A stretch of 64,000 nucleotides of DNA from Sipunculus nudus (taxonomy: Eukaryota; Annelida; Sipuncula; Golfingiida; Sipunculidae). Shown piece by piece: positions 1 to 64,000 of this stretch. The notes beneath the pieces were generated by a model that was not told the origin of the DNA, did no database searches, and worked only from the letters and a program-made list of their open reading frames with translations. Every line of letters begins with the position of its first letter. The first letter of the stretch is position 1. The translations under genes and the position numbers were made by a program. The stretch is taken from assembly GCA_026874595.1 (NCBI GenBank), contig CM049322.1:50569340-50633339 (forward strand), in the 5' to 3' direction.

Positions 1-247
1 CTCCTCCATGTGGCCGACTACCAATACCTGTTTGAGCTATCAACATATACTTATCATGAATAGACGCTACAAATGATTCTCGTTCCTTAACCAACCATGT
101 CTCCTGTAAAAAAAAATATTAAATCTGCACGTTGTGCATCGATAAGTGTTTTCATATATATCCATTTCATATCATTTACTATACCAGTTGGGTTATATGA
201 TATAATGTTCAAGTTTTTTAAGATTGTTATTTGGCATAGCAATAAAA
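1..247 (-). pseudogene. LINE ORF2 start: APE-type endonuclease fragment
   Basis: Minus-strand reading gives NLNIISYNPTGIVND followed by IYMKTLIDAQRADLIFF. After a one-base slip it continues as ETWLVKERESFVASIHDKYM and ends GIGSRPHGG at the window edge. This is the order of the N-terminal endonuclease motifs of non-LTR retrotransposon ORF2 proteins: (I)SYN, the L...ADIIF...ETWL box, then a GRPxGG-like motif. The usual Cys/Asn-Cys after SYN is changed, and the slip in the T-run near positions 105-115 breaks the frame, so the copy is dead. It lies directly downstream of the ORF1 remnant on the same strand, as in an autonomous LINE. The reverse transcriptase would lie outside the window. Confidence 0.6.
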
Positions 248-1359
248 TTAATGGTAGTTTTCATTTGCAGATTTCTTATCCGGGTACTCTCTCCTTATAA
301 AGAATTTGCTGGACCAAATACCAGTCGGGGAAGATGCCTCATCCATTACCATTTCTATATCATTAACATTTATCTTTATCTTATACGATTTCATTAATGA
401 ATCTTCACGTGATACTTTCTCTATACCCATCACATTTACTCCTTCGTTAAGAATATAATCCTTCAATTCATTATCATCTACGTCATTACTGACTCTTCAC
501 AAAGAGGTTGACAGTTCTTGGACCACCTTTTATCGTCATCCTTCTTACCGATAACCGTCGGCTTGTTTCGTCTTATCTGTCAGTGTTTTTTGTCATGTTT
601 CTGAAACTGGAAACCGTCATTTTCAGTATGGTGTACACCTAGATCAGTTTCAAACAGAGAGCTTGCTTTATTTTCCGTAGAGATCTTATTCTTATTTATA
701 AGCCTATGGCCCGGGCCTTCTTTAATCGCGTAATTGAGAAGTCTGGGTGAGGGTTCCTTGCTAGTATCATGAAGGGACTGGCTTGGGCCTACACCTTTCT
801 TCTCGTGACTCGCGTCCCTTTTACTTTCAACTTTGATTAGTTCGTGATGCATATTCGCGGTAAGGGCTGCAACTGAATCAGAAGTTTGTGCTTCTACTTA
901 CTTAAGTCTCTGGTCTAATTTGTTTATCATATCCAGGACTGCTAAATGTTTCATCTGTTCGGGTGCAAGCCTGGGTAATCGCTCAAGGTCACATGCACCA
1001 AAATTCGGGAGACTGATATTTTTGTTGTCCAGTTTTAGAAAAACAGATACAATACCCGCTGCATCAGCTTCTCTTGCTTTTCTTGAACTTGATGTCACCC
1101 TACTTGGTTGCTCACCAAGTATTTCCGTGCTACCGACTGTCCATAGCAGGGTTTCCGTCGTGCAGATTTCATTTCTCTCGTAAAACCTGCTAACTACAGC
1201 ACGTAAATTATCCGCTGAAGACCTATGTATGTATGTATACTGGACGTATGATAGCAGACAGTGATTAACACAGTCATATAATCCCCTTGTTTTATCTACA
1301 TTAGATGTGTTTCTTCTTGTTTCTCGATTTCCTCCCATCGTTTCCTGGTTCCTTCGCAT
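248..1359 (-). pseudogene. LINE ORF1 remnant, three broken blocks
   Basis: Three minus-strand open blocks lie in order. 898-1359 includes LYDCVNHCLLSYVQYTYIH, ...AVVSRFYERNEI..., ...LPNFGACDLERLPRLAPEQM and a leucine-rich end NKLDQRLK. 580-852 is a polar linker. 248-466 reads ...MKSYKIKINVNDIEMVM...PTGIW...KFFIRR. The first block matches from memory the N-terminal region common in ORF1 proteins of cnidarian and mollusc LINEs (the 'LLSYV.. / RLP..APE' type). The last resembles the ORF1 RNA-binding fold (PxGIxxxxFF/RR). Stop codons and frame changes separate the blocks. The call rests on motif resemblance and on the adjacent endonuclease; the exact LINE clade is unknown. Confidence 0.5.
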
Positions 1360-1379
1360 TCTTCTTGTTTACTTTGTCC

Positions 1380-3190
1380 TCAGTTTACTAACGGCCTACA
1401 TATTTTTTATATACCCTTGGCCATTTTTCGATGGCTCAGTCTAGGCAATACAGGTCATCATGTATACGAAGGTCTACACATTTCTTTTGCTGTCTTCACT
1501 TCGAGCATAAGCGAGCCATCAGCCTATATATATATATTTACATATGTATGTTTTATCAAATATTCTCTATTAATATCGTAATCATATCATCTCTGTAGTG
1601 TATCTTACCTAATATTACACCAACTACTTCATATAAAAAGAGTTGTCGTTGGGCGATAATACAAGGATTTCACGGTGGTTGCTATAGCAACCACAATAGG
1701 CCCCGATAAAAGGTCTGCGATTTGCCAAAATTCGAATAGTTCTTAAACCAACCATGATCTGTTTGGCAGTCCTTTATCACGCACTATCTATTGTGTCACA
1801 ATTTCCGTTGAAACCTCACTCTCTCCCTTTAAAAAAAAACTTAATAATTTTGGCTCGTTTGATGCGTAGTTATTTATATATTCATGCTCAGATTGAAAAG
1901 TAGTGGACGAACGAACAGATAGAACATATTTCACTGGTTTATTTCAACTGAATGCCTGCACGGAGCATCGTTTAAATAATGTTGACTGGAGAATGATATT
2001 TCAGGCCAGAGAACTGGCAAGCAGGAGAGGTTGACAACAAAAGACAAATAGACCTGCATACTGACAGACTGACACATTCTGGATAACAGGACCTCATAAT
2101 GAGCTATACTCTGTTTTGATTAGACAATAATTTATGAAGTTGTGAGCAAAATAATATTTTTAGTTTTTCAATGATCTTGAACTAGATCTTTGAATTATAT
2201 CAATTAAAAATAAAAGAGTAATAAGGGTTTTATAAATAAAACAATTGTATTTTTTTTAGAGACATCACTATATAATTATGGCCTTAATAGCGAAAATGTA
2301 AAATCTTGTAAAATCTTGCTTGATGGAAAACGGTACACGATTTAGCGAGATTTGGTAAAAAGTTGAGTTAAGCTGACGGAATGCTGCCTGAGGCAATATG
2401 CAACACCTCATTATGTTTAAAAAAAATCACTAACTTAGAAAAATGAGACCCATATTTTGGATTATCATGAAATTCCCCTAAAATACGTAAACGCGGTAGC
2501 CGCTGACAAATTCTGCTACACATCAGAAGGATGGCCATGGAATGTCAAATAAAATGAGTAACAGTTCATGCTGCTACGATAAAATTTGACGAAGATATGA
2601 GGAAAAAAACAAATTTGTTTTTTATGACATCGACCTGGATATTTGACCTGATAAGTGACATCAGACTTCTTGAACTTTAGCTATTCTATAAAAAGTATAA
2701 CATTCCGAGGGTTTATTAAAAACGTCTGGCCTATGGAATGCCATATGCTAGACAAAAGAACAATCAGGGAGGCGAATTTGACAACTAACAAACAGACAGA
2801 CATACTGACACACTGACACACATGAGATGAAATTTGACTAGACCATCTCAAAAAGAGCCATGTTTTATGTAGATATGCCTTTTATGCGGACGTTATGACG
2901 AAAATAAAAAATAATTTTTTTGATGATCTTGACCGTTGATCTATATTCATCAAAACAATAGGCTTCGAGGACTTTAAATTGTCAACCGTGTAATTTTAAA
3001 ACGATTGCTGCAAAATTATGGCTAGTAGAGTGGGGACAAAGATCGTGACCAAAAAAAACATACTGACATACGCAAGGCTTTGTAAAGCAGAAGTTGAATA
3101 TGATTTTTTTTCATAGGATAAATCAATAGTCTTTGATGTATTAGGTAATTGTGGATTATTTTAACCGTACGAAAATATCTTTCTTTTAGA
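1380..3190. repeat. Non-coding; two diverged copies of a dispersed repeat
   Basis: No gene is recognised. Two related segments can be seen, about 2010-2230 and 2750-2990. Each carries a run like GACATACTGACACACTGACA, then an A/T stretch, then GATGATCTTGA(C/A)(C/T) followed by GATCT. They look like two copies of a roughly 0.7-kb repeat in direct orientation. Confidence 0.4.
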
Positions 3191-3192
3191 TA

Positions 3193-3555
3193 TTGTGTAC
3201 ACAGATAAAGACTGCTTCAGACGAGAGCACCAGTAATTTAAAAAAATCAGAGCAAATCTACGAGGTTTTTCCCGAGAATTCACCAATTTGCCTTTGTGTA
3301 TCATTCGGGAGTTTAGGTCCAATTCTGAAGCCATACCCCTTGACCACTAAGCTTCTTTCTACCCTCCATTTTTTTTTCATTAAGAGTCTGGCTGAGGAAA
3401 AGGAATTTTCAAACTTTTACGCTCTTTCGGTTAAATCTTTCCCAGCCACGTTGCTTGCTGGAGTTTGTAACTACAAACGTTATCCTGTTATGTTCACACC
3501 CAGAATACCGCATAAGTCTAAAATAATACTTTCACCATGGGATGTGATAGAGTGA
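3193..3555 (+). CDS. Uncharacterised 120-codon open frame (doubtful)
   Basis: A 120-codon frame begins with MCTQIKTASDESTSNLKKSE. Its middle contains two hydrophobic patches (ICLCVSFGSLGPILKPYPL and KLLSTLHFFFIKSL), and it ends SKIILSPWDVIE. No family is recognised. There is no convincing promoter, splice context or duplicate elsewhere in the window. It is longer than most chance frames here, but 120 codons in 64 kb of DNA is not remarkable. Confidence 0.12.
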   Translation: MCTQIKTASDESTSNLKKSEQIYEVFPENSPICLCVSFGSLGPILKPYPLTTKLLSTLHFFFIKSLAEEKEFSNFYALSVKSFPATLLAGVCNYKRYPVMFTPRIPHKSKIILSPWDVIE

Positions 3556-4373
3556 GACATGACGTGTGCAGAATTATGTGTTTTTCTGCATTACGTCTTT
3601 CTAAATTATACATAACACAATCCTTTTTGCAACAGTATATATATTCAATTAATTTTACCAAAAGTACGCTAAAACTGTATTTTCTCTTTGGTTATGATTT
3701 ATCGGTCTAATGCTGCCCTCAACTTACATTACTTTCAAGCAGTACACCGTGGACAATAATCATTAGTTTTTAACTCATTTTCTTCCGTGGCTTACGTGGC
3801 TTGTCAAAGATAAGTTAAAGATAATTTGCAGTGAGCATTTACTATGATGCTTTAAGTTATACTACTTGCATCAACACTGATTGATATAGACAGGTATAAG
3901 CATCACATGTCAATTACTTTCAGAGGTTAGAACTACGTCACTTACTAATCGGTAGATTACATGACTAAGCCAGCACCTGGCCTACAGGTTGTTAAGGGTC
4001 ATAGAGACCAAGTTCAATGTTCTGCCAATCAATTCCAAGTGGGATCAGCCACTAGGATCCATTTAAATGCTTTAACCATTAATTTTAATAGTTTATGCTA
4101 TTCAATGGATATGTCAATTTCCAGAGAAAGGACCAATTCCATGATTTGCGGTCGTGAACTAAAACAAGTCTTTTGTTCTGCCGATAATCTAAACAAAGAT
4201 CTGTTATAATTGCTACTATTTGTTGATTTACTGTATCCTTAAGCCAATTGTGCTCTAACCGTTGTTTTGATATATAATACCTGATCTTATCGATAAACGA
4301 TTCCTGGTAATTAACAAAAAGCTACCCAAATACAAACGTGTGTTAAATTTAACATATGTAACAGGGTTTTCAG

Positions 4374-4680
4374 TGTAGAGTAGATACCTGTCTTTGGCAT
4401 GGCTGATGTACCCTAATATATATAACACGGTATTTCAGTGTAGAGTAGTGGCCTCCCTTTTACATAATGAACGTACCCTCATATGGACGAGTATTTTAAT
4501 GTTGAGACGTTGCCTGCCTTTCACATAGTGGATGTTCTCTCATGGAACAGGGTATTCCAATGCAGAGTCGTTGCCTGCCTTTCTCATAGTGGACTTACTC
4601 TCATGGAACAGGGTATTTCACTGTAGAGTCTTTGCCTGCCTTTAACACAGTGGACGTACTCTCATGAAACAGGGTATTTC
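4374..4680. repeat. 60-bp minisatellite derived from lectin exon end (array 1)
   Basis: About five units of 60-61 bp are marked by recurring GTATTTCA(A/G)TG anchors near 4435, 4495, 4555, 4615 and 4675. Read on the minus strand, each unit resembles the last 60 bp of the neighbouring lectin exon, i.e. the codons for PC(Y/F)xRVRPLC. The unit next to the exon (4621-4680) is the exon end itself. Stops and indels occur in the extra units, so they are not extra protein repeats. Confidence 0.75.
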
Positions 4681-4835
4681 CTTCCACCTGTTAAAATCAG
4701 ACATAAGTAGCTGCACACAATGGGGGACGATGTTAATTAAAAAACGTTTCCTTCCCAGGTACTCCCACTTCGTGAATCCAAACTCTTTACCGGTTGCCGT
4801 CCATATCCCGCCTTTGCCTGAGGTCCATACCCCGT
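4642..4835 (-). pseudogene. CTLD C-terminal-half exon, lectin copy 1
   Basis: The minus-strand frame reads GVWTSGKGGIWTATGKEFGF, then TKWEY..., then HCVQLLMSDFNRWKEIPCF and RVRPLC. This is the second half of a C-type lectin-like domain: the WTSG and WTATGK...F.W strands, then the last three CTLD cysteines in HC, PC and PLC. The acceptor TTATCAAG lies just upstream at 4836-4843, and the phase (one base carried over) agrees with the N-half exon of this copy. After PLC the frame meets TAA at 4642-4644 where copy 2 continues EKQAS. It is part of copy 1, which also has a nonsense codon and a frameshift in its other exons, so it is a pseudogene. Confidence 0.75.
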
Positions 4836-5611
4836 CTTGATAAAGACGCCCTTTAACACAAATGCAATGCGATTAGAAAGAAAGTTGCCTAACTTAATGC
4901 GGTTTAGGATGCAGTACTAATTGATTAACCTGTTTAATTAAGTATTCGTCTTGTATACACCAATGGGGTACAAACAAAACCTATGGTGATTTAGGATGCA
5001 GTACTAATTGATATACATAATTTCAATTGGTCTTGAAAATATCTTTTACTTATAATTATGTTTTCCAATTTGTTTTTATTATCAAGACACTCAGGATCAT
5101 TCACTGACATCATTGCCGCCATTGTTCTGGTGAAACGACAAACAATTTCTCTGGTCTGAACAGCATTATTAACTGACATCAATCTATAATTAATTAATTG
5201 TACCATATCATTTATCTGCACCAGAAACAAGGTATTGTTTCCCCCATGAAGTGTTGATCGATTATACAATGTGTAAGTTCATCCAGCGTTTTAAATGTGC
5301 TCTGGTAGAATTTTATGGGGATTATATTAACATAAACGGAAAATTTCTGGATCTGGATCAACAAAGTAGTCTTTTCAACTGAAAGGATTTTTTCCCACTT
5401 TGTGATAGGGCAATATGAATATCCTGGCCTAGTTTCAGGGCCTTTTACTCAAATCGTGGACGCCATTGATTCAAGTGAAACGTTAGATAAAATGTCCCCG
5501 TGGAATACGATTTTTTTTTCATAAAGAACTTGGCAGACGTAGAATGAGACTAATTTCCTGTTAATTATATAAGTTAATTTTTCGTCAATTCAATTATCAT
5601 ATTAACCATAC

Positions 5612-5824
5612 CGTTTTCCGTAGTGCTTTTAAGAACCTTAGCCATATGGCTTTGTTCTTCCTTTGATTCAATGCTGACCAGATTTCCACAGAGAGCTCTG
5701 CATTTTTTTTGCGCCGACGACCAGTCTAATTTCTTTATTAGGAGTTTTTAACAGGAGGCTTGGAAGGACCCATCTTCTGTCGGGGCTTCTTTTAACAAAA
5801 TATAACGAAATCCCGCTTGGCAGG
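5612..5824 (-). pseudogene. CTLD N-terminal-half exon, lectin copy 1 (nonsense)
   Basis: Reads CQAGFRYILLKEAPTEDGSF then QASC-stop-KLLIKKLDW, then QKKCRALCGNLVSIESKEEQ and SHMAKVLKS. These are the conserved first half of a CTLD: C-x-x-GF, the second cysteine of the long form, the W.xA...C alpha-helix region and (L)VSIES(E)EEQ. Acceptor CTTTCAG and donor G|GTATGG are in place, both phase 1. A TAA at 5748-5750 follows the second cysteine, where copy 2 has a tyrosine codon, so a single substitution may have caused it. On the minus strand the exon lies between the cysteine-module exon (upstream) and the C-half exon (downstream). Confidence 0.75.
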
Positions 5825-6247
5825 CTGAAAGGTGATAGGTTTGCGTTAATAATTTTTTTTAAATAGCTATTTAATTTTAATTGCTCTATCGGGGTTCGTA
5901 GTGAAAAGAACAGGCCCTGTACCCATATTTAAGCTTGAGTATTAGATGGAAGAAACGCTATTTACTACCAGAGGAGCTATAAAGTAATCAAATCAGTAAA
6001 TATATTTGTTTTGTTTTGGTTATTCTCAGTGCCTTTTAACAACACATAATATATGTTGATTCCAAACACTCCTTGAACAACTGTTATGTGTTAATATAAT
6101 TATTTACCAAATAAAACAAAGAATTTTTACATATTTACGTATTTAATGACTTAATTGACATAGGAAAGCATGACGTGCAAATCAACTCCGGGATATTGGC
6201 AGGCTGATTGCCATAAAGCAATGTGTCTATGTGAGATGTCAATTTAC

Positions 6248-6380
6248 CATAGCGCCGTTTGGGGCAGCTCTGGGATGCTAGAAGGGCATGTAGCTGTCTC
6301 AATTTGGATGCACTTCCCATCACAACGCACGATGGACTGCTCCTCGCACAGCTTGATACACTGCGGAAATGGTCTTAAGG
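6248..6380 (-). pseudogene. Four-cysteine module exon, lectin copy 1 (frameshift)
   Basis: Reads LRPFPQCIKLCEEQSIVRCD then GKCI; after a one-base shift it reads KLRQLHALLASQSCPKRRYG and ends at donor G|GTAAAT. Spacing is C-x11-C-x3-C and, across the shift, about x15-C-P-x2-R-Y-G, matching the module exons at 12.6, 55.4 and 60.4 kb. The module is not one I recognise. It lies one exon upstream of the CTLD in all four full copies, so it is presumably an N-terminal secreted or stalk module of the lectin. The frameshift makes this copy non-functional. Confidence 0.6.
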
Positions 6381-6389
6381 TATGATTCG

Positions 6390-9300
6390 CCTCGTTCTCT
6401 GAATAAATGAAATTTTATTTAAATTATTGATTCGGTTAATATAGCTGATGTATGTTTTCATACATAAACAATGGTTTAACATGGATATGCGTGTTATGTC
6501 TAGTAACCCCGGACCTCACTAAATAAGTATGAGTTTTGCCGAGATTCAGATCAATAGATGTAAAGTATTGGTTATATTTTTTTTATTAGTTTCATGAAAA
6601 TCGATCAGACTTTTGGTGAGTTTGGTGACCTCTGAACCCATAATATATGCATAGTTTTGCTTTGGATCAATCTTATTTGAGATATTATATTGGTTAATTT
6701 TCTCTTGAGATTAAAAAAAAATAAAACCTTTCCCTACTAATAAATAACAATGAAAATGCAGAGCAGCCTCATTACCTCTGAACTTATAAAATATACACGG
6801 ATATTGCATATAATATATTCCGGGTATGCGGTTATACCATAATTAGCCCGTCATAGACGGGCGTATAAAAAATGTTGAATCTTTGTTCGAGTATTCACTT
6901 AATCTAGCGAAAATGATTCCGCTGAAATGAATACCAGTTAATACTGTTCATTGCAAAACAATATCAATGATCCAAAACTTATATTTCACTGATTACATTT
7001 GTATTGTTTAATTTTGTACGCATGTTAAATTTACCACATTTCCGTGGATATAAAATTATTTTGATTTTTAAGTTAACATATTTTTGATCATACGCGTTTT
7101 AAGCAGCGTATTTTATTTCTAATTCCAGTAAATTAGAAATTTTTAATGTTTCATACTGCAAATGTGTGTAGTTTTTTAGTAAGGCTAGACCTTGCAAAAA
7201 AAAATAGTAGGTAGAAGACCCAATCGAGAATCATGATCAATTCCAACTTCAGCTGGAAGCAGAGGGAAGAATCCTGTTCGGGCTCCTACAGCAACCAAAT
7301 GGGCGACTGTACATGCGCCATTGTAAAGACTTGGCATCCATATATTTATCACTGGTTAACTGAAAATAATACGAAATTTCTGCAAAGCTGCTGCCAATAT
7401 TGTCATGTTGAAGTGTTTCGTAAAAGAAAACTATCATGTATCTTTACCACACAGATATATCGTCACTTCTGGCGTGTAGTTATTCGATCATCCAACGCTT
7501 TGAAATATCTCATTCCACTTATACTGGAAATGACAACTGATGTTATTAGCCTCTTCGTGTCACCTTAACAAGAAAGTTTTCAAAGAAACAAAAATAACAA
7601 GTGCTGATGTTAGGATAATGTTAAAGTGGAATGTCAATAAATAAACCTTATTACATCTCATTTAGTCAATTAAAAGGCTGTAGGTGGGAAAGCGCCTGTC
7701 AATCATTTTGAATTAACAAGAGCCCTCTCTTTCTTCCATTTGTGACAGGTGCGGGTCAGTTAGAATTTAGATGCGGCAGGTACCAGTATATCATATTTAG
7801 CTTTTTGGTTGTGGCGACAGATTGCACATGTGCGTTGAGAAGAGCTGGATGACCGCAAATGACAGCTTTAAATGGGGATTTGAAGGCTTTTAACCGATTT
7901 TTAGATAAGTAGAGTGCTTTATGATAAGGATTTGATGCGGCAGTAAAGTCGTAATATGTTCTTCTTCTAGTTTCCATTTGAAAGGCAGTGATCTGTTTAA
8001 GCAGGAATATGTTCCATGTATACAGCAAGAGATGACGTAAGTAGGATAGTGAATGTCAGAGGAAATACAGATGTGGAATACTACAGAATTATTATGATAA
8101 ATTTTGGGATTATAAGGATATATAGGGAAGGTACTTAAGGACAGAGTCTTGAAGGACGGCGCATTTAGGGATTATAAGGATATTCAAGGATATTGACTAG
8201 CAGATTCATAGCTGGGCCAGGTTTTCTTGAAAAATGTTTCCACAGTTAGCTATTTACTTGGTACCATATCGAAAAATGTTAAATTCTTTTATGATATTCT
8301 TTTCTTTCACTGGTGACATGTATTGAAACTATTACTTTTGTTTAACGTGCACATATTATCTGTACTGTTAACACATTCAGGTTGTCAGAGTTAGATTTAT
8401 AAATTGTGCTAGCTGTATATTGGAGCCAGGGTTGCATGTTATCTTGCTGTTGTTTGACTCTGCATCTGCATCAGACTTTAGAACAGGTATGTTGTATCAG
8501 AGATAGATACTATATGTCTACCATTCGGGCTAAGCATGCTGGTATATGGAAGAGATACAATTTCTTGATTGTATATTGCCTTTGCATGAGCAGAAGATAA
8601 TTCACATATATTCGCTATAAGATTTTATGTTTTTTATTTGTTGGGATTATGTTTAAATATGTTCTTTCGTGATTCGCTTCATCAGAATTTGGCTATTTTG
8701 TAAGAGATTATTCTTCAATATATGGTCAAGATTGTGAGCTTGACTAATTGCCGTCGTCTATGTAATTACTAACGGAAATCCCCACAGGCTCAGAAACATT
8801 GAAGAGGAGCTGGAAGCTCATACACCGTGAAAAATCAAATGGGCGGGAAACACCTACTGAAGCCATGCTCCCATTCTGGCAGCTCCCCGTGATAAAGACT
8901 GGTTTAAACACACCTGAAATTACCCAGTTTCAACTGAGATGCGTCAAAGCTTGAGATATTGATCCCGGGGGCAGGAGTGGTAGTTTTGATTCAGTGACTG
9001 AAGGGATGCGATGCATATTATAATATATCATAATAATATAATAACATGTTTAGAAGGGATAGAAAAGTATAATGTAATATTTGTCAAAGTTCGTTACCTA
9101 CATGAGTTGTTTCAGCTGCTTGAGATGTGCCCGGGAGATCCCAGGTGTGTCCTTCAACCATAAGCGAGGAAGACTTCAAGGAAGAAGAAACGAAGACAAC
9201 GCATACGCAACGGGAGACTTTTCCAAAGGACAGAATGATTCAGGAAACATAGTGGAAAAGGTCTGTACACTAAGGGAAAATGCAGCGATGTCCCATGACA

Positions 9301-9820
9301 GGCTGCTCAGGAGAGGAGACCTGGATAGGGAAGGGATTATATATATTATATATAACAATCCAGGGAATACAAGAAGTGCCATATCTTGAACGGACGAGTG
9401 CGATCTACCCGCCAAACCGGGTCGTCTCTGTAGATATACCAAAAATCACGTTCTTTTTAATGTATCGGGTGAAACAGTTGAGGCAAGATCAAATAAGCTT
9501 CCATAAGCATAGAATAAAATCTTTTCCCGGTGAAGTCATATCGGTATATACAGAGTAAGCAAAAATCCTAAACGAAGCAAAAGCATATCTGTACCCCAGT
9601 AGCTATGACCTAATTGTCATCAACTGGTTTTACCGAAAGTAGATTAGATATAAAATATGTTTCTCTCGGGCTAGGATTATTAGGTTTAATGTACAACATA
9701 ATCACTCCATAGACTATACAGAATAAAGCTTTATTTTCAAACTACTCTTATTTAGTAAAAATGTTTAAAGATTACAATAAATAAAATAAAGTAAAGTTTT
9801 TAGGTTTACAATTAGCTTCC
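6390..9820. other. Non-coding 5' flank of lectin copy 1
   Basis: No gene is recognised. About 7196-7680 is similar in direct orientation to about 13128-13520 (and in part to 13560-13870), the equivalent flank of lectin copy 2: compare the AGAAGACCCAATC(G/A)AGA start, the TGCCAATATTGTCA(T/C)GTT core and the ACAAGTGCTGAT(G/A)TTAGGATAATG tail. This fixes the duplicated unit at about 6 kb. Short open frames here (e.g. 7233-7568) fall inside the repeat and are not conserved as coding. Confidence 0.55.
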
Positions 9821-9824
9821 AAGC

Positions 9825-9828
<4 letters not shown>

Positions 9829-9892
<64 letters not shown>
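9829..9892. repeat. (CT)n-(AT)n compound microsatellite
   Basis: A perfect CT dinucleotide run followed without gap by an AT dinucleotide run. Confidence 0.95.
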
Positions 9893-9897
<5 letters not shown>

Positions 9898-10383
9898 CTC
9901 GGGACGCAACAGTGTCCGCACACGGCTTCCAGAGAACACTTTGCCCGCCATACGCAGATGACACTTATTCATTACCAATTCGTAATGCCCTGTAGACAAG
10001 AGCACACTTGTGGCTGAGTTATGAGATCTATCTATCTTTCTATCTGTTTGTCTTTCTGTCTACTAATCTATGTATCTATTTTAAAAAGATACATTGAAGG
10101 AATGATGGACATTTTTTTGTGATTGGAGCATGATTATTTCCATCCTTGTTCCGGTAAACATACGAAAATATAAAACTTTTATAAGCAGAATTAAATATTT
10201 GCAAGATTATCAAGCTTAATTGTTATGTATTATTTCAACTATACATTTTCTTCTCAGTCGTAAAAACAAGCTGCTTCTGCTATTACATTCTCCTGACATT
10301 AACCCCTATCCCATATCTCTTCTAGAAACAGTTAACGAAGATAAATAAAATGACATTTACATGATGATCATGTTTCTTTGAAT

Positions 10384-10915
10384 ATATAGTTGATGTGTCT
10401 CCCCATAAAGGATATACCCTTATGTGGCAAGCTATTTCAATGTACAGCAGATGCCTCTCTTTCATGCAGGGGGGATGCCGTTACGTAACAAACATTTCAA
10501 TGAAGATTTGAATCATGTTGCTCACAGTGTGGAGGTACCCAATGTAGCATGGTATTTCAATGTAGAGTAGATGCATCCCTTTCACGTAAAGTACCTACAC
10601 TATGTAACATGGTATTTCAATGTATAGTACTTGCCTGCCTTTCATATAAGGAAGTACCCTAATGTAACAAGTTATTACATGTAGAGTAGATGCATCCCGT
10701 TCACATAAAGTACCTACCCTAATGTAGCAGGGCATTTCAATGTAGACCAGGTGTCTGTATTTTACGCATTGCTTTTTTAAATATCACAAATATTTCAATA
10801 AATAATTGAAGCCTGTCTTTCACAGAGTGAAGTACCTTGATATAATATGGTACTTCAATTTAGGGTAGATGCCTGCTTTTCACATAAAGGACGTACCCTA
10901 ATGTAACAGGGTGTT
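10384..10915. repeat. 60-bp minisatellite derived from lectin exon end (array 2)
   Basis: About nine units of roughly 60 bp have (A/G)TATTTCAATG-type anchors near 10433, 10492, 10553, 10613, 10672, 10733, 10790, 10850 and 10912. The last unit (about 10857-10915) is the 3' end of the intact lectin exon. The others are diverged copies of that 60-bp segment running downstream of the gene on the minus strand. For example the unit ending at 10613 reads on the minus strand TGAAATACCATGTTACATAG against TGAAACACCCTGTTACATTA in the exon. Confidence 0.8.
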
Positions 10916-11072
10916 TCATTCCACATTTTACCATCTCTTATCAGCAGCTGTACGCAATGAGGGACGGCCGTAGGTAAAGAAAGTTCCTTGCCCATGGGCT
11001 TCCAGCTCGTGAAACCAAACACTTTACCAGTTGCCGTCCATTTTCCACCCTGCCCTGAGGTCCAGAACCGTT
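10855..11072 (-). CDS. CTLD C-terminal-half exon, lectin copy 2 (intact, last exon)
   Basis: Reads RFWTSGQGGKWTATGKVFGF, TSWKPMGKELSL..., PHCVQLLIRDGKMWNETPCY, RVRPLCEKQASTLN and stop. This is a textbook second half of a C-type lectin-like domain: FWTSG, KW.ATG..F.FT.W, then the three conserved cysteines HC, PC and LCEK. The Ca-dependent sugar-binding signatures EPN/QPD and WND are not seen; the WND position reads WNE, so classical sugar binding is uncertain. The acceptor TTTCCAG|AA fits the phase-1 donor of the exon at 11693. The stop is TGA at 10855-10857. Together with the next two entries it gives an uninterrupted frame, so this copy is the likely functional gene of the array. On the minus strand a minisatellite grown from this exon follows it. 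Confidence 0.8.
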
Positions 11073-11692
11073 CTGGAAATATAAGCAATTTTTAAATGAT
11101 CAATGAAAAGTGTTAACAAAGTTGTCTTGCTTCAGGGATGTTGGATGCTGTTAGAAAAGACTAACGTCGCGTATAAAATATTCTTCATTTATACACCCGT
11201 AACTAAAAACCTAATTCCGATGTGATATTGGAATAGCGGGAGTGAAAGCAATATGATTCAGCAACATTTATCTAATATCAAGCTGAAAGACTGGATGTAT
11301 GCTGTATATTTTTATTTCCTTTATGGCTACCAGGTGGCGGGGTATAATGTTATGTTTTTATTTTTATTTTTCTGTGAGTATTGTTTATCATTTGTGTTGA
11401 ATGTAATTTGCAGAAATGTTGTAAGGATTCAAGTAACACCAAGGGAACAATCCATGAATGTTTAGGCAATCTGATCCACCACAGTAATATATTCAACTTA
11501 AAGCTTTATTTTCTATTTCGGGTTTAGCCTTTGCTCTTGCGAAACATGACAGATATCTTCGTTGTAGAAAACAAGAGTGCTTCAGTTATAAGAGCCTTGT
11601 AGACGTAGTTTGAGAATACATTTCTATTTTGATTAGTTATAATTTATTGTTTTAACAACTGCTCGTTAATGTAAATGTCATATTTACCATAC
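11073..11692. other. Lectin copy 2 intron 2
   Basis: Intron between the two CTLD-half exons, bounded by the GTATGG donor and the TTTCCAG acceptor on the minus strand. A 70-codon plus-strand open frame inside it (11253-11465) has no recognisable features. Confidence 0.6.
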
Positions 11693-11905
11693 CTACTTTC
11701 CCAGGCCTTTTCAGCACCTTAGCCAAATGATTCTGTTCCTCTCTTGATTCAATGCTCATAAGATTGCCACCAAGAGCTTCGCAACGTTTTTGTGCCAACC
11801 ACCAGTGTGTTTTATGTGGTAGAGGTATGTAACAGGAGGCTTTGAATGAACCGTTCTCTGTCGGAGTGCCATTGGGAAATAGATCATGGAATCCCGCTGG
11901 ACAGC
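11693..11905 (-). CDS. CTLD N-terminal-half exon, lectin copy 2 (intact)
   Basis: Reads CPAGFHDLFPNGTPTENGSF, KASCYIPLPHKTHWWLAQKR, CEALGGNLMSIESREEQNHL and AKVLKRPGKV. Motifs in order are C-PAGF (long-form CTLD first cysteine), SCY, WWLAQKRCEALGGNL (helix 1 with the core cysteine) and SIES.EEQNHL (helix 2). Acceptor ACTTCAG|GC and donor GTAG|GTATGG are both phase 1 and match the neighbouring exons. No stop or frameshift is present. It is spliced between the cysteine-module exon at 12596 and the C-half exon at 10855. Secretion is likely for this domain type, but no signal-peptide exon was identified upstream. Confidence 0.8.
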
Positions 11906-12595
11906 CTGAAGTTAAATATTGATTGCTTGTGACTAGGAATCAATAATATATAAAGGAAACTGGATCATATGCACATGTAAGTGCAATGGAAGTAAAGTAA
12001 TAAACAGAAATTTAATTTCTATAAAGTAATAACAGTAGGGAAATTTTTTCTTGGATAAATTCAGTGTTCTAACGTACAACTTGGTCATTCATCAGAAATT
12101 AATATAATGCCTAAAAATAAAACGAAGGCATATATGCGTACATTTTAAGGAAGTACTATCAATAAAGGACATATTTGTTGTTTGGCAAGGAGTCTGCAAA
12201 GTAGAACGGGATGACCCGTCTGACTGCACGAATATATCATCTGTAGTAATGAAGAAATGTCAAAAGGTTTATAAAGGTAAATGTTTTATTATCTTTGCAC
12301 ATACTATTATCTTTGTTTTTCCAATTTAACGAAATATTAATATATCATATTTTAAATGAAAGCGTTTTCATCATATAGAGTGATGTTATCTTTCCAAAGT
12401 GTCCAATCCTCATTTAAAGATAAAGAAACACAGCACATAAGCCGTTTATAGTAAAAGAAACAAACCATGAAAACGATACGTTGGGTATCTCGAAAGGAAT
12501 ATTGAATTACGATTCACCTGCAAATCATGAAATATGTACGTAAAACATACCTATTTTCTACTACATTTAGACATTTATGTGTCATGCTGACTTAC
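11906..12595. other. Lectin copy 2 intron 1
   Basis: Intron between the cysteine-module exon and the CTLD N-half exon, with GTAAGT donor and CTTCAG acceptor on the minus strand. Nothing else is seen inside. Confidence 0.6.
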
Positions 12596-12735
12596 CATAT
12601 CGGTTTTGGGGACACTTCTTGAATTCTAGCTGGATATGGAGATGCCTTGCAAGTGGGATACACTTGTCGTCACAACCTAGCCTGGACTTCCCATCACACA
12701 CCTCCATACATGGTTTAGGAAGTCTTAAGGCCGGT
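12596..12735 (-). CDS. Four-cysteine module exon, lectin copy 2 (intact)
   Basis: Reads LRLPKPCMEVCDGKSRLGCD, DKCIPLARHLHIQLEFKKCP and QNRYG, ending at a consensus donor ATATG|GTAAGT. The G plus the GC of the next exon makes the in-frame junction RYG-CPAGF of the CTLD. Cysteine spacing is C-x11-C-x3-C-x15-C-P-x2-R-Y-G, identical to copies 3 and 4. Two of the four full copies (1 and 2) add a fifth cysteine inside the first loop (C-x3-C). I do not recognise the module; it is not an EGF, PAN, CUB or TIL pattern. The upstream exon edge is uncertain: candidate AGs lie near 12725-12745, next to a (TA)n tract. Confidence 0.65.
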
Positions 12736-12757
12736 ACCGTCTCATTCTTTACGAGTG

Positions 12758-12759
<2 letters not shown>

Positions 12760-12819
<60 letters not shown>
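12760..12819. repeat. (TA)n microsatellite
   Basis: About 30 uninterrupted TA units just upstream (minus strand) of the module exon of lectin copy 2. The open frames seen here on both strands encode only YIYIY runs and are artefacts. Confidence 0.97.
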
Positions 12820-12823
<4 letters not shown>

Positions 12824-13127
12824 ATAACTTTCTAAACAAAAATATATGCTAAATATTTGAAATGTGAAAAAAAATATTTATTAAAGGCGATATATTAAGA
12901 AAATATTTTACGTAAGACTTTACGGAGATTCTGAATGATCAATTTTAAAACGTTTAATATTGTTTCTATACTTATTCTACGATAAACTTATCGACTATAA
13001 AATTATGGAAATATATTGATATGGTGTATTCTTTTAGTCTACATTTGGAACAGCGCATTGGAATCCCCAATGAAAAATTTCTAGTTGTGCAGCTTGAAAT
13101 AGGTTCGTAAAGCACGACCTGGTGATA

Positions 13128-13900
13128 TAATAATTAGATAGAAGATCCAATCAAGATTCATGACCCGTTCTATCTGAGGTTTCTTAAAGGGAAGAACTTG
13201 TATATTCAGCCTCTCCTATAACACCTGAATTGACAGTTGTTCAGGCGACATTGTCAAGTGCAACATTGAAAAGAGATTGGTAATTCTACAAATGCTACTG
13301 TCAGAATTGTCACGTTAAAATGTTTCGCCCTTAAACGTCTGAAAAGATTTCTTTGTCGTTGACAAAGTAATCATTTTTGAATATTACTTGATCGTCAGTT
13401 GCTAAGCTGCTGTCATTAGTATCATTTTAGCCCTTGTACAAGAAATGTCTCATGAGTAATAAGTTGCCAAGTGCTGATATATGAATAATGTCTAAGCTGG
13501 ATTGAAACAAATTAAGCATTTTACGTCCCATAAAGTAAATTTAAAGCCTCCAGATGACAAGACGCCTACCAGATCACTGTCAATTCTTCAAATGCTACCG
13601 TCAATATTGTCGCCCTAAAAGGTATCAAGAGGTATATTTGTAATAGACAACATCAATCATTTCCGCTTATTGTTAGATCAACAACAAAATTTGAAAAAAA
13701 ACCTGCTTACTTCAGTTGCTAAATTATTGTTATCAGCGTCACTATGGGCCTTTCACAAGAAACGTTCAAAATTAACAAGATGTCAAGTGTAAATATTTGG
13801 ATAATGGCTGAGTGGGAACGAAATAAATTATGTTTGTCATATCTCATTAAATCAATTAATCAATCATGTGCAACGATGCCTATCAATTTGTTGACAATTT
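13128..13900. repeat. Duplicated flank of lectin copy 2, with internal repeat
   Basis: About 13128-13520 is the counterpart of 7196-7680. A third partial copy follows at about 13560-13870, sharing ATGCTACTGTCAGAATTGTC-like and AACAAGATGTCAAGTG(C/T) segments. No gene is supported here. Confidence 0.5.
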
Positions 13901-13947
13901 ATTTAGTAGTGGTTCAACAGAAATGAAAGTCAGAATAGGTAAGACTG

Positions 13948-13949
<2 letters not shown>

Positions 13950-13988
<39 letters not shown>
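13950..13988. repeat. (TAA)n microsatellite
   Basis: About 12 units of TAA/AAT trinucleotide. Confidence 0.95.
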
Positions 13989-13991
<3 letters not shown>

Positions 13992-14394
13992 GTATTTATA
14001 GAGTGCAAGGTTTGCATAGCAAGCTAAATAATGACATAATATCAATGATAATATACGAATGGTGGTGAAACTCGTTTGGCATTTATGATAGAACGGCAAC
14101 AATGAAAGAATTCTAGTCGGAAAAATAACATAAGGAGGAATCATATACTAATGGCCCTGTCATACACCCTGTGACCAAACAAGCGCAAATATACCATACA
14201 TTGGACAAATAGATTTCGTCGATATAGCTAACAGCCCAAAGGAATTTGAAATAGGAAAAACCTGTAATTAGAACATGGAGGTTAGTTAACCATAATGGCT
14301 CCGCAAGATCTATCGATCTGCAAGAAGCAGTGGGTGTCAGGGTAATTTTCTTACAGTTTAAAATTTTTACTCAACCTAATGTCAACAGATCATG

Positions 14395-15230
14395 TAGTCG
14401 TGACGAACATAAATATTGAAATGGAGATAAAAAATCAAATTCTGTAAAACTAGGCAGCGTGAAATGTCTAGGGGAAGGAACAAATAATTAAGTGGTTTCT
14501 TGTTACCAAATAATTATAATACACTAAATCAATACAAATACACAGTATAACAACAGTACAACATTAAATCAATACAAATATATAAATAAAGCGTAAAATA
14601 CCTGGATACCACCACTGTCACAGCGACAACGTCCTCTAAAGCATATTATCCAGATGAACAGTTGACATAAATCATCCCAGAGAATAACAGTCCAGTTCAA
14701 TCACAAAATCAATTTGTTGTAATCCAAAAGTGAAGTTCTTGTTATAATCCCGAAATCAAACTGAAGACTATATAAGATCCGTCAAAAATTTAGAATAAAA
14801 TCTATAACTGCCGCACATATCGCAAAAATTCCACAAACTGTCTTACACTCTTCTGTGTCCGCTGGAATATATCCCTCCTCTCTCTCGGCTCTAAAACCCA
14901 GCCCCTTATTTATAACTTTTCACTTCAAGCCGAGAACTTTCCATTTCTCGATCATTTCAAAGAACCCAATAGTACACACGTTACAGGAAACATCTATAAC
15001 AACCAACGCTGTTTCTACATATCAGGGTCACACATGGGCCGGCCCAGCTGGGCCAGTCGAGAAAGCCACAGTCTAGCATGACCGCTGTGTACACGTCAGA
15101 CCCAACGCGTGGACCGGGCCTATGGCGCCACAGCAACGGCCAACGCAAGCGCCGCACACACATATGTAGGAATGCTGCGTACAATGAAAGAGACATCTGT
15201 AACAAAATGCTTATATATACTAACAGGTGG
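14395..15230 (-). repeat. LTR-like dispersed repeat, copy A
   Basis: Similar in direct orientation to 30645-31367: shared blocks include GGCAGCGTGAAATGTCTAGGGG, ATACCACCACTGTCAC, TCCGCTGGAA and CGGCTCTAAAAC. Read on the minus strand it has a TATA-like TTATAAATAAGG (about 14905-14915) followed about 20-30 bp later by GCCGAGAGAG, as does the other copy. The right end is CTGTAACAAAA in both. TATA box and conserved start region suggest an LTR promoter, but the left terminus is not visible here. No coding region is attached. Confidence 0.45.
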
Positions 15231-15548
15231 ACATATTATTTCCGAACCGAGCGTTGCTATATTGAACATATTATTACCTGATATTTCCTGAAAACGTTTT
15301 ATTATAACCTCTTGATAAATGGTTTCTCCAAGGAGCATTGTGAACCATCGAAACATAAGGTAATTCGCTGAAATACTCTTAGAATAGCACGTGTATGCCA
15401 ACGTAAAATTAATAGCTTTCTTCTTGGTCTTAAATGTAATTTTTTCTGATGTTAATGACCTCTAATTAGCTTTTCATTATTCGATATTTTATATTCTTTA
15501 TCACTATATTTTTTTCTCTGGAAATACACGTCATCTTTTAACTTTATA

Positions 15549-15632
15549 GGACAGGGGTATAAGTGAAGATATACATATATCGGGTACTGGACAGGGGTAT
15601 AAGTGAAAGATATACATATATCGGGTACTGAT
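15549..15632. repeat. Tandem duplication of 41-42 bp
   Basis: The segment GGACAGGGGTATAAGTGA(A)AGATATACATATATCGGGTACT occurs twice, head to tail, differing by one A. Confidence 0.95.
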
Positions 15633-15639
15633 TTTCGGG

Positions 15640-16825
15640 ATTGTTACACTCTCCTTCCTGCATGGCAAGCTTCAGTCTACGTGCCTGACTTTACAAAAGA
15701 TCCTAAGAAACAAATACCTCAAGATGTGGTGTATGTTTTTTTTTGCATAACAAAGAATTTAATACAGACAGCAATAACATTGTGACATTGTTTTAATGTA
15801 TTTTTTTCTTAAGCTAGCTTGTATTTCGAAAGAAACATCGGGGAAAAAAAGAGAAGCTGCATTGATACCTTCTTCAAGAATCTCTCTCGTAAATAATTAT
15901 GGTTTTGCAGGCAACGCAGTCATTTTCAGTTACTTTATTTCGTGGTCTACCCTTTTTATCTTAGAGTTATATTTGAACAGTTCCAATACAACATATTGTG
16001 TAATCTCAATGGCAGGTCAGTTAATCAACTAATAATGATAACATTAAGGAACTTAAAACTACCAACAAAACAGGCAAATAACACTGTTAGGTCTTGTCCG
16101 AAGGATGCATTCATTAAATTCCATTCACAAAAGCAGAGGTAATTCAAGAACATTTCAGTTGAGCTTCTGACTAAATGAATACCTCTATCAGACGACTTGA
16201 CCTGATTTGGACATAAGTCGGACATAATGATGAAACTCCTTTCATTCTTCACTCAAAGTGAGAGCTATATCGTCTTGTGCACTTTTTTTTCAATTTTAGC
16301 TCCTTCCGTGTCTTCACAATTACTTAATTCCAAATGTTCTTTTTTAAACTCGATCAATTACCCTCTATATGTTACGAGGAAAATTCCAGTGCATTTCATG
16401 ACTAGGTTTCAGGATTATTTTTTCGACGTCTTTCCCGTTCTGGCTCAGGTACGCCAGGGAACTTTATCGTTATGTCTATCATCATTAGACGTGGCAATAA
16501 TGACAGCATCATGGTTGTCGGACAAATAAACTAGCTGTAGAGTCGTATGCATCTCCGCCAACTCTCTTCATCGGCACCAGATATTATTGTATATAACTGG
16601 TTTTGTATGTCTGTACCGAACCCTTGCCACGAATCGTCTGATTATAGAAGCTTCCTTGAAGGCCTTTAAAGAGCTGCAAAAAGTCATCACCATTTCTTTT
16701 ATCTCGTTTTCTCACAATGGACCAAATAATAGGATGCAAAGAATTCCAGTGCAGTTTTGTAATTGAAAATATAAAATATATCTCTTGAAAAAATCCAGGT
16801 TTGAGGACATCAGGTGTGATAGATT
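15640..16825. other. No recognisable gene
   Basis: Several short overlapping open frames (15603-15785, 15796-16032, 16227-16529) lack family motifs, splice context or duplicates. The last encodes a hydrophobic N-terminus (LLSFFT...IVLCTFFSILAPSVSS), which could by chance resemble a signal peptide. Confidence 0.4.
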
Positions 16826-16829
16826 CGCT

Positions 16830-17720
16830 GACTGTTTCTTGTGAAAGCTCTAGCCGATGTGACGACGCTACCCATGGCCAGGTGACCCGGGGCCATCACG
16901 TGTTTGTGGTAATTGTTCAGAATAGCTTCTGTAAATTTTGCTCGCATCGCCACTTTTATACTTTTCATTTCTGACCTTGCGAAAACATAACCTACGAACT
17001 CTTTGTAAAAGCCTTTGACGGCACTGTCTAGTTAATGCGTGGACTGTCATAGTATTGCTATCATTTACAATACCGCAGGATAATGGCTCATATGTACGAG
17101 GTCTTCGGATGTCTGTATTTTTCAAAGCAGGGCATCTCCCTCGGATTCGTTTTCATGGTAATACTCATAGACGTACTCATGTACGCCTGCTGTCGAAAAC
17201 CCGGCCAAGGAGGCTTCAAGGTTTGGAGCTCGTCTTGAATCAGCATAAAACGATTCTGAAGAAAATCTTGAGTTGATGAATATGGTCACGTGCGGTAGTA
17301 CCTTCCGTTGAAGAATTTTGTTTTATTTATTTGGATATATCCTCATTATATTCATCAAGACCATCCATGATGGCCAAGATAGCCTTGCCAGTGTTGTCTA
17401 CCTGGCGGCACAGGTCCTCTGCTTCCCGTCTTTTCAACTGATAATCCTCAGTGATGACGTCACAGAATGTGCGTTTTTGTTTAACATTTCTGTTTCACAG
17501 AAACACAGGAAGCACAAACTGGAAACTGTCAAATATTTCATCGCTCGTTGTTACTTCCTTTGATTCGTTATCCAAAAGTTTTGCCCATTCAACACAAATA
17601 TGTTTTGTTAACGTAGATTTTGCAACACCTGGATCCCCGAATAGAAATATGGTACTTCGACTTCCAGAATGAAACAAGGTGGATTCAATAAATTGAGAGT
17701 TGTGGATTATCTACTGGCAT
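16830..17720 (-). pseudogene. NACHT NTPase (NLR-like) exon, decayed
   Basis: The minus strand reads QFIESTLFHSGSRSTIFLFG, DPGVAKSTLTKHICVEWAKL, ...DEIFDSFQFVLPVFL, a TGA near 17494-17496, then VKQKRTFCDVITEDYQ and TGKAILAIMDGLDEYNEDIS. Further on, in shifted frames, come EASLAGFSTAGVHEYVYEYY and FYKEFVGYVFARSEMK. These are the Walker A loop (GDPGVAKST; the family norm is GKS/T after G, here A precedes K), Walker B (LAIMDGLDE) and the typical GFS..GI.EYV and Y..F. segments of NACHT proteins, the nucleotide-binding switch of NOD-like immune receptors. At least one nonsense codon (in place of Arg/Cys), a TAA after Walker B and two or more frameshifts show it is dead. No leucine-rich or effector domain was found nearby. 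Confidence 0.8.
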
Positions 17721-18034
17721 AAACAAAGTAGCCATTAATTTTTGTCTGTAAATCTTTTCCCATGGTCACCCTCAGAATTTACATGCTTAAGTAATAATAA
17801 ATAGAAATTACAAATGCAAAAGATACTAATGATAACAAATACATCGTTATCTACTTGTCCGGTTTAAACAAAAAAAATAATAAACAGATTGTTTTTGGTT
17901 TTGATATTTTTTATCAAAATAAAAGGCTTGACGATTAATGCTCACTGGTTAGACCCTATCGATAAAAAAATAATAACTGGTAATCCTGCCTTTGCAACGT
18001 GAATGCATAAAATGTCGGTAAACAGTCAACTGAG

Positions 18035-18180
18035 CATTTACCTTTTTAAAAATGCTCTTGTAGCTGTGCAGTCATTCCATTTCGTTATGTCGTCGTAGTT
18101 CATCCTTCACCAGTAACAAGTTAGCGTAGAGATTCTACATCGGCATAGTGACATGGTCTGAGTGTCTCGTAAACAAAGTT
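18035..18180 (-). pseudogene. Possible linker exon upstream of the NACHT exon
   Basis: The minus strand reads FVYETLRPCHYADVESL and, in another frame, NLYANLLLVKDELRRHNEME-stop-LHSYKSIF, ending near a donor-like AAAAG|GTAAATG. The YAN.LL..D..R....LxSYK.IF pattern resembles segments preceding NACHT domains in invertebrate NLR-like proteins, from memory. It lies upstream of the NACHT exon on the same strand. Two breaks are needed to read it through. Confidence 0.3.
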
Positions 18181-18186
18181 ATCCTG

Positions 18187-18735
18187 TCATACTGGTCTTT
18201 TGTAATGCTGACAATCTTTCTTTGCAGTAGGGTATACAGCGGCTAACTCTGCAAATAAAACAAATTTCATCCAAATAGCGTATATTGCTGTAACCGTACA
18301 GAAAGAAGCTTTTCTACCTTCCTTGCAAGTGAAGCTTGCTTCATAAGCGAAGCGATATAACGACTGACTTGTGTCACAGGTTACGGGTTCCAACACATAT
18401 TCGGCCCTGTTCCTATTTTCACTCATTACATTATAATATAATGATAATTCTCTAACTTTATGTAAAAGAAGTCCCAGATAGACGTCTGAAAAATGAAGAA
18501 CATGTCCGACTATAATTTTAGGATTTGGGCGTGGCAAAACAGTTATTTTGCCTAAACTATTTCGTCGATACATGTTCCCAAGCCTCCAAGTTCTATCCGC
18601 AGATATTTGACTGGACGCTGTCCGTGAAGTACTTTCATGGTTCATCTCCGCGCACTTATCGAACCCGGACAGGTTTATTTCTTGACTGTTCTTGAAACCG
18701 ATTAATCGCTCGTATGTTATAGGTCGAAATGTCAA
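18187..18735 (-). CDS. Uncharacterised 182-codon frame upstream of NACHT exon
   Basis: This is one of the two longest tied frames in the non-transposon part of the window (182 codons), on the same strand as the NACHT pseudogene and directly upstream of it. The middle reads KITVLPRPNPKIIVGHVLHF then SDVYLGLLLHKVRELSLYYN; the C-terminal part has CDTSQSLYRFAYEASFTCKE and a hydrophobic KFVLFAELAAVY. There is no recognised domain. It could be an N-terminal exon of the NLR-like gene, which would make the gene span about 16.8-18.7 kb, or chance. Confidence 0.3.
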   Translation of the reverse strand: MTFRPITYERLIGFKNSQEINLSGFDKCAEMNHESTSRTASSQISADRTWRLGNMYRRNSLGKITVLPRPNPKIIVGHVLHFSDVYLGLLLHKVRELSLYYNVMSENRNRAEYVLEPVTCDTSQSLYRFAYEASFTCKEGRKASFCTVTAIYAIWMKFVLFAELAAVYPTAKKDCQHYKRPV

Positions 18736-18739
18736 AATT

Positions 18740-19580
18740 ATTTAATTAATGCTAGTGCATTATAAGTAGCACTATGAATGTATTGATTAATTTTCAATAT
18801 ATTGTTTTAAATATTGCAAACATAGGTGCAAAGTCGTGTTTGAATGGGAGTGATTACACACCGAGAACCCGTAGATGACTCCTGGATAAAAATGAATATC
18901 ATTGAAGATAATGCTACCGTGACCCTATTACGGGGTCCTTACCGACATGAAACTCTGCAGTTGTATATACTTATCTTGATAACCAGCTAAGAAACTATAA
19001 AAACGGAGGCAGTTACGTCAACAACCAAAATCAGAAGTGATCCTGATGTATCTTTTTTGTCTGTTTAAGACTATATTCAAACAGGAAAGGACAGTTATTG
19101 GCACTGGAACATGGGGGAGGAGTATATTAATAATATGATAGGTGTGGAATAGGGCGGCATGTATGACATGACAAAATTATATTCGCAAGTAATTTTACAT
19201 GGAATTAAGATATTCATGGATTTCTTGAGGAACAAATAGACAATATTTGGGACTGATAAAGCCTACAATCTATAGAATATGTAATATTACATAACCTGCC
19301 TCAGAACATGTCGATAAGTTTTTATGGTCTATTGAACTAGATGTACGTCCATATTATGTACTTAAAATGATCGTTTATTATAACCTTGTTCAGGTATGTA
19401 TACACCATGTTTTACAGCTGAACTGTCACTATTAGCGGCCACACATAGTTGTCTACAAATATATTGAAATGTTTACTTAAGAAGCAATAGAAGAATCAAA
19501 GTTCTTTCTCACGGGTATAACCGACAAAAACGGGCATTTTTTTTACAAAATAGACTAAAATTAATTGTTATCCCTCTTAA
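18740..19580. other. No recognisable gene
   Basis: AT-rich sequence without coding signal or obvious repeat. Confidence 0.4.
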
Positions 19581-19594
19581 AAGATTGTTCACAT

Positions 19595-19870
19595 GTGTGG
19601 ACTGGCGGATTAGGCTTATTTATGGTTACCTCCCCCCCTTACATTTATCACCTATTGGGACTAGAGGGTTACGGTTATTTATAGTTATCCCTCCTCCAGG
19701 AATTGTCGCCTGTGGGGAATGTAGGGTTATTAGTATTCCTAATAATCCCTCCACTAAAGTTTGTCACCTGTTGGGCCTCGAGAGTTGCGGCTATTTGTCT
19801 TAATCCGTGTTCCAAGATACGTTGCCTGTGGGGGCTGGAGGGTAACGGCTATTTTTTTCAGGAACTGCAT
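19595..19870. repeat. Minisatellite, about 60-65 bp period
   Basis: Four to five diverged units share GGGTTACGGTTATTTAT-like, ATCCCTCC and GTCGCCTGTGGGG/CACCTATTGGG blocks. Plus-strand frames across it (19585-19803, 19703-19897) are by-products of the periodicity. Confidence 0.75.
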
Positions 19871-19899
19871 AAATGTCGCAATTATTCAGGACAATAGTC

Positions 19900-20420
19900 A
19901 CGGTTATATTAAAAATGTATGTATTTTGTTGATGCTATGACATTGTCTACCTTCAGGGTGTCGAATAGTTGTACACCTTTTATTTATGTTGTTTAGATAT
20001 CTTAAATCATAGGTAAATTATCTAAATATTGAAAATGAAATGGTGGTCACATGGGCTAATGTTATGAATATATGTTTATTTCTACAAATATCTACATAAG
20101 AGACTAAATATTGATGTCAATCATTATATATGAATAATTAATAATGACAATACATTATAGGATTAGAGATTTGGTTGATTTTGCTATCATTGAGTGTGTT
20201 GTTTGTGGTAACTTTAGCTTAGTCTTGTCTTGCTTCCTGTATTAATGGTCAGTACACAAATTAACAATCACAAAAAATAGTAATTTCACGGGTACAAGCC
20301 GGCCCTTTGCATATTTGTTTTGCAAGTTCTACTGAAACGGAAACATAACAGATGGTTATTTTCATGAGTGGTGTAAATAATCAGTCATGTCACTATGACA
20401 GTCCTAACGTTAAATGTTTT
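19900..20420. other. No recognisable gene
   Basis: AT-rich sequence; no transmembrane exon comparable to the one at 31.6 kb could be found upstream of the tail exon at 20.5 kb. Confidence 0.4.
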
Positions 20421-20421
20421 G

Positions 20422-20424
<3 letters not shown>

Positions 20425-20492
<68 letters not shown>
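20425..20492. repeat. (TA)n microsatellite
   Basis: TA repeat with one phase slip (AATA) in the middle; it lies immediately 5' of the receptor-tail block. Confidence 0.97.
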
Positions 20493-20495
<3 letters not shown>

Positions 20496-20524
20496 GCATA
20501 TGCAACAGGAAAACGTATACATCT

Positions 20525-21163
20525 ATGATTTCCTGTGTAGATGATGGAAGCCTTAAAGTGGAAACGACCCCGCGCCCAGAGATAAGTACCATTCTCCACA
20601 TATATCATCCAGAACCTTTAAAAAACGTTGACGATAACCACACGGAAGTAATGTATGACACAATTCAAAACGGTGTCTTTGGAAGCTCTAAAAATTACCA
20701 GCAATTCGTGAGACTCGCGTTTATGGAATACCAAAAGAGGTAGGTTATATTAGACATGACAATGACCTGATAGCTATCCGAACGAGAACGGGAATACATG
20801 AACGTTGACATATCCCGTGCTACGAACGCCACATCAAATGATCTACATGAGCTGACGGAATCCACACAACAAGTACCCCTGTACGCCGACGTTAAAAAAA
20901 CGAAAGATGTAGTAGGGAATCAGAGTGATTAGATATCTTCTGATGAGCCTGACAAGGGTCCCCTATACGCCCAAGTTAATGAACACAGCCCGGACCCTGT
21001 CTATGCGCAAGTTAACAAAAGCTTCTTCTACTGAAAGGGATGTGGGCCCGTTGATGCTTAATTTGATAAACCCTAGAAAAGTGCAGATTTTTCAGACACA
21101 TCTGAGGACAGGACACTGTACGTCAACGCTCAAGGTGTCTTTAGTGGGACAGAGGCACAGAAA
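20525..21163 (+). pseudogene. Receptor cytoplasmic tail with tyrosine motifs, copy 1
   Basis: One plus-strand frame keeps its phase over about 210 codons and is interrupted only by in-frame stops (TAG 20741, TGA and TAG about 20768-20773, TAG 20930, and three or more later). It encodes DDNHTEVMYDTIQNGVFGSS, then EYMNVD (about 20792), PLYADV (about 20878), PLYAQV, PVYAQVNK and DRTLYVNAQG. Clustered Y-x-x-V/I/N motifs in a polar, Pro/Asp-rich context are typical of phosphotyrosine docking tails of immune-type receptors. EVMYDT(I/V) recurs in the tail at 32.0 kb and YAQVNK in the tail at 40.1 kb, so these are paralogous exons. The stops imply a pseudogene, unless some are removed by splicing. 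Confidence 0.55.
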
Positions 21164-21434
21164 TAATCACATGAACACTCACAGTCACGTGGTAGCTCAA
21201 AACTTCCGCTTTGTTGCAGTGACGTGTATAAAATTTTTTTTTACATTTTTAATTGAGAATTAGGACTTTGAAAGAACACTCTAAATCCATCAACAGATGG
21301 TTGGTTAGGAATACGATTGGCCTACCTTTCATTACTGTGACAACTTAAGTTACCTTTTTTATTGCAATACCTTAGGTAGAAATATAAATTTGTAATTTGA
21401 AATATACCTATGTGATTACCTTGTTTACCACAAA

Positions 21435-21437
<3 letters not shown>

Positions 21438-21479
<42 letters not shown>
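21438..21479. repeat. (GA)n microsatellite
   Basis: About 21 perfect GA units. Confidence 0.97.
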
Positions 21480-21481
<2 letters not shown>

Positions 21482-21489
21482 TCCCTAAG

Positions 21490-23700
21490 GATCGCGGTCC
21501 GACATTGGAATAATGATTAAAGCTTTTGCATATGGTGCTGGAGGGAATGTATTGGGTCGGCAGACAACACTTAATCAATTTTCAAATGTGCATGTATGAA
21601 ATATATAAAAACGAAGTATTTGCCTCTTTTGAACGGCTTATAAACTAAATTTTGATATAGTTCCACAACGTGTATCTCTCTCACACATATTTTTGTCCTT
21701 ATCCGCTGAAGCAAAAATTACCCCTACAATGAGTCTTCACCCAGGAACAAATCCGTGCTTCTTATTAGAAACCAGAAATCTGCAGTTTAATGAACAAAAG
21801 TCTCCGCCATCGAGGCTGATGGGGACTCTATAGTTAGATGCTCTTGAACCCATGTTAACATCCACTTATTAGGGCTATATTAACAGGTCTATTCCCGCAT
21901 AAGTTACTGTACAGTAGTGTATATTCTTTGATGACGTTCCCGAATGTGGATTATAGGCCGGATACACACTAAAATCTAATCGTTTCTCAATGGCTAAATC
22001 CCGGAATAACCTAAAAAAGAGATTCCGTTCTTGATTGTGTGAGCAATGTTGTAAACAAACACAAACGCTCGCTCATACACACATATCCCCTTAGTTAGAC
22101 AAAAATATACCACTTTGACAAGTATCATAACTGGGTCTTTCTGTTCCTTTCTCTGTCATTTCAACTTGAAACCTTTACATACAATATTTTGGCCCTCCTT
22201 TCACGTTTTCATAAAATATAAAGCTTCTAACAAAATTAATACCTCATAAAGATTAACTTGAGTACGCCCTCATTATTTTAAAAAGTTGCCAATTCGCCAT
22301 GAATCTGACCTAAATGTGATACATGGATGTATTATCAATTGATGTTATGATCTGGTGAAACGTATTTGTTAAAGAACCTAAGCCATGCTTTCCCCTACCC
22401 TTAGAAAATAGGTAATAGAAGACTTATTTAAGGTTTAGTAGAAGATTTTACCAAGAACTTCCTACATGCTTAGTTAGAAGTTTCTATTCAACCTGCTACG
22501 CCTTTTGTCCATCTGACTTATAGGAGACCCATATCATGTTCTTTCACATTACTCTACTTTTACATTACAATATTCTTCACACTGACCATATTTCCGATAT
22601 CCAAGGAAACACTACAATGACTTCCCCTTTACATCAAGAAAGACATATCTGGGTCCAACAGTTAAGATTTGTGCCTTGTATGATTTTTACCTTGAAGCTC
22701 GCTCAATAAAGGTCGCGTTGACCTAATTTCATGTTTACAAGGAAATTTACACAGTACCCCCCTGAATGTCACACTGGAAGAAACTTGGCTGAAATGGAAG
22801 GAAGGGTTGTGCCCCGTCTGAATCTCTGGGTTTTTGGTCAGTACCTTGCAGGTAACTATGAATAATTTCAGGTTTCCAATGAAATTAGCCAAGGAATTCC
22901 CTGGTTGTATATTTAAACGTTACTAGGCCTAACGATTATGGTTTGTGTCCAGTAAACGTCCGGGCTGCTTCATTTGAAGGTCTCAAAATAGAGCAAAAAA
23001 TACTTAAAATTACCTGTGGTGCCACCATTTTTCAGGAACTGATGAAACTGTCTATGATGAAAATGCATGGAAAGAATCATTGCAATGTATTAGTTATTCA
23101 GATACTGGAGCTTTTTTTTATCAAATTTGTAATTATTCTGGGGTGCACAAACAGGTCCAATAACCCAGAGAATATAGATCGCAGTGACTTAGTTGCAGAT
23201 GTCCCGTCAGATTTGTTTATTGACTTTATAAGATATTTAGTTGAAAGATTCCAGGTCCAGCAGTTACGATTTGTGCCCTGTTAATGGTCGAACGGACAGA
23301 CGGACAGACGAGGAGACTTTCAGTCAGCTGAGGAAAAGTAATGCTATATTTTATGACTTTGACATTTCACATATACCCGAATATTGAAAAAAATTAAAAC
23401 TAATGTCAATGATATCAACTCTCAACCAGAGTATGGGACTGTCCTATGAGATTTGCGAAAATACCAAAGCTTACATGCTGATTCTTTAAGAGGGAAAAAA
23501 ACATTGAAAAAAAGCTAGAAGTGTGAAATCTGTATAAGCAAGCTTTCAGGTTGGCAGTGAATTATATCCAATAGAACTTTAAGATATTTCGGCCGAAAAG
23601 AAGACTGGACGAAGGTTATACTCTATAAGGATTATATTTATCAATATACCCGTCTTTTTCGCTGGTGTTTTGTACAGTATTTGTAACAGTGTTGAGGCAA
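21490..23700. other. Non-coding; one pair of direct repeats
   Basis: No gene is recognised. About 22649-22680 and 23247-23285 share GGTCCA(A/G)CAGTTA(A/C)GATTTGTGCC(T/C)TGT in direct orientation, so part of a dispersed repeat is present twice. Confidence 0.45.
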
Positions 23701-23712
23701 AAGCTCAAAAGG

Positions 23713-25372
23713 GCCATATTTAAGGATATCGCCCTACCGGAGGTATAACAAGCTGAATGTGGTATCATTTGAACGGTCAGGATGTCCTTTTTTAAAATTG
23801 ATATTGTTTTTGTTGTAAGTGTGCGAAATGAACTGATTTAACATTTTTTTCTGCCAAAATATAGGAAAGACAAACCATTGTATGATTGTTATTTAATGAA
23901 ATCATGTAGTTAAAGGTTACTAATGATGGTTGTATAAACTTTATTTGATAGATAAATCACCAAAAATTACATTTAATGACAATTTATGGTAATTATCGGT
24001 TTAGGACCAGGAATAAACTCTAAATTTAACCATTGAATGTATGGTTTAGCAAAAATAATATCATTTCATATTAAAAAAAAAATTAGGTAAGAAGAATTTT
24101 CCGATTCATGTTTCAGAATGTCCCTGTGCTAAAAATGGTCATTTGAAAGCAGTGACATTGGTAAAACGTGGTCTAAACCTCTCTTATTGTGACGACAAAT
24201 TTTCTAACATCTATCATTTCCAGAAGACCTCGCATGCCAACTTTATTAGTATTTCTTACTGTGTTGAAATTATATGGGCAGTTTTAATATAAAACGGTCA
24301 TGTCAACTTTATAACATGGAAAAGGTGTATATTTCTGTTATGGGCAACTGGTATCAGGATGTAAAGACCACTAGTAACCCAAAAATGTTGACAGTTTCCC
24401 TGTTTTTTCAGTTATTTGAATTTTAATTATTTTTATTTATAAGCTTTGTCACTACATGCATGGGCAATTTATTTTACTTCATATTTAGGAAAGCTTCATT
24501 GCTATAGAACTCCATTTAACCTCTGACAATGAAAAAAATGATTTTTGGACGCTTTTTTTAACAATACTGCCATTGTCATGCTCTTTGCAGCTCATTCATA
24601 TTTTATTTTCTGAAATTTCTATATTCCTTTTCATATTTCATATTTTTCAATATTTCCTTTTATCCACAAAAAAGGTTTAAGGTAAAAAAGGAATCAGAGT
24701 ATCTTAAGAGTATATAAGGTATTCATCACTCCTTTAATTTTTGCACAGTTTAACTTATGAAATGCTTCAGAACAAGCTCCTTCTATTATAAATGCAGCTT
24801 TTGACAAGTCATATCGCTCTTGTCGACAGCTGATATTCCACGTTTTGTGGGAAAGATAGATATTTGAGAATATTAATTTTTGTTGGTAACAATAAGGGGG
24901 GTTAAACCCTACGCTATACACTTACCACTACGTCAAAATTAGGTTTTTAAACACATAAACATTCCAAATCATAAAACTGGAAATCTGTACCACTTTTGTT
25001 ACATCATTTTAACATTATGTTTAATTTGAAAAAAAAAATATACAAGATCGTAAAATTCAGGGTTTATTGATGACTTTAAAAACCATAACCACCACAAATC
25101 GTTACGAAATATATTTTTTGTGTCATTTCTATCAAAAAGAGTTGATATGACCATGTTTGGTAACCATTATCCATATAAGTTCATAAAATAACGAAATACC
25201 AAGAAAATTTTAATTGTTCCATGTTTTGGTTGAAAGGGGGTTAAATCAATGCATGGTGCACACTAAGGGCAACCACAACATCGCTTTTTAAAAACTAGAC
25301 AATTTGATGGTTAAAATGATACCACATTCAGCTTGTTATACCTGCGGTAGGGATGGTCCATATTGCCGGTCA
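23713..25372. mobile_element. Foldback/MITE-like non-autonomous element with terminal inverted repeats
   Basis: The left end CCCTACCGGAGGTATAACAA (followed by GCTGAATGTGGTATCATTT, about 23731-23775) is the reverse complement of the right end at about 25313-25358, with one or two mismatches over about 45 bp. The interior, about 1.6 kb, is AT-rich with no transposase motif. The arrangement fits a non-autonomous DNA element or a foldback repeat. Target-site duplications could not be defined, so the superfamily is open. Confidence 0.6.
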
Positions 25373-25779
25373 AACCGCAAACTATACAAAATGGATAAAA
25401 TTTGTAATCAGATAGAAATAGATGGAGGAGAGAAGGGTTCCTGAAGTATCATTTCCTGAATGTTTAAATCTATAGACCAACATGAAAGGGACAGTTACTG
25501 ACACTAATTCCTGGGATAAAAGTATATTACTACTATAATTGTTGTGGAAAAGGGAGGCATGTTGACAAAATCCATAATTAGAGGATAAATGCGTGTGGTT
25601 AAAATGCGTGCATACCACCGGCCAGGAATTGTGCGAATTACTTGGACAACGCAAGTTTATGGCATACGATATATAGTCACACGTGTGTAACTGTTTTCCT
25701 TCTGATTGACGTTCCTCGAAAACTCGAAAAGATTAAAGATACACTGGAGTGTAGTAAATAAGTATTTATTTCACAAACT

Positions 25780-25974
25780 ATGTCAAATGTGAAGTTAAAG
25801 AATAATAGTTTCCTAATTGGGTTACTATTCCACGTCCTAACGGGTGTCCTGGCAATAAATTCAAATGAACATTGCCCCCAGTTTTATTTTTTACTGGAAC
25901 TATTTGTAGTTTTTTTGCTTATGAGTTACTATGATGTTATTGGCAGAATGCACATCCCACTCCCGTATTCATAA
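25780..25974 (+). CDS. Candidate signal-peptide exon
   Basis: Starts MSNVKLKNNSFLIGLLFHVL, followed by TGVLAINSNEHC. A basic start, a hydrophobic core FLIGLLFHVLTGVL and a small-residue A before INSNEHC fit a cleavable signal peptide. The frame then runs into a second hydrophobic stretch (YFLLELFVVFLLM) that probably lies beyond the true exon end. It sits 1.3 kb upstream of the candidate receptor ectodomain exons on the same strand, so it could be their leader exon. No clear donor was assigned. Confidence 0.3.
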   Translation: MSNVKLKNNSFLIGLLFHVLTGVLAINSNEHCPQFYFLLELFVVFLLMSYYDVIGRMHIPLPYS

Positions 25975-26379
25975 TTTAAAAGCGACAAAACAAATTTGTC
26001 GAAGATCATTGTTTGTGGTTGGTAGAGCAGCGACCTTGCTGCAGATATGTTAACCGTTGCAAATAGCGTGGTTATTTTCACTCCAGTTGTGTCGATTAAG
26101 TGTGTAAATATAAATCCGGAAACACGTGGAGTAAGATGTTTGTATAACGAGATCTTATCCGACATAGCGTGACTAGCGGTGGCGGCGAGGGAGAGATTTA
26201 TTCAGGTTTTGGTGTTATGTTTGTTGTTCATCAAGGATACCCAACAACAATTCCCGAAAAGTGAGTATGGTCATTTGCATTTAATTTGATAATAGTGTTA
26301 TGGCACACACATACTTGGTGGTCCATTTGTTGACAATTGTCCATTACGCCCTGTGCAGAGAATGCAGTGCAGGGTTATT

Positions 26380-26665
26380 GAGTTTTAATCGAGGTTTACC
26401 CATGCACTAGGGTTATATGGGGCTATATATGGGACTATACACCATTACCAACTTATTTTGTTGAAATGTTGACTAAAACATCTGACGTGTTTACGATCTG
26501 GTAAGAGAAGAATAAAATGTGTGTTTACAGAGTAGCATTTACTTTTGGTTTTGTATCGGGGTATACCGGATATATGCATGATTCGGTATAGGACTTATTA
26601 AGTATTTGATGATGAAAGAAAACCCTGCGTCCATTTATGTGTGTGTGTTTCAATGGTTGCATAGG
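26380..26665. repeat. Dispersed repeat paired with 52.8-53.1 kb
   Basis: Direct similarity to about 52830-53090: both contain TGTGTGTTTACAGAGTAGCA, then TTACTTTTGGTTT, TATCGGG, GATGAAAGAAAAC and CCATTTATGTGT. The similarity is non-coding and shows duplication of a flank over 26 kb. Confidence 0.6.
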
Positions 26666-27131
26666 TTTCATAGTATTATCAGTGCACAAAACAATGTTAG
26701 TTTGGTAGCTTTAAATTCTCATGGCTAGTAAGACATTACTTCATTTGAACACTGAGGAACAGTTCAACCCAAGAATCGCTGCCGAAGGATAAACCAAATC
26801 TGTTGCATAGAAAAAAAATGCTTCTGAATGTGCGTTAATGAATTATGTTTAAGAACAATTACATCATTAAGATCACATCTTATACTATATTTTATATAAA
26901 CAAAATATAATATGTATAATACATTTAATTTTGTTGTTGTTTCCTAAAGATCAACCATTTTAGGAGAGAACGTACCCACACTGGTATACAATACATAAAT
27001 GTTTATCTGAAATCCAACAAACCATCAACGTCATTTATATAAGTAAAACAAAATGCGTAGAAAATAAAAATTTAAACATTAATGAAAGAGAAACCGTGGT
27101 CATGGTTAATTTCAACATCATTTCAAATAAT

Positions 27132-27390
27132 TTCTTTCATATAGTTATAAAAGTGAGATTGATAGGCAACAAGGAACCTCTACCGTGCACTGAAGGGCAC
27201 GTTGTTGTCGTCACAGAAGTGAGGTATAATACAGAATACAACATGATACATCCATGTCAGGAAATCGGTTTTGGACTCATGAATAAGTTATGTGAGTTTA
27301 AAAGATGATGCCAGCTAGAGAAAAGTGAATACTACCGTAGTCAGAGTCATACTGTCTACATGGTGGATATAACCCTGAACTGCATCCCAT
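27132..27390 (+). pseudogene. Candidate receptor ectodomain exon A1
   Basis: After an acceptor-like TTTCATATAG the plus frame reads GNKEPLPCTEGHVVVVTEVR, YNTEYNMIHPCQEIGFGLMN, KLCEFKR, stop, CQLEKSEYYRSQSHTVYMVD and ITLNCIP. The block at 38.5 kb (SCGDSELIAITEL ... ECSLQVQNRFHSERKKPT-stop-TVYFLF) aligns with it in spacing and in several residues (C..(x)V/LI..T.., C.L......S......TVY), so the two look paralogous. The cysteine-rich beta-like pattern is not one I can name; a SUEL-type lectin fold was considered but the consensus is poor. A stop after FKR breaks the frame. Confidence 0.35.
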
Positions 27391-27409
27391 AAGCTGCCGT
27401 GCACATGGG

Positions 27410-27658
27410 GTGTGCAACTCAAATACACCTCAAGACAGGATAGCAGTAAAGCTGACCATACTTGACTGTTTCTTCAAGGTCACAATTGACAATACAAAAC
27501 TATGTGACAGTAAAACTAAACTAACAATAGAGAGATCGATAAATACGACCTCTTGGGTCAGTTACCAACTGATAAGGAGGACTAACCGAGGGTTCCTGGC
27601 GCTTTATAGAGGTAGGTTCAAGAATGATCACGGCAAGGCATCTTTCTTCCAGTGTTAA
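27410..27658 (+). pseudogene. Candidate receptor ectodomain exon A2
   Basis: Reads RIAVKLTILDCFFKVTIDNT, KLCDSKTKLTIERSINTTSW, VSYQLIRRTNRGFLALYRG. The segment at 38.89-39.06 kb reads MEVNLAVLDCHYIVKVGRTK, QCDDKTRLPVKTTLKEISGT, SYV and, after a stop, YEGVLAIYQTG. Position-by-position similarity over about 60 residues (V.L..LDC...V.....(K/Q)CD.KT.L.......I..TS.V ... G.LA.Y) strongly suggests homologous exons. The pair follows block A1 in the same order at both loci. The domain is unrecognised. Confidence 0.45.
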
Positions 27659-27659
27659 T

Positions 27660-28110
27660 TTAAGAAATAATAAGTAAACATGCCCGCAGTTCTATATATC
27701 AATTAAAACAATTCACCGTCACTTATTTATGAAACAGATGCATCAGAGCAAAAGTTGCAAATGTTAATAATATTCTATAAAAAAAGAACTATTCCTGAAC
27801 ACTTATGAAGGAGGACATATTGTAAAACACCAAATTATAAGTACATAATATATATTTATGATTATTATTTTTAGTATAATTTCATTGGAAACAATTCCAT
27901 ACGTTACAATAAGAAAAGCAAAAACTTTTATTAGATATAATACATTTCTTGTAATTGAAAGAAGATATTTCAGCTGCCAAAAAAACTACGAAGTACTTAG
28001 GAAAGTTAGGTGTAAATCTGCTGTTACTCGATTATTTCACCACTGTACAATGGCTGCAATTACATAAAAACAAGACAGTTCATGTTTTTATGATACTCTG
28101 TGGTCGGGAA
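27660..28110. other. No recognisable gene
   Basis: Short AT-rich frames only. Confidence 0.4.
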
Positions 28111-28115
28111 AAAGA

Positions 28116-29105
28116 CTACGGGCTGAACATTGCCGCACAGCAAAATATAGGAAAAGTTTCATAACAACTAGTATTAGACAGTTCATGTGTAGAATCAGCC
28201 CTGATACACTGTGCCTTTCGTGTGACACAGCAGCAGTACAGTTCATTCAGCAGCTTTACATTCTTGAGACCCAACTTTATCCCTGCACGAACAATTCGTA
28301 GCAGTTTGTTTTTGGATGCTGTATTGGAATTTCCGAACCAGCTTGTATTGCAGAATGTTAGCACTTACTGAATCACAGAAATATAAAACAATTCCATTAT
28401 TTTCGTATCTCATTCGGTAGAGTTTTCTCAGGAAAAGAAAATATCATATTTGCTTTTTTTATAAATGTTTTGCACATTAGCTTCAAAATTAAATTTGTCG
28501 TCTATTATCGTACCCATATATTTGTATTCTGTTACATTTTCCACGGTTTGGCCATTTATGGTAAGAGGTTAATGTTTTTTGTTACCTAACCTTTAATCGA
28601 TAATCATTTCTTTTGTGTTCCTAACACTGAGTTCTAAGAAGTTATTGTCGCACCACTCCACAAATCTTTGTACCTCTAGCCTTTAATCTAAGTCTGAATT
28701 ATTACAGAGGCTAATCAGTGCCGTGTCATTGGCGTATTTTAAAAAATTTACAACTCTCAGAGATTACCCTGCAGTCACTGGTATGTAAAGTGAATAATAT
28801 GGGTGAGAGAATGCATCCCTGTAGAGCACCTGAATTTGTTTGAATTTCCTCAGATTTGACATTCTTTAATATATCAAACTGGCACATGTATGTTAGAAAG
28901 CTATATATCCAACTTATAATAGATGCGCTGACATTCATGTTAAGAAGTTTGTTAAGAAGCAAGTGTGGTAGGATTGTATTAAATGCGCTAAAGAAATCTA
29001 TAAAAAAGGATTTTTGCAAAAATGTTATTTCCATTGCTACTAGGCGAATCAAGGAATTTATAATGTCGTGTGTGATCAGAATGGTACACACATGTATGAT
29101 ATGTG
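28116..29105 (-). pseudogene. LINE reverse transcriptase fragment (ORF2 C-terminal part)
   Basis: The minus strand reads FIDFFSAFNTILPHLLLNKL (RT motif A, F-x-D-x-x-x-A-F), WIYSFLTYMCQFDILKNVKS, GALQGCILSPILFTL (motif B, QG....SP.LF) and KYANDTALISLCNNSD (motif C, a YADD box with N replacing the first D). It continues FVEWCDNNFLELSVRNTKEM, VTEYKYMGTIIDDKFNFEAN, and a C-terminal SWFGNSNTASKNKLLRIVRA with GIKLGLKNVKLLNELY...RKA. This is the order of the RT and C-terminal region of a jockey-superfamily LINE. Several stops, shifts and the mutated catalytic box mark a dead copy. Its reading direction is opposite to the surrounding receptor pieces. Confidence 0.8.
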
Positions 29106-29107
29106 AA

Positions 29108-29110
<3 letters not shown>

Positions 29111-29162
<52 letters not shown>
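29111..29162. repeat. (TA)n microsatellite
   Basis: About 26 TA units at the 5' edge of the LINE fragment. Confidence 0.97.
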
Positions 29163-29164
<2 letters not shown>

Positions 29165-29368
29165 AGGTCCATTTGTAAAAAAATTATTCAACAGAGCATT
29201 TCGAGACCACAGCTGGAATACATTACCTGACAAACACAAAAACAGTTTCATCACAAACAGGTAAAGTTGTAGCCCTGTTTTTGTCTTAAGTGTTTCAAGC
29301 CACGTTTCCTAAGTTACAGATTAACTTAGTTATGGTAAAAATCATAGCGGAAAAGGATTTTTTTATAG

Positions 29369-29457
29369 GGAAAGCACCGTTCATGGCACGCCTGGTTCAT
29401 CAACACGAAAAGGAAAACCTGGAGATCAGCGAAATTCAGATGAATACATAAATCACG
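29369..29457 (+). CDS. Candidate cytoplasmic exon with YINHG motif
   Basis: Between an acceptor TTTTTTTATAG and a consensus donor CACG|GTGAGT lies an 89-nt open segment reading ESTVHGTPGSSTRKGKPGDQ and RNSDEYINHG. Polar composition and a DEYIN motif would fit a receptor tail exon like those at 20.5 and 32.0 kb on the same strand. Support is limited to the two splice signals and composition. Confidence 0.3.
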
Positions 29458-29686
29458 GTGAGTGCTATCAAGAAATGCTACGGAAATCACGTCCTAATGC
29501 ACCTTAATACCCTCAATGATATATTTCTGTTAAACGATGTTTGGGACTCGTTTCTAAAACTGTCTTCTTTGAAACAAAATTATTAATTTATACTTTTCTA
29601 CCGTTTGGACTGATCAAGGTGATGCTATAATTCAGATACAATAACACAAATATCAAAAGGTGACTCAATCAAGCATTTTGTACTTA

Positions 29687-30105
29687 AAGTTGTCAATGCA
29701 TGAACTGCTTGTTAAGTCTAATAAACACTCTCTGACATAAGAGGGGGCAACAAACTAATAGTTAGGCTTCCGACTGAAATAACAAGGTTGAATCGTGCAA
29801 AATACATCTGAGTATCCATGGTAATTAGATTTCAAAACCTGAAGTCTATGAGGATTCGATAATTTAGTGTATTATTTTTTACTACTCCAGCATGTCTTGA
29901 TGTTTCTGTAGGTTGTCAGTGCATGAACTCTTTGCTTAGTCTTATGATCACTCTCTGACATAGGAGCCGGCAAAAAAACTAATAGTTAGGCTTCCTACTG
30001 AAATAACAAGGTTGAATCGTGCACAGTACATATAGGTCTGAGTATCCATCGTAATTGCATTTAAAATCCTAAATTCCTGAGGATTCGATAATTTAGTGTA
30101 TTATG
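29687..30105. repeat. Tandem duplication, about 225-bp period
   Basis: Copy 1 (about 29687-29872) and copy 2 (about 29914-30105) share GTCA(A/G)TGCATGAACT, CTCTCTGACATA(A/G)GAG, CTAATAGTTAGGCTTCC, TGAAATAACAAGGTTGAATC and GAGGATTCGATAATTTAGTG. Non-coding. Confidence 0.9.
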
Positions 30106-30334
30106 GTCAAATGTGGGGTTATGAGACGTCTGATGTTTTGTATTCATTCCTTTAAAGCACATTAGGTGTAGTGGATGTACTGTTCCAGGCCATTAATTGG
30201 ACTTACTATTGTAATGTCTCCTGATAATTCAGAGAATGCTGTCTCTGCACCAAAAACGTCTCCTACAGATTTTCGGGAACAGATAAATTATAACTTATAT
30301 ATTACTTAATATTCTAAAACTTTTAGTAAATAGC

Positions 30335-31367
30335 TGTTACGAATGTCGGTGGCGCACAAGTCTGGCGTACCAACCGCTTCGCTAGCAAAGTAAGCTTCGC
30401 TAGCGAGACAGTTCGGTCCACTTTTATGTCACCCCGTAACACATCCCCTCTTAAGAGCGTTCTGCTAACAGAACAAGACTAATTATCCCAGAAGCCACAC
30501 TGTGATGAGCTTGATACCTGGGCCACAAAGTTAACCGTTACGTTAGACGAGCCCCCATTTTGTTACGAAGACAAATTTGAAGGGAAAAATACTGGGCCGA
30601 TCCGAGATTTGAACCTGTGTCGGTGGCGCTAATATAAACAAATCACATATGCGTGATGAACACAAATTTTGTAAGGGAGATAAAAAAATCAGATTCTGGA
30701 ACACTAAGCAGCGTGAAATGTCTAGGGGAATGAATGAAGAAGTCAGTGGTTTTTATTCTTAAAACAACCCTGACATTACAGTACACTAAATCAATACAAT
30801 TTTACGGTAAAACAGCGGTATAACAACAAATCAATACAATCACACAGTAAAATAAACAGTGAAAAGTGCACAGTATATGAATACCACCACCGTCACAACT
30901 ATAAGTTCTTTAAATGTAAACTCTGGGAGAATGACAGTCCAGTGTAAAGCTTTTGTAATAATCCAGAAAGTAAACTGAAGTCCAAAAGAAAATCTATTAT
31001 TGCCGCACTCCTCGGATAAGGTCCGAGAAACTGACACACGCTTCTGCGTCCGCTGGAAATCTTCTTTGTTCCTCTCCCGGCTCTAAAACACAGTTCCTTT
31101 ACATACCTTTATATAGAAGCTTCTATCTCTCGAACATTCGAAGAATAATACATTATACACGGTAAGCACGCTTCACAGGAATCATCTAGAAAAAACATCG
31201 CCGTGCCTCTACACCCCATGGTGTACACGTGAGCTCGCCCCAAGCTAGCATGACAACAAGAGCTCAACCAGTACGGATTAAACCGAGAATGTAACAAGCG
31301 GCCAGGCAAGAAAGCCCAACAACATGAGCCACGCCCGTGTCACACAATAAAAAGAGCACCTGTAACA
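30335..31367 (-). mobile_element. LTR-like element (possible solo LTR), copy B
   Basis: The 1033-bp segment begins TGTTACG and ends TGTAACA on the plus strand, giving short inverted termini TGTTAC/GTAACA as in many Gypsy LTRs. The part 30645-31367 is shared with copy A at 14.4 kb. On the minus strand it has TATATAAAGG near 31112, a conserved start region (GTTTTAGAGCCGGGAGAG) about 20 bp on, and AATAAA near 30758. No flanking 5-bp target duplication was found and no gag/pol lies beside it. The inner part (30335-30625) holds several GTTACG/CGTAAC palindromes and a direct repeat TGTCGGTGGCGC (30344 and 30613). LTR identity is inference. Confidence 0.45.
30592..30622 (-). other. tRNA-like B-box / primer-site-like sequence
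   Basis: The minus strand reads CAGGTTCAAATCTCGGATCG followed by GCCCA. GGTTCAAATC is a tRNA T-loop/B-box, and the end ...GGCCCA could correspond to a tRNA 3' end. On the plus strand it reads as TGGGCCGATCCGAGATTTGA, which would suit a retroelement primer-binding site. A full tRNA cannot be folded here. Confidence 0.3.
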
Positions 31368-31566
31368 AAACATAGTGACATCTTTTTCTCAATATTTTTT
31401 TTGACTGAAACAAATATTTTTCATAGACTTTAAAGTTTTATCATAAGTCCCCTATCTTACGTTAAAGAATGACATGGACTAGTTTTATGTATATGAATGA
31501 CTACTTATCGGACTGTTTGCGTAGAACAACTTTTTCAAACATATGTTTTTTTAATGCCTTTTCCAG

Positions 31567-31743
31567 CAGCTCCTGGAAAAAAGTATTAAATCATATTACC
31601 TATGATAATAATTACAGCAACAGTAAGTATGATAAATGGATGACATATACTATTTTTGTAAGACAGATTATTGGGCTAGTTTTACTTTCGGTGACTGTAA
31701 TATTACTATCCGCTTTAGCTGGATTGTTTCTCCTGTACCACAG
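31567..31743 (+). CDS. Transmembrane exon of a type I receptor
   Basis: After a TTTTCCAG acceptor the frame reads WKKVLNHITYDNNYSNSKYD, KWMTYTIFVRQ, then the hydrophobic span IIGLVLLSVTVILLSALAGL and FLLYH, ending CACAG|GTCAGT. Joining to the exon at 32021 gives HRCRKPRRKCG directly after the span: a classic basic stop-transfer, so the N-side is outside and the next exon cytoplasmic. The span is about 24 residues. The exon has no stop and its donor phase (2) fits the next acceptor. The ectodomain of this receptor would lie upstream; candidates are the blocks at 27.1-27.7 kb, beyond the LINE insertion. Confidence 0.6.
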
Positions 31744-32020
31744 GTCAGTTTGCACACGTAATATATGCTGTCCGATATATTGTCGATCTTTCGTGTTTAA
31801 TTATAAGTTCCTGCTTGAAAAAATACTTATCGGATTGTAATTTTCATTATTCGCTTAATTCTCTGCGATCACGAGAGCCCAAATACATATATTATTGCGT
31901 TTTTATTTTGACTAGTGTGTCGCTTTGCCAGTCGTGCTGTTGTTTACTAGTATATGTAACTGCATAATGGCAACCGGATGTGTTTACGAGTCTGTGTATT
32001 GTCTGAGTGTTTCACTTTAG

Positions 32021-32246
32021 GTGTAGGAAACCTCGCAGAAAATGCGGCCCTGCTCCCGGAGTGAACTACCAGCACCTACGTATATCATTCAGAACCCTAA
32101 GCAGAAACCTTGACGATGAACAGGCGGAAGTAATGTACGACACAGTTCATGACGGCGACGCCAGAAGCTAAGATGAAACCCAGCAGTTGCTCATGGATAG
32201 AATCTCAGATGTGCCCTGGGATATCAGACATTATAATGTAATCTAA
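32021..32246 (+). pseudogene. Receptor cytoplasmic tail, copy 2
   Basis: Acceptor TTTCACTTTAG|G joins in phase to the TM exon: CRKPRRKCGPAPGVNYQHLR, then ISFRTLSRNLDDEQAEVMYD, TVHDGDARS and TAA at 32169-32171. The frame stays open after the TAA (DETQQLLMDRISDVPWDIRH, YNVI) up to 32246, and the copy at 20.5 kb has no stop at this point (SSKNYQQF). So the TAA is probably a nonsense mutation truncating a longer tail. EVMYDTVHDG is a candidate phosphotyrosine docking site (Y-D-T-V). If the TAA is the natural end, the tail is 50 residues. Confidence 0.55.
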
Positions 32247-32249
32247 AAG

Positions 32250-35200
32250 CAGGTACATATAAGTTGGACAGGAATATTTTATATATCGCATTTTCCTAAA
32301 AAATACTGGTTTCTTTTAATCCTTTTGAATGTGCCGAACTAAAGTTGAGGGTTGAGAATAGAGTCACCATGTGAGTTGATGGTACTGTGGGGCCACTGCG
32401 TCAACAAGAAAATTGTCTTGATGTTTTTTAGGCTTCCTTCATTAATAGATCGCGGCTTTAAATACGTTTTATGTTAACTTGGCTTTTTACATGCTTGATG
32501 TAGCTTAAATAACGGTGCTAGTGAATGAGAGATTGATTCCGGTTTGGGTGCTCTGTTTCCTATTTTTTAAATGAAGTATGCAATACTACAATAATAAGTT
32601 CACTGATATATATGTTAGATAACCTTGTTCACGGACCAATACATTCATTTAATAGATATGTCTTGGTCTTCTTGGTTCCCTACAGTCACATTCAGTGTCG
32701 TTACAGTTAACAAATCATTTTCTGAGAATACGGATTAATTCGCGACATTAAAACCCTGGCCTCAGGGGCCAGCCAGAAACCGTTCATTAGTTTACTAAAT
32801 AACTGATACGTGTGGCCCCTTAACGTTCAACTTATCTTAATATATCACAGAGTAGCCTTTAGATGAGGTTTTCTAGCTGGATACATGCAGGTACATGAAT
32901 TCAGATGGAAAAATTTATATCGCGTAGAGAGAGATATCAAATAGTTTAAATTTTTGAAGACCCATGGTATATCTTCAATGTGAGACTGTTACCGGTATTA
33001 TTAAGGTAGTTGGGGCACTAGATTTATGGAACGTGGCTTGAAACGCCAAAACCAACAACATTATATTTTCCTGTATGCATAATCTGACCTGTATTGACGT
33101 AAAACGTTACAAAAACCAGAAAAACAGCTTCTCACTTTCCACAGACTCTTGCTTCCAACGGACAGCTCTAAACAGCCCATCGGTATACCTAATTACTGAT
33201 TCATGTTGTTCCTTGAAGTTTGTTAACCTTCAATATCTCCACGATAGCTTACCGGGCCTTTGATGGATTATTTTAAACACTCACCAAAACCACTTACAAA
33301 TAGATTATCTCGTTTTAGTGTGATTATAGTAAAAATCCACGTATATTTAAAGATCAGAGGTTACTAGGCAACTGTGTGGTGCTGCCTTGATAACTTAAGA
33401 GGAATATGATGGATTTTGATAAAACTCAATTGAAATGTTAATCAATAAACATATCTCGACTGAGTGCGATTTCCGAGCAAAAGTCACGCATATAGAATGT
33501 GGTCAGCCGTCAGCAGGCTGCTTTGTGCAGGCCAATTTGTGGTGTCGCCCCGCCAATGTACAAGGGATTCTTGGATTTTGATATAACTAAATAGAAATAT
33601 TAATCAATTTAATATCTCAACCAAGTTCTGATTCCAGCAAAATATATGCATATGTAGTGAGGTAAATGGTCACCGCACTATATTGACACCAGCCTGACCA
33701 AAAATCTGATGGATTGTCATATTACTCATGATGAATACTAGAACAATTCTTACTATCATTTTGATATACTCAATGAAACTAGAACATAGATGAAATTTTA
33801 GCATTTGGAAAATGCTGCTTAAATTCAAAAGTATGGGTTTCATGTAGACGTTTACACAAAAATCGTTCATGTGTTGTTTTTGTCAACATTACATTAATTA
33901 CCTTATCCAAAACCTGACCAATTTTATTGGCGCTTAGTTAAGATCAGCAATGTAAATAAAAATACCTCTTTTAATATAAAACTAGCTGAGTCACCCGGTA
34001 ACTGGGCTTTTTATCGGGATTGGGGTACGTATTGAATTTTTTTTATTCTAGAAGTTATAATAAAATATAAAGTTTTAGTGGAATACACTCAATAAAATAT
34101 ATACAAATATATAAATTTATTTTGTGGCAAGCTGCTCATTGCAAAAAAAATGTATACATCAATATGCCAATCACCGGATGTTAACCTGGTCAGTCATGAT
34201 GTTTTCATTTGCAAACAGGAATGGGGCATTTAGATTTTCGAAGATCTTTTGTTGGTTATGTATTCATTATTGCTAGACGTATAAATGATAGATTACTGTA
34301 ATGAACATAAGGAGGATGTATTAAATGTATGTGTTAAGGCAAGGAAGTTCTTTTTATAACTACGGCCACAAAGGTTCGTAATAGGATAGGTTCGTACAAA
34401 TCTTCCAGTTCCTGCGAATTCTAGAGTTCCAAGACATTTCTTGGAGAAGGTGTAGATTCTTAAGCTTTCTTAAGAAGTTGGAACGTCATTTTTGAGAAAA
34501 TGATGGCCCTAGGGTTCTTACATTCTCCGTAAGAGAGCCTTGGTATCTTCATACGGCATACTTACGGCATACTTGTGACCGTGGCTTAAAGAAAGAAATG
34601 GGAATATGCATACCTCGCCAGTAGCAGTATATTTTATATACTGATATATTTTGCTGTGTATTATCCATGACGCGGTATTGTCAATATAAACAGAAACTTC
34701 TGCACGTGCTTCCTTGGAGGGTTTACGTTATACGAATATTTAAAAAAAAAGTTGAAGCTGAAATGCAAGGTGATAGTGCAGCGACACCTGTTTCAACATC
34801 ATGCAAAATATATTCAACATGAATTATTACATGCTGTCATGAGAAATAGTGCCAAGGAATCGAATTGTTGTGTGTTGTTCCCATAAACTGACCTTTCAAG
34901 AGGGTTATTTACAGGGCGAAACGTCAGGCCAAACATGCTTAATCATTCACTGACAGCAGGATTTATTCATTTACACAATAGTCCCTAATCCCAGAGACGA
35001 CACAGGCTTTCCAGTCTTTGTTGAAGTGAGTTCGGCTGTTTTCCGTGCACGTTAACTCCTAGCAATTTAGAAACCTCGCAAAAATCACTCATAATGATGT
35101 GGACATAAAATAATATGCTATTTTCATCTCGGCGAGGTCACTGCGGGAACAATAACCTTTACAGTGAGATACGGCACAGTGTCTTACACATCCCGGTTTC
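32250..35200. other. No recognisable gene
   Basis: AT-rich, with short frames only. A short sequence AACTAGCTGAGTCACCCG near 33984 resembles AACTAGCATATTACCCG near 37129, hinting at two ends of a dispersed repeat. Confidence 0.4.
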
Positions 35201-35458
35201 AGAGAACATCGAGGACAAAAGTGGGCCAACAAATATTAGATTAGATGTCCAGATAAGAGAACCGGGCTTGGGCATTGTTTGCAATTGCCTCTAATATAAT
35301 CTAGTCTAAAAAATAGACTTTCTGTCACCACTTTAAACACAAAAGTAATATGGCTTTTTTTTTAAACGCTGTCAGAAGGTTTTTTTTTTATTTTTATATG
35401 TATCATTCCTTGGTGTCCGATTTTTTTTATTTTGGCATTATTTGCATCATGCCCATCC

Positions 35459-35475
35459 GCCCCCCCCCCCCCCCG
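35459..35475. repeat. Poly-C tract
   Basis: Fifteen or more consecutive C, followed by GGATAG. Confidence 0.95.
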
Positions 35476-35851
35476 GATAGTTTGTGTGAATTATCTAGGC
35501 TCCTCTTGATTCTGAATTAAAATATTTAGGTTGTTTGTTTTTAGAAATTTCTCTGGATTTATTATTTTTTATCCAATTTACTAGTTTTGCAGTGTTTAAG
35601 TCTATGATCTAGTTTGTTCCATAGTCGTATAGATTTTGCTCTGTTCTAGAGAAAATGTTACGTATATTTAGTAGAGCACGTGATCTTGTATTAAAGGTGT
35701 AGTATCTTGGTGGAGGTAATAGATGGTACAGGTACTTTAGGGTTTCTTGTTTTAACATTTTGTGTAGCTGGATGACCACTGAGTTTTCCCTACTTTTTTT
35801 AATAGGGGCCAGCCCGTTTCTTTGTATAGCTTAGTTCGTATTTAAATACCA

Positions 35852-35853
<2 letters not shown>

Positions 35854-35896
<43 letters not shown>
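35854..35896. repeat. (GA)n microsatellite
   Basis: About 20 GA units within the arm-specific insert. Confidence 0.97.
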
Positions 35897-35897
<1 letters not shown>

Positions 35898-36124
35898 AAA
35901 TGTTATATAGAAATATTCTATAAGCACGGCTTTTATGTTTTTGCAGTAGTGAAAACATGAAACTAGATATATACATATTGCTAAATATGCAGATATCGTC
36001 GAACGATCATCGCAAGAGTGGCTAATTTATGGTCAGGACCTTGGAAATGACGTCAAAGTAAAAAAAAACATTAAGGGAGGGAAGGGGGCCGAAATAGTTG
36101 AAAAAGGCGATTTAAGCATGTATA

Positions 36125-36126
<2 letters not shown>

Positions 36127-36173
<47 letters not shown>
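36127..36173. repeat. (TA)n microsatellite
   Basis: About 23 TA units within the arm-specific insert. Confidence 0.97.
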
Positions 36174-36176
<3 letters not shown>

Positions 36177-36419
36177 ACATGTTTAATTACAATAAGAAAT
36201 ATCAGTTGTACGATAAATAAAAAAATCATATTTGCGGGATCAAACCTAATGAAAAGTAGAATTTCAATAAAAAATACAATAATTACTGCATATGTAATGC
36301 TTTATATTGATACAAGTCCCAAATCTGCGGATACCAGTGACAGGAATTTAATGACTGTTTTAGAAAATGTAACCATTATAAAACAAGTTTGCTTCCGGGA
36401 GAACTGGGATTATTCGACG

Positions 36420-36440
36420 CGGGGGGGGGGGGGGGGGGGG
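36420..36440. repeat. Poly-G tract
   Basis: Twenty or so consecutive G at the junction where left-arm homology resumes; a second G-run with one T lies at 36954-36977. Confidence 0.95.
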
Positions 36441-36799
36441 GTCACTACGCCCTTGTATGAAGACGGGCAGAAGTATAACTATTCCTTAAGGGGAAAGGCT
36501 TAAATTGACATTTTATTAAATTTTACTTTTATGATAGCAATAACAGAATAATGAAGTAAACATTTTCGGTCTACTTTTGAATAAGTAATCTAAAGGGGTA
36601 TCCAGTTGTCTCTTGTGTGTCTAACTGGTTCTCCTGAAACTCAACATCAATGTGCAAAGATATTTTACCCTAAAATAGTTTTTTTTGGAGAGAACTGTGA
36701 ATTACTATCTCCGCTATGTAAGTTTTCACTTTGTATGTGTGTCTGTTTATGAATTAGCAATGAAAATGTGTTTACAACTTGAAACCAATCATTTGAAAC

Positions 36800-38470
36800 G
36801 TTGATCATAATCCCCAAAAAATAGACTAAAGTGACATCTGGTGGACAAATCTGGGACTATCTCGACATTGAGATGATTAAAACCAGCATAATATCCGATC
36901 CTGTTTTGTACACGTGGTTTCTGGTAGATAGCTCTGCGCCACTAAGGTGAGGCGGTGGGGGGGGGGGGGGGGTGGGGTGTAGTAATTGTATCATGTTCCG
37001 TAGGTTTTGGCATGCGATTTTGGGGCGTCTTAAACACTTGGTTCAAGTTGAAGCCCAAAATACGAGCATGCTCTTGTGTGAGAACGGTTGAGTAGACTAA
37101 TATGAATTATTATCAGTAATAACAAAAAACTAGCATATTACCCGTTCTTGGGGTGAGGCAGGTCTGCTGTATTTAACGTAGTTTCAGAAAGTTTCGCCAA
37201 ATAAAATTAAGTGTCAGCATTTATGGGAATTATTAAAAATGACCGCCCACAGAACACTCTTAGCATCGTTACCGCAAGACAGTTCAAGACATTGAAAATA
37301 AATAAAGAAAGAAAACCGGACATTTCCGAGACTTGGCCAAAAACAAGTTGTGTGACAAGATTAATTGGCACTGCCGTTGATTATAACATACATTTACAAA
37401 AGTGATCTGCATTAATTCAGGTTCTGGGTTAATTTCTTCATTTATCAATACAGGAGTGTTGGACACATTAATGATCGGTCAATGATCTCCAAGATCTCTC
37501 GTTGACTTTATTTTATAATCTCACACTTTGAGTTAGATGATTGTTATGTGCAGTAGCCATGTACGGACGGCTCCGATAAAAAATAAGTTAATATAGCCCC
37601 GTTTATAAGTTGATATTTTGCCTTGACATCACGACTTATTGTAACATTACTTTATCCTTCGTGTGTTATATTTTGGTTATATGGCAAAGGGTACTTGTTT
37701 TCTTACTAAGCACAGATCCTGCTAACAAGGCACTGTGTATACTTCAGCAAGTATTATTTCCAGGTGATTCTTATCATTTAAAAAAAAGTGACATTGATTT
37801 GACATCAACTTCTTTTTACTTGACAGATCCATACATGGAATTATAGATCGAACTATGTGAATTTATATTTGCGAACGGTACATGCAACCTTGCTGGTGAA
37901 AATAACTTATTTTTTTCATAAAAAACAAAAGTGAAGATATTTCCCAAACGTAAGTAGAAACTTGGATGTCAGTTTTTAATTTAGTATATTAAGCAGTGTT
38001 TGTATGTGTGTGTGTGTAATCAGCCGATACCATCTCTTAAAAATTTAACCAATGTAAAAATACCATTAGTTAGTATCTTGTTAAGTATAGGCACGCCGAT
38101 ACACCACATCAGTGACATAACAAGAGTGATGAAAGCAAAAGCTGAGAATAAAGCGGAGAGCAAAATACAGGAGAGAATGGCCTTATGTTTATATATGCAT
38201 TAAAAACTGGGACTATAAAATAATTATGGTCATTACCTGAGGTATGTGTCACAGAAAGATTTTCCCTCGACATAAAGCTCGGAAAAATTTATTTTAGATG
38301 TCGATGGACTAGACAACACTGGGTTTCCACAATATTCACAATTTTTTTTCAATGTTCCCTAATATTTAAAAAAATATTTCTTAACAATATGCACCCACAA
38401 AAAAAATATTCATTTAAATCAATGTGAGCTGAGTAATATTCTATGATCAAACCTTTGTAATATTTATATC
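36800..38470. other. Spacer of the inverted repeat; no recognisable gene
   Basis: Open frames such as 37610-37846 and 38000-38203 show no family motif. Confidence 0.4.
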
Positions 38471-38479
38471 GTTTTGTTT

Positions 38480-38740
38480 GTAGCTAAGGAAATAATATTG
38501 GAATATTCGAGTCAGAGATTAGGAGAAAAACCTTTTTCATGTGGCGACAGTGAGCTGATTGCCATCACAGAATTGAAGGATTTACATATCAACCTGTACT
38601 CATCCGTTTCACAGATAACGCATTTTACTCATGAATGCTCTCTTCAGGTTCAAAACCGATTTCACTCTGAGAGAAAAAAGCCCACGTAAACCGTATATTT
38701 TCTATTTAAAAGTTAGTTTCAACTGACCCTTCTAGGTAAC
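38480..38740 (+). pseudogene. Candidate receptor ectodomain exon B1
   Basis: After a TTTTGTTTGTAG acceptor the frame reads AKEIILEYSSQRLGEKPFSC, GDSELIAITELKDLHINLYS, SVSQITHFTHECSLQVQNRF, HSERKKPT, then stop and TVYFLF. It is the counterpart of block A1 at 27.1 kb (see there). A cysteine follows an (E/E)-K/P-rich lead, and a second cysteine starts the C.LQ segment. Confidence 0.35.
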
Positions 38741-38879
38741 GTGCAAAAAAACATGTAGGCCTAGCTACCGAATAAACATAGCTGACGAGCAGAGCGGGTA
38801 TTGCGTTTTCGCCATCGCCCGTGAAAATTGCCTCACAGCGAGAACAGACATGGTGTAGATATTTCTGGAACTTGTGCTC

Positions 38880-39066
38880 CAGAAAGGGATGGAGGTAAAC
38901 CTGGCCGTGCTGGACTGCCATTATATTGTAAAAGTGGGACGCACCAAACAATGTGACGATAAAACAAGACTTCCTGTGAAAACAACATTAAAAGAGATAT
39001 CAGGAACTTCCTATGTCTAGATACACTGGATTTATGAAGGGGTTTTGGCAATTTATCAGACAGGTG
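38880..39066 (+). pseudogene. Candidate receptor ectodomain exon B2
   Basis: Reads MEVNLAVLDCHYIVKVGRTK, QCDDKTRLPVKTTLKEISGT, SYV, stop, IHWIYEGVLAIYQTG, and then a donor-like ACAG|GTGAGT. It is homologous to A2 at 27.4 kb over about 60 residues. The TAG after SYV (39036-39038) breaks the frame. Because the same two blocks occur in the same order and strand 11.4 kb apart, the receptor gene has been duplicated in tandem. Confidence 0.45.
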
Positions 39067-39165
39067 AGTTACCGACGCATTTATTTGCAAATTCCCTATC
39101 TAGGTGCTGGCGTCATGATGCTATGTAAACGTAATATTTATAAATAAGTAAATGAACGAATAAAT

Positions 39166-39167
<2 letters not shown>

Positions 39168-39208
<41 letters not shown>
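39168..39208. repeat. (TA)n microsatellite
   Basis: About 20 TA units followed by CACACATG. Confidence 0.97.
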
Positions 39209-39215
<7 letters not shown>

Positions 39216-39379
39216 GTATCTATGTTTACTTATTTGAACCCCGTTGCTTGGACCTTTATATATAATGAGTAACAATTATATGTGCTGATTTAAAATTCGG
39301 CCTTCGAGGAAATCTGCAACAGAGAAAGAAACACAAGACAAAAATCAAGGGGCACTACTTCGAAGGCACAATTAAAGAT

Positions 39380-40141
39380 TCAAATTGAAAACACAACTTC
39401 ATTGCTAATTCATAAACAGACAAACATACAAAATGAAAACTTACATAGCGGAGATAGTAATTCACAGTTCTCTAGAAAAAAAACACACACTATTTTAGGG
39501 TAAAATATCATTGTACATTGATGATTGTAAATATATTGTTATAACTTCTGTCTGGAGTTTCAGGATAACGAGTTAGACATACAAGAGACAACTGAATACA
39601 CCTTTAGAATACTAATTCAAAAGTAGATCGAAATTATTTACTTCATTATTCTGTTATTGCGATCAAAAAAGTAAAATTTAATCAAATGTCAATTTAAGCC
39701 TTTCTCCTTAAGGAATGGAGGCTTACACAGTTTGTGAGATATATTTTAAAACTTTTTTTTTTACTTCTGTCCGTCTTCATGCAAGGGCGTAGCGAAAGCC
39801 AGACTAGTAAATTGCTTTAAAAAATAATATATCCAGAAAAATTGCTAAAAAACGGACAACCTAAATATTTTAATTTAGAATCAAGAAGAGCCTAGATAAT
39901 TCCCACATAAGAACACAGTGCAGTAATCTAAACCATGATTTATATAGAAAAAACTTATCAAACGACTCAAAATGTCAATGTTAAATAAAAAAACCTGACA
40001 TCGTTTAAAAAAAAAAACTGCCATATCACTTTTGTGTTTAACGTGGTGAGACGAAGTCTATTTTTTGACTGGAATATATTAAAGGGCAATGGCAAACAAT
40101 GCCCAAGCCCGGTTCTCTTATCTGGACATCTAATCTAATAG
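39380..40141. repeat. Long inverted repeat, right arm
   Basis: Reverse complement of 35247-36790 as listed there, without the 0.85-kb insert. Its outer end (CATCTAATCTAAT at about 40128-40140) abuts directly the receptor-tail repeats that start at 40142. Confidence 0.8.
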
Positions 40142-40525
40142 ACAAGAATCAGATTGAACCAGATGTTGAACCTGTTTGTGCTCAAGTTAATAAAACGTTT
40201 GCTAATAGACCCGCTGGGGGCCCTGTTTTTGTGCATAAGTTAATAATCTTTGTGATGACAAACCCACTGGGGCATGTTTTGTGTAAAGGTCATTAAAATA
40301 TGTGATTATATACTCCCTAAGGGCCCTTTTTATGCAAAATTTAATAAAATATGTGATGATAAACCCACTCGGAGGCTTGTTTATGCGCAAGCTAATAAAA
40401 TGTGTGCTAATAAACTCGCAGTTAATAAAATATGGGATGATAAACCCGTTTGGGGCCCTGTTTATGCGCAAGTAAAAAAACACGCGTTAATGACCACGGT
40501 GTGGGACCTGTGTGTTAATAGTTAA
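40142..40525 (+). pseudogene. Receptor tail with 51-bp (17-residue) tyrosine repeats, copy 3
   Basis: Six or so diverged units begin near 40165, 40219, 40270, 40321, 40372 and 40455. Four of these are spaced exactly 51 bp apart, and each has a core (G)PVYAQVNK followed by a polar DDKP spacer: EPVCAQVNKTFANRP, GPVFVHK, GPFYAKFNKICDDKP, LVYAQANKMCANK and GPVYAQVKK. YAQV also occurs in the tail at 20.9 kb. In the oldest units Y has become C or F, and two frameshifts separate the units. A natural reading is a phosphotyrosine docking tail expanded by unit duplication, now decaying. Confidence 0.55.
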
Positions 40526-40529
40526 TACA

Positions 40530-41090
40530 TCCAAGGAATAGGCAACCTCCTTCGACCAACACGGAAATGCAGATCAGTGTGCCACCGCTAGAGACGTGTG
40601 GAGTGGTGCAGATGCCCATTAATGCCCGCGGGATTTTACCAATTACGTGATCTGTACTGCATGGCCTCATCTGTGAAGCGGGGAAAACCTATGTTATAAT
40701 ATATTATTATATATATTATTTGGTCTATAGACTGAAATTGTTACATCTTTTTGAGATTAAACAGGTGTATCCTACTTAAAATTAATGTGGCATTGATCAG
40801 ACAAACAAATGTGATCACATATTTGTACATAAAGAAGTACACAAAGAAGTCCAATTATATAACCTTAATTTTAATGATTTAAAGAATTATATATATCACT
40901 GCGGCACTTGATGGCTCTCTTTTTGTGGGTTTCCCCGAAAAGAAACGACTAGATACTGGTTTTCTGGGGGAAATGGAGATATACATGTGGTCTTTGATTG
41001 CTTTCTAATTATAAATGATTTGGTTTCACTGTTATAAATCGACGTAAATTTCCGGTAAAATAAACGGAGTACTTTGCGGTAATTTAACTG
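40530..41090. other. No recognisable gene
   Basis: AT-rich, with short palindromic TATATTATTATATATATTATT near 40700. Confidence 0.4.
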
Positions 41091-41099
41091 TTCCCAGGG

Positions 41100-41332
41100 C
41101 TTCGCGTGCATTTAACTGGGATCCTCGGCTAATGTACACTGAAACGCGTCATTTGCACACGGGCCGGGCAGTGCTGCGCCTATCAGCGGAGTGACTGCGA
41201 CCTGTTGACCCACATAGTGACCGCGTGAGCGGGAGAACTTGACCTCAGTCGACGCCATCACATCAACAGCAACACAAAGGAAACACAACAGCACACGATT
41301 TTGGCAGCGATTTCTCCAGTGTAAAAGGTACA
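41100..41332 (+). promoter_or_regulatory. CpG-richer block, candidate 5' exon of the transposase unit
   Basis: This stretch is visibly richer in G+C and CpG than its surroundings (ACGCGTC, CGGGCCGGGC, GACCGCGTGAGCGG, GTCGACGCC). It ends in a donor-like GTGTAAAAG|GTACAAG about 0.8 kb upstream of the zinc-finger exon. It could be a promoter with a non-coding first exon. There is no direct proof of transcription. Confidence 0.25.
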
Positions 41333-41549
41333 AGACTTTATGAAAATTATGTATTTAAATGTCTGGCATGTAGTTCAAAGGCCTGTCCACAATCAATGCT
41401 CATTGACATTCTAAAACTTCCATACCGGGACCGTGTAGTTTTTTGTATCCCCGTCACGTCGGACATCCATTGTACAGTGTACAGCCACACTCACACTGGG
41501 TTGGCTTTAGGCCTACATCCATGTTTCATTGCATGTTCAGTTTTTAGGT

Positions 41550-41712
41550 ACGGATATTGGCTTGATCATTGATTGTCATTGGGCATAGTCTGATTGATCT
41601 AACTAGCTAACGCAGAATCTGTTTTGTTCACTCAAGTAATTTTATAAAATTTGAATTACATGGAAATTGGCTTGATTATTGATTGTCATTGGGCATAGAT
41701 CTAACTAGCTTA
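41550..41712. repeat. Direct duplication of about 50 bp
   Basis: ATTGGCTTGAT(C/T)ATTGATTGTCATTGGGCATAG and ATCTAACTAGCT(A/T)A occur twice, at about 41557 and 41663. Confidence 0.9.
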
Positions 41713-42169
41713 AGTGATTTTTTTCTGTATTAAAATGTATCAGACTTAACCAGCCATTAATACCTGCGATATCAGTTGCATGTGACCAAAAGCATCTTGT
41801 AGTTTTTTTTTAATTATTGCTACCATTTCACTATGCTAATATCTGTCACATATACAGGCCTACTGTGAACCCTTTTCTCTGTGCCAGTAACCCTAATTTC
41901 ACAATACTGGCCGTGCTATTTTTAAGAGTGGCTCATAATATTCATAATATTGCAATTTGCTGTCAACATGGTCATTCAAGATGTGTTGAATTCTCATATA
42001 GTTGGAAAATGTGTTTTTAATCATTTAGATAATATTTGAGGTTTGTTAAGTAGTTGCCATGAAAGAGGTAAAAAGTCAATTTTCATTTCCTTCTGTGGGA
42101 TTTAACATTTACTTTGTGCAGCGATTGATGTATATATTATGTTCATGTAGGACCTATTATATTTTGAAA

Positions 42170-44869
42170 ATGTTCAAATGGGAAAGATGCAGTTTTCCTT
42201 CTGAATACTTGAAAAGTTGTGTGGAACACTATCAAATCCATTCAAATGTGCCCAATGCTAGATTTCCATGTGTCGTTGCTGACTGCAAGAATTCATATAA
42301 AAATTACGATTCACTTAGATCCCATATTATAAGGCAACACTCTGGGGTAAAGAAAATTAAGGAGCAAAATCATACTGAATTTGAGCTCTGCTGTTATGTA
42401 GCAGACTGCAGCCATAGATGCACAGGCCTATCACAACTTTGTACTCATTTCAGATCTCACATTAGGAAGGGAGATAAAATGTCATGCCCTTTTCTTAATT
42501 GTGGCAGTAGGCCATTTCATAATCCCAGTACTTTTGCATCTCATATAAGCCGAGTACATAAAGACTGGTCAAGATGTATCTTTGTTGGTATCGGATGTTT
42601 TGATTGAAGGAGCCTCATACACCAGTTCTCAAATCCAAGGTGAAAATCTACCACAAAATGATTATGAAGATGAGGGTGATTTTTTTATAGTGTCATGGCA
42701 GAATCAGTTTCCCAGCCCACATTTGAAAATGATCTTTTGCAAAAAATAGCATTATTCCTCCTTACTTTGCAAACCAAAGGCCATGTTCCAGTGTCAGTTA
42801 TACAAACCATTATAGAAGAATTAAGTTGTCTGCATGATTTCAATGCAGCTTTTGTATCAAAGCAAATCAAAACCAAATTAGAAAGTTTTGAGGACGATGG
42901 GTTTAAGCTTCCCACTGACTTCATTGACAGCATTCAGAAACTTGTTCATAATGATCCTATTCACAGAATGCTGGATGCCGAACAAGGTCCATTAAGATCC
43001 AGCCAGACTAGAAAAACATATTTAAAAAAAGAGTTATCCTTTGTACCGCCTGTTAGATATAAAATTGATAACGAGGAAGAGCGTTATTTTCATTATGTTC
43101 CTTTACTTGAGTCCTTGCAGGCAATCTTCTCGGACTCTGGGATAGATCAGTACCTTGATAATGAGTTGCATTCTTCTAGTGAAATATTGCAGGACTTCCA
43201 GGATGGAACAGTTTTCCGAAATAAGAAGTTTTTTTTTCAGGAAAATCCTGGTGCAATACAAATTTTGCTGTATCAAGACTCGTTTGAAATAGTCAATCCT
43301 TTAGGTTCTGCAAAGAAAAAACACAACTTCTTGTGGTATACTACTCCATAGGCAATTTGCATTCAAGTGTTCGTAGTGTTATTGATACTATGCAAGTGGT
43401 ATTATTGTGCTAGGAAGTAGATGTCAAGTGGTTAGGTGATAAAGGTCAGTCAACTGTGTTTGGGCCTTTTGTTGAGAGATTTAATGAAGTTGAAAAGTGA
43501 AGGTGTTTTCTTGAGTGAGAAATTTGAGAAGAGGAAAGATTCTGTTGCCTTTGTCTTGGGAGATAACTTAGGCAGTCATATGCTTGGTGGTTTTGTTGAA
43601 AATTTCAGTACTGTCAGTCAGTTTTGCAGGTATTGTCTAATTCCAAAAGCTGACCTTGATGCAGGAATAACTTCCCCTAATGATTATGACCCCAGAACTG
43701 TAGAGAACAATGATAAATGTCTTGAGCAGGTAACAGAGAGAGGTGCGTCCCACTGGAAAGGTGTCAAATACAATTCACTTTTTAACCAGCTTGGTAGTTT
43801 TCATGTAACAGACCAAGGGTTACCTTTGTCTTGGCCATGATTTGTTTGAGGGTGTCGTTAAGGTGGATTTGAACCTAATTTTGAATAGTTTGCAATCAAA
43901 TGGTTACTTCACATTTGATGACCTGAACACTAGAATTTCTAGGTTTAAGTTCAAAGGTTCAGAAGCCCTGGACAAGCCTCCAAAAGTGAGCTCCAAAGGA
44001 ATTTCTGGCCATGCAGTGCAAGTGTGGTGCTTTCTTAGGACCCCTCCGTTGCTAATTGGAGATAAAATGACTGATGTGAATGATCCAGTTTGGAGGTTAC
44101 TGATTCTGCTCAGATCTGTTGTAGAACATGTCTGCAGGCCATCCTATAACATGGCTATATAGTGGAGATGAATGAAGCCATTGAAGAATATTTAATTCTT
44201 CGGACCGAGGTCTTTGCTAATGTAAACCTCAAACCAAAACATCACTATCTTGCACACTCTCCCCATCTCACAATAGAATGTGGACCTCTGATAAGATTGT
44301 GGACATTAAGATTCGAAAATAAACATTCCTATTTCAAGGAATGTATCAGGTCATCCCAGAACTTTATCAATGTGACACAGTCATTATCAGAAAAACACCA
44401 GTTGTTACAGACTCTGTATTCAGCAGGATCTCTCTTCAGGCATCCGGTGTCATATAGTGATGGGACTCCAATAAATCTTGAGATACTGTCTGACAAAATC
44501 AAAGAGGCAATTTTGAATCTTCCTCAGTCTTTGAATACAGCAAATACTGTAGTCTGCTCAAGGGTTACATGTAATGGGAAAACCTACAAGAATGATTCAG
44601 TCCTTTTACTGAGCAAAGTAGCTGAGATGGATAAGGATTACCACTGTGGAGTAGTTAAGATGGTTTTATTGCATGGGGATCAGAAAATTGTTTTCATTGT
44701 TGTAAAAAGGTACTTGAGATACATGTCAGACACTGGGGTGTACAGAATTGAGAATGTTGACCCTCCTGGGAGTGAATTTTGTTGTGTTTTCTTCCAAAAT
44801 ATGCTGGATGTGTATCCTCTTGAAGCATATCTAGGTGAAACATTTGTGGTGATGAAACATGCTGTGTAG
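42170..44869 (+). pseudogene. C2H2 zinc-finger + DDE transposase, CACTA/EnSpm-like
   Basis: 42170-42570 encodes three clear C2H2 fingers: CVVADCKNSYKNYDSLRSHI..H, CYVADC...THFRSH and CPFLNC...SHISRVH. Then comes an acidic linker (NDYEDEGDFF). The catalytic region reads LYQDSFEIVNPLGSAKKKH (about 43268-43322), FVLGDNLGSHMLGGFVENF with CRYC (about 43550-43640), GHDLFEGVVK (about 43835) and KPKHHYLAHSPHLTIECGPL then IRLWTLRFENKHSYFK (44230-44340). The order D-x-F..NPLG, (G)D...G....C..C and H..H...GP...W..FE parallels the plant Tnp2 (CACTA) DDE core; taking D, D and E as the triad is inference. At least six lesions (shifts near 42570, 42685, 43330, 43475, 43830 and 44160, plus a TAG near 43413) kill it. 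After the stop a donor AAG|GTAGGT links towards the next gene. Confidence 0.75.
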
Positions 44870-44879
44870 TCTTCAAGGT

Positions 44880-45481
44880 AGGTATATTTTCATATTTTCT
44901 GAATACTTTAATTGGAATGACAAATTGCAGACTGCCCCCCCCCCTACCCACTTCAAAACACATCCCCATTATTTGATTGTTATGAATATTAAGATGGTCT
45001 GTCTTAAATTTAGGTTTATTTACTGAGTATAAGTTATTTTTCACCCCATCAAATTCACCCTTGGTGTTGGTACCACGGGTTTCGCAGTTAGATATATCTA
45101 TTGGCAAAAATGGTAAACCATTCTCAAAACTCCCATTAAAAAATTAAATATTTTTTAAATATGTCCTTTTTTAAATTATTGTCTTGTATCCTCATTATTT
45201 CAATTTTTCAACAAAAATTTATATATGAATAATATCTCACATTTTTATGTCCTGTACAAATAGCAGGATGATCTATAAATTATTAATTTGTAAGTTTTTA
45301 AACACTTATAATATTGTGTAAAATTGGTCTCACTGGCTGTAATTCCTGTTGCAATAAATGAGGAAGATTTTATATCCTTTCATATAACCTTATTCTTTTC
45401 CTTAGGTCATCATTCAATGGTTTTATACCACAAGTTTCACACACTACACAGAAAATAGAATTCCCTTTAACCTTTTCAGCT

Positions 45482-45537
<56 letters not shown>

Positions 45538-45770
45538 AAAAAGAAAAATATATTTTGCATTTGCTAAAGTTTTATTAATACAGCTAAGCGACCTGACCCA
45601 TGGGTCCCTTGTTACTTAAATATGCTAGCTGTAGGCAGGCCCTATCACCCAAAAATGATTCTGAATGAAGCTAGTGAGCTCTGAAACTAAACCTATGGCC
45701 ACATTTGTGCAGCAACTTAAAAGTTATTTCAATAAAAGTATGATATCCAACCTGTTGATGTTCTGTTTAG
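44880..45770. other. Intron-like spacer between transposase and SAMD3-like gene
   Basis: Begins at GTAGGT ten bases after the transposase stop and ends TTCTGTTTAG directly before the start codon at 45771, so it has the ends of a spliced intron. It contains a (TA)n tract at 45483-45532. Confidence 0.4.
45483..45532. repeat. (TA)n microsatellite
   Basis: About 24 TA units. Confidence 0.97.
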
Positions 45771-45963
45771 ATGGATGAACTAGAAAGAGAGGGACAGCTG
45801 AAAGAAGTACTGGAAGTCCTTAATGGCCTTGGATTGACTTCACTGGAACATCTCGCATTTTGTGAGCCAGAGAAGGACTTGAGAGACTGCCTGAACACCT
45901 TACAGTGCAGAGTTCTCAAGGCAAAATTGGATGCAAAAGCAGCTTCTGAAGCTGTATCTAAAG
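45771..45963 (+). pseudogene. SAMD3-like companion gene, exon 1
   Basis: ATG follows a TTTAG acceptor directly. The frame reads MDELEREGQLKEVLEVLNGL, GLTSLEHLAFCEPEKDLRDC, LNTLQCRVLKAKLDAKAASE and AVSK. The first 45 residues (L..L..LGL.SLE.L....E.DL) look like a SAM-type helical bundle. The donor AAAG|GTAATT is phase 1 and joins in frame to the exon at 47054. This exon itself is intact; downstream exons are broken. The downstream part resembles proteins annotated in fish and invertebrate genomes as 'sterile alpha motif domain-containing protein 3-like', which I take from memory. Confidence 0.55.
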
Positions 45964-46059
45964 GTAATTCTTACAGTAATACTCAGCCTTAATAATATTT
46001 TATTGTAATTACTTTCTCCAAGAAAATCAGTTAGTATTAGCTCAGCTCAGCTTTAGATG

Positions 46060-46210
46060 TGGTCCATTGTCTGTTGTCTGTCCCTCTGTTAGACTGGCAG
46101 ATTTTGAAACCATTACATCTGGGAATCCAAAATTTATCATACTGTTTGATGTCACCAAGATCACCTACCACACCGTAAACTGTTTCCCTGTGACTTCGTT
46201 CCTCCGAGAA
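46060..46210. repeat. Dispersed repeat fragment in intron
   Basis: GTCTGTTGTCTGTCCCTCTG, then AGACTGGCAGATTTTG and CACC(A/G)AGATCACCTACCAC. Same class as 46670-46810 by its GCTCAGCT lead at 46040 (wording: TTAGCTCAGCTCAGCTTTAG). Confidence 0.35.
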
Positions 46211-46669
46211 ATTAAGAAAAAACTCAATTTTCTATTAAAAACCTTTTTTTCACACTTCAAAAATAAAATTTATGGGCCCAAACATGATGCACTTTTTAAA
46301 AATCAAAAACGATATTTAATCACTTCACACAATAAATGTTTTTGCAACTCCCATCACTAACCCTCCCCCCCCCCCCGACTGGCCATAAGGTCTTGTTGAG
46401 TGGGAACATTATGGCATCTGTGTACATTTTATTTAATAAAAGGAGAGAAGAAATGGGTTTGATTAAAGCTGAACTACCAACAGCTTATCAAAATGCCAAC
46501 CAATGATCATGGTAAAAGTATAGATATTATATTCACAAACTGCTCTAACCTTACAAATGTTTCAGTTGGTCACATATAATTTGCAACAATTTCTTCAATC
46601 ATATCAACCAACCATGGCCAATATTACATATTCTTCTCAGACTGTATCTCCATTTGTTATTATCTTAGA

Positions 46670-46815
46670 TTTTTAGCTCAGCTGACTATAAGTCATCTGA
46701 GCTATAGTCGTGGTCCTTTGTCCGTCGTCCGGCCGGCCGTTAACAGGGCACGTTGTTACCGTCAAGGTCAACTTAAACTGACCATGGTAACCCATGGGTC
46801 CCTTGTTTGCTTTGA
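46670..46815. repeat. Dispersed repeat (GCTCAGCTGACT type)
   Basis: TTTTAGCTCAGCTGACTATA, GTCGTCCGGCCGGCCGTTAA, then AAGGTCAACTTAAACTGACC and CATGGGTCCCTTGTTT. A shorter relative of its end (GACCCATGGGTCCCTTGTTA) occurs at 45595. Such GCTCA(G)CTGA elements are frequent in bivalve introns (memory). Confidence 0.45.
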
Positions 46816-47053
46816 AATCCTCAACACCTGGTTCCCTAGGCTGGTTTTAAGTCAATAATAATAAAAATTTATTTATTAACTTATAGCAGTGCCCTGCCTT
46901 TGCTCTGTCCATCTCTCCTTTTGTTTCTTGTACACTTTGCCTATAGCAGGGCACAGGTCCAAACTTCAATTCCAGGCGTGTGTCATGGCCCATGGGTAAC
47001 TTGCTTTGTTTTGGCTTTCAGAATACCTCACAGCATGCCATGTTTTTTTTCAG

Positions 47054-48156
47054 GTCCAGTAGCAGGTACCAGTCACCATGAACAAACCTCAACCCCACCC
47101 CTGCCCACACCTGACCCTCAACAGGCACAGAAGCACCTCAACAGGAACTTGTACCCTCAGGTCGCTGCGGGTTCCACTCAAGGAACTTCTCCTGCAGCAA
47201 GGAATGACAGCCGTTCTGGTACTTGTCGTGTCAGAGAAACTCCCAGTCCTGATCTGGCTGTCTACCAGTGGGGGAAATACCCTGGGATCTCGCTAATAAT
47301 GATCTAAGGGATGCAATGACAGCAAAAAGGGTTGGAAAAAACGAGATCTGTTACAGTTTACAAGGGCTCTAGGTGATAAGATTCACAGGATAAATCCTAG
47401 GCCAGGGAAAAGAGCCCTGTCTAAGATTGCGAGGAAAATCTGTGATAAATATCCAGATACCTTTAAGGATATGATAGCAGGCCCTGGGGAGAAAAAAGTC
47501 CTTCTCGGAGATGGGACCAACACAGTGCTCAAAAGATTACTTAACTACGTTGAGAGCAAGAACAGAACATCAGGTGCTAATTCTCTGCGGAGACAACTGT
47601 ATAGTCTCAGTGAAGAGGAAATTGAAGAAAAGAAAAATAAACAAAAGCGTAAGTCGTCCTGAAAGACATTTATGGGGTTGTGAATTGGCAGCCAGACTCT
47701 TATCCACCTGGTGAAACCAAGGAATCACAGGAAGAAAAGCGCCTGTGGTTAATGGAAGAATATTCAAGGGACCATCAAGACAGTGTCAAAGTGTTAAAAT
47801 ACTGGAAAGAAACCTATGTGTCACAAAGGCTGGCCGTTAACCAAAAGGGTTCAAAAATATCACAGCTGTGTACTGACTGGCCCTACTTAAGGCAGCCACA
47901 GCACATGCTGAGTCACTTCAAGGAGCTTATGGACTTTGAGCTTCTGGAACGGTTTGATGAACAATTTCAACTAAGATGTTCCGAAATTATGGATTATTCC
48001 GCAAGCCATGTGAAGAAGCAAGTCAGAGAGGCTGCTGCTGAACTCGCATCCCTGTCAGAAAGTATGAACAGTGAGGGACCAAAGCTCTCTGGAGTGATGC
48101 TGCTCATACCACTCTTGCTCAGTGAAGACTCTGACTTAATATTTAGCATGTCTGAG
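47054..48156 (+). pseudogene. SAMD3-like companion gene, exon 2 (frameshifted)
   Basis: After TTTTTTTTCAG the frame reads PVAGTSHHEQTSTPPLPTPD (low-complexity linker), then in shifted frames DLANNDLRDAMTAKRVGKNE, KIHRINPRPGKRALSKIARK, ICDKYPDTFKDMI, LLGDGTNTVLKRLLNYVESK. It continues VVNWQPDSYPPGETKESQEE, VTQR-type SKISQLCTDWPYLRQPQHML, SHFKELMDFELLERFDEQFQ and KLSGVMLLIPLLLSEDSDLI. The IVDKYP, P.GET.ES...K, WP.L.....(M/L)..F..L and (M)..P(L)L.ED motifs are the hallmarks of SAMD3-like proteins. Shifts near 47285, 47338 and 47660 break it. The last residues MSE end at donor GAG|GTGAGT. Confidence 0.6.
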
Positions 48157-48491
48157 GTGAGTCACATACATATACACTTTACCTGGGAGGTTCAGTTATT
48201 TGATTATGTCAGGGGGTAGGCATTTTTAGCTTGTTATGAATGTTGCATGAATAAAATGTAATTAGATTTGAAGAAAAGACTCGAAGTAATTGTATAGCAC
48301 AGTGCACTTTGCAAGAGATGCCAGTTAAAATGAGGAAACCCTGTATTTACAATCTTAGAAAAACTGTTATTTAGATACTGGCAATAAATTTGCATGACCT
48401 TGATACTATTTCAGATTTCATATCTGAATTATGTTATGTGTTTGCAGTTCTTTTTCGCTGTATTTATAGCATTTATGGTGTTGTTTTACAG

Positions 48492-48558
48492 GATACTACA
48501 ACTGGCAGGCTCATTGAGCAAACAGACAAGATTGGACATCCCCACATTGTTGTTGCAG
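48492..48558 (+). pseudogene. SAMD3-like companion gene, exon 3
   Basis: Flanked by TTGTTTTACAG and TTGCAG|GTAGAG, it reads DTTTGRLIEQTDKIGHPHIV and VAG. In this family a P-x-I-(I/V) strand with a small residue follows the ED.. region, so the exon fits as the continuation of exon 2. No further exon was found up to 51 kb, so the gene is truncated or its end is too diverged to see. Confidence 0.4.
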
Positions 48559-48599
48559 GTAGAGTATATTTATGAAGATCAGTTAGTGTGTCAGTGTGT

Positions 48600-51290
48600 T
48601 ATTTCATATGGATAGGGATGAGGTGCGACATGGGCTTTCGGACCACCTCTCATATGTTTGAGTACTGAAATATATTTTTTTTGTTTTAAATAATCAAATT
48701 CTAGTGACATTTTTCCTTAAACCTTAAGTCTTATCATAATGGATAAATCATATAAGAAAACCCTTGTAAGATTGGGATATGTATTGTTAAAGTATGTAAG
48801 CAACACCATCATAAATATTAGAAAAGCATTATATATTGAATTGCCTTGGACTAATAACAGTAAAGAAATAATCCCTTGTACAGTTGAGACATTGGAAGAA
48901 AGCCATTGATAGAGCAGAGTATATCGAGGATACCTGGGATATCTCAAGTATATGTTCTATAGTCCATTTCACCACCTGCTGTCCACCTGTTTTTTTTTTT
49001 GTTTTTTGTTTTTTTTTGTAGATGATTTACTTAAAAAGTTTATATGTTTCAATATTTTCCAAGTAAACAACATATGGCAGTGACAACCTAATATGGCAGT
49101 TAAAATTTTACAATAAATCCCCCGTTTATGTTTCACAACATTTTAGTCTCTTTATCATGATCTAGCAGATATGGTGTGTCCCTCCATAAGGAGCCATCTT
49201 TGTTTTAGCTGGTTATATATGTTTACATGAGATCATCCAATCAGCAGCTGTCAGTTGAGGCTGTTTTTGCATGTGACCGTTGATCTTGACCGCCATAAGT
49301 GGGTCTGATATGTTGTAAAATGTAGACTGATTTCTCATATTTTCAGAAAATTCTGTTTCTCAAATATGACCTCGGTAGGAATTTAGTTAACTAGTTGAAA
49401 ATTAGGTTCTGTAATCCTCTCCTCTACACTATAATTGTTTCCCTTAAAATGTACCTAATAAAAATTTTCATAGTAAAAATCAGGTGGACATGAGGGGATG
49501 AAACGGACTATAGTTAACAAAACTCAGGGTATAGGGATAAATCAGAATATACATTTCTTTTTTATTAAAATGAAAACAAAAGTTAAGATAATGTAATCTT
49601 TCTCTGGTGTACACAAAGGTTTTCAGTAAAATGTATTTTCATATACATATATGTGTAAAATTATCACTCCTCAAATATGGTTTATTTAAAATACACCTTG
49701 GAATAATTTAAATAAACATAATTGCTGTGAAGAAAATAGGTATATTTTCTTACTGCAGGTTTTAGGTATATTGATTCACAAGGGGTTTATATCGATGGGT
49801 GTTTACCTTGTAATTCTGAGGTTGCGTTGAATGTAAAGTGATATCAGCTATTTAAAGGTATATCTCCCAGTATTTTACCTATGGAACCTCAGAAATAAAT
49901 TCTCTCTTCACATATCTTGAATATTTCCCTCTGTGGACTGCTCTATACGGAAATTATATGTCTTTATGTATGTCTGCCGTTTTTTTTTATTTATTAGTTT
50001 TGTAGTTTGCTTAATAAGATTACTTTGAATAAGTTGCTGTCAATTGCATTAATTTTACTAAATGGAATATAAGAAAGAGGAAAGTTTCAAAGAAAGTAAT
50101 ATAAACTTAATTGTACTTTACCATTGTAAATCATTCTATCATTCCTTATAAAATCGATAAAGTCTAAGACCCTGAGGCAATAAGAGTATGTACATAATAA
50201 GAGCATTCAATATTGAATTACCTAGCCCATTATCGAGGTGTCCCGTTAATTAAATGACCAATCGGATTACAGGACTCTGAGTCCGACTCCTTTAAGGTTA
50301 AAACAACATCATATGGTCACTGAACCATATCCGGTTTCGACAAAATGACTGCTTTTACTGAGCTGCAAAAAAATGGTTAAATTCCAAAGTGATATTTGGG
50401 GTAAATTTTCAATAAAACCTATATTGACTGGGGGATCAAATATATCATACTGAAATTATGTATTTATTTAAACATTTTGTTTTCTTGTACGAAAAGTTAA
50501 AAAACATAATTCATATGTCGCCACTAATATAACAATAGGATTTATATGTCACGTTTTGATATTAATTTACAATTCTTTAAAACTCCCTTGTAAATATGGA
50601 GAGTTTTTATCCTGATTTTTTTATCCTGAAAACGATGCATATTGTAGAATAACGATTGGCCTGTTTGGTCCGTTATATTCATAAGCAGCAAATTTTGCTA
50701 CAAAATATATGTAGCGTTTAAGTTTATTATACTTTATCTTATATCATAGTCTTACCATCAACCATAAATATTCTAAATACTAAAGAAAAAACTTGACGAA
50801 GCATTTGTATTATTCACATAAAAGAATGTATAGACATTTATCTTGTTAAAGGCGAAAATCAATAAGATTTCGAATCTTCGATATCCAATTACTTACTCGT
50901 TTCTCATAAATTCTTAAAACAACATTATAATCTCTATTTTTTGCTATAATATTTTTTAGTTCTTTATATGATACGCTAAATGAATTAACATTTTATATTT
51001 TACCACCTAAACAATTCATACATAAATCACACAACAATATAGGTATTGCCATTTTACATTTTTTAAATATACCTAATATTTATGAATATACGCCTTTGAA
51101 ATAGATGCTGTTCAGATAAACGCCGCATATCATCAGACGGACGCTATTGGTGGAATAAAGTGTGTGCCCACTTATAGTTTTTAAAAAGACAAATCCAATT
51201 AAAACTCGAATAAATTCATATTCACATAAATTGAAAGAAGTTTTTTATTGTATGCTTTCAAATGGCCGCCGCAATTCCAGATCGATGCTA
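48600..51290. other. No recognisable gene
   Basis: AT-rich sequence without reading frames above 76 codons or repeats that I could pair. A homopolymer-rich T/G tract lies at 48990-49018. Confidence 0.4.
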
Positions 51291-51300
51291 TCGCTAGGAT

Positions 51301-51353
51301 AAAAGTGCACTACAAAGCGTCTCCCTCTCTCGCTCTCTCTCTCTCTCTCTCTC
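51301..51353. repeat. (CT)n microsatellite
   Basis: CTCTCT run with one CG interruption. Confidence 0.95.
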
Positions 51354-51384
51354 ATTGTATATAGAAATGAAACATGATACATCA

Positions 51385-51432
51385 TTGCCGATGGGGATCG
51401 AACCCATGACCATCCGATTGACAATAACCAGA
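51385..51432 (-). other. tRNA-like B-box, possible SINE remnant
   Basis: The minus strand reads GGTCATGGGTTCGATCCCCA followed by TCGGC: a perfect T-arm/B-box GGGTTCGATCCC with complementary stem. The anticodon and D-arm parts are not convincing upstream, so it is more like a tRNA-derived SINE head or a decayed tRNA than a tRNA gene. Confidence 0.4.
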
Positions 51433-51617
51433 GAGAAAGACATTTATATCATATAAATGTGAAAATGGTACGCATTTATTTTTTTATAACATCTATGAAG
51501 TGAATTATACTGAATTTAGTGTGAGTAAACGTTTAAGCATGTCAATAAACGAGAATTCCGAATCAATACTCATTTATTAATTTGTTATGAAAGATTTTTA
51601 ATGTGTATATAAATAAC

Positions 51618-51726
<109 letters not shown>

Positions 51727-51729
51727 TCT

Positions 51730-52825
51730 GGAGAAAAACAACACTTAATTCACAACAGTCTGTTTCACGGGGTGCGACCCGATCATCAGGTGAATGTGGT
51801 TAGAATATAAATATGAGCAAGCATTTTTTTACTCTGTGCGATCAGTACAGGGATCGCCTACGTGTTATTTGATGATTTAATTGTTGTTTACAGATTAGCT
51901 TAATTAGCTGAAGACCTCAAGTCAGAGTTATTGTTATTGCAGCAATAATTAATTGAATGACGGTAAACGGCCTTTGATCCACGGTACCTGCCGGCTAATC
52001 TGATAAAGCTCTGTTTCTCCGATTGTATGTGACATTTTATTATGTTTGCGCTGGTGTTTAAAGTGAAAAGATTGTCATTGAAAGATAAGATAAGTCATTG
52101 AAATAAAAAAAAACTATAAACAAAATGATATAACAATATACCATGCAGCTATGGAGGTATGCTTATTCCTGCCATATCGTGTGTCCCTACAGGTAAACGT
52201 CTATAACATCAAGCCACACATAAGCTTCGTATTTTTGACAAGCATATATATATGGGTAAAAAGTGATGTAAACAACAATGATTACCTATAATTAGCTGTT
52301 CTACTTCCTGCGACGTTGGGCTTATTGTCTACTATCAAGATTGTAAATTAGAATAAGTGATCGCACCAGTTGTCCAGGTGTGATTCGTTAAGACCAATCG
52401 AACCTTAGAAGCAATAAATACGTGCGTGATGAAGCATTTGATGGTTTTTAAACATACAACACCCATTTACAGAAAAACCTGTTGTACCTATGATGTCTAT
52501 TAATGGTACATTTCATCATTGACCGTCGATATAGGCCAATACATACAGTTGCAAATTTGACAAAACGCCATAATATTAACACAAATAACAATGGCTTTGA
52601 GGGGTGGATTATTAATGTTTTTGGTTGTATGATTATCCCTGGATGATTGTCATAGTGATCGGATTGCGTCTACGTGAATTGAGTCCATCTGATCAGGTCC
52701 ATTTTCGTAGCGTCCAGCTATCGTCGTCAATTTTAAATGCGCTCAGACGTCAGCGTCAAGGTAACATGGACCTTCCCACAAGAATCCCGCTCTAGATATA
52801 CAACTAACATTATTTTGTTGGTTAT
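51730..52825. other. No recognisable gene
   Basis: AT-rich, short frames only. Confidence 0.4.
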
Positions 52826-52829
52826 TGAA

Positions 52830-53110
52830 TTTTAATGGAGGTTTTATTATGTATAATAGTTATCATTCTCTTGGGCTATGTATCGGGCTATAAACAACAA
52901 CCCACTCATTATGTTGAAAGTTTTATTGAAGCATCTGCCGTGGGTGCTATCTTGTGACAGCTCAAAGATATGTGTGTTTACAGAGTAGCAGTTACTTTTG
53001 GTTTGTTATCGGGATACAGGGGATACATGGTATATATAGTTGCAGATGAAAGAAAACTCTCCGACCATTTATGTGTTTGTGGGAATGTGTGTATGCCAGT
53101 GTATGTGTCG
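52830..53110. repeat. Dispersed repeat paired with 26.4-26.7 kb
   Basis: See the entry at 26380; same order of shared blocks. Confidence 0.6.
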
Positions 53111-53449
53111 TACTAATATAACACCAGTGCACAATATGATGTTATCTAAGAAGCCTAAAAATACGCATTTCCAGTAAGACATCAGTTCCCCAGATCATTG
53201 TCGAACCGTTGAACCCAACAATCTCTTCCGTAAGATTTATTTGACGGATTGCCTGTGAAATAATTTCTACTATATCTGCGCTGCAGGATTGAATTATTCA
53301 ACTTACATTATCATGTACACATCCTAAGCTATAGTTTATGGCAAAACAGAAACTATACAAATATAATTTTAATTATTTAGTTGTTTATGCAATTTTATCA
53401 TTGTTGCAATATCATTATTTAATTATTTAGTGATTTGCAATATGATTTT

Positions 53450-53560
53450 GAGCTCAGGTGACCATTGGCCTTCTGAGCTTTAGTAACACGCTTTGTCCGC
53501 CGTACGTCTGTCCTTCTGTGAACAAGGCACATATCGAAACTATCAGACCTAGAAGCTTAA
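53450..53560. repeat. Dispersed repeat (GAGCTCAGGTGACC type)
   Basis: TTTTGAGCTCAGGTGACCAT, then TTCTGAGCTTTAG and TTTGTCCGCCGTACGTCTGT ... GAACAAGGCAC. It is similar in plan to 46670-46810 (a self-complementary head followed by TTTGTCCGTCGTCCG). Confidence 0.45.
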
Positions 53561-54172
53561 TATTAAGGTAGGTCCATGGGAAATCTGCTCGCATTCAAAT
53601 ATGTAGGTCACTGTGGCCTATATTTTGCGAATCACGCGTGTTTTTGTGTGTTTAACACTTGTATCAGTCGTTTGGTCTGCAAAACAAATATGCTGCACTG
53701 TAGTTTAAAACTAAAACAATGTGCATCAGCTGAACATATAACTCGGAATGCACGATAAAGACCGCAGTATTAGTTAACATCAAACCCAATCTTCTTACTA
53801 TTATTTCCACGATTTATAAAGAATAACATAAGGATCCTCATGAGCAATCGTGTGATGTAACGTTATACCATACGCACATGTGGACACTCCACTTGACCAT
53901 AAACACATCCTTAGTTTGAATAATAATTGTGTAATAATTGTAAGTAGGTGCAGTACACATACTGGGATAAATGTTGTCACGGCATAGCTTCTTTAGAGAA
54001 CTTGCAAGTCTGTCCATAAGGACGATAACATCACTTCAAATATTACTGGATGCGCCATGTGTGTCTTAGTTTTGTCGAGTGTTCAGCATTTTCATTAGGC
54101 TTTATTTATGGAACAGAGGAGTGAAATAAATGCCATATGCTGAACGACAAGGGAAAAGTTAATATATCCACG

Positions 54173-54371
54173 TTATAGGAAAGAAGCCTTTTTTTCACAC
54201 ATGGGGAACATCCAAACTAAACAGGGTGTTCTATACCAGGACCAGGCATTCATTTCAACACATCTGGCTTGTGTGGTGAGCCGCTTAACATGATCTTGAA
54301 ACCTGGTAAAAGTGAACGCTTTGCCCGTTGCAGTCCACTTGCCATCTCTGCCTGATGTCCAGAAATGTCTC
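54173..54371 (-). pseudogene. CTLD C-terminal-half exon, lectin copy 3
   Basis: Reads RHFWTSGRDGKWTATGKAFT, FTRFQDHVKRLTTQ, ARCVEMNAWSWYRTPCLVWM, FPMCEKKASFL and stop. All second-half CTLD landmarks are kept: FWTSG, KWTATG..F.FT, RC, TPC and MCEK. The acceptor is GGCTAG|G (phase 2), different from copies 1 and 2. This exon is intact, but the N-half exon of the same copy has a frameshift. A sugar-binding WND motif is not visible. Confidence 0.7.
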
Positions 54372-54484
54372 CTAGCCATTGATGTTTCTTATTGAAAATG
54401 AAATAGGTATTATTAAGGATACGTGAGTTGAGTGTTTTGAGAATATCATTTCCTCACAATGTTAATGATAAAAACAATTCTGTA

Positions 54485-54487
<3 letters not shown>

Positions 54488-54541
<54 letters not shown>
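54488..54541. repeat. (TA)n microsatellite
   Basis: About 27 TA units in the intron between the CTLD-half exons of copy 3. Confidence 0.97.
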
Positions 54542-54543
<2 letters not shown>

Positions 54544-54664
54544 TCCCTGATGCCAGAAAGCTGCGTTATTAAACTAAATTTTAAATTTAATTAAAAAAGT
54601 GACTTATTTATAAAGTGGCTGATACATTTATTATCGAAGTTCACGGAGTTTCTACAGATTATAC

Positions 54665-54919
54665 CTTACTGAATTTATTATTCTCTTTTTTTAAAAGGTA
54701 TTTGCCTTTCAGTTCTAAGTTTCCCAGCATCTTCGACAGGTGGTTTTGTTCTTCTTCTGTTTCAATGCTCACAAGATCCGCTTCCATGTTCTTGCACATC
54801 TTGTTTGCCAACCACCAAAATACCTTCGGTATTTACCAGCTTATAACAGGAGGGAATGGCTGAACCATCGTTCATTGGCGCATCGACAAGCAACATGTCG
54901 GTAAATCCATCTGGACAAA
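54665..54919 (-). pseudogene. CTLD N-terminal-half exon, lectin copy 3 (frameshift)
   Basis: Reads VCPDGFTDMLLVDAPMNDGS, AIPSCYKLVNTE, then after a shift of one base FWWLANKMCKNMEADLVSIE, TEEEQNHLSKMLGNLELKGK. Motifs are CPDGF, SCY, WWLANKMC and VSIETEEEQNHL. The acceptor AATATTCAG|TT joins in phase with the module exon (G|TT = Val, giving HYV-CPDGF). The shift near 54829 is the only visible lesion apart from an uncertain donor in an A-rich end. Confidence 0.7.
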
Positions 54920-55360
54920 CTGAATATTCATATTCATTTTTTTCCATTATACATATACAAAACACCATTTATAAATCCATAAACATGAAGCAAAATCGTA
55001 TCAGAATGGCGCCTCATAACAGATAAGCTTACATTTATATATTAAAGCAAATCAAAGAAACTGCATGTGTCAAAGTTTATTAAAGCATATTCACTACCCA
55101 CTTAGAACTATTTCCTACCGAATCATCGTCTTGGTTTCTGGCTACAAAGAATTTATAAAAAAAAATGAAAGAACAATAAGATATTCATGAATACCAGTCA
55201 CGGGGCAATAAGTTATCAAGTCTGATTTCTGAGCTAGTTATCCGACGAAAATGATTTTTGTTAACACATGCACAACAATAGGTCGCTAACTATTCAAACA
55301 ACAAAAGTTTCTTGTTAGTGATTTATTTGAATTTCGTGTGTGTGTGTGATGCTCATTGAC

Positions 55361-55510
55361 CATAGTGCCTTTGATGACACTGCTTGAGAGATAGCAGACT
55401 ATGGATCTGAGGGCCAGCCTCGATACATTTTTCATTGCAATTAGGTGTAGATTCCAAATGGTAGAGTTTATCGCATCCAGGTCTTGCTGTCATCTGACTT
55501 TTTAGGATAA
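55361..55510 (-). CDS. Four-cysteine module exon, lectin copy 3
   Basis: Reads TARPGCDKLYHLESTPNCNE, KCIEAGPQIHSLLSLKQCHQ and RHYG, ending G|GTCAAT. Spacing C-x11-C-x3-C-x15-C-(H)-Q-x-H-Y-G is as in copies 2 and 4. The exon is open, though the gene copy has a frameshift in the next exon. The exact upstream edge is uncertain (ATGACAG or CTAAAAAG). Confidence 0.55.
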
Positions 55511-55569
55511 ACATGTCTTTAAAAAAAGAAATATGAAAGAAGATGTATTTGTACATTCGTATTCTCCCT

Positions 55570-56586
55570 GTGCTTAAACATTCATGACATATCGTAAACT
55601 ACAACTATAATTATGTAATGATACATGCTTAATTTTGTTCGATGAAATGTTTCTTATCAGTAAGCCTTGTGTAAATGATTGATTACTGAATGTAACATGT
55701 CTTATTATTTGCAAGAACATCCATAAAATCGATCCGTATTGAACATATGGAAAACATGAATACTTAAATCCATGTTTAGTCATCGAAGAAAACTCACTAT
55801 TTTAAAGACTTTTTTTCAAAGAATTTCGGATTATATTTATTCAGATACCTTGATTTATGAGGAGAGAAAATATTTGAAAAATCCAATGCAGTTGCATTAC
55901 TTTGTCTGTCTCCCGACTGGCTAAAGAAGTGATTACAGGTGTATTTGTTCTCTGGAACGACCGGCGGACTGAACATTAATGAGACAGCTAAATATAGTCA
56001 GAGTCCATTATCACCAAAATTAATATGTCACACATTTTGATATATAACAAGATATTAAATGTTTATAACTTTAATAACGCAAATTGCTTCCAAGTCCCTT
56101 GCCAAGGTTAAGCCTTGAGTCTGACAGGTTTTAATAACCTCCTATCCTCTACATTTGCTTCAATCCCTGACACAAGTGGCAATTCTGTTTGGTATTATTG
56201 TTGAACACATCACCTTTATTTGTTTCTAGGGACAGGACTATCACGTGTATATCGTCAATAGCTGACAACTTCAAAGCGAAACATAAAGATAGCACCGTGC
56301 TTGAATATTTCTTCTAATTACATTTATCAGAGACTCTGATATATATAATTCACATGAAAACGAAGCAACATAAAGATAGAAAAATAATAATTTAAAACAA
56401 ATCCATAAAATGTTTTTTTATTTTTTTTTTATTTTAACTAAAGAATATAATATTCGGCTATAGTGGGACATGAGGACGGTTTGCAATACACGCGCACCGT
56501 AGCATTAATACCATAATAATTCATTTATACAAAAAGAATTTTTAATTTACCCATTGTACAAGATTAACATTTGATATTATATAAAG

Positions 56587-56659
<73 letters not shown>

Positions 56660-57200
56660 GGTGTAGCCGTGTAAGTCTGTAGTCGGAGTGAAGGCAATAA
56701 ATTCATATGTACCAAAAATTAAGCTAAAACTTGATTGTTCTACCAATACCATTCAGTTTCTAGACACACGGAAGTATGCAAACGTCACTTTACCGTAGGC
56801 CTACGGTTCTCCCCAACCGTATCCAACGACCCATGACATGAAGTCATAATGTGGATGACATCGTATAAAAAATAGGAAAGGTTCCAGGGTCACCCTTACA
56901 TAGACATCATCCCTGACAGCACGTAATTACCACCTCAGATGTCATCACTCTAACAGAAGGAACCCTTAATTTTACTGTTACAAGATACTGGACACAGTTC
57001 CTACGAAATTCCTACGAAAATATTCCTTACACTGTTTGTTGTCCATGGGTAATTGTGCTTGTAGGGCTGAAAGGTCCAGAAAAAGGAGTGCATATTTGTT
57101 CTCCAAGATATAAATTTTATAAATGTTGATAACTGTTCCTTATGAATATCAGCAAATGCTTTCGTATAAGTTCTGTTCACTTTTGAAATAAAGGTTCTTC
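55570..57200. other. Non-coding 5' flank of lectin copy 3
   Basis: No gene is recognised. It contains a (TA)n tract at 56588-56657. Confidence 0.4.
56588..56657. repeat. (TA)n microsatellite
   Basis: About 34 TA units. Confidence 0.97.
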
Positions 57201-57229
57201 AAGACAATATAAAATTATTAAAAGCTTTG

Positions 57230-57400
57230 AAAACATAGACCTGATCCTCCTCAGTTTTAATGCTTGTATTTTGACACATAATTATATGCAGCTATCCAGT
57301 CAATCTTCTGGTGAAACCCTTTGCAGCAGGAAATAAGATGGATCTTTTATCTTGGCGAATTTCAAATTAAAACTAAGGGAGGCAAACCATCCTATTGTGT
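57230..57400 (-). pseudogene. Degenerate CTLD N-terminal-half remnant
   Basis: The minus strand reads DKRSILFPCCKGFHQKIDWI (over one shift), AAYNYVSKYKH and SIKTEEDQVYVFKAF. These parallel the GS.IPSCYK..., W.A..., SIETEEEQ...... landmarks of copies 3 and 4. No partner exon is seen. It also marks the left edge of the duplicated segment shared with 62.7 kb. Confidence 0.4.
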
Positions 57401-58880
57401 AATTAGGAAAGTAAAATTGTTTCCTTATGAAATCCGTTTAGCTGATTTATAACTGGTTTATCTATCATTTATGTATTTCATATCTAGGGCGCCAGTGTTC
57501 AGACTGGTGTTTATCAAGGCATAAACAGAACAATAGATAAAGAATTCCCTTGATCATACGCCGTCTCTTAAAAAGTTGCCTGCCTTTTTTAGGGACCGGG
57601 TCAAAATTATGTTTTAGTCAAATAAATGCCGGCCTTATTCAGAGTCCAACTATCAGAGTAGTTCCCGTGTTTGCTACAAGATGTCTTTTCCCGTAATTAT
57701 AATATGTGCATTTATGGATCAAATTGACCGGAGCTTATTGTATGAACTCAGTTTTGTATCTGACATTTCATACCTGACATTTTCATTTACCATTATGCAC
57801 ACCAAATAATTCCCATTCGTCCATTACGCTTACCGTCGAGAAAAAATCCCGCAAACGCGGCACAAATACAATGTCAGGCCTGAGAAGGCTAACACGCGAA
57901 CAATCGTATCCTTACTGTTACGTCAGAATCCTCCTTGCTTACGTTTTTCAGTCGCTTTAATGTATGTCCCCAAAGTGAACAAAAAAAAACAGGCTTTTGA
58001 GATAATCTTACATAAAAAAAGAAAAATGCTTTTCGACACAAGACACATCTGCACAGTGAGGCTCTTAAGAGTAGAAATATATATTAGCCTGCCAATATAT
58101 ACGGCCTAACTTGATTACTGCTTCCCAAATCAGTTTCTATCATATAGCTCACCTTTAACAAATACTTTATTTGTTACACAAACATTTTATTATGTCATTC
58201 CGCGTTACTTACTTAGCTCAAATCTGAAACGAGACCATTATGTTATTAATTTCTACCAACATCTATGCACAATACATAAACATTTAAAATTAACTAAAGA
58301 GAAAAACACAATATTAATCCAAACAATTATTATATAACAATTTATGAATATGTATATGCCACATAAAATCCTCACATTAATTAATGTTACTGATACGGTT
58401 CATGGGAGGTCACGATTAAGTATAACTAATTAACCTTTGGTTGATGGTACCTGCTAAAGACTCGTGGTTGGATCTGTTTAACTCCTTTCGGCTGCACAGA
58501 ATTTAACTTGTTCTATTAGGTCGAACAAACATCTTTAAGTCCTTACAATGTTTTGTACCTCCGGTTTAAGGCAATGAATAGTCAATTTTACCCTTGTATT
58601 AAACAACCTCTGACCTGTGAGACATGGACTGCCTTTTTCCTATTTACGGCATGAAATCCAAAAGCAACGTGTTCTATCTTTGCGACTCCAGCTGCACATT
58701 TTTGTCATTTTTGTGTTACTTTTTGGGTCCTGTTAACAATCTAACCCTCTTTTCAGGCCTGTTCACACCCCGGTTTCACCTCTGCCGTCAAATACGTTAC
58801 CGCCGTGCCTCGATTTAGAACGCTACTCTGATTGATAATCAATTACACGAAGCTCCAGAGAGAGCTCCACATTCCATAAA
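57230..58880. repeat. Segmental duplication, proximal copy
   Basis: Similar in direct orientation to 62680-63850: CTAA(G/C)GGAGGCAAACCATC, ATTGTTTCCTTAT(G/T)AAATCCGTTTA, the CAATGTCAG(G/C)..GAGAAGGCTAA block, AAAGCAACGTGTT(C/A)TATCTT and CTCCACATT. It is the spacer between lectin copies in array 2 and gives the array period. Confidence 0.8.
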
Positions 58881-59200
58881 AAAAAATGATATGATGCATA
58901 ATATTGAGAATTTGTCTTACAATATTATCATTTTGGTTTCATCACAAAAACATTGAAAAGAATCATATGAGAACCCTTTTTTATGAGGAATTCATTCCAA
59001 ATCACACATACCATATGTACATATTTTAATATTTGGTCGCATTTTCAGAATATTCTGGAATGAATAATCATGGATAAATTAAGTCCCCTCAGGAGTTTGA
59101 GGGTTTGCTTTCAATATTTTTTTTTATAATTTACAGGCTAGGTTTCTTCGAATAACAGAATCTTCAATAAAAACAATTAGAGACGAGTAAAATGTCCCTG
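58880..59200. other. Non-coding 3' flank of lectin copy 4
   Basis: AT-rich, no signal seen. This part is deleted in the corresponding place at 63.85 kb. Confidence 0.5.
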
Positions 59201-59201
59201 T

Positions 59202-59410
59202 TTACATGGTGTAGGCCTTTACTTCACATATCGGGTAGTTCTTCAAGTAACAGAGGATGTTATGCCATATGTTAGGGTACCTGGTCACAATTTTAACACA
59301 TCTGGAAGCTGGAATTCTCATAGTAAATGATTCTTCATATATATGTGAAACTGAACGCTTGGCCAGTCGCTGTCCACTTGCCATCCCTCCCTGATGTCCA
59401 AAAGTCTCTT
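59202..59410 (-). pseudogene. CTLD C-terminal-half exon, lectin copy 4 (frameshift)
   Basis: Reads RDFWTSGRDGKWTATGQAFS FTYI, then in a shifted frame EESFTMRIPASRCVKIVTRY, PNIWHNILCYLKNYPICEVK and AYTM. FWTSG, KWTATG, RC, LC and ICE are the CTLD second-half landmarks. The shift near 59340 (in a TA-like ATATATATG) breaks the frame. Acceptor CTGTAAG|A is phase 2, as in copy 3. Confidence 0.7.
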
Positions 59411-59645
59411 CTTACAGCTGATACCTTTTCTGAAAGACGAATTATTTAAAAACAACCGGAACGCCGTCGACAGTGTAACGAAAACAGCATTTCTTCTTGT
59501 GTAAATTTAGGTATCTGCAATAATCTCGTGCAAAACGGATAGAATCGGCCATTTATTAAAGTAAGACATGTTTGGGCACATGATTCGCTTTTAAAGTCAT
59601 CTGTATTAAACAAGGTTCTTTTTTAACATGCATTCTTTACTTTAC

Positions 59646-59857
59646 CTCTTTTTTTTCTGACCATTTCAGCATTTCAATCACATGAATATTCTCTTCTTCT
59701 GTCTAAATGATGACAAGATTTGCACCCAGACCCTTGCACATTTTGTTTGCAGACCACTATACTGCTGCGGCTTTTCCAAACTGATAACAGGAGGGAGAAG
59801 ATGAATCACCGTCTTTAGATGCACCGATCAACATGCTGCCAAAACCACCTCCACAAA
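59646..59857 (-). pseudogene. CTLD N-terminal-half exon, lectin copy 4 (two stops)
   Basis: Reads VCGGGFGSMLIGASKDGDSS, SPSCYQFGKAAAV, stop, WSANKMCKGLGANLVII, stop, TEEENIHVIEMLKWS. C-x-x-GF, SCY, W.ANKMC and the TEEE helix are recognisable. Two stop codons, in place of W/Y and E/S codons of copy 3, show decay by substitution. Acceptor TCCTCAG|TT is phase 1. Confidence 0.7.
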
Positions 59858-60383
59858 CTGAGGATGAGTCATAGGGCATCAAGATCGTACGCAGCATGAT
59901 GACTTTTGAGTATTAATGTCTAATGTGCCAAATTCATATAAGACTTTGACGCGGACTAATATCAATATGAGTTACTTTTATACATTAAATTTAAATGGAG
60001 AGATCGATCGATGAGACGTTCATCGATACCGCCTCCGGCTGTAAATTAGTTGAGGTATCTGACTGTTGAGGTGGTGTACTGGGATGTGTGGGTTTGAATC
60101 TGGCTGTGGGAGGTATCGGGCCATCTCTGATGGCAGACTGTATGATCCCCTTGAGGCATACCATTATGTAAAACAAGGATTTATTAGCTCAAGAAAGCAC
60201 CTAAGGATTTAGCAATGTGCCATTCTGACCTACACTTCTAACCTTGCATCATGGTATACGTAGGTAATGAGGCGGTTGCATCTACAACAACTTAAGATAA
60301 CTTATGTATATTGTAACACAAAATTTAAAGCTCCTGATAAGTGATTTATCCAAGATGCGTGAATATAGGTGATGGCGACTGAC

Positions 60384-60509
60384 CATAGCGGGTTTGTGGA
60401 CACTCCATCGGGGAAAGCAGACGGTGGAGCTGACGGGCTCCGTCGACACACTTTTCATCACAAATGGCTGCGGACTCCAAGCGAGACAATATATTACATT
60501 CCGCACTTT
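60384..60509 (-). CDS. Four-cysteine module exon, lectin copy 4
   Basis: Acceptor CTGCAG and donor G|GTCAGT flank ESAECNILSRLESAAICDEK, CVDGARQLHRLLSPMECPQT and RYG. Spacing C-x11-C-x3-C-x15-C-P-x2-R-Y-G. It is the cleanest example of the module because both splice sites are visible, although the CTLD exons downstream in this copy are dead. Confidence 0.6.
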
Positions 60510-60539
60510 CTGCAGCTTGAAGTAAACAAAACAAAAAAA

Positions 60540-62670
60540 CGTGACCTGGCCATTATTCCTTGTACATTTTTGTACATTTTTCTATCGTTTGCTATGTCAA
60601 TTTATACCCCTTCAACTGCATATATGGTTCACTTCATTGAAAGAAATATTCTCAAATATATTTTTTTTATTTGATTAAAAAAAAGATGCCTCTTTGTGTA
60701 ATTAAGAAAACTGAATGTTACAGACATCTTTTAGTTTATTGGTCATAATAATCTAGAATATGTAGACTAGGATAAATTATGGTCAAATTATTTTTTTTAA
60801 TCATGTTTAACCTGTCAAGTTATTTTTTTTGTTTTTTTTGTTTTAAGCGTATACTCATGTGAATTATCCTAAACTAAATACCTTTGTATGTGATTGCAAT
60901 AAAGGCTGGTAAAATCCAGAAGAGATGCATGACTTAGTGGGTCTGATGGATTTCAAAAGAATTAACAAGTGGTGTAGCTGTTATCTGAAAGATTCATTTT
61001 AAGCCCAAATGATATAATTAATCAAAGCCTCAGATCATCATTATGTATCTGGTATTAATGTGCCAAGTATATTGTTTCAGAGCAGGCGGTCAATTGATTA
61101 TTTTTGTCATAATACATCCCTTTGTGTATGACATAGGTGCTTTTATTGAACCATTAAACGACATATTGATTTAAATGGGAGATGTAAGTGGTGTTTAGAA
61201 TTCTGGCATTTATTTTCTCTGGTGAAAGATAATTGCAGATGCTTTTAGGGACTCTTTGTGGGCTATATTGCTATTCACCCAGGTATCTACTTAAGGCTTA
61301 CCTAACTGTTAAATGTTTGAATTCTTTACAGAGGATCCCCTCCATCTTTCAGACAATAGACAATAATGGAACTATAAAGAATGAAAATTTACGTATATTT
61401 TCCATGCGTTTCATTTCAATTTGTAAGAAATTTAATGGGAAATTAATATTTAAACTACAAAAAAAATCCAGAAACCTCTCATTTTACCAATATTGTTGTA
61501 ACATTTTTAAAAGCTATCCTACACAAAATGTCATCGTCAAATTTTAATGTGTCTCCCTTAACATTCATTTTATACATTGCACTGGATATTTGTTTCTCTG
61601 CAACTAGTCTGAGAAAGTATGACTCGTCCGAAATTGAAATATTTTTCCAGGGTTTTTTTTCACGTTTTCAAAGTTGATATAATTTTGTTTGCGTGTTTTT
61701 GTTTTTTCTTTGTGTGGGAGTTAATAATCTTATTATCTAAATGTCTTGATATACTGACGTTCACACGTTTGTAAATATTTCATTTATTTAATTTAGGGTA
61801 CGGCTTTCATAGTAAAAACATTCGCCATTGTTAACAGGCAATATCCGTTCTATCTAATTGTTACCACGGCATCTGCAGTCGCTGGAAAAAAATAAAATAA
61901 CTAGATGATAAGCCAGTGTTCATGGAATATTATAGCCGATCAAACATCCTTTAACAGTGTTGGAGTTATTTTATAAGGCTGATTACAAGAATTGTGCATA
62001 TAAAGCCCTGTTCTGCTGAAAAAAAAATGTAATAACGTGGCCTTTTCAGTGCATAACCTATACGACAATACTATCCTCCTTTCAAAAACTGTTCCAAACA
62101 CACTTAGGCACTTAATTTCTTAAATTTTTCCATGTGGGGGGAATCTTATCATGAATTTAGTTTTTTTTTTCACAGGTATGTAAGCATTTAACACCAACAA
62201 TACAACATTAAACATGACCAATATGATACATCACGGTATGGTGTGCCCTATTCGACCGTGGTTTGACTGCTTTCTCTAAATAAAACATAACAATTAATAG
62301 CAATCTGATGTTATGATATATCCTTTACGTCATGCCACGTGGTAAATAAAACAAATGCATAGGATATTGCAGTTTTCATGAAAGAGGCACCCGATGAGTC
62401 CCAAAACACCAAATACATTTTACTGAACAATTTTGGTGATAGACGATATACTAATTCGAACTCTCTAACGGAGTGTTATAGCCAGAGTACAGAGAAAAAT
62501 AATATCTCACGGCCAGAAGCATGAGCAAAGGAGGCACAGCCTCCATCTTGCAAACAAAACAGTTACACATAGATGTACTTGTCTTGAAATGTCAAAGGAA
62601 AAGCCACCTTATATCAATAACACCCTTTAACATCCGTGACTACACAACAAAAGATGCCGCAAGAAATAAG
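60540..62670. other. Non-coding 5' flank of lectin copy 4
   Basis: AT-rich. A 104-codon plus frame at 61233-61547 shows no family motif. Confidence 0.4.
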
Positions 62671-62679
62671 ATTATACTG

Positions 62680-63850
62680 TTCTCATGGCGGATTACCGAC
62701 TTTCAAATAAAAACTAACGGAGGCAAACCATCTTACATTCATGAATCTTATTGTGTGATTAAGAAGTAGAATTGTTTCCTTATTAAATCCGTTTATCAGC
62801 TTTATATCTGCGTTACCTGTCTTTTATATTTCATATCATCTAGAATGTCAAATAACAAACATAACAATATATACCGTCCTCCCTCGATCAGACGCCGGCT
62901 ATTAAATAGTTTCCGGCCTTATTTATTGGCCGTTACAAAACCATGTCTTAATTAAATAAACGCTGTCCTTGATCAGCGGCCGAATACCAGAATGGTTCCC
63001 ATGTTTGTGACCATATTCCCACCCATACATTTTGCTTTAAGCCGATCACAAATTCAGGCAAACGTGGCAAAACACAATGTCAGCGGTAAGAAAGGCTAAT
63101 ACTCTTTCGAGCGTATCCTTGCTGTTATTCACGAAATCGCGCCCCTTTCTTTCATCTATGATGCCCTTTAAAGGTGTCCCCAATGCTACCAAAAGCAGGC
63201 TTCCGAGATAATCTTTCATTTTTTTTTCAAAACAAGGACAATTCAGCATGAGGGTAGATATATTTACCCGCCGATAAATACCTCTACCTTCTAACTGTTT
63301 TTTTTTTTTCTTAATCAGTTTCTAGCACAAAGCATACCTTTAACAATTTCTTTAAAAGATTTTTTACAAGAACATTTTCTTAAGTTTTTCCTAGATACGC
63401 ACTTTGCTTAAATTTTAATCCAACAACTGTTCACTATTTGTAAGTCCACCTCCTTTAAGCCACACAAAAATAAAATTGTTTTATTAAGTCGAAGAAACTT
63501 CCAACATGTTGTCCTTACAATTTGTGCTACATCCGGTCAATGAATAGTCCATGTACATGTTTGTATCTAACTACGTCAGACTGGTCAGACTAGGACAGAT
63601 CTTTTCTTAAACACGGCATGGAATGCAAAAGCAACGTGTTATATCTTGGTGATTCCGGCTTAGCATTTTCATCATTTTCTCTGTCAATTTTAGGGTCCCG
63701 TTAACCATGATACCCTATGGTGAGGCTTGCTCATCCCCCGTTATATTCCCGCTGTCAGATACGATACGACTGTATCTTGTCTATTTTTTATAGCCAATTA
63801 CATTCCGGCAAAACAAATATAAAGCACCGGACAGAACTCCACATTTTATA
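62680..63850. repeat. Segmental duplication, distal copy
   Basis: Counterpart of 57230-58880, shorter by about 0.45 kb. A minus-strand frame at 63046-63249 (…RVLAFLTADIVFCHVCLNL) has a broken relative at 57.85-58.03 kb; it may be part of the repeat rather than a gene. Confidence 0.8.
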
Positions 63851-63945
63851 CCATGGGTTAGGGTACCAGGTCACCAGTTCAATGTATCTGGTACCTGGTA
63901 TTTCAAGAGGAAGTGAACTCTCAAAGGGGTTTTAATTCTTGAATT
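63838..63945 (-). pseudogene. CTLD C-terminal-half remnant, lectin copy 5
   Basis: The minus strand reads SSLPLEIPGTRYIELVTWYP followed by NPW, matching SFTMRIPASRCVKIVTRYPN of copy 4 with the core Cys replaced by Tyr. The rest of the exon and its 3' flank are missing: homology jumps from the equivalent of 58870 to that of 59262 at a shared CCAT. Confidence 0.6.
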
Positions 63946-64000
63946 TCTTCAATTAAATTTAATAGGTAGATGTAACTTGTATTTGATATTAGGCCGCGTT

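Follow-up and report, generated by a model that had tools for sequence, protein, structure and literature searches.

A five-cysteine module ahead of a C-type lectin-like domain in Sipunculus nudus: probably a remodelled PAN-like exon

We describe a small cysteine-rich module, encoded by an exon of its own, that precedes a C-type lectin-like domain (CTLD) in a group of genes of Sipunculus nudus. PAN is probably the best answer for its origin, and a remodelled, shrunken PAN-like exon describes the module better than an unrelated new domain does; most likely it constitutes a new twist on a design already known and not a brand-new domain. The full reading that we favour, and hold to be reasonably likely, is that the module derives from a PAN exon whose central hairpin collapsed, and that it works as a disulfide dimeriser at the N-terminus of a lectin-like protein that is secreted and non-canonical. 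A preliminary description made from the sequence had taken the module for something unrelated and had set PAN aside; this is not borne out, as the module aligns with a longer exon that occupies the same slot in sister genes and has a predicted PAN/apple fold. An apparent orphan thereby becomes a case in which the remodelling of a domain can be traced, and a set of genes comes into view that, within a single animal genome, joins a PAN-like exon to a CTLD.

Module genes in the window

The window, which is the whole stretch analysed (64,000 nucleotides, C17:50569340-50633339), contains four homologous module exons, all on the minus strand and each followed by a pair of CTLD exons on the same strand. 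Gene 2 is intact: its four exons encode a signal peptide, the module and a CTLD split over two exons, its introns are all phase 1, and the spliced protein has 211 amino acids with 11 cysteines. Exon 1 (13161-13119, minus strand), missing from the preliminary description, encodes the hydrophobic signal peptide MNLDWIFYLIIISP, with its ATG at 13161, and ends in phase 1 at the donor CAG/GTCGTG. Exon 2 (12757-12596, minus strand, phase 1-1) is the module, C-x3-C-x7-C-x3-C-x15-C-PQNRYG, which here and in four further intact genes holds five cysteines instead of the four (C-x11-C-x3-C-x15-C) first described. Its donor is ATATG/GTAAGT, and its acceptor, AAAG, which borders a (TA)n microsatellite, looks weak. 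The (TA)n tract (12760-12820) stands in the usual place of the pyrimidine tract, and its length could affect splicing. Exon 3 (11905-11693, minus strand, phase 1-1; acceptor TTCAG, donor GTATGG) encodes the N-terminal half of the CTLD and alone reaches 23 bits with PF00059; exon 4 (11072-10855, minus strand; acceptor TTCCAG) encodes the C-terminal half and the stop codon.

In the spliced protein, Lectin_C (PF00059) covers residues 101-205 with 37.7 bits against a Pfam cut-off of 22.6. A phmmer comparison with PDB chains matched CLEC4D (4.4e-9) and codakine (2.8e-7); since the best stretch of each match listed starts at residue 71 or later, the matches lie within the CTLD. Reading the translation by eye, this CTLD has six cysteines, no motif of the EPN/QPD type and WNE in place of WND. 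These motifs are not required for the C-type lectin fold, but their absence suggests that the CTLD is non-canonical and that its usual calcium/sugar site has probably been lost. Directly downstream of gene 2 (10536-10746) there is a 60-bp tandem repeat of 3.5 copies, where a stretch translates to EMPCYIRVGTLCERDASTLH and resembles the end of a CTLD, which would fit an amplification of the final stretch of exon 4.

The other three genes of the window are broken; the in-frame splicing of module to CTLD stands for gene 2, with phase 1 on both sides. The four exons are truly homologous (tblastn inside the window gives E 1.8e-9 for copies 3 and 4, and E 1.4e-7 for copies 2 and 4, a likeness that on sequence is beyond chance), and copies 3 and 4 have lost the second of the five cysteines. 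In gene 1 the frameshift noted earlier was confirmed: the module (about 6248-6398, minus strand, acceptor TTCAG) is matched in pieces at 6396-6280 and 6299-6246 in different frames, and its first four cysteines, with the standard spacings, lie upstream of the shift. The gene 1 CTLD exons are at 5822-5628, with one stop, and 4827-4663, followed by a stop in the place of the last Glu; no in-phase signal peptide was found upstream of its module. Gene 3 (minus strand) comprises a signal-peptide exon MQLHWIFQIFSLLINQ at 55849-55897 (coordinates derived from an offset), the module at 55361-55516, with its second cysteine changed to Tyr and a poor donor, GGTCAATG, and CTLD exons at 54917-54725, frameshifted, and 54364-54194. 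Gene 4, on the same strand, has a signal-peptide exon MHLFWILPAFIAITYK at 60882-60930, a module at 60384-60509 with Ser for the second cysteine, and CTLD exons at 59855-59664 (two stops) and 59403-59223 (broken frame).

The window also contains an ORF on the minus strand (28726-29187) that by eye resembles a piece of a reverse transcriptase GALQGCILSPILFTLHTSD, and a run of long ORFs on the plus strand (42050-44869), perhaps a transposon-related gene, the first of which shows zinc-finger-like Cys/His by eye.

Module genes across the genome

We searched the whole genome (1.43 Gb) with three module queries. Beyond window copies 2, 3 and 4, the searches gave C17:49.73M, C14:35.002M, C14:35.057M and C14:49.69M, and in all four the two halves of the CTLD follow downstream on the strand of the module, stop-free in the matched stretches; the pairing of module and CTLD recurs in four further intact genes. 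Using the C14:49.69M module as query, two other modules were found across the 1.43 Gb at E 6e-7 and 8e-6. Genes 3 and 4, as well as three C14 genes, have a short hydrophobic exon 383-572 nt upstream of the module, and a signal peptide looked for upstream in the C17:49.73M gene was not found. In addition, C14:49.674M is a decayed module ahead of a CTLD, and L035 (C9:63.32M) is a short-loop variant, C-x3-C-x4-C-x3-C-x15-C-RRESYG, ahead of a CTLD half without one cysteine (SFYK). A weak module match at C2:60.05M was taken as chance because no CTLD match lies within the surrounding 10 kb. The exon-end pattern CP..RYG plus donor occurs at 17 places, genes 2 and 4 among them, versus 19 for the reversed control, and we count no new member from it.

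The spacing C-x3-C-x7-C-x3-C-x15-C is exact in all five intact genes, in agreement with the conserved spacing suggested at the outset. Counted on the translations, each of them has five module cysteines and six CTLD cysteines, 11 in total.

Some observations concern the surroundings of these genes. C14:34996600-35011300 and 35048300-35062500 (approximate limits) form a duplication in inverted orientation, with three blocks 93-95% identical and two intact module-CTLD genes. Upstream of the C14:49.69M gene there is an extra CTLD1 fragment with three stops (C14:49691446-49691625). At L083 (C13:31267900-31271300), and at 57 PF00059 places among those listed, intronless frames of 329-441 amino acids with C-type lectin matches were found, in near-equal copies on contigs C1 to C17 and some of them in tandem about 1.4 kb apart. 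The two full frames read at L083 each seem, by eye, to have two CTLD-like parts and a hydrophobic C-terminus; frames of this type look like a multicopy, perhaps mobile, unit.

The module itself had been reported as unrecognised, and it remains so, as no Pfam, NCBIfam or PDB profile matches it convincingly. Pfam gave no match for three of three copies, and in a set of seven only Furin-like (E 0.0098, two of seven); NCBIfam gave for the same seven only one bacterial model (E 0.0096, two of seven), and both were taken as cysteine chance. Profile searches of the PDB returned no matches and then a single chance match at 0.71. The PAN-clan Pfam models matched none of the three copies, none of the seven, and not the L035 variant. 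The insulin, LNR, somatomedin B and TIL patterns were set aside on cysteine spacing. The fold prediction proposed in the preliminary description does produce a model (AlphaFold2, seven sequences), with two helices, at a pLDDT of 58 and a pTM of 0.32 that make it too weak to use.

Relation to longer exons in the same slot

A genome search with CTLD half 1 of C14:49.69M, with 150 places listed out of 1265 candidates, yielded 30 loci (L029-L058). Seven are module genes (the five intact ones, C14:49.674M and window gene 1), and in the other 23 we inspected the 1.5 kb ahead of CTLD1 for a cysteine exon. Four of them (L034, L037, L038, L039) carry a long exon with C-x3-C-x7-C-x9-C-x~16-C or nearly so, one (L035) the short-loop module, and 11 a PAN-like exon with C-x3-C-x(4,5)-C-x10-C (L041, seen in part, L042, L043, L047, L048, L049, L051, L054, L055, L056 and L057), which in eight of the 11 ends in YG like the module. 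No cysteine exon was seen within those 1.5 kb in the remaining seven (L040, L045, L046, L050, L052, L053, L058).

The long exon of L037 has at least 150 places in the genome, L034, L038 and L039 included, with a best non-self E of 1.5e-7 and about 1 for the last listed. Twenty of the better places together with L034, L037 and L038 (n = 23) give the consensus ELKRVH..G....EC...C.RQ..P.C.......VCIL. The long exon is predicted to run strand-helix-strand-strand; C-x3-C lies in the helix, another two cysteines sit at the hairpin, and in a structural alignment its first-ranked neighbour is SML-2, which, like the HGF N domain and the plasminogen N-terminus, we take to be a PAN/apple member. PAN/apple corresponds to Pfam PF00024 (PAN_1), along with PAN_3 and PAN_4, and PAN_1 was matched in three of the 23 long exons. 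The long sister exon is predicted to have a PAN/apple fold. Regarding its linkage to CTLDs, eight of the 61 best-scoring places (of the 150 listed; the query's own gene and L034 are among the eight) have a listed CTLD at most 10 kb downstream, versus none of 61 upstream and a mean of 0.1 after shifts; four further long-exon places read 2.5 kb downstream showed a CTLD half in one. The same test says nothing for PAN_1, since of its 112 places two have a listed CTLD at most 10 kb downstream and two have one upstream.

The module and the long exon share exon slot and splice phases, and in its first half the module retains the C-x3-C-x7-C spacing and flavour of the long exon (KCNELCTRLSTPRCD versus ECTKLCSLTKPPQCD). 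Aligned by hhalign, eight modules and 23 long exons match at E 4.4e-5 (probability 69%), and at 7.3e-5 (62%) in a second comparison; when sequences were shuffled with the cysteine columns fixed, one of 200 reached the real score. The next step, from the long exon to the PAN-like set, gave E 0.49 with three sequences and E 0.0034 only with 23, and five of 200 shuffles reached the real score. Module and PAN-like exons compared directly by hhalign do not match (E 0.36). With an HMM built on four PAN-like exons plus three long ones, the C14:49.69M module was found at 9.6e-4, gene 1 only at 0.16 and C17:49.73M at 0.86; gene 2 and L035 were not found up to E 5. On a CTLD1 tree (22 rows, 65 columns), module genes intermix with long-exon genes and need four changes; grouping the module genes in one clade is not rejected (p 0.197), and the split from the PAN-like genes has a support of no more than 51/81. 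Between the third and fourth cysteines, the module has three residues, the long sister exon nine and the PAN-like exons 10. In PAN/apple domains, C-x3-C is followed by a hairpin cysteine pair about 10 residues apart, so three residues leave no room for that hairpin.

These results bear also on another origin, in which exon shuffling put a small domain of separate descent in the place of the PAN-like exon and the module would be a true new domain family. Exons of phase 1-1, such as this one, are easily swapped, which makes the arrival of a separate domain possible, and the lack of a direct match to the PAN-like profile, the jump in C3-C4 spacing with no intermediate seen, the all-helical model of low confidence and the clade that the tree does not reject are all consistent with it. 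Against it stand the first-half spacing and flavour shared with the long exon, the profile match to that exon at E 4e-5 to 7e-5 with one shuffle in 200 as good, and the mixing with long-exon genes on the best tree, and we consider this origin unlikely.

The module could also be a decaying relic, a PAN exon under little constraint whose degeneration does no harm, since the work is all done by the CTLD. In agreement, four of nine standard-form module loci are broken (window genes 1, 3 and 4, and C14:49.674M). Besides, the C14:35.002M and C14:35.057M genes, a recent duplication 94.8% identical over its largest block (10.6 kb), differ in their coding exons by dN 0.045 and dS 0.049 (21 and 6 changes), with introns at 3.0, 3.1 and 5.1%; these sequences give no clear sign of constraint in so short a time, although every cysteine is retained. 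Decay appears quite improbable to us, as the intact genes, about 28-51% identical in their modules outside that young pair, keep the five cysteines, the exact spacings and the splice phases, and the CTLD is broken as well in genes 1, 3 and 4. Descent of the long exon, and hence of the module, from a Kazal-type inhibitor is the least credible origin and very improbable: in the PDB, the long-exon profile has its best sequence match in a Kazal-like elastase inhibitor (E 0.037), where the C-x3-C-x7-C spacing is similar, followed by a second Kazal inhibitor at E 0.26, but Pfam lists no Kazal family for the 23 long exons versus PAN_1 in three, and in Kazal domains the helix comes after the hairpin, against the predicted strand-helix-strand-strand order with two cysteines in the helix and SML-2 as first neighbour (the 50 matches listed each by VIA-align and Foldseek, which exclude nothing, name no Kazal domain).

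Proposed working and known systems

Under descent from PAN, the module would be the N-terminal part of a small secreted C-type-lectin-like protein, and its ancestor a PAN/apple-like exon that many of the genome's CTLD genes carry in the same place. In the branch to which the window genes belong, the central PAN beta-hairpin, C3-x9-C4, would have shrunk to C-x3-C, leaving a core of C-x3-C ... C-x3-C that could form a small helical hairpin pinned by cystines, with the fifth cysteine directly ahead of the CTLD. The first four module cysteines may pair within the module and the six of the CTLD in the usual way. All five intact genes have an odd total of 11 cysteines; from this we infer a dimer, in which the left-over fifth cysteine would link two chains and the linked chains might present their CTLDs pairwise to a microbial or mucus ligand. 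The conserved odd cysteine thus predicts disulfide-linked pairs.

Alpha-hairpinin-like twin CX3C hairpins consist of two antiparallel helices linked by C1-C4 and C2-C3 disulfides, and the cysteine pattern of the module fits them, the model being helical at the low pLDDT given above. A more daring and rather doubtful proposal is a natural fold switch within one gene family, where a beta-rich PAN/apple domain, having lost its central hairpin, would have turned into a twin-CX3C cystine hairpin made wholly of helices. PAN-like and module forms occur side by side in one genome and in the same exon slot, so the steps of such a switch should be traceable; if the helical form is true, they would constitute a rare series in which a fold change can be followed gene by gene.

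In the literature covered on PAN/apple with C-type lectins in molluscs and bivalves, a description of this architecture was not found, and it may exist beyond that literature. As far as the texts covered go, 'apple' is absent from a bivalve lectin review (PMC12842671) and from a study of a bivalve C-type lectin gene family, 'PAN domain' is absent from the former, and 'pan' appears in the latter just as pan-genome and Panel. In the parts covered of the literature combining apple domain, C-type lectin and bivalve, a PAN module is named just in an abbreviation list.

Compared with known PAN/apple domains, the long sister exon is alike in its predicted strand-helix-strand-strand order, the C-x3-C in the helix and the hairpin cysteines, whereas the module differs in having no hairpin room (C3-x3-C4), no Pfam match and a helical prediction of low confidence. 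The second part of gene 2 agrees with the C-type lectin-like domain (PF00059) in scoring above the Pfam cut-off with six cysteines, and departs from it in lacking an EPN/QPD-type motif and in WNE for WND. As for the putative dimer, Anopheles CTL4 and CTLMA2 are, in the part of the source covered, secreted single-CTLD proteins whose N-terminal cysteine motif makes an intermolecular disulfide (PMC6811590); there the motif is a short CXCXC stretch, unlike the five-cysteine module, and the heterodimer was experimentally shown, whereas a dimer of the module protein is what its cysteine count suggests. Bivalve SPL-1 and SPL-2 form CTLD dimers with interchain disulfides, some via the first cysteines of the chain, and differ in that the passages covered of the review describing them (PMC12842671) mention no N-terminal module. 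As far as these sources go, both systems indicate that secreted CTLD proteins can be bonded chain to chain through cysteines near the N-terminus, the role that we propose for the fifth cysteine of the module.
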